Positions 1 to 22,212 of a DNA stretch of 22,212 nt are shown here, one piece after another. The notes below the pieces were generated by a model. It worked only from the letters and a program-made list of their open reading frames with translations, did no database searches and was not told the DNA's origin. Position numbers and translations under genes: made by a program. How positions within the stretch are numbered: position 1 is the first letter of the stretch; every line of letters begins with the position of its first letter. Location of the stretch: positions 1 to 22,212 of the IMG/VR virus record IMGVR_UViG_3300016457_000288. The stretch is one strand, 5' to 3'. Source of the DNA: a virus.

Positions 1-117
1 ACGTGGAATTTTAAAGTTGAGTCCTTGACTTCTTTAAAGGGGATTAATAAAATTATGGTAAATATACTAGCAAGTCTGAGGAACTCAAAAGACAAGAGTG
101 ACTTATTTTTAAGATAG
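1..117 (+). CDS. C-terminal end of an unrecognised protein (cut by window edge)
   Basis: The frame is open from base 1 to a TAG at 115-117, giving 38 codons with no stop upstream inside the window. The end reads NILASLRNSKDKSDLFLR, a hydrophilic basic/acidic tail that looks like real coding. An in-frame ATG at 55 has an AAGGGGA stretch 11 bases upstream, so a 20-residue peptide starting there is also possible. A promoter-like sequence lies inside it at 25-53. The family is not recognisable from this much sequence. Confidence 0.4.
   Translation, partial: TWNFKVESLTSLKGINKIMVNILASLRNSKDKSDLFLR
25..53 (+). promoter_or_regulatory. Candidate sigma70-type promoter
   Basis: TTGACT at 25-30 and TAAAAT at 48-53 are separated by exactly 17 bases; each hexamer matches the consensus at five of six positions. 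Transcription would begin near base 60 and run into the gene starting at 130 and on to the terminase genes. It lies within an apparently open frame, and AT-rich DNA produces chance matches, so this is only a candidate. Confidence 0.35.
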
Positions 118-129
118 TTGAAGTGAAAT

Positions 130-438
130 ATGATAGATTATAGTTATATAAACGAATTTACAGCAATTAAAGAACTCCCGAGTATTTGGCACGCACCCGA
201 TGCTTACATTAAACAGCATGTTGAGCACGTTCTTTCTTATCATTCCCACCTTGAACGAAACTTAATTGTATTTTTATTTAAAAAGAGCATGAAATACGGT
301 GGAACAGCCCAAGTATGTAATAAACAAATCAATGCTATTTTAAACGCATACAACGTTCAATTTATATTGTTTTTGGTAAGCGTGGGTCTTTTGGATTTTT
401 CCTTGAAAAAAAGATTGCTAACCAGCCGCTTGACTTGA
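130..438 (+). pseudogene. N-terminal half of an interrupted phage metallopeptidase
   Basis: The ORF has 102 codons. Residues about 21-75, with the stretch YHSHLERNLIVFLFKK, resemble the N-terminal half of the small phage putative metallopeptidases (PhageMetallopep type), which run a helical N-terminus, a His-Leu motif, an LF(R/K) strand and a central strand before HExxH. The resemblance stops near residue 75 (base about 355). The last 27 residues look like unrelated out-of-frame sequence, because another frame through the same bases is coding-like up to 464. The missing C-terminal half, with HELEH, lies at 722-988. The start at 130 has only a weak ribosome site. I infer one gene split by an insertion; the family call is from memory of its pattern. 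Confidence 0.5.
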
Positions 439-464
439 CCACTAATGGAGATTGGCATGAATGA
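354..464 (+). pseudogene. 5'-truncated gene fragment inside the interrupting segment
   Basis: In the frame ending at TGA 462-464 there are 36 coding-like residues, including VFGKRGSFGFFLEKKIANQP and the ending LDLTTNGDWHE. That frame is open back to a stop at 321-323 but has no ATG, GTG or TTG early enough to start it, so it looks like the tail of a gene whose head is missing. The stop overlaps the ATG of the next small gene (457), as in an ordinary phage operon. The function is unknown. Confidence 0.4.
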
Positions 465-624
465 TTTGGAGTTTTTACAAGAATTAAAAGAAAATATTAT
501 TCTTGGTGTTGCAGATATAACTCGACACGAGATGGCTCTTACGATGGTTGATGACTGGATTGACGAATTGGAACACGAAAAACAACAAGCTGTTGCAGCG
601 GAGCGAAAAAACCGTGCCCGCTGA
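457..624 (+). CDS. Small acidic/helical hypothetical protein (55 aa)
   Basis: ATG at 457 has GGAG at 447-450 with normal spacing; an in-frame ATG at 445 lacks a ribosome site. The 55-residue product begins MNDLEFLQELKENI, carries a DDWIDELEHEKQQ stretch, and ends with basic residues. It looks like one amphipathic helix pair with no membrane segment. Its start overlaps the stop of the preceding fragment by eight bases, which supports real translation. It is the only complete gene within the segment that separates the two metallopeptidase halves. The family is not recognised. Confidence 0.5.
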   Translation: MNDLEFLQELKENIILGVADITRHEMALTMVDDWIDELEHEKQQAVAAERKNRAR

Positions 625-653
625 ACTATATCGTTATAACAACAGAGGATAAA

Positions 654-743
654 ATGGATGATAAAAGGAAACAAATATTTGATTATAATCCATCGGATGA
701 ATTTGTAAATGCTTTTAACAAATGGATTTTATTATTTGTCTGA
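654..743 (+). pseudogene. 3'-truncated N-terminal gene fragment (29 codons)
   Basis: ATG 654 follows AGAGGAT at 644-650, a good ribosome site. The product starts MDDKRKQIFDYNPSDEFVNA and terminates at TGA 741-743 just after it runs into the second metallopeptidase half, whose frame opens about base 722. I infer the head of a gene whose body was lost at the junction. It could instead be a real 29-residue peptide. Confidence 0.4.
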
Positions 744-988
744 ACTGGCAAATTTGGATAACCCTTACTAATTCACAGAAAGATGCATTAGTAGATCATG
801 AACTCGAACATTGTAAATACGATAAAAATGACAGACCAATTATGATTGATCATGATATTGAGGAATTTACTTGCGTGGTTGATCGTCATGGATTATGGAC
901 GACGGGATTACAACGGATGGAACAATCCATGAAACGCAGACGACCGATACAGTCAAATAATAAGGTTGCGTTAGGAATAGTGAAATAA
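722..988 (+). pseudogene. C-terminal catalytic half of a phage metallopeptidase (HELEH)
   Basis: The 88-codon frame carries HELEH (residues 26-30, after ALVD) followed by IEEFTCVVDRHGLW. This is the zinc-binding HExxH helix and downstream Glu region of small phage metallopeptidases, where a typical motif is LDHELCHC followed by HD(V/I)EEF and RHGLW. The putative catalytic residues are all present. The only ATG in frame, at 722, has no Shine-Dalgarno and begins inside a core strand (DFIICLN), so the half lacks its normal start; the matching N-terminal half is at 130-357. Either the gene is dead, or the two halves are made separately, which is less likely without a ribosome site here. Confidence 0.55.
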
Positions 989-989
989 A

Positions 990-1178
990 TTGATATATCA
1001 ATTACATTGGCAATATAAAAATGGGAAAACAGAAATGAAAGTGCAAAGAGATATAAATTCTCATGATGAAATGCGTACTTTTGTAAATGAGACACAGGAA
1101 GAATATCAAGTACCTGACAATGTTATTTGGATGGCATGCAATGAGAAGTCAAAATATTTTATACCCCTTAATAACTAA
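990..1178 (+). CDS. Small hypothetical phage protein (62 aa)
   Basis: The frame opens with TTG at 990, two bases after the previous stop, and AGGAA lies about 12 bases upstream. An internal ATG at 1035 would give a 47-residue form. The product reads as a compact soluble domain: LHWQYKNGKTEMK, an acidic helix, then VIWMACNEKSKYFIP. It contains no catalytic motif. It lies in the short-gene run just ahead of the terminase genes, where phages carry poorly known accessory proteins. The start is uncertain; the coding character is good. Confidence 0.55.
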   Translation: MIYQLHWQYKNGKTEMKVQRDINSHDEMRTFVNETQEEYQVPDNVIWMACNEKSKYFIPLNN

Positions 1179-1213
1179 ATGGAATGATTGAATAAAATTA
1201 ATAGGAAACTAAT

Positions 1214-1786
1214 GTGGTACGAAGAACAATGACAAATGGGAAGAAGAAAAGGACACACTTGAGTAAGGATGATCCACTTCGTCCATTAACAACAAAGCAA
1301 CAACGCTTTGTAGATTTTTATGATGGGAATGCAACAGATGCAGCTAGGAAAGCAGGATACAAAGGGAATACGTTGACGTTGGGTCAGGTGGGAGATCAGA
1401 ACTTAAAAAAAATTAATATAGTGCATGCATTGAGGAAAAGAGAGGATAAACGGAATAATCCGCATATAGCAACAAGGGAGGAAAGACAAGCTTTTTGGAC
1501 TCGTGTATTGAGAGGAGAGGAATTATCTAGTGTGATTATTGGTGCTGGTAAGGCGCAAAGGGTGGAAATGTGCGGGCCTAAAATGCCGGATCGATTAAAA
1601 GCATCTGAATTGCTTGGACGATCCGAAGCTGATTTTATAGACACAACTAAACTTACTGGACCAAATGGTGGGCCGATTCAAACGCAACATGTCCCCGTAG
1701 ATCTTTCAGATTTCAGTGACAGTGAACTGACGGTTATGGAAAAACTAGGATTTTCGAAAGGTAAAGATGAGCCCAGTATTAGCTGA
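1214..1786 (+). CDS. terS: Terminase small subunit
   Basis: The 190-residue protein recognises phage DNA and recruits the large subunit for packaging. A basic N-terminus (GKKKRTHLSKDD) precedes a Terminase_2-like region: LTTKQQRFVDFYDGNATDAA then RKAGYKG, the usual helix-turn-helix start of this family. A second conserved block, REERQAFWTRVLRG followed by MPDRLKASELLGRSEADF, is the oligomerisation part. The start is GTG 1214 with AGGAAA just upstream; the overlapping ATG at 1212 is out of frame and closes after six codons. The gene overlaps the large subunit by 20 bases, as is normal for this pair. Confidence 0.9.
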   Translation: MVRRTMTNGKKKRTHLSKDDPLRPLTTKQQRFVDFYDGNATDAARKAGYKGNTLTLGQVGDQNLKKINIVHALRKREDKRNNPHIATREERQAFWTRVLRGEELSSVIIGAGKAQRVEMCGPKMPDRLKASELLGRSEADFIDTTKLTGPNGGPIQTQHVPVDLSDFSDSELTVMEKLGFSKGKDEPSIS

Positions 1787-3359
1787 AAATCATATTGCGA
1801 TGGCACGTGGAAAAGAACCAAAGCAGATCCGTGCTTTAAAAGCAGTACAGTTTCCGACAACAATTAAAGCAGAACGTTGTCGAAGATCCTATTTTCATTT
1901 CATGCAGGAATTTTGGGGGGAAGTATCAAGTGATCCGCCTCAATGGAATTGGCATATTGAATATCTTGCTGAACAGCTTTCTCAAATAGCACAGGATGTA
2001 GCTGATAAAAAGGTAAAGAAACATGATTTAATAATAAATATTCCACCAGGAACAACGAAGTCAATTTCATGTAGTATTATGTTTCCTCCGTGGTGTTGGA
2101 CGAAATGGCCCTGGATGCGATTTATTGTGTCCAGTTATTCTGGCGCATTGTCTTTAGAACATGCTGAGTATTCCAGAGATTTAATTCGTTCTGATAAATA
2201 CAAACGGTTATTTCCTGAAATAGGAATTAAACAGGACAAGGATACAAAGTCCAATTTTCGGATACAGCGAACTGTAATGAAGAAAGTCAGAGGGGAAGAT
2301 GGAAAGTTTCATAATGTATCTAAGATTGAGCCAGGAGGGAATAGGTACAGTACATCTGTTGGGGGTACATTAACTGGATTTCATGGGCATATTTTATTGG
2401 TTGATGATCCACTTGATCCTAATAGAGCAATAAGTCCGGTTGAATTAGCTTCTGCGAATAGATGGTTGGATCAAACGCTTAGCACGAGGAAAGTTGACAA
2501 AGCGATTACTCCTACTATTTTAATTATGCAGCGTTTGCATCAGGATGATCCCACTGGACATATTTTAGCAAAGAATAAAAAGAACGTTTTTCATATTTGT
2601 TTACCTGGGGAAATCTACTCACCTAAATATAGGGAGAGGGTGAGGCCAGTTGATTTTGTAAGGAAATACAAAGATGGACTGCTTGATCCGGGCAGGATGA
2701 GTCGTAGTGTTTTAGCAGAAATGGAAGTGGATCTTGGTCAATATGGGTATGCTGGTCAGGTAGGACAACATCCAACTCCTCCAGGTGGTGGAATGTTTAA
2801 GGTTGATCATTTTCAAGTTGTGGATTCTGCATCTGCTGTTGTAGGAAAAGTTGAGAACACCGTTAGATATTGGGATAAGGCAGGGACTGCTGAGGGAGGC
2901 ACGTATACTGTTGGGGTCAAGATGAGCAAAATAGTGTCTTCAAAAGGGAATAAGTATTTAATCCATGATGTCAAACGAGGGCAATGGGCAAGTAATGAGA
3001 GAGAAGATATTATAAAGGAAACAGCGGAAGCTGACGGGAGGGGCGTGTATGTGTGGGCTGAGCAAGAACCAGGGTCAGGAGGGAAAGATTCCATTAATGC
3101 GACAATTCAGAATTTAGATGGGTTTGTAGTAAAAGCAGATCTTCCAGTAGGGAATAAAGTGTATCGAGCTGATCCGTACAGCGTGCAAGTGAATAATGGG
3201 AATGTGTATTTGTTACGAGCTGATTGGAATGGACCATTTAAGGACGAGCATGGGTTTTTCCCATTTAGTACGTATAAAGATCAAGTGGATGCATCAGCTG
3301 GGGCATACAGTAAGTTGATCCAGAAGAAAAAACACTTCGGTACTTGGGGAAGAAGATAA
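1767..3359 (+). CDS. terL: Terminase large subunit (packaging ATPase and nuclease)
   Basis: The 530-residue motor pumps DNA into the prohead and cuts the concatemer. The ATPase half has a Walker A-type loop IPPGTTKS at residues 92-99 (variant, as is common in phage terminases), Walker B HILLVDDPLD at 208-217, and a coupling-type segment IMQRLHQDD at 253-261. The nuclease half has acidic clusters at YWDKAGT (D370), WAEQEPGSGGKD (about 430-441) and KDQVDASAGA (D505/D508), matching the RNase H-like Terminase_6C fold. ATG 1767 has AAAGGT upstream; ATG 1800 is an alternative. The length is typical. Confidence 0.95.
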   Translation: MSPVLAENHIAMARGKEPKQIRALKAVQFPTTIKAERCRRSYFHFMQEFWGEVSSDPPQWNWHIEYLAEQLSQIAQDVADKKVKKHDLIINIPPGTTKSISCSIMFPPWCWTKWPWMRFIVSSYSGALSLEHAEYSRDLIRSDKYKRLFPEIGIKQDKDTKSNFRIQRTVMKKVRGEDGKFHNVSKIEPGGNRYSTSVGGTLTGFHGHILLVDDPLDPNRAISPVELASANRWLDQTLSTRKVDKAITPTILIMQRLHQDDPTGHILAKNKKNVFHICLPGEIYSPKYRERVRPVDFVRKYKDGLLDPGRMSRSVLAEMEVDLGQYGYAGQVGQHPTPPGGGMFKVDHFQVVDSASAVVGKVENTVRYWDKAGTAEGGTYTVGVKMSKIVSSKGNKYLIHDVKRGQWASNEREDIIKETAEADGRGVYVWAEQEPGSGGKDSINATIQNLDGFVVKADLPVGNKVYRADPYSVQVNNGNVYLLRADWNGPFKDEHGFFPFSTYKDQVDASAGAYSKLIQKKKHFGTWGRR

Positions 3360-3361
3360 TA

Positions 3362-3493
3362 ATGGGTAAGTTAGGAGAATTAACAATTGATGTAAAATTA
3401 GGGAAAGCAGTTCGTTCCATTCTCAGATTACTTGATGTTTTACCCGACAATGATGTCCAAGAAGATGAAACTTGGACATCATTGTCGGGATGA
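3362..3493 (+). CDS. Short ORF, probable N-terminal part of a broken gene (43 aa)
   Basis: ATG 3362 directly follows the terL stop. The product starts MGKLGELTIDVKLGKAVRSI and continues LRLLDVLP, good amphipathic coding sequence. The last 15 residues are encoded by the perfect inverted repeat at 3443-3489 and look unlike natural protein. The ORF at 3450-3593 in another frame continues with equally coding-like sequence (DELSAEAQDKVKRVRKEV). I infer one ancestral small protein of roughly 70-80 residues disrupted by the palindrome. If both ORFs are real they overlap by 44 bases. Confidence 0.45.
   Translation: MGKLGELTIDVKLGKAVRSILRLLDVLPDNDVQEDETWTSLSG
3443..3489. repeat. Perfect 19-bp inverted repeat (hairpin) with 9-base loop
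   Basis: The left arm cccgacaatgatgtccaag (3443-3461) and right arm cttggacatcattgtcggg (3471-3489) are exact reverse complements, separated by aagatgaaa. Pairing stops immediately at both ends (A/A). No run of T follows, so it is not an ordinary terminator. It sits at the point where coding changes frame between two tiny ORFs. Confidence 0.9.
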
Positions 3494-3593
3494 ATTAAGT
3501 GCAGAAGCACAAGATAAAGTAAAACGAGTGCGGAAAGAGGTTACATTATTTTTGGCTGAAAGTGAATATTTAGTAACAAAAGATGAGAGATAA
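3450..3593 (+). CDS. Short ORF, probable C-terminal part of a broken gene (47 aa or less)
   Basis: The frame ends at TAA 3591-3593, five bases before the portal start. Tandem ATGs at 3450 and 3453 lie within the left arm of the inverted repeat, and others are at 3435 and 3465; none has a clear ribosome site. After the repeat-derived residues the product reads RDELSAEAQDKVKRVRKEV and ends FLAESEYLVTKDER, a charged helical tail. It fits as the continuation of the 3362 ORF in a shifted frame. The family is unknown. Confidence 0.4.
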   Translation: MMSKKMKLGHHCRDELSAEAQDKVKRVRKEVTLFLAESEYLVTKDER

Positions 3594-3598
3594 TTTGA

Positions 3599-5005
3599 GT
3601 GTCAGATAAAATAACAAAGAAAGCTACAGTGGAGGAAATAAAAGTAGCTCAAGCAAAATTGAAACGAATTCATGCGTTGTCTGAACTCGTGTCTCGTGCG
3701 CAATTGCTTTCTCGTGCGGGAAAACAATATGGAGGGGATCGTGATCTATATGAAACATTAGGATATCTCAGAAATCCAACATATGCTGATTTTTATGAAA
3801 AGTATAAACGGCAAGATATAGCAAAACGGATTAATGATGCTCCTGTATCTGCCACTTGGCGGGGAAGGTTTGAAATCAAAGAGAATGAGGAAGCAGAAGA
3901 AACTGAATTTGAAAAAGCTTGGAAGACGATGGCTAAGAATCTTCGGTTGTTTTCTAAATTCACTCGTTTAGATCGTCTTGTGGGATTAGGTTCTTATGGG
4001 ATTTTGTTATGTGGGTATAATGATATCCAACAAATATCAGAACTTAGTAAACCAGTACAAGTCGCAGAAGGCAGAAGGAAACTATTGTATGTGCAACCAT
4101 ATTCATCTGAGAGTGCCCCAATTGCAGAGTATGTGAAAGATCCCACTGATGCACGATATGGGTTGCCGAGAATTTATAGAGTACAATTAAAATCTTCTAC
4201 TACGAATTCAACGGTGGAAACGCTTGTCCATTATAGTCGGGTAATTCATGTAGCAGAGGGTTTATTGGAAGATGAAGTGCATGGGGAGCCTCGATTGTTA
4301 GTTGGATTGAATAGATTGTTTGATTTGGAGAAAATTGTTGGTGGCTCTGCTGAAATGTTCTGGAGGGGGGCTCGACCCGGATATGCGTTGATTGCAGATG
4401 TTGATGCTGAGATGGATATGGGAGCGGCGGAAGCAAGTGCTTTTCAAGATGAGCTTGATGAATTTGAGCATAATCTTAGGCGGTGGTTGCGATTACAGGG
4501 GGCAGAAGTGCAATCGTTGGCGCCACAAGTGGTTAGCCCGAAAGATCATATTGATGTTCAGATTAATATGATAAGTGCAGCTTACGGAATTCCGAAGAGG
4601 ATTTTAACCGGTTCTGAAAGAGGTGAGTTAGCAAGTTCTCAAGATGAAAAAGCATGGAAGGAGAAGATTGAGGATCGTAGATTAGATTATGCAGAAGATC
4701 AAATTGTTCGTCCATTCATTGATAATCAATTAGAATTTGGTACATTGCCTGCTTTATCTGCATTGGAACAGGAGTCAGGATATACTGTTAAATGGTCCGG
4801 GCTTTGGGAACAAACGGCCAAAGAGAAGGCAGATATCAGCAAAACAAAGTCCGAGGCATTGGTGAAGTACACTGATAGTTTACAAGCATCGATGATATTT
4901 CCACCGAAGTCATTTTTCAAGCAGATTTTGGGAATGTCAGAGGCGCAAATTGAAGCACTTGAGGAAGAAATGGAAGGCATGGTATTTGAAGCGGAAGAGG
5001 AATAA
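3599..5005 (+). CDS. Portal protein (DUF1073-like)
   Basis: The 468-residue protein would form the dodecameric ring at the packaging vertex through which DNA enters and leaves. Recognised from the pattern: GKQYGGDRDLYETLGY near the N-terminus, IAKRINDAPVSATWRG, a central RLDRLVGLGSYGILLCGYND, FWRGARPGYAL, and IPKRILTGSERGELASSQD about residues 331-349 followed by ERRLDYAEDQIVRPFIDN-like sequence, all characteristic of the DUF1073/Phage_portal family. The C-terminus is strongly acidic. The start is GTG 3599 with a weak GAGAGA upstream. Its position directly after terL and before a MuF gene agrees. Confidence 0.88.
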   Translation: MSDKITKKATVEEIKVAQAKLKRIHALSELVSRAQLLSRAGKQYGGDRDLYETLGYLRNPTYADFYEKYKRQDIAKRINDAPVSATWRGRFEIKENEEAEETEFEKAWKTMAKNLRLFSKFTRLDRLVGLGSYGILLCGYNDIQQISELSKPVQVAEGRRKLLYVQPYSSESAPIAEYVKDPTDARYGLPRIYRVQLKSSTTNSTVETLVHYSRVIHVAEGLLEDEVHGEPRLLVGLNRLFDLEKIVGGSAEMFWRGARPGYALIADVDAEMDMGAAEASAFQDELDEFEHNLRRWLRLQGAEVQSLAPQVVSPKDHIDVQINMISAAYGIPKRILTGSERGELASSQDEKAWKEKIEDRRLDYAEDQIVRPFIDNQLEFGTLPALSALEQESGYTVKWSGLWEQTAKEKADISKTKSEALVKYTDSLQASMIFPPKSFFKQILGMSEAQIEALEEEMEGMVFEAEEE

Positions 5006-5020
5006 GAGATAGGCAGAATC

Positions 5021-6541
5021 ATGCAAGTATTGTCTCAAATACAAAATTCACGTGAACGGAAACTTGCTGGAGCGATTGGGGTTGGCTTTTTGTTAAACAA
5101 TATGGCTAATTACGATCCGACACATACTACTGTGTTACGCAATCGGTTTGTTAGTGAGATGAGAAAACGTTTCAGGGAATTACGGGGAGTTATTCGTAAA
5201 GCTGTTATTGATCAGGATGTGTTGGGACTTGTTAAACCGGAGACTTATGCATTAGATATTCCTATGCAAAGGGCATTTGATTTTAGATTATCCTCAGAGA
5301 AGATTGATGGATTCATGGGATGGTTAAAAACACAAGAAGATAAGGGAGTATTGGAAATAATTACTTCTCCACAAGTTGGAGGCGCAATTGAGGAACCTTG
5401 GACGAATAAATATATTCAATCCGCCTACAAGAAAGGATTACAGCGGTCCAGAGCAGAATTAAGGAAAGCTGGTTATCCAGTACCCCCTCCGGTTGATGAT
5501 ATGTTTGGTGGGATCAATGCAATATTTCAAGGGCCTGTGCATTCTGATGCTGCTGGAATTTTAATGAGTCGAACGTATAACGAGTTAAAAGGCATTACCG
5601 CAGGAATGGATCAACAGATTAGTAGAGTACTTTCCCAAGGCATAATTGATGGATATGGTCCTGCAACAATGGCGAGGGAAATGAATAATGTTATTAAGAA
5701 ACAAGGAGAGACATTAGCAACGGAGTATATGCGGGCTGAACAAAGAGCAGTGATATTAGCACGCACAGAAATAATTCACGCCCACAACGAGGCGAGTTTG
5801 CAAGAATTTGCAAATTGGGAAGTGGAAGGGGTCAAGACATTAGTTGAGAGTGTTGGTGCTTGGGATAGCCGGATGTGTCAAAAATGTATGGACTTAGCTG
5901 GTATGGATCTTGGGAATGGTCCTGGAATATTTACAAGGAGTCAATGGCGGAACTATTTTCCGGCGCACCCATGTTGCCGTTGTGCCCCGGTTCCAATGGA
6001 TGTGACTGGGGAAAAGAAAGGGAAGGAACTAGCCCCGAGTAGGGATGTCGATTCTGAGTGGAAGTCACTAATGTCGAGAAATGAAGCGGAGGAATGGGTA
6101 AAGGGTTCTGCTCTTGAAAAAGAAGTTTATTACCACGGAACCTCTTCCAATTTACGGGATAGTATTAAACGGAATGGATTTATACCCGGTGAAGGGAGCC
6201 GCGGGGCGGCCTATGGTGAAGGCGTTTATCTTTCTAAAAATCTTGGTATCGCTTCAAAATTTTCCGCTTTCCATAAAAATCCAGCATTGATCAGGACTAA
6301 GGTTAGAGTAATGAAGCCTTATATTGTAAAGGATGTCGACGATTGGCTTTCTATTTGGGATAAAGCAACGGTAGAAGGGTTCGATTTTCGCAAAGCTAGC
6401 CATGTTCAAAAGTATTTTCAGAAACATGGGTACGATGCTTTAGATGTAACAAATTACGAACCTATGGGAGGGATGGTGATTTGGGGACGGAAAGGAAAAA
6501 CTGTAAAAAAGATTACAAGTTTAATGAATGCTTCGGATTGA
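5021..6541 (+). CDS. MuF-like head morphogenesis protein with C-terminal ADP-ribosyltransferase-like domain
   Basis: The protein has 506 residues. Residues about 175-330 form a Phage Mu F-like minor head domain: ILARTEIIHAHNEASLQEFA, then WDSRMCQKCMDLAG (C286, C289) and AHPCCRCAPVPMD (H316, C318, C319, C321), the usual Cys/His cluster. After a linker, residues 364-500 resemble a PARP-like ADP-ribosyltransferase: VYYHGTSSNLRDSIKRNGF (H372), GEGVYLSKN (Y403), KHGYDALDV, and a final EPMGGMVIWGRKG. The H and Y of the H-Y-E triad are visible; E480 is the best third residue but its spacing is uncertain. MuF proteins carrying toxin-like C-terminal domains are known in phages. The protein is likely packaged in the head and delivered with DNA. 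Confidence 0.83.
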   Translation: MQVLSQIQNSRERKLAGAIGVGFLLNNMANYDPTHTTVLRNRFVSEMRKRFRELRGVIRKAVIDQDVLGLVKPETYALDIPMQRAFDFRLSSEKIDGFMGWLKTQEDKGVLEIITSPQVGGAIEEPWTNKYIQSAYKKGLQRSRAELRKAGYPVPPPVDDMFGGINAIFQGPVHSDAAGILMSRTYNELKGITAGMDQQISRVLSQGIIDGYGPATMAREMNNVIKKQGETLATEYMRAEQRAVILARTEIIHAHNEASLQEFANWEVEGVKTLVESVGAWDSRMCQKCMDLAGMDLGNGPGIFTRSQWRNYFPAHPCCRCAPVPMDVTGEKKGKELAPSRDVDSEWKSLMSRNEAEEWVKGSALEKEVYYHGTSSNLRDSIKRNGFIPGEGSRGAAYGEGVYLSKNLGIASKFSAFHKNPALIRTKVRVMKPYIVKDVDDWLSIWDKATVEGFDFRKASHVQKYFQKHGYDALDVTNYEPMGGMVIWGRKGKTVKKITSLMNASD

Positions 6542-6576
6542 GCAGAGAAGGGGATTCGTACTATACGAGGAGATTA

Positions 6577-6708
6577 ATGGCAATGTCAGTTAAAGACGGA
6601 AAAGGACCGAGGGGCAGGGGTCCAAGAGATGGTAGAGGCGGTGGTACAGGACGAAGCCCATCTCGTTCTGGTGGAAGAAAGACTGGTGGAAGAAAAGGAA
6701 CTTGTTAA
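6577..6708 (+). CDS. Gly/Arg-rich basic peptide (43 aa)
   Basis: ATG 6577 follows GAGGAG (6567-6572). The frame extends upstream to 6481, but that part overlaps the MuF gene and has no ribosome site. After MAMSVKDG the product is almost entirely G, R, K, S, P and T (GPRGRGPRDGRGGG, then GGRKTGGRKGTC). It is predicted to be disordered and highly basic, suggesting nucleic-acid or acidic-partner binding; no family is assigned. The stop touches the ATG of the homing endonuclease, so its original neighbour was probably the protease-scaffold gene at 7796. Confidence 0.6.
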   Translation: MAMSVKDGKGPRGRGPRDGRGGGTGRSPSRSGGRKTGGRKGTC

Positions 6709-7794
6709 ATGTCTTTAGTAAAAAGATTTGAATTAGTTTGTAAAAAGTGTGGGAAAATCTTTATTGCGAAAGCATGGAATAGGAAGTATTGTCCTTCTTG
6801 TTTGACAAAGACCTGTGCAATGTGCGGAAAGATTTTTTTGGCAGAAAGTGAATTGAGAAAATATTGTTCTTCTAAGTGCTATCATAATGCTTTGATGGGA
6901 CGTCAAATTTCTATGGAAACACGAAAGAAAATATCTGAAGCAAATAAAGGACATATTGTTTCGGAGGAAACAAGGGGAAAATTGTCGGTGGCGAATAAGG
7001 GACATATTCCATGGAGTAAAGGAAAAAAGATTCCTTGTACTGATAAAAGAAGGGAAAGTATGTCTATTGTAATGGTAGGAAATACTAATGCAAAAGGTTA
7101 TAAACATACTGATGTGGCGAGAAAAAAGATATCGGAGGCAAATAAGGGAAGAAAACATACGGAAGAAACAAAGCGGAAGTTGTCAGAAGCGATGAAGGGA
7201 AATACGTACGCAAAAGGGTTTATATGTTCTGAAGAGACGAGGAAGAGAAGATCTGAGGCAGCAAAAGGGAGAGTGTATCCTAAAGGACGAATATGTACTG
7301 AGGAAACTAGAAGAAAATTATCGCGTGCGAGTAAAGGTAGAAAACATACTAAAGAAACGAAAGAGAAAATTCGTCAAGCTAATTTGGGAAAAAAGAGACC
7401 GGAATTGTCAGGCGATAATAATCCTATGCACACCCATTTGAATGCGTATAAATCTTGTTTTGGTAAGACGGGGCATAGAAAGGATTTAGGTATCTTTGTT
7501 CGATCTACTTGGGAAGCTAATATGATACGAATTTTTAATTGTATGGGACTGCATGTACAATATGAACCACAATCGTTTAGATTATCAAATGGAAAAACGT
7601 ACAGACCTGATTTTTATATCCATGAAACTGAAGAATTGATAGAAGTTAAAGGTCGGTGGATAGGAGATGCAAGGGAAAGAGTTGATCTGTTTCAAAAAGA
7701 ATATCCTGATTTGCCTTTCGAAGTAATTGGTCCTGATAAATATTATCAGTATATTCGGGAATTTGCCGATATGAATTTGAATTTAGAGATATAG
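6709..7794 (+). CDS. Free-standing homing endonuclease: zinc ribbons, NUMOD3 repeats, PD-(D/E)XK nuclease
   Basis: The 361-residue protein has three parts. Residues 11-57 hold two Cys4 zinc-ribbon pairs (C11/C14 with C28/C31; C36/C39 with C53/C57). Residues 65-230 hold about seven NUMOD3-type DNA-binding units of the form (S/T)EETRKKxSEAxKG, starting near 68, 85, 133, 151, 174, 197 and 214, plus a degenerate one near 111. Residues 262-345 hold a PD-(D/E)XK nuclease core: RSTWEANM (E269), YRPDFYI (D301), LIEVKG (E312, K314), similar in layout to Vsr-like homing nucleases. NUMOD3 is a hallmark of phage homing endonucleases. It sits between structural genes with no intron. Codons are AT-richer and Lys-rich relative to the neighbours. 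Confidence 0.88.
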   Translation: MSLVKRFELVCKKCGKIFIAKAWNRKYCPSCLTKTCAMCGKIFLAESELRKYCSSKCYHNALMGRQISMETRKKISEANKGHIVSEETRGKLSVANKGHIPWSKGKKIPCTDKRRESMSIVMVGNTNAKGYKHTDVARKKISEANKGRKHTEETKRKLSEAMKGNTYAKGFICSEETRKRRSEAAKGRVYPKGRICTEETRRKLSRASKGRKHTKETKEKIRQANLGKKRPELSGDNNPMHTHLNAYKSCFGKTGHRKDLGIFVRSTWEANMIRIFNCMGLHVQYEPQSFRLSNGKTYRPDFYIHETEELIEVKGRWIGDARERVDLFQKEYPDLPFEVIGPDKYYQYIREFADMNLNLEI

Positions 7795-7795
7795 A

Positions 7796-9589
7796 ATGCC
7801 TTGGGATTGGAAAAATGCACACGAACATAAACATGGATTGTCTGAAGCACAAGCCAGACAATGGGCTGAAGTTGCGAACAGTGTTCGTAGGAAATGTCTT
7901 ACTGATGGTGGGACAGAAGCAGATTGCGATGCTAGAGCTATAAGACAAGCAAATGGAGTTGTTGGAAATACAGATACCATGAATAAGCTAACGTGTCATA
8001 AAATACAAATACTACATTACGAAATTCGCAGGACTGAATATAATGGAAGGCCACATATTGTGGTTCCGGCAGTCCTTTTCGTAGAAGGCGTGCATTGTGG
8101 AAGTGCGGGACCAGTTTTATATACTGCTGAAGAATTAGCAAAGTTTCCAGCAGCATGGAATGGAAGACCTGTTCCAATTTTTCATCCCCATGATAAGGAT
8201 GGGGTTCCTATTAGTTGTAATGATCCGCAGACGATACAGAGTAGAAGTGTCGGCAATTTATTTAATGTGTGTTTTGAAGACGGTAAGTTGAAGGGTGAAA
8301 TCTGGATTGATGAAGAAAGGATCAAACGGATTAGTCCAACAGCATTATCATATATTCAGACTGGCAGGAAGTTGGAAGTGAGTACAGGTATTTTCAGTGA
8401 TGAAGATCCTGTTTCAGGTGAATGGAATGGTGAGCAATATATATCTATTGCACGGAATCTCAGACCGGATCATTTAGCTCTTTTGCCCGGAGAGCAAGGT
8501 GCCTGTTCTTGGGAAGATGGTTGCGGAATCAGAAGCAATCAAAAGGAGGTTATAAATGTGAAGCAAGATGTGTCAGATAAGACAGTAAAGTCGCCGGAGA
8601 TGCCGAATGAGTCAATACCGATCAGTACATTGAATGAAGGGGTTGAATCACAAAAGGGACTCAAGGCATTATTTACACGAGTTTATGCTAAATTGAGTTC
8701 TGTTTTCGGTGAATTGAAAGCTCAGGAAATGAGTTACAATGATGTAATTACTAAGTTACAGGTGTCTCTTGATTCTATGGACAGTCCAACAGCAATTAAT
8801 TACATTAAGGCTGTTTACGATGACTACTTCATTTATGAGGTTCGTCCTGGGGAACAGGCGACTGGTGTAGAAAGAAAATTGTATAAACGGAAGTACACAA
8901 TTAAGGATAACGGAGAAATTGAGATGGATAATGAACTTGTCCCTGTTATCCAACAAATAGATTATGTTGAATTATCTGATCATTCAGATGATGTTGATGT
9001 AAATAATGAAAAGGAAGGTGAAGATAAAATGAGTGAAGAAAAAACGGGGTGCCCTGAAAAGGTTACTCAGTTAATTGAAAATGAGTCTACTAAGTTCGAT
9101 GAGACTGATCGGGAATGGTTGGAGACTCTTAATGAAAGCCAGATTGACAAACTTATTCCTGAAAAAGTAGAGGCTAAGGAAGACAAACCCACTACGAATG
9201 ATAAGGAAGATACGTCTGTTGTTAATAGTAAGGAAGATAAATCTGGGAATGAGAAAATTCCTCCTCTTGCTACATTTGAGAGCATACTTGATAGTGCAGA
9301 TCCAAAAGTGAAAGAGCAGCTTTTGTATGGTGCACGTTCTTACGAGAAAGATAGAACTGCATTGATCGAAATGATTGCAAATCAGGAGGGCAGTAAATTT
9401 TCTAAGGAAGCACTTGAAACTACTTCCATAGAAATGTTGGAAAAGATGGCGTCCTTGATTACACCTACTGTTAACTATCAAGGGAATGTGGGTGGAATAA
9501 CGCCAGAAGTGACGACACATAGTAATGTAGTTAAACCAATGTCTGCACTTGGTTTTACTTTTAACAAAAAGGAAGACAAAAAGGAATAG
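7796..9589 (+). CDS. Prohead protease fused to scaffold (DUF2213-like)
   Basis: The protein has 597 residues. Residues 10-57 are a helical N-terminal segment (LSEAQARQWAEVANSV, then AIRQANGVV) common on this family. Residues 65-245 match DUF2213, a capsid maturation protease: GRPVPIFHPHDKDG (H130 or H132) and LEVSTGIFSDED (S196) are the likely His and Ser of the active site. Residues 255-597 are long, acidic, low in aromatics and helical, as expected of a scaffolding domain, and end just before the decoration and capsid genes. Two strong internal ribosome sites suggest that the scaffold is also made alone. ATG 7796 follows the endonuclease stop by one base. Confidence 0.82.
   Translation: MPWDWKNAHEHKHGLSEAQARQWAEVANSVRRKCLTDGGTEADCDARAIRQANGVVGNTDTMNKLTCHKIQILHYEIRRTEYNGRPHIVVPAVLFVEGVHCGSAGPVLYTAEELAKFPAAWNGRPVPIFHPHDKDGVPISCNDPQTIQSRSVGNLFNVCFEDGKLKGEIWIDEERIKRISPTALSYIQTGRKLEVSTGIFSDEDPVSGEWNGEQYISIARNLRPDHLALLPGEQGACSWEDGCGIRSNQKEVINVKQDVSDKTVKSPEMPNESIPISTLNEGVESQKGLKALFTRVYAKLSSVFGELKAQEMSYNDVITKLQVSLDSMDSPTAINYIKAVYDDYFIYEVRPGEQATGVERKLYKRKYTIKDNGEIEMDNELVPVIQQIDYVELSDHSDDVDVNNEKEGEDKMSEEKTGCPEKVTQLIENESTKFDETDREWLETLNESQIDKLIPEKVEAKEDKPTTNDKEDTSVVNSKEDKSGNEKIPPLATFESILDSADPKVKEQLLYGARSYEKDRTALIEMIANQEGSKFSKEALETTSIEMLEKMASLITPTVNYQGNVGGITPEVTTHSNVVKPMSALGFTFNKKEDKKE
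8544..8560 (+). promoter_or_regulatory. Internal Shine-Dalgarno and GTG start for separate scaffold protein
   Basis: AGGAGGT at 8544-8550 stands seven bases before GTG 8558, which is in frame with the gene from 7796 and corresponds to V255, exactly at the end of the protease domain. Starting there gives a 343-residue scaffold ending at 9589. This mirrors the nested protease/scaffold arrangement of lambda C/Nu3. Confidence 0.65.
9011..9031 (+). promoter_or_regulatory. Second internal start in the scaffold region
   Basis: The run AAGGAAGGTGAAGATAAA leads into an in-frame ATG at 9029 (M412). The run closely resembles the leaders of the genes at 9605, 10132 and 20403 (AAGGAGGTGA then ATAAA and ATG). 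It would give a 186-residue acidic C-terminal product beginning MSEEKTGCPEK. A chance purine-rich codon run in an acidic protein is possible. Confidence 0.4.
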
Positions 9590-9604
9590 GAGGTGAGATA
9601 AAAA

Positions 9605-10114
9605 ATGAGTTTACATGCAATTGCGTTAAAAAAGTATGGTGATAGTATCATCAAGGAAATTACTGGATCAGGTACGATCTATCCAGGAATGTTGCTGGAA
9701 CGAAGTTATAGTAGCGGCAGTATAGTTAAAGCACATAGTGCAGAGGGGCAGAATTGTCAGCCCTTATTTGCTGTTGCAGATGCACTTCAAGGGAATGATA
9801 TTGATGATGCATATGCTGATGGTGAGTTGGTTCGTTGTGAATACTTCAGGCCAGGTGATGAAGTTTATGCTATCCTGGAAGATGGTGAATCCGTAAGTGT
9901 GGGGGATTATCTTGAGTCAAATGGTGCCGGTTATTTGCAAAAGCACACTGCGGATGTTCATGCGGATAGTTCCGGTATGACAGGGGACTTCACAGCGTAT
10001 ACAAATCAGATTGTTGGTGTTGCTCTTGAGGTTTTGGATCTATCTGGTAGTTCTGGTGAGGAATCTTCAGGACCACTCGCTTATCAGAAACGTCTGAAAA
10101 TTGAGATTATATAG
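9605..10114 (+). CDS. Probable capsid decoration (structural cement) protein
   Basis: The 169-residue protein has a strong start: AGGAGGTGAGATAAAAA before ATG 9605. It opens HAIALKKYGDSIIKEITGSG, then has alternating short beta-like segments with a GDEVYAILEDGESVSVGDYL block and a Gly/Ser-rich tail. Small beta-rich proteins directly between scaffold and major capsid genes are usually head decoration or cement proteins, and the sequence resembles those in DUF1073-portal phages. There is no signal peptide and no membrane segment. It would bind the outer capsid and stabilise it after expansion. The position and fold style are good evidence; the exact family is not identified. Confidence 0.65.
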   Translation: MSLHAIALKKYGDSIIKEITGSGTIYPGMLLERSYSSGSIVKAHSAEGQNCQPLFAVADALQGNDIDDAYADGELVRCEYFRPGDEVYAILEDGESVSVGDYLESNGAGYLQKHTADVHADSSGMTGDFTAYTNQIVGVALEVLDLSGSSGEESSGPLAYQKRLKIEII

Positions 10115-10131
10115 AAGGAGGTGAAATAAAA

Positions 10132-11193
10132 ATGATTACTGCACAAGTACACAATTTATACGAACAAAATGTTATTTCCAATGCGTATCACGCTAGTGGA
10201 TTGAATGCGCATAATATGCGTCCGTGGGTTGAGGCTGATGGGAAGGCATATGTGACCAATATCAGGATTAATGCCAAAGGCGAATTGGAAGAGTATGCTG
10301 TTCCAGTTGTCAATGGCACTCTTCGTAGGGATGAGTGGAAGGCGTTAGATGATGCTGTTTTAAAGATCAGTGAAGAACGTCTTGTTGGTATTGCTGATCT
10401 CAAGGCCAGAGGATTGACCCATAATATTACAAATGGTATGGGCAAGACAGTTCTTGAGTATCATGACATGTCGAATGCACTTGATGCCGAGATGACAATG
10501 GACGGAATTACTAAAGGGAATAATGATACTGTAGATTATGGTGTAAATTATATGCCATTACCGATAGTCCATTCCGATTTCCGTTTGAACATGCGTATTT
10601 TAGCAGCGTCCAGAAACATGGGGGACTCATTGGATACCACACTGGTGGAAAGGGCAACTCGTAAGGTGTCCGAGAAGCTTGAGGAGTTCCTGTTTACTGA
10701 TACCAGTTTTACATTTGGCGGGGGGACAATTTATACTTATGTTTCCCAACCAAATATAAATACGGTTACTCTAAGCAATAACTGGGACACCTCCGCTGCA
10801 ACTGGCGCTGAAATCATTGATGATGTCGTTACAATGAAACAAAGCAGTATTACTGCTATGCATTATGGTCCTTGGATGTTGTACATTCCGACTGCATATG
10901 AAACTAAGTTGGATGAGGACTATGTCTCTGGATATGCAAAGACTATCCGTGAGCGCATCAAATCCATTGATGGGATTATTGATGTCAAGGTGGCGGATAA
11001 GCTCCCGGCAAATACCGTTCTACTTGTTCAAATGACTTCTGATGTTGTTCGTCTTGTAACTGGTATGCCGCTTAACACGGTTCAATGGGATATTCAGGGT
11101 AAAATGGCGCAGGACTTTAAGGTCATGACCATTCAGGTTCCTCAGATTAGGAGTGATCAGGATGGAAACTCTGGTATCGTGAAGTTGGCATAG
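10132..11193 (+). CDS. Major capsid protein (HK97 fold)
   Basis: The 353-residue protein has the strongest ribosome site of the window (AAGGAGGTGAAATAAAA before ATG 10132), as expected for the most abundant virion protein. It follows scaffold and decoration genes. The sequence resembles encapsulin-like/DUF2184-type HK97-fold capsid proteins: a DEWKALDDAVLKISEERLVG helix, a SDFRLNMRILAASRNMGDSL segment, ATRKVSEKLEEFLFTD (spine-like helix), and a C-terminal domain with GPWMLYIPTAYETKLDEDY, IRERIKSIDGIIDVKVADKL and VLLVQMTSDVVRLVTGMP. There is no obvious N-terminal delta domain of HK97 length, agreeing with a separate scaffold. Confidence 0.85.
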   Translation: MITAQVHNLYEQNVISNAYHASGLNAHNMRPWVEADGKAYVTNIRINAKGELEEYAVPVVNGTLRRDEWKALDDAVLKISEERLVGIADLKARGLTHNITNGMGKTVLEYHDMSNALDAEMTMDGITKGNNDTVDYGVNYMPLPIVHSDFRLNMRILAASRNMGDSLDTTLVERATRKVSEKLEEFLFTDTSFTFGGGTIYTYVSQPNINTVTLSNNWDTSAATGAEIIDDVVTMKQSSITAMHYGPWMLYIPTAYETKLDEDYVSGYAKTIRERIKSIDGIIDVKVADKLPANTVLLVQMTSDVVRLVTGMPLNTVQWDIQGKMAQDFKVMTIQVPQIRSDQDGNSGIVKLA

Positions 11194-11211
11194 TGATAAA
11201 TATAGGATTAT

Positions 11212-11263
11212 TGAATAGTAATCAAACTATTCATATGTCCTCCAGAAAGTGGAGGGTGTAATT
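11212..11263 (+). promoter_or_regulatory. Two small hairpins after the capsid gene, the second covering the next ribosome site
   Basis: TGAATAG (11212-11218) pairs with CTATTCA (11227-11233). CCTCCA (11239-11244) pairs with TGGAGG (11250-11255) across a five-base loop, and the GGAGG of its right arm is the Shine-Dalgarno of the gene starting at 11264. No T-run follows. The second hairpin could reduce translation of the gene after the highly expressed capsid gene. Confidence 0.4.
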
Positions 11264-11623
11264 ATGGAAAGACGAAAGTCAACAATTACTGAAGACGTGG
11301 TTAATGTGAAAAAGGTTGAAATAGAGGAGCCACGTCTTCGATGGCGAAAAATAGGTGGTGGAATTCATAACCATCGGGATGGTCAGATTGTTCGACGGGG
11401 GGAAATTCTTGTTGCGACTCAATTGGAAATTGAACCCTTTAAGAACTTATTCGTTCCCCTTGATCCTTTAGTTGATATAAAGGAAGAACAGCCAACTAAA
11501 CGATTATTTATTGAGCACAGAGGGGGTGGAAAGTATAACGTAATTAATGAGAATACCGGAAAACCAATAAATGATGAGTTGCTGACTAGAGAACAAGCAG
11601 AGAATTTGATTAACGATGAGTAG
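11264..11623 (+). CDS. Small post-capsid hypothetical protein (119 aa)
   Basis: ATG 11264 is preferred, since GGAGGGTG lies at 11251-11258; an in-frame GTG at 11249 would fall in front of that site. The basic N-terminus (MERRKSTITED) is followed by a compact segment WRKIGGGIHNHRDGQIVRRG then FKNLFVPLD, and a C-terminal module HRGGGKYNVINENTGKPIND ending LTREQAENLI. Short proteins of this shape follow capsid genes in related phages, but no function is known to me. It overlaps the glycosyltransferase fusion by eight bases, which ties the carbohydrate cassette to the capsid transcript. Confidence 0.6.
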   Translation: MERRKSTITEDVVNVKKVEIEEPRLRWRKIGGGIHNHRDGQIVRRGEILVATQLEIEPFKNLFVPLDPLVDIKEEQPTKRLFIEHRGGGKYNVINENTGKPINDELLTREQAENLINDE

Positions 11624-14057
11624 ACCTTGGCATGTCCCTGAACTATGGCCGAATAGCACTGTGTATATTATAGGTGGTGGGCCGAGTTTAAAAGAAGAAG
11701 ATTTGACTCCGTTGCATAATTCTGCACGAAGAGTAATTGGCGTGAATAATGCTTATCAATTAGGATCTTGGATTGATCTCTGTTTCTTTGGGGATTGTTC
11801 ATGGTTTAATCATCATAGAAAAGGGTTGTTGAAATTTGCAGGGTTGAAAGTAAGTTGCTGCCCACGATTTGGTGGACGGAATGAGAAGTGGCCAGGGATT
11901 AAGTTCCTTCCAAAGGATAAAGAAAAACGAAATGGGATCAGCAATCGAAAAAATAGGAATAAAATAGCTTGGAATAAAAACTCAGGTTATTCAGCGATTA
12001 ATTTAGCATATTATCTTGGGGCAAAGCGAATAGTATTGCTTGGTTTTGATATGCATCGTGGACCAAACAATGAAACACATTGGCATGCAGGACACAAATG
12101 GGGTGTCCCGAAAGACACAAAGCAACGTCGGAAATTAAATGAACCTTATGCAAGATTTCTTCCAAATACGGAAGCTATTGCTAAAGATGCGGAGCGATTA
12201 GGTATAGAGATTATAAACTGCTCGATGGATAGTGCAATTACGCAGTTTAAAAAGATTCCGCTAAAAGAAATAGTTCAGACAGATTCTCATGAGTTACTCG
12301 TTTCTAAAAGTGGGAATGAACTTGTGGTATTAAAAGAAGAGGAAGTTGCAAGTACTTCTATAAGTATTGCAATGACCTCATATAATTCTGCAAAGTTTAT
12401 TACAGAAGCATTAGATAGTATTCTCATGCAGAGTCATGCAAAGTGGGAGCTGATTATAGTAGACGATTGTTCAGCAGATAACACTCTTGATGTGCTAGAA
12501 AAGTACATCACAGAACATAATATAAAAGAAAAGGTTATAGTAATTAAGCATGATGAGAATCAAGGATATGGTGCGAGTTTAGGGAAAGCTATTGCATCAA
12601 CGTCCAATGATTTAGTTGTTATACTTGATTCTGATGATTGTCTATTTACGGGCAATGTATTTCAAACATGCATTAGAGTCCATTTAGCACATCCGGAAGC
12701 ATCAATGACGTATAGTAATTATATGGTATGTGATAAAAATATGCATCACAGGTCAAATATGAATACCAAACAGATTGGGAAGGGAGAGACTTGGTTATAT
12801 AAAGAGGGGAATGAACTCAAAACAGGGTTAAAAATTAGTCATTTGAAAACGATAAAACGTACATTCTATGATAAAACTGAAGGAATTGAGCCAACGCTTA
12901 GAAAGATGGTGGATAAGGATTTGATTTTGAAGTTAAGTGAAGTTGGTTCACTTGTTCATATAGATAAAATTTTAATGAAGTATCGTCGGCATAAAAATTC
13001 ATTGACTTCTACTTTTCGTCATCTTTCGAAAGAAGAGCAAGGGAAACTTAGACGTGATCGGGATCAAATCTATGAAAAAGCAATTGAACGACGGAGAGCA
13101 CAAAATGGGGAGACTCTTCGTGTATACGTTGATGGGTCTAAACGGAATGCAGTTAGTTTAATGTTTCCATATTGGGAACGAAATGGGGTTGTCTTAGTTG
13201 ATAATTTAAAAGAAGCAGATGTTCAGTTTTCTGTTGTACGAAAAAATGTTGAGTCCAATATACCTACTTTACTGCGAATAGATGGGGTATACTACGATAA
13301 AGAGTGTCGAGACGATAGAAATATAGCTATTGGACATAGTCATTCTATTGCAGATGCCCTTGTATATCAAAGTGATTGCTCTCGACAAATGTGTGAGAAG
13401 TGCCTTCCCAAGAGGAAGTCAGGTTGTTGTTGGCAAATTATTTACAATGGCGTGGATGCATCAAAGTGGCGCAGTCCACTTGAACATCAGGGGATAAATG
13501 TTATTTCTTGTTCTAAATGGCGTAGGGTAAAACGCCTTCCAGAGATGATTGAAATATTCAAAAGGTTCAGAACAATTTATCCTGAAGCGGTATTTCATGT
13601 AATTGGTCCAATGGGCAAAGGAGCGAAAGAAATTCTTTGCGATAATGTAATCTATTATGGGCATTTGGCGCATTCTGAAATTCAAAAAATGTATCAAACA
13701 GGGGATGTTTCTTTACATCTATGCAAAAAAGATTCTTGTCCAAGTAATGTGCCTGAGTCAATAGCAGCTGGTATTCCTGTTGTTACTACTAATCTATGTG
13801 GTGGTGCGGCAGAAATGAGCAAACTTGCTGAAGGATGTAGTATTGTTTATGAAGGTGAGCAGTGTTTTGATGCAGATTACATTTATCAAGATGAGTATAA
13901 TAAAATGACGGATGTCGTACAAGAAAAATGCGTGCAGGCAATGATTAATATTGTTAAGAATAAGATGCGTGTAGAATTACCTGTAGAGTTAACTATCGAA
14001 TATGTCGCCAGGAAGTATCTTACAATGATGCGGGGAATATGTGATGGAAGTTCATAG
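11616..14057 (+). CDS. Three-domain glycosyltransferase: DUF115/sialyltransferase-like + GT2 + GT4
   Basis: The protein has 813 residues. Residues 14-215 form a Rossmann-like domain with VYIIGGGPSLKEEDL (16-30), ARRVIGVNNAYQLG, and SGYSAINLAYYLGAKRIVLL followed by GFD (123-145). This pattern is shared by DUF115/MptE-like and CST-I-like (GT42) proteins. Residues 248-480 are a GT-A family 2 domain: SIAMTSYN (250-257), IIVDDCSADNTL (D283/D284) and VVILDSDDCL (DxD at 338-340). Residues 501-805 are a GT-B family 4 domain: LLRIDGVYYD, NGVDASKWR, SCSKWRRVKRLPEMI, and CPSNVPESIAAGIPVVTTN (E714, with D706 in the place of the first Glu of EX7E). A Cys cluster (C588-C605) is unusual. The three catalytic modules could build successive linkages. 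Confidence 0.85.
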   Translation: MSRPWHVPELWPNSTVYIIGGGPSLKEEDLTPLHNSARRVIGVNNAYQLGSWIDLCFFGDCSWFNHHRKGLLKFAGLKVSCCPRFGGRNEKWPGIKFLPKDKEKRNGISNRKNRNKIAWNKNSGYSAINLAYYLGAKRIVLLGFDMHRGPNNETHWHAGHKWGVPKDTKQRRKLNEPYARFLPNTEAIAKDAERLGIEIINCSMDSAITQFKKIPLKEIVQTDSHELLVSKSGNELVVLKEEEVASTSISIAMTSYNSAKFITEALDSILMQSHAKWELIIVDDCSADNTLDVLEKYITEHNIKEKVIVIKHDENQGYGASLGKAIASTSNDLVVILDSDDCLFTGNVFQTCIRVHLAHPEASMTYSNYMVCDKNMHHRSNMNTKQIGKGETWLYKEGNELKTGLKISHLKTIKRTFYDKTEGIEPTLRKMVDKDLILKLSEVGSLVHIDKILMKYRRHKNSLTSTFRHLSKEEQGKLRRDRDQIYEKAIERRRAQNGETLRVYVDGSKRNAVSLMFPYWERNGVVLVDNLKEADVQFSVVRKNVESNIPTLLRIDGVYYDKECRDDRNIAIGHSHSIADALVYQSDCSRQMCEKCLPKRKSGCCWQIIYNGVDASKWRSPLEHQGINVISCSKWRRVKRLPEMIEIFKRFRTIYPEAVFHVIGPMGKGAKEILCDNVIYYGHLAHSEIQKMYQTGDVSLHLCKKDSCPSNVPESIAAGIPVVTTNLCGGAAEMSKLAEGCSIVYEGEQCFDADYIYQDEYNKMTDVVQEKCVQAMINIVKNKMRVELPVELTIEYVARKYLTMMRGICDGSS

Positions 14058-15369
14058 AGGAAAATTTATATTTAAGCGACTTAAAATGGGTTTTTCTTTA
14101 TCTCGGTATGGGGATGGTGAACTTAAAGTTATTCGTGGCGGTTCAATAACTAATATGCAGAAGTATGACGAAGTATTGAAACAGAAACTCCTAAAAGTAT
14201 TTGAACATCCCTTATCTAAATTGCTTATAGGAATTCCTGATCCTCTTTGTACTCGTCCTTATGTTTCAAAATTTCATAGGTACTTTGATAAGTTCATTTT
14301 GGGGAGATCTGCAAAAGAGAAATCTGTTTTTGTTTCTTCTTTTTTTTCTCGTCCGAGTTTGGTTAGCGAGGACTCCGAAGTATTTTTCGGGAAAATGAAG
14401 GGGATCTGGAAAGAGAGAGAAATCGTTCTTATTAATTTTAATCCAGAACTTCCTGATCATTTTCTGTTTAGAGATAATAAAAGTGAATTTATCCAAATTT
14501 CAAGGAATAATTGTTTTTCGGAATATAAACGGATAATGAGTTCTTGTCAGCAGTTTTATAATCAAAATAAGTTATTTCTCATCTCTGCTGGACCAGTGGC
14601 GACTTGTCTTGCTTATGATTTATGTTCTGTAGGAGAACAGGCGATTGATATTGGAGGGATTGCTTTTGAACAAAGTCTTTTTGCTGGGGATTTACATCCT
14701 GAACGATGGGTATATCAGGATAGTTATAAGATCAAAAGGGGGTATTTGAAAGGAATTAACGATATGAGATTAAATGATGTAAAAACAAATATCACGCATA
14801 CAAAAGCGGGTTTACAGAGAAGGAAGGATGCCGGAATTGTTATGAGTGAAGGTAATTTCGTTAGATTATTGAATGCCTTCATGTATTTTGTACAATATAC
14901 AGATAAACAACTTCCTCTTTTGGACGTAGGCACACGTGAAGGTTGGTTTCTCAAGTTTTTAACGAATACGGGATACGTTGATGTACAAGCAATAGAAGTC
15001 TGCCCGGACGCTATTTCCATGGTAAGAAGAAGCGGATTTAAGGTGACGGAAATGGATGTCCAAAAGATGGAATTTCAAGATATGTTTGGGACTATTACGG
15101 CGATTCATGTTTTAGAGCATTGTTCGAATCCCGTTAAAGCGGTGGAGAATATTTATAATGCCTTAAGAAGGAATGGGGTACTATATGTAGAAATTCCCTT
15201 AGAAACGAAGGTTGATCCGAATCGTTCAGGTCATTTTAGCTGTTTTCCGGAGGTAAAGAATTTGTTGGTTTTGTTTGATAATAGGTGGAAGGTGTTATCA
15301 CACGAAGTACAGATAATGAATAAAGCGGGGACGAAAAAGAATTGTAGAGCACTTTTTAAGAAAATATAG
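14044..15369 (+). CDS. GT-D glycosyltransferase (DUF1792-like) fused to SAM methyltransferase
   Basis: The protein has 441 residues. Residues 17-236 match the GT-D/DUF1792 pattern: FSLSRYGDGELKVIRGG with the DGE motif at 24-26, LLIGIPDPL, VLINFNPELPDHF, LFLISAGPVATCLAYDLCS and EQAIDIGGIAFEQ. Residues 265-441 are a class I methyltransferase: LLDVGTREGWFL (SAM-binding loop about 292-303), acidic IEV (E318), and AIHVLEHCSNPVKAVENIYN (HVLEH at 355-359) followed by NGVLYVEIPLE. The second domain lacks an obvious protein target site and most likely methylates the sugar. ATG 14044 with GGGGA seven bases upstream is preferred over GTG 14041. It overlaps the previous gene by 14 bases. Confidence 0.82.
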   Translation: MEVHRGKFIFKRLKMGFSLSRYGDGELKVIRGGSITNMQKYDEVLKQKLLKVFEHPLSKLLIGIPDPLCTRPYVSKFHRYFDKFILGRSAKEKSVFVSSFFSRPSLVSEDSEVFFGKMKGIWKEREIVLINFNPELPDHFLFRDNKSEFIQISRNNCFSEYKRIMSSCQQFYNQNKLFLISAGPVATCLAYDLCSVGEQAIDIGGIAFEQSLFAGDLHPERWVYQDSYKIKRGYLKGINDMRLNDVKTNITHTKAGLQRRKDAGIVMSEGNFVRLLNAFMYFVQYTDKQLPLLDVGTREGWFLKFLTNTGYVDVQAIEVCPDAISMVRRSGFKVTEMDVQKMEFQDMFGTITAIHVLEHCSNPVKAVENIYNALRRNGVLYVEIPLETKVDPNRSGHFSCFPEVKNLLVLFDNRWKVLSHEVQIMNKAGTKKNCRALFKKI

Positions 15370-15379
15370 GGAAAATGTA

Positions 15380-16396
15380 ATGGACATATTTAAGGATAAG
15401 ACGATTTTGGTAACAGGTGGAACTGGGTCATTAGGAAAAGCGTTGGTTAAGCAGTTACTGTCGAGGACGCAAGGAAAACCTAAAAAGGTTATCGTCTTTT
15501 CAAGAGACGAGGCTAAACAGCATTATATGAGAACGGAATGTTATCGTGAGAAGTGGTGTGAAACTAACAAACTTGAATTTATGCTTGGGGATATTCGTAA
15601 TTATGCAAGTGTTTGTTCTGCCATAAAAAATGTTGATATTATTGTTAATACGGCGGCGTTAAAACAAGTTCCAGTCTGTGAGTATTTTCCGGAACAAGCA
15701 GTATTGACCAATTGCATGGGGGTACAAAATATAATTCAGGCAATTAATGAAAACGATTATCCTGTAGAAGTTGTAGTAATTATCAGTACAGATAAAGCAT
15801 GTAAACCAGTCAATGTTATGGGGATGACAAAGGCCATTCAAGAACGCATGGCAATTGTAGCGAATATAGCTAATCCTAATACCCGGTTTGTTTGCGTACG
15901 GTATGGAAATATTATGTCCAAGCTTTCTGTTGGTTCCGTGATTCCATTATTTCATCAACAAATCAAAGACGGGGGACCTGTTACAGTTACTTCTTCTGCA
16001 ATGTCCCGTTTCATGTTCAACATGGAACAAGCCATTGATATTGTTTTTACTGTGGTAAAAGAGGCATTGCCTGGAGAGATATATGTTCCAATTCTTTCTT
16101 CATTTAAAGTGATTGATGTTGCAAAAGCGTTAGTAGAATCAAGGAAATGTGATATTAAAATAATTGGCATCCGTCCAGGTGAAAAACTCCATGAAATTAT
16201 GATTTCTGAAGATGAATATGCACGAGTTTTTCAGCGTGGTGATTATTATGTGATCCCTCCGATGTTGCCTGAGCTTTCTAACAAGGAAGTAGAGGAAAAT
16301 GTTTTGACGGGGGAGTATTGCTCTTCTGATACGCTTCTTAGTTTTCAAGAAACGAAAGACTTATTGAAAGAACATGATTTATTGGTAAGTGAATAG
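15380..16396 (+). CDS. Nucleotide-sugar 4,6-dehydratase/epimerase-like SDR (Polysacc_synt_2 type)
   Basis: The protein has 338 residues. It carries ILVTGGTGSLGKALVKQLL (NAD(P)-binding GxxGxxG, 13-19), VIVFSRDEAKQHYM, MLGDIRNYAS, VNTAALKQVPVCEYFPEQAV and STDKACKPVNVMGMTK. These are hallmarks of UDP-GlcNAc 4,6-dehydratase/C5-epimerase relatives (FlaA1, PseB, CapE/FnlA group). The usual YxxxK active site reads MGMTK here, with Met147 where Tyr is expected and Lys151 kept. I recall Met at this place in CapE/FnlA-type enzymes, so it need not mean loss of activity. The C-terminus has GIRPGEKLHEIMISEDE, typical of the group. It would supply an activated deoxy-sugar for the neighbouring transferases. 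Confidence 0.88.
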   Translation: MDIFKDKTILVTGGTGSLGKALVKQLLSRTQGKPKKVIVFSRDEAKQHYMRTECYREKWCETNKLEFMLGDIRNYASVCSAIKNVDIIVNTAALKQVPVCEYFPEQAVLTNCMGVQNIIQAINENDYPVEVVVIISTDKACKPVNVMGMTKAIQERMAIVANIANPNTRFVCVRYGNIMSKLSVGSVIPLFHQQIKDGGPVTVTSSAMSRFMFNMEQAIDIVFTVVKEALPGEIYVPILSSFKVIDVAKALVESRKCDIKIIGIRPGEKLHEIMISEDEYARVFQRGDYYVIPPMLPELSNKEVEENVLTGEYCSSDTLLSFQETKDLLKEHDLLVSE

Positions 16397-16401
16397 GTAA
16401 T

Positions 16402-17166
16402 ATGAAAATATATTTAAATTTAGGTAAGAGTACATCGATGCGAATGATGAACGCAGTTATGTATGCTTCTTTGCTTGATTTAGGTCACGAGTTAGTTTCA
16501 TATGATGTTGCTGACATTGTTATTGGGTTAAGGGATTTGCGGGTACAAGATGAGAGTAAGGTATGGCGGGATTTAAGAAAATACACAGGCAAAAAATATA
16601 TTTTGTATCAGGTAGAACAGTATGAACATAGGAGAGAGTTGGTAGATTCCTTGTATAAATTTGGTCTGGATGAAATTTGGGGATTTGATATAGGTAATGA
16701 AAAAGAGATTTATACTCCATTTGGGTATCATCCTTGTTTACTTTTTGAATCGGTATTTTCGGAGGATATAGATGTCGGCTTTTTTGGTTGGCAACGAGGG
16801 AGACGTAATGTTTGGCGGAAGAATGTTCGGAATAAATGGACGGGTATGAATTCGTTTGATCCTGTGGTTTTGGAAAGAAATATTACGAGAGCGAGAATAA
16901 ATTTGAACATACATTATTATTCAGCTACACAATTTACTGAATGGTTAAGGATCGCTTATTTTTTAGCAAACAAACAGTTCTTCATTAGTGAAAGATTTTA
17001 TTGTCCGATTGACGTTCCGCAATTTGATACACCTGAAACATATGACGCATTAGTGGAGTATTACTTGAAGCATTCAGAAGAAAGGAAACGGAAAGCGAAC
17101 AAGATGTCTAAGATATATAAAGAGCACTTTGATATGAGAGATATATTACATGCGAGGGGATTTTAA
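16402..17166 (+). CDS. GT-B type glycosyltransferase (CgeB/Glyco_trans_1_2-like)
   Basis: The protein has 254 residues and starts at ATG 16402, five bases after the dehydratase stop. It opens MKIYLNLGKSTSMRMMNAVM with a short nucleotide-binding-like beta/alpha start. It then has KYILYQVEQYEH, EIWGFDIGN, EDIDVGFFGW (DVGFFG 124-129), ARINLNIHYY (164-173) and FTEWLRIAYFLANKQFFISE (E180, R183). This DVxFxG / INLNxH / ExRxxE-like order is the C-terminal Rossmann domain of CgeB/YkvP-type glycosyltransferases. It is shorter than a full two-domain GT-B, with a compressed N-terminal half. The acceptor and donor cannot be read from sequence. Confidence 0.7.
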   Translation: MKIYLNLGKSTSMRMMNAVMYASLLDLGHELVSYDVADIVIGLRDLRVQDESKVWRDLRKYTGKKYILYQVEQYEHRRELVDSLYKFGLDEIWGFDIGNEKEIYTPFGYHPCLLFESVFSEDIDVGFFGWQRGRRNVWRKNVRNKWTGMNSFDPVVLERNITRARINLNIHYYSATQFTEWLRIAYFLANKQFFISERFYCPIDVPQFDTPETYDALVEYYLKHSEERKRKANKMSKIYKEHFDMRDILHARGF

Positions 17167-17830
17167 AAAGTTAACGATTGTCTGCTTTTGGTGGGGGGAT
17201 TGGTGTGCTCCTTATGGGCAGGAATATGTAGAGAAGTTACAGAGGATGGTTTCCCGGCATCTGACCATTCCACATAACTTTGTGTGTTTTACAGATCGGT
17301 TTTCTGAACTGGTAAAGCGAGAAGAGATTGAGTATCATCCATTGCCGCAAGATGTGGTTAACTGGAAAGGAAACCTGACAAAGTTCTATGTTTATTGTCC
17401 AAATAATGGTCTTTCAGGTCGTATAATTATGATAGATTTGGATACTGTTATTGTTCAAAATGTAGATGAGATGTTGTCTTATAATGGGGATTGGTGTGGT
17501 ATTCAGGCGATGAATTCGAGAAGACATCATATTGGTGGTGGATTAGTTTCTTTTGACCATAGTAAATGGGCGTGGTTGTGGGAGATGGTTAAAAATCAGC
17601 CAGAGAAGTGGGCACAGCGAACGAACGGAAATGAACGGTTTGTGTATAAAAAAGTTCTGGTTGCACCAGATCTGTGGCAGAATTTATACCCTGGTCAAAT
17701 AGTTAGTTATAAAAAACACGTACGTCGGAAAAACGGTCGAGTGCCTGAAGGCGTTTACTTAGTGGCCTTCCATGGGCGTCCAAGACCGCACGAAGTTGAC
17801 AGTTGTTGGATTTGCCAATACTGGAGGTAA
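17150..17830 (+). CDS. GT-A fold glycosyltransferase with DxD motif
   Basis: The protein has 226 residues. TIVCFWWGDWCAPYGQEYVE near the start, FVCFTDR (44-50), a KFYVYCP helix, GRIIMIDLDTVIVQNVDEML with DLD at 96-98, and a final YLVAFHGRPRPHEV (H208) follow the layout of GT8-like retaining enzymes: UDP-sugar site, metal-binding DxD, and late metal-binding HG. ATG 17150 is inside the previous gene (17-base overlap) and has no strong ribosome site, so translation is probably coupled. No membrane segment is present, so it would act in the cytoplasm on a soluble or membrane-anchored acceptor. Confidence 0.75.
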   Translation: MRGDFKKLTIVCFWWGDWCAPYGQEYVEKLQRMVSRHLTIPHNFVCFTDRFSELVKREEIEYHPLPQDVVNWKGNLTKFYVYCPNNGLSGRIIMIDLDTVIVQNVDEMLSYNGDWCGIQAMNSRRHHIGGGLVSFDHSKWAWLWEMVKNQPEKWAQRTNGNERFVYKKVLVAPDLWQNLYPGQIVSYKKHVRRKNGRVPEGVYLVAFHGRPRPHEVDSCWICQYWR

Positions 17831-17832
17831 TT

Positions 17833-17934
17833 ATGCCCGTAAAAATTGTTCTTCCTGGTGCCAAGCCAGAGAGCATTTATTCTCAGAGAGTTCATGTTTT
17901 TGATTCGAATGGGACGGAGCTAAAAGGAACATGA
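17833..17934 (+). CDS. 33-residue peptide within the carbohydrate cassette
   Basis: ATG 17833 follows GGAGGT at 17823-17828, one of the better ribosome sites in the cassette, and the ORF fills the gap between the GT-A enzyme and the sulfotransferase exactly. The product begins MPVKIVLPGAKPESIYSQRV and ends with SNGTELKGT. It has no membrane segment and no recognised family. It looks like a beta-hairpin or a domain start; it might also be a remnant of a longer gene. Confidence 0.5.
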   Translation: MPVKIVLPGAKPESIYSQRVHVFDSNGTELKGT

Positions 17935-17938
17935 AATA

Positions 17939-18658
17939 ATGATTAAAAAGATGTCTTCCCCTATCCTTATTACTGGGTGTGCTCGTAGTGGAACCAGTAT
18001 GATCGCAGGAACGATAAATCTTTGTGGGGCTTTCGGTGGGGACATGTCCCCTGGGAATTCTAATAATCCAAAAGGGATGTTTGAGAATGCAGCTATTCGT
18101 CAACGAATAGTTAAGCCTTATTTACGACAAATGGGAGTTGATCCACTTGGACAATTTCCGTTATTGGATATTGATAATTTACAGATTCCACGTAATTGGA
18201 ATAAACGGGTGACGCAAGTATTTAAAGATCAGGGATACAAGGGTGGCCCATGGATGTACAAGGGAGCTAAGATGTGCTTATTCTGGCCTGTGTGGGATTA
18301 TGCCTTTCCTAATGCAAAGTGGATCATCGTTAGACGTAGAACGGGCGATATTGTTTATTCTTGTATGCACACTGGTTTTATGCGTGCTTTTCGTAATCTT
18401 ACTAATCAGAAGAAGGTAGGTGCCTCTAATGAGCAAGAAGGATGGATTTGGTGGGTGAATCAACATTTGGATCGGTTTAGAGAAATGATTGATGCTGGGT
18501 TGAATTGCCGGATTGTGTGGCCTGAACGTATGGTAGATAATGATTTTTCTCAAATGATGGAAACTATAGAATGGTTAGGATTAAAATGGAACGATGATGT
18601 TTTATCATTCGTTTCTCCAAAGCTTTGGAAATCAAGGAAGAAGAAATATGATTTATAA
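17939..18658 (+). CDS. Sulfotransferase
   Basis: The protein has 239 residues. PILITGCARSGTSMIAGTIN (P-loop-like 5'-phosphosulfate loop GCARSGTS, 13-20) and AKWIIVRRRTGDIVYSCMHT (3'-phosphate motif around R132-S141) are the two PAPS-binding signatures of the sulfotransferase superfamily. A region with FENAAIRQRIVKPYLRQMG follows, and it ends with IEWLGLKWND. It transfers sulfate from PAPS to a sugar or other hydroxyl. PAPS must come from the host, as no cysC/cysN-like gene is visible in the window. The start ATG 17939 lies just downstream of the preceding stop. Its place at the end of a run of glycosyltransferases suggests the acceptor is the glycan they build. Confidence 0.83.
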   Translation: MIKKMSSPILITGCARSGTSMIAGTINLCGAFGGDMSPGNSNNPKGMFENAAIRQRIVKPYLRQMGVDPLGQFPLLDIDNLQIPRNWNKRVTQVFKDQGYKGGPWMYKGAKMCLFWPVWDYAFPNAKWIIVRRRTGDIVYSCMHTGFMRAFRNLTNQKKVGASNEQEGWIWWVNQHLDRFREMIDAGLNCRIVWPERMVDNDFSQMMETIEWLGLKWNDDVLSFVSPKLWKSRKKKYDL

Positions 18659-18737
18659 ATGGGGAAACGGTAGTTTAATATTCTTTTTAATCTTTGGTTT
18701 TACTGGGCTAACTTTAGTTCTAAGCGGTTTAAAATGA
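18648..18737 (+). CDS. 29-residue single-span membrane peptide
   Basis: ATG 18648 overlaps the sulfotransferase end by 11 bases and has AGGAAG about eight bases upstream. The product is MIYKWGNG, then a hydrophobic stretch of about 18 residues (SLIFFLIFGFTGLTLVLS), then GLK. It is predicted to be one inner-membrane helix. Such peptides can anchor or modulate membrane complexes; no family is recognised. A 15-codon ORF starts in its stop (18734-18781) and ends at the connector gene. Confidence 0.45.
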   Translation: MIYKWGNGSLIFFLIFGFTGLTLVLSGLK

Positions 18738-18783
18738 TCTTTATGCCTTTAAGATTTCATGAATTTTGTGAGGAAAACTAGAA

Positions 18784-19161
18784 ATGAGTGCTCGTGTTAC
18801 AGAAAGTGAAGTCAAGGAAATCATTGATACAGATTTGACGGATATTACAGCTTTCATTACTGCTGCAAATCTTACGGTTACAAAACGTTTGAGTTCTGGA
18901 GTTCTTAGTGCAGATCAATTGAAGGAAATCGAGAGATGGTTTACTGCCCACTTAATTGCGGGGACAAATAGGGATATGGGGGCACGGGACGTTGATAAAG
19001 AAAAAACACTTGATGCGGAAGTGACCTACGCAGGAAAGACAGGAATGGGATTAGAAGCAACTCGATATGGGCAGGTTGTGTTGACTTTAGACAGTACCGG
19101 GAAAATGGCGCAGTCTGGCAAAGGTGACGTATTCTTTAAGGCTGTGACTTCTTTTGATTAA
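18784..19161 (+). CDS. Head-tail connector (adaptor) protein
   Basis: The 125-residue protein has GAGGAAA ahead of ATG 18784. The helical N-terminal half (ESEVKEIIDTDLTDITAFIT, then LSADQLKEIERWFTAHLIAG) followed by a small extended C-terminal part (YAGKTGMGLEATRYGQVVL) is the pattern of DUF4054/gp6-like adaptors that sit under the portal ring. The position before the head-closure, gp10 and terminator genes agrees. It resumes the structural operon interrupted by the carbohydrate cassette. Confidence 0.72.
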   Translation: MSARVTESEVKEIIDTDLTDITAFITAANLTVTKRLSSGVLSADQLKEIERWFTAHLIAGTNRDMGARDVDKEKTLDAEVTYAGKTGMGLEATRYGQVVLTLDSTGKMAQSGKGDVFFKAVTSFD

Positions 19162-19162
19162 T

Positions 19163-19516
19163 ATGGCTACTTTTTGGAAAAAAACATTAAATCAAGTTGT
19201 AGTATATTGGGGGAATCCTGTGGTTGACGGGTGGGGCAAGTATACTTTTGCAGATCCAGTTGAGCTTAATGGTCGTTGGATAGATAAAACAGAATTATTT
19301 ATTGGTGGGAATGGGAAAGAACAGATAAGTTCAGCGGTGGTATTATTAGATCAAGATGTTGATGAGGAAGGTTATTTGTATCTCGGTGATTTAGATGATT
19401 TAGATTCTGCTGAAGAGGACAATCCAATGACGGTTGGTGCTGCTTTTCAAATTAAGAAAGTGATGAAGTGCTCGGACATTCGTGGGGATAATTTTTTAAG
19501 GAAAGTGTGGTTATGA
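19163..19516 (+). CDS. Head-closure (stopper) type protein
   Basis: The 117-residue protein starts at ATG 19163, one base after the preceding stop; an in-frame TTG at 19154 is less likely. The beta-rich sequence includes MATFWKKTLNQVVVYWGNPV, NGRWIDKTELF and a late AAFQIKKVMKCSDIRGDNF. Small beta-barrel proteins of about 110 residues at this site close the portal channel (SPP1 gp16-like, a Phage_H_T_join type). The acidic stretch LGDLDDLDSAEEDN is notable. The role comes mostly from gene order. Confidence 0.6.
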   Translation: MATFWKKTLNQVVVYWGNPVVDGWGKYTFADPVELNGRWIDKTELFIGGNGKEQISSAVVLLDQDVDEEGYLYLGDLDDLDSAEEDNPMTVGAAFQIKKVMKCSDIRGDNFLRKVWL

Positions 19517-19983
19517 GTCTTGAGGAAGTTGTTGGAAATTTGAATGTGGAAATCAAAAAGATTGAGGGGAGGACCATGAAGGGCCTTATTAGGGCAGCTA
19601 TTCCTGTTCGAAGAGATGCAGTCAAAGCAGCTCCAATTGTTACTGGTAATTTACGGGCGAGTGTTTTTACAATTACTTCTAAAGGGAGAACACAAGCTGG
19701 TTCTAATCCTAATTTTAAAGGAAAAGAAGCCGATAAAATGGCGGAACACCATCAAAGTATTTTGTCCGAAGAAAAGAGCATTGTAGGTGGGGCAAAAAGG
19801 GACACAGTTGAAATAGGGTTCTCTGCGGTGTATGCGTTGAAAGTACATGAAAATCGATATGCAGGCAAAACAGGAATGCCAGGAGCGTCAAAGAAAGGTG
19901 GTTGGAAGTTTTTGGAAAATGCACTCAAGAATAATCAAGCACTGATATTGAAAAGAATTCAAGAGGAAGCAAGGATCAAATGA
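19513..19983 (+). CDS. HK97 gp10-like tail completion protein
   Basis: The 156-residue protein starts at ATG 19513, with AAGGAAAG nine bases upstream and ATGA overlap with the previous stop; GTG 19507 is a longer alternative. The family features are visible: AAIPVRRDAVKAAPIVTGNL followed by RASVF, then VEIGFSAVYALKVHEN (the G-F/V-x-Y-A-x-x-x-E-x block) and GGWKFLENALKNNQALILKR. This matches HK97_gp10 (neck/tail completion) proteins, which join the head connector to the tail. An insertion around residues 60-95 is longer than usual. Confidence 0.85.
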   Translation: MSLEEVVGNLNVEIKKIEGRTMKGLIRAAIPVRRDAVKAAPIVTGNLRASVFTITSKGRTQAGSNPNFKGKEADKMAEHHQSILSEEKSIVGGAKRDTVEIGFSAVYALKVHENRYAGKTGMPGASKKGGWKFLENALKNNQALILKRIQEEARIK

Positions 19984-20366
19984 ACGCTCCTGTGAAGGAT
20001 CTCAAAGATATTTTAGAAGCTGGAACAAGTTTAGTTTTTGGAACTGATTTATTCATTGGACTTGGCCCAACTTCACCCGATAATTATGCGGCATTGCGTG
20101 ATTCAGGGGGCCGTCCCCCAGTTGCACAATATACTTATAAATATCCAACGGTGCAAGTGTATGTAAGGAATAATGGGTATCTAGCAGGATATGAACAAGC
20201 AGAAACAATACAGAATTGTTTACATGGAATAAGAAGTGAAATTTGGAATTCCACGAAATATATACAAATTCTTGCCAGTTCTGAAATTTTGTATCTTGGA
20301 ACAGATGAGAACGGTCGGGCAGAATTCTCTTTGAACTTTGAGATACACAGAACTAAACAGAACTGA
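19980..20366 (+). CDS. Tail terminator / minor capsid-type protein
   Basis: The 128-residue protein overlaps the previous gene by four bases (ATGA). The N-terminal helix (MNAPVKDLKDILEAG), FIGLGPTSPDNYAALRDSGG, a YKYPTVQVYVRNNGY strand, AETIQNCLHGIRSEI helix and a final FSLNFEIHRTKQN match the phage minor capsid/tail terminator group (PF12691-like, lambda gpU analogue). It would cap the tail tube and join it to the head. The position directly before the tail tube gene supports this. Confidence 0.8.
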   Translation: MNAPVKDLKDILEAGTSLVFGTDLFIGLGPTSPDNYAALRDSGGRPPVAQYTYKYPTVQVYVRNNGYLAGYEQAETIQNCLHGIRSEIWNSTKYIQILASSEILYLGTDENGRAEFSLNFEIHRTKQN

Positions 20367-20402
20367 ATAAAATAATGATGTGACATAAAGGAGGTGATAT
20401 AA

Positions 20403-20831
20403 ATGAGTAATGCATGTAGTGGCGTAGGAACAATATTCCGTAGGTGGGACAATTCTGCTTATGAAGATATTGCAGAAATTAATTCTATTTCTGGGCCAGG
20501 GATGTCCCGAAGCACAATTGATACTACCAGTTTAGATACGACAGGCGGATATCGTACTTTTATTGCAGGATTTCGGGATGCTGGTACTATTTCTCTCAAT
20601 ATGAATTTCACTCGTACTACTTATGAATTAATGAAAGATGATTTTGAGAGTGATACAGAAGTAGATTATGAAATACTTCTGCCGGATGATGAAAACACCA
20701 GTTTGAATTTTGCTGGTTTAGTGACTGAATTACCGTTGGATATTCCCACGGATGATAAAATCACTGCGAATGTGACCATCAAGATATCTGGAACAGTGTC
20801 GTTGAACTCTGGTTCGAATAGTCCGGGGTAG
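20403..20831 (+). CDS. Major tail (tube) protein
   Basis: The 142-residue protein has a very strong ribosome site (AAAGGAGGTGATATAA before ATG 20403), matching a highly abundant protein. The sequence has the tube pattern: YEDIAEINSISGPGMSRSTI, then DTTSLDTTGGYRTFIAGFRD (the SxDxT and G-x-R/D-x-G region), AGTISLNMNFTRTTYE and ANVTIKISGTVSL at the end. It resembles siphovirus tube proteins of the lambda gpV class without an extra Ig-like domain. It polymerises around the tape measure. Confidence 0.85.
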   Translation: MSNACSGVGTIFRRWDNSAYEDIAEINSISGPGMSRSTIDTTSLDTTGGYRTFIAGFRDAGTISLNMNFTRTTYELMKDDFESDTEVDYEILLPDDENTSLNFAGLVTELPLDIPTDDKITANVTIKISGTVSLNSGSNSPG

Positions 20832-20858
20832 GGTAGATGCGGTAGATAAGGAATGTAC

Positions 20859-20880
20859 AGACTTAATCAAAGTCTTTTAT
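20859..20880 (+). terminator. Weak terminator-like hairpin after the tail tube gene
   Basis: AGACT (20859-20863) pairs with AGTCT (20871-20875) over a seven-base loop and runs into TTTAT. With only five pairs it is at best a partial attenuator between the abundant tube gene and the scarce chaperones. Confidence 0.2.
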
Positions 20881-20912
20881 TAGTTTGAAAGTAATCAAAA
20901 AGGAGTAAGAAA

Positions 20913-21305
20913 ATGGCATTAGATCGATCAACAATTTTGGGTGCTTCAGATGTAAAAATTGAAGAATGCGATGTTTCCCAATGGTGGGGAGATGTAGTCC
21001 ATATCAAATCACTGTCAGGAGTGGATAGAGATGCTTTTGAAGCGTCTATGTTTGAAGGACGCGGAAAGGATCGAAGGGAAAATTTAGCAAACTTACGAGC
21101 ACGTTTGCTTGTAAAAACACTTGTCGCACCGGATGGAACTAAACTTTTTACAGAAAAAGATATTAGAGCATTGGGGAATAAGAATGCGGCCGCATTGGAT
21201 AAATGCTTTGCTCAGGCAAGAGAACTATCTGGAATGACCGTTGACGATGTCGAGGAAATGGTAAAAAACTCCGAGGAAGTCCAAGACGATTCTACTTCCG
21301 ATTAG
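20913..21305 (+). CDS. Tail assembly chaperone, short form (gpG-like)
   Basis: The 130-residue protein has AAAAAGGAGT before ATG 20913. The sequence ALDRSTILGASDVKIEECDV, then WGDVVHIKSLSGVDRDAFEA and LRARLLVKTLVAPDGTKLF, matches tail-assembly chaperones of siphoviruses (gp G analogue) that bind the tape measure. The C-terminus (VEEMVKNSEEVQDDSTSD) is acidic and is where the -1 frameshift occurs. It is made in excess over the frameshifted form. Confidence 0.85.
   Translation: MALDRSTILGASDVKIEECDVSQWWGDVVHIKSLSGVDRDAFEASMFEGRGKDRRENLANLRARLLVKTLVAPDGTKLFTEKDIRALGNKNAAALDKCFAQARELSGMTVDDVEEMVKNSEEVQDDSTSD
21263..21269 (+). other. -1 programmed ribosomal frameshift site (A AAA AAC)
   Basis: The heptamer AAAAAAC lies in the exact phase required: codons AAA (21264-21266) and AAC (21267-21269) of the gpG-like frame. 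After slipping one base back, reading resumes with CTC at 21269 and stays open to 21649. The new frame gives LRGSPRRFYFRLALSLGCTV, typical of the T-like extension. Confidence 0.9.
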
Positions 21306-21649
21306 CATTGTCTTTGGGCTGTACTGTCGCAGAGTTATTGGAACGGATAAGTTCAAAAGAGTTAACAGAGTGGATGGCATATGATCAATTAGAACCATTT
21401 GGACCAAAAGCGGTAAATTTGAACGCAGGATTAATAGTAAGTGCTTATGCAAATTGTCATAGGAAAAAAGGTAGTAAACCAATTCGACCAGATAAAATGG
21501 CGATCGGTGATTTTGGTTATGGGGGAAATGAAAATACAGGAGGTTCTTCTCGTGCAGTAAAAAAACAGACAGTGGAAGAACAAAAACAAATGATATTTGC
21601 AATTGCTGGTGCATTTGGGACAAAGAAAACAAAGGAAAAGTTGAGATAG
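21269..21649 (+). CDS. Frameshift extension of tail assembly chaperone (gpT-like part of gpGT)
   Basis: This part is reached by -1 frameshifting from the 20913 gene, giving a fusion of about 245 residues (119 + 126). It carries the conserved LALSLGCTVAELLERISS and ELTEWMAYDQLEPFGPKA, the signature of the second chaperone domain in lambda-like tail modules. The only upstream start codon in frame, TTG 21308, has no ribosome site and lies inside that conserved block, so independent translation is unlikely. The C-terminus is Gly/Lys-rich. It overlaps the tape measure region by position only: the next ATG is at 21651. Confidence 0.87.
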   Translation, partial: LRGSPRRFYFRLALSLGCTVAELLERISSKELTEWMAYDQLEPFGPKAVNLNAGLIVSAYANCHRKKGSKPIRPDKMAIGDFGYGGNENTGGSSRAVKKQTVEEQKQMIFAIAGAFGTKKTKEKLR

Positions 21650-21650
21650 A

Positions 21651-22212
21651 ATGGCGACGATTGGCACATTAGTTGCACAAATTACAGGGGATACTTCCGG
21701 TTTACGTCGGGCCGAACGAGATACCAAAAAGCATTGTAGTGGTATTGAAAATTCCCTGAAGACGATGAAACGTGTTGCTATAACTGCGTTTGCTGGGTGG
21801 GGAATGGCCCAGTTAGCTCGTGAAATTATCCAGACCGCAGATGCTTTAATTTTAGTCAAGGGCCGTCTCAGTTTGGTTACCACAGGAACCGCTGATTTAG
21901 CACGAGTCCAAGAAAAATTATTCAATGTTGCCAACCAAACGCGAGTGGCTTATCAGGGTACTGCTGATTTATATGCTCGAATTGCTCGCTCAACGAGAGA
22001 GTTAGGTATTTCTCAGGAAGATTTAATCCAGACTACAAAAACCATTAACCAGGCCTTAATTGTTTCTGGTGCTTCGGCTACAGAAGCAAGTGCAGCGTTA
22101 GTTCAGTTGAGCCAAGGTCTCGCATCTGGTACTTTGCGTGGTGATGAGCTTCGTTCCGTATTAGAGCAAACCCCGCGTCTTGCAAGGGCTATGGCCGAAG
22201 GTTTAGGGGTTG
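21651..22212 (+). CDS. Tape measure protein, N-terminal part (runs off window)
   Basis: ATG 21651 follows the chaperone stop by one base, and the frame stays open for 187 codons to the end of the window. The start MATIGTLVAQITGDTSGLRR, then RAERDTKKHCSGIENSLKTM, is the usual tape measure opening. It is followed by a recognised tape measure domain: VKGRLSLVTTGTADLARVQE, YARIARSTRELGISQEDLI, and AALVQLSQGLASGTLRGDEL then RSVLEQTPRLARAMAEGLGV. It fixes tail length and is ejected with DNA. The C-terminal part, with any lytic or membrane region, lies outside the window. Confidence 0.93.
   Translation, partial: MATIGTLVAQITGDTSGLRRAERDTKKHCSGIENSLKTMKRVAITAFAGWGMAQLAREIIQTADALILVKGRLSLVTTGTADLARVQEKLFNVANQTRVAYQGTADLYARIARSTRELGISQEDLIQTTKTINQALIVSGASATEASAALVQLSQGLASGTLRGDELRSVLEQTPRLARAMAEGLGV

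Follow-up and report, generated by a model that had tools for sequence, protein, structure and literature searches.

A modular locus for a probable, often sulfated virion glycan in the head operon of an uncultivated phage lineage

The sequence studied here is a 22,212-base IMG/VR virus fragment (IMGVR_UViG_3300016457_000288), and this whole stretch is referred to as the window. In its head operon, a cassette of glycosyltransferase, methyltransferase, dehydratase, and sulfotransferase genes is flanked upstream by TerS, TerL, portal, MuF, protease/scaffold, decoration, and major capsid protein (MCP) genes and downstream by genes for a connector-like DUF4054 protein, Neck1, and tail proteins. The features are as follows.

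10132..11193, + strand: MCP, flanking gene and candidate acceptor (phrog_771, 6e-28; phrog_264 major head protein, 7e-9)
11249..11623, + strand: orf124, conserved post-capsid protein (conservation in relatives)
11616..14057, + strand: three-domain glycosyltransferase (GT42-like, GT2, GT4; domain matches)
11616..12305, + strand: GT42/MptE-like domain of this fusion (phrog_4603 "alpha-2,3-sialyltransferase", 1e-39; predicted fold; motifs)
12363..12785, + strand: GT2 (GT-A fold) domain of the fusion (PF00535, 4.4e-26, aa 250-390)
13470..13832, + strand: GT4-type (GT-B fold) domain of the fusion (PF00534, 5.1e-17, aa 619-739)
14044..15369, + strand: GT-D glycosyltransferase fused to a SAM methyltransferase (PF08759, 9.4e-30; PF13489, 2.4e-13)
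15380..16396, + strand: UDP-GlcNAc 4,6-dehydratase-like SDR (PseB/CapE/FnlA-like, STDK...MGMTK; PF02719, 4.5e-85; CapE, 2.6e-64)
16402..17166, + strand: probable GT-B-like glycosyltransferase (weak; PF13524, E=0.019, below the family cut-off)
17150..17830, + strand: glycosyltransferase (phrog_1962, 5.4e-28)
17833..17934, + strand: 33-aa peptide (GGAGGT ribosome site)
17939..18658, + strand: PAPS-type sulfotransferase, ST (PF13469, 2.5e-6; predicted fold; TPST profile matches to 1.2e-6)
18648..18737, + strand: ORF for a hydrophobic 29-aa peptide
18784..19161, + strand: head-tail connector-like protein, flanking gene (DUF4054, 0.0023, weak; phrog_37884, 1.4e-7; phrog_302, 0.022)

The sequence-only reading had placed six enzyme ORFs in a single overlapping chain between the capsid and connector genes, with overlaps of 8, 14, 17, and 11 bases and gaps of 2-10 bases. 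All six lie on the + strand within 11616-18658, and the ORF coordinates and flanking head genes bear out both the chain and its junctions. The fusion overlaps orf124 by 8 bases (11616-11623) and the GT-D gene (ATG at 14044) by 14 bases; gaps of 10 and 5 bases then precede the dehydratase gene and the 16402 gene, which overlaps the 17150 glycosyltransferase gene by 17 bases (17150-17166). The 33-aa peptide, without a homologue among the relatives' loci, starts at an ATG (17833) after a 2-base gap and is followed by the ST gene after 4 bases. The ORF of the 29-aa peptide, which shares 11 bases (18648-18658) with the end of the ST gene, may not be a gene. No terminator-like site was found on the + strand between 9500 and 20500, promoter-like sites in that interval are fewer than in shuffles, and the window holds no Rfam family or tRNA. 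Because frames overlap and terminators are absent, the cassette is probably co-expressed with the head genes, late in infection. Chance is excluded as the origin of the arrangement since it is conserved in dozens of independent contigs.

The GT42-like domain carries the motifs GGGPSL (aa 20), NSG (122), LLGFDM (141), and HWH (155) in alignments, and its AF2 model (pLDDT 91) matches CstII in Foldseek (1.3e-5). The top eight PDB fold matches are all sialyltransferases (seven CstII and one Pasteurella, E 1e-5 to 1e-4), and the predicted fold is that of GT42. The domain is assigned to GT42 by its fold and motifs, at a low TM of ~0.55, and a profile search of the domain against the PDB matched no GT42. 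Fold and motifs are common to this domain, CstII-type sialyltransferases (GT42), and Maf/MptE-like proteins, whereas sequence identity to the latter two is low. Most relatives encode it as a stand-alone protein of ~235 aa; in 8 loci it lies inside long, fused proteins. As to its donor, 5/84 portal-bearing loci contain kdsB, sited between TerL and portal or between portal and MuF, and kdsA was found in one long relative. The presence of kdsB in the head operon of these five relatives may point to a CMP-Kdo-type donor.

For the remaining enzymes, profile matches support most of the families that had been named from sequence, the "GT-B" at 16402-17166 being the weak one. By its profile matches, with PF02719 well over the family cut-off, the dehydratase belongs to the UDP-GlcNAc 4,6-dehydratase (PseB/CapE/FnlA) family; its PseB match (5e-88) is nevertheless under the curated cut-off, and the FnlA equivalog cut-off is likewise not reached. 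Relatives of the 17150..17830 glycosyltransferase stand directly 5' of the ST in 23/58 loci.

The MCP has 432 relatives in IMG/VR, and the sequence-only reading had proposed surveying their capsid-connector gap. Seeded by the MCP alone, the survey gave 46 non-redundant spanning loci, and 74 loci were covered in all; all lineage members are uncultivated, and relatives with an MCP identity below about 45% are sampled thinly. A GT42-like gene directly follows the capsid region in 44/46 MCP-seeded loci, accompanied by an ST in 34, while 2/46 have neither enzyme. The cassette is therefore not the singular oddity it had seemed but the rule in its lineage, and the 10/46 loci with a GT42-like gene and no ST imply that the system can do without sulfation. 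Over all loci, the GT42-like gene occupies its fixed head-operon position in 70/74 and is the first cassette gene in 68 of those 70, whereas the ST is the last, before the connector, in 53/58. The gap spans 0.65-9.2 kb in the 46 loci and reaches 11 kb across the full set of 74; 92% of cassette junctions measure at most 20 bases, and 75% overlap. Minimal forms hold a GT42-like gene only (L122), an ST only (L088), or just these two (L120). Relatives with 31-41% MCP identity mostly have a gap below 0.7 kb and no cassette, and in cassette-free relatives the connector-like homologue comes directly after the MCP region. Matching nothing in Pfam or PHROG, orf124 is kept in 71/74 relatives, among them one without a cassette (L157), and is a candidate acceptor or head protein.

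A scan of genomes for the ST found lineage contigs only in metagenome bins, assigned to unrelated phyla (Deltaproteobacteria, Firmicutes, Spirochaetota, Balneolales, Bacteroidota, and Zixiibacteriota); we therefore do not rely on the binning and name no host. Among genomes without a MAG label, the sole ST match (L102) showed no head genes in the proteins scanned, and two different queries found no relative of the ST among INPHARED phages.

The sequence-only reading overlooked the GT42-like and ST bookends and the swapped middle between them. Phages with 95-97% identical MCPs differ in their cassettes; in two such pairs (L130/L133 and L167/L173), the cassette interiors are unrelated inside flanking DNA that is 80-85% identical. 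The middle genes (glycosyltransferases, methyltransferases, radical SAM enzymes, epimerases, and second sulfotransferases) form over 100 singleton clusters, and nearly every virus has its own set of them. With the ends conserved and the middle replaced by recombination, close relatives would differ in glycotype. Mean pairwise identity in the mixed set is about 46% for the GT42-like protein, about 52% for the ST, and 60% for the MCP; ST-seeded loci had suggested stronger conservation for the ST than for the capsid, an impression that was dropped. GT42-like distances follow those of the MCP (Mantel r=0.65), and ST distances do so about as tail tube distances do (0.32 vs 0.36).

Structure-based assignment, also proposed by the first reading, was done for the GT42-like domain (CstII-like) and for the ST, whose AF2 model (pLDDT 96) has a Stf1/TPST-like fold with Stf1 first in Foldseek. 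The ST carries the motifs RSGTS (aa 16), FEN (48), YKGAK (107), and RRRTGDI (132), and residues R16, E49, N50, K108, R133, and S141 are invariant in an 18-sequence alignment. Fold and 5' and 3' phosphate-binding motifs argue for a PAPS-dependent enzyme, even if identity to Stf1/TPST is 14-18%. Could it be a protein-tyrosine sulfotransferase acting directly on a virion protein, independently of the glycan enzymes? TPSTs lead its profile search (1.2e-6) and make up most of its top 16 fold matches; R16, K108, and R133 align with the TPST RSGTT, NKDP, and 3'-phosphate site; and the L088 gap holds no glycosyltransferase. However, the TPST likeness is common to same-fold sulfotransferases of glycans and small molecules (Stf1 and 3-OST also match), glycosyltransferases almost always accompany the ST, and ten loci have a second, divergent ST within the glycan genes. 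We consider this reading unlikely.

Phages often carry glycosyltransferases for seroconversion, and the middle genes resemble capsule and O-antigen genes, so the cassette might instead bring about O-antigen or capsule conversion of the host and thereby block superinfection. Yet transmembrane segments were predicted as none in 413, one in 15, and two in 0 of 428 cassette proteins, which leaves no recognisable flippase, polymerase, or membrane-bound glycosyltransferase of the kind expected in a seroconversion (gtrABC) or capsule locus; a lipid-carrier enzyme was not recognised in the cassettes either. Together with the late head position and the two-enzyme minimal forms, this makes host-surface remodelling quite improbable.

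Viral glycosyltransferase and sulfotransferase genes have also been suggested to serve nucleotide or protein modification (PMC10829341), and one relative carries the deazaguanine pathway genes FolE, QueD, QueE, and QueF. Hypermodification of phage DNA bases with sulfated sugars, evading restriction, is nonetheless very improbable. A thymidylate-synthase/hydroxymethylase-type PF00303 protein occurs in 1/16 long relatives and a TGT (PF01702) in 0/16, and a search that lacked a working positive control found no Tet/JBP; the cassette does not appear to be served by an enzyme making a hydroxymethyl or deazaguanine base. In every locus read it lies in the head operon, away from the replication genes, and an exposed surface better fits rapid glycotype swapping. 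Finally, a soluble or released product, or cargo that has no one common function and persists as a recombination hotspot, would suit the high turnover of the middle genes but is most improbable given the conserved bookends and the gene fusions.

We regard the cassette as probably a modular virion-glycan locus, whose enzymes would furnish a particle protein with a glycan begun by the GT42-like transferase and in many phages sulfated. The earlier proposal of particle decoration with a sulfated, methylated glycan is thereby supported in part and remains, on gene evidence, the best explanation because the GT42-like position is fixed in the head operon, the enzymes are essentially soluble, no flippase, polymerase, or lipid-carrier enzyme was recognised, some relatives have kdsB close by, and cassettes of a like kind occur among the head genes of unrelated phages. 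The evidence favours neither the mucus nor the immune role raised in that proposal. Soluble enzymes would build and attach the glycan in the cytoplasm, on an abundant particle protein from the same operon, with capsid, decoration, and tail proteins as candidates. The GT42-like transferase would act first, with a CMP-activated ulosonate such as CMP-Kdo drawn from a Gram-negative host pool or made by phage KdsA/KdsB; the variable enzymes (glycosyltransferases, dehydratase/epimerases, and methyltransferases) would extend and tailor the chain, the additions in the window probably being a methyl group and a 6-deoxy-amino sugar made from UDP-GlcNAc; and the last-encoded ST would add sulfate from host PAPS. 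Recombination replacing the cassette middle would then give close relatives different glycotypes. The acceptor, the donor, the order of steps, and the site of sulfation are as we infer them; DNA or a host glycan could instead serve as acceptor.

Phages are known to glycosylate their virions, though this was established only recently and in few phages. In the system of mycobacteriophages Che8 and Rita, we know of no conserved sulfotransferase or GT42-like enzyme. For Che8 and Rita, phage-encoded glycosyltransferases are proposed to modify the capsid proteins of the phages themselves (Freeman et al. 2023, as cited in PMC11256854). In the related phage Maravista, the glycosyltransferase genes lie close to the genome's 3' end rather than in the MCP-connector interval. 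Modification of the phage's own particle is what we propose as well. GT42-like genes also adjoin head genes in the unrelated phages phi_D3, PAJU2, IME307, S20, and L097. Tetraselmis viridis virus S20 (NC_020840) has two, with glycosyltransferases and a methyltransferase, between its head genes and head closure Hc1; no sulfotransferase was detected in that cassette, and the record, an annotation only, proposes no function. The Pseudomonas phages phi_D3 (Yuavirus), PAJU2, and IME307 (Detrevirus) have a two- or three-gene version, a GT42-like gene and methyltransferase in the head-tail gene block without a sulfotransferase; in the two detreviruses, unlike in the window, the GT42-like gene follows the connector genes.

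Fixed ends and an exchangeable middle also characterize bacterial capsule and O-antigen loci, from which the phage cassette differs in having no recognised flippase or polymerase and in being sited in a virus head operon. We give about even chances to its being a viral counterpart of the capsule locus in a tailed-phage lineage that is widespread, in which recombining allelic cassettes, GT42-like gene first and ST last, provide each phage with a virion surface of its own that in many cases is sulfated. If so, we know of no earlier phage particles that carry sulfate, and the sulfation here might include protein tyrosines. A literature search covering part of the literature found no phage-encoded sulfotransferase and no sialyltransferase near capsid genes, and as far as could be checked, neither a conserved sulfotransferase nor allele swapping has been described before in phage virion glycosylation.

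What sulfotransferases do in phage genomes has been described as unclear (PMC10580990), and they have been filed as auxiliary metabolism (PMC8290583); our reading, if true, would assign them a role in the biology of phages. Since the glycosyltransferase half of the system recurs in Pseudomonas phages that have been isolated, it is open to laboratory testing. Virion glycosylation, usually with sulfation, would be the rule in a large environmental lineage, whose phages would trade glycotypes as bacteria trade capsules, and phage surface chemistry would evolve fast, with a bearing on adsorption, on the stability of particles, and on recognition.

Between the major capsid protein gene and a connector-like gene, the window carries an overlapping chain of genes (11616-18658), whose overlaps and gaps agree with those described in the sequence-only reading. 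The enzyme set proposed there was largely recovered by family searches: a GT2/GT4 glycosyltransferase with an N-terminal part from phrog_4603, a phage family annotated as alpha-2,3-sialyltransferase; a GT-D/methyltransferase fusion; a UDP-GlcNAc 4,6-dehydratase-like protein close to CapE and PseB (family and profile searches); a phrog_1962 glycosyltransferase; and a Sulfotransfer_3 protein. The glycosyltransferase assignment of 16402-17166 is weakly supported. The window, a fragment of an uncultivated virus, encodes TerS, TerL, portal, MuF, protease/scaffold, decoration protein and major capsid protein upstream of the cassette, and a connector-like protein, Neck1 and tail genes downstream. Three genes ahead of the cassette deserve a separate mention:

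5021-6541, MuF minor head protein whose C-terminal domain resembles ADP-ribosyltransferases (PF00644, 3e-6; ART-PolyVal, 3e-4)
6709-7794, NUMOD3-repeat endonuclease-like gene, between MuF and the protease
11249-11623, post-capsid protein (orf124) with conserved blocks WRKIGGGS and GWYDVVN...NEKAL

The MuF protein is possibly delivered along with the DNA, and the NUMOD3-repeat gene resembles a free-standing homing endonuclease; two relatives (L025 and L178) have a stretch homologous to the latter immediately ahead of the sulfotransferase. The post-capsid protein had no match in Pfam or PHROG, and its second block is duplicated in L178.

Relatives were collected with the capsid protein (19 as a single sequence, 432 as an alignment) and the sulfotransferase (63 and 373, respectively), examining at most the best 80 matches per scan (e.g., the best 80 of 432). 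Mapping the window's proteins on all listed loci, after mechanical calling of open reading frames and merging of redundant contigs (95% identity across 80% of the gap), gave 74 non-redundant capsid-to-connector stretches, including the window; all counts describe IMG/VR contigs. Since 46 of these loci were found by the capsid protein only, they form a subset not selected for the cassette, though skewed toward capsid proteins with 50% or more identity to that of the window. The placement among head genes claimed for the window recurs here: among the matches listed, 44 of the 46 carry a GT42-like gene (in the window, the sialyltransferase-like N-terminal domain), 34 also a sulfotransferase, and two neither. 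Over all 74 loci, the cassette begins with the GT42-like gene in 68/70 and ends with the sulfotransferase in 53/58. Three contigs (L022, L028 and L029) have such a pair shortly behind the connector gene. The gap measures 0.65 to 11 kb, neighboring genes are separated by no more than 20 bases in 92% of cases (75% overlap), and only two opposite-strand frames above 100 amino acids were called.

Predicted structures support both terminal enzymes. The GT42-like model (pLDDT 91) best matches CstII of Campylobacter (E 1.3e-5, TM 0.55), and its conserved motifs GGGPS, NSG, GFDM and HWH presumably correspond to the nucleotide site and the vicinity of the catalytic His in that enzyme. The modeled sulfotransferase (pLDDT 96) resembles Stf1 and tyrosylprotein sulfotransferases in fold, TPST1 being found at 1.2e-6 by a profile of 63 family members. 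R16, E49, K108, R133 and S141, at the positions expected for PAPS binding and catalysis, are invariant in an 18-sequence alignment.

Single-linkage clustering of 547 gap frames left three near-universal families, namely the post-capsid protein (71 loci), the GT42-like/GT-A group (70) and the sulfotransferase (59), next to more than 100 singletons. A Pfam scan of one representative (at least 110 amino acids) per remaining cluster assigned the middle genes to GT2, several methyltransferase families, FkbM, radical SAM, epimerases, GT9, GT29, a cupin, capsule-type enzymes and extra sulfotransferases; a second, divergent sulfotransferase occurs in ten loci. Minimal cassettes hold the GT42-like gene only (L122), the sulfotransferase only (L088) or just those two (L120). 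Capsid relatedness has nearly no bearing on cassette content; where two capsid proteins are 90% or more identical, the loci still have on average just 30% of their middle families in common. In L130 and L133 (capsids 95% identical), the flanking DNA is about 80% identical on both sides, whereas the 1.5 and 3.2 kb in between are unrelated; L167 and L173 repeat this pattern with flanks 84-86% identical. In L122 the connector comes straight after the GT42-like gene; L133 has about 4.5 kb at that point. Variation thus arises by deletions and by exchange of alleles at one constant position, much as in bacterial capsule loci.

GT42 enzymes use CMP-activated ulosonates as donors. Genes for a CMP-Kdo synthetase (kdsB) lie within the head operon, in the terminase-portal or portal-MuF interval, in 5 of 84 portal-bearing loci, for example:

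L156, 562-1260, kdsB-like CMP-Kdo synthetase
L174, 1670-2431, kdsB-like CMP-Kdo synthetase
L109, 5990-6781, kdsB-like CMP-Kdo synthetase

A GT42-like gene follows downstream in all four kdsB loci whose contig reaches past the capsid gene, and kdsA occurs in one long relative (L221-L224). For these reasons, the donor of the GT42-like step may be CMP-Kdo or a relative, as a minority of members suggests. L156 also has a galE-like gene between MuF and the protease.

As for the acceptor, the late head-gene position points to a virion protein, as does similar placement of GT42-like genes in the unrelated isolated phages phi_D3, PAJU2, IME307 and S20 and on a provirus-like contig of alphaproteobacterial origin:

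L097, 7814-10687, GT42-like fusion, methyltransferase and sulfotransferase, in this order, immediately behind an unrelated capsid gene (phrog_29)

In the sequenced isolate Tetraselmis viridis virus S20 (L236/L271), a GT42/glycosyltransferase/methyltransferase cassette of about 5.5 kb separates the head genes from the head closure gene. Modification of the phage DNA would find some backing in the deazaguanine genes (FolE, QueD, QueE and QueF) that one relative, L221-L224 with KdsA, encodes outside its head operon, but it is weakened in that 15 of the 16 long relatives lack a gene of the thymidylate-synthase/hydroxymethylase type. Conversion of the host surface is argued against, in favor of a cytoplasmic acceptor, since hydropathy predicted two membrane segments in none of 428 cassette proteins (one segment in 15) and no flippase, polymerase or lipid-carrier transferase was recognized among them.

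Among mycobacteriophages, Che8 and Rita are known to have glycans on their capsids (work cited in PMC11256854). Phage sulfotransferases are likewise on record, with a function termed unclear (PMC10580990), as auxiliary metabolic genes (PMC8290583) or as proposed modifiers of nucleotides or proteins (PMC10829341), and a cyanophage and giant viruses, too, have proteins with a predicted sulfotransferase fold. In the part of the literature searched, we found neither a conserved head-operon sulfotransferase nor swapped virion-glycan cassettes described; we therefore regard the locus as a probable variant of known virion glycosylation in which these two features are apparently new.

GT42-like distances closely track capsid distances (Mantel 0.65); for the sulfotransferase the value is 0.32, similar to the 0.36 of the tail tube. 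Most capsid relatives at 31-41% identity (four at about 41% left out) lack the cassette, their capsid and connector genes lying 0.24-0.7 kb apart. Nor was such a cassette seen in the isolated relatives StAshley, Hardycor1 and K1M, and it is missing from L157 and L256, two members of the lineage itself. Gain near the lineage's base, followed by a few losses, is therefore the probable history of the locus.
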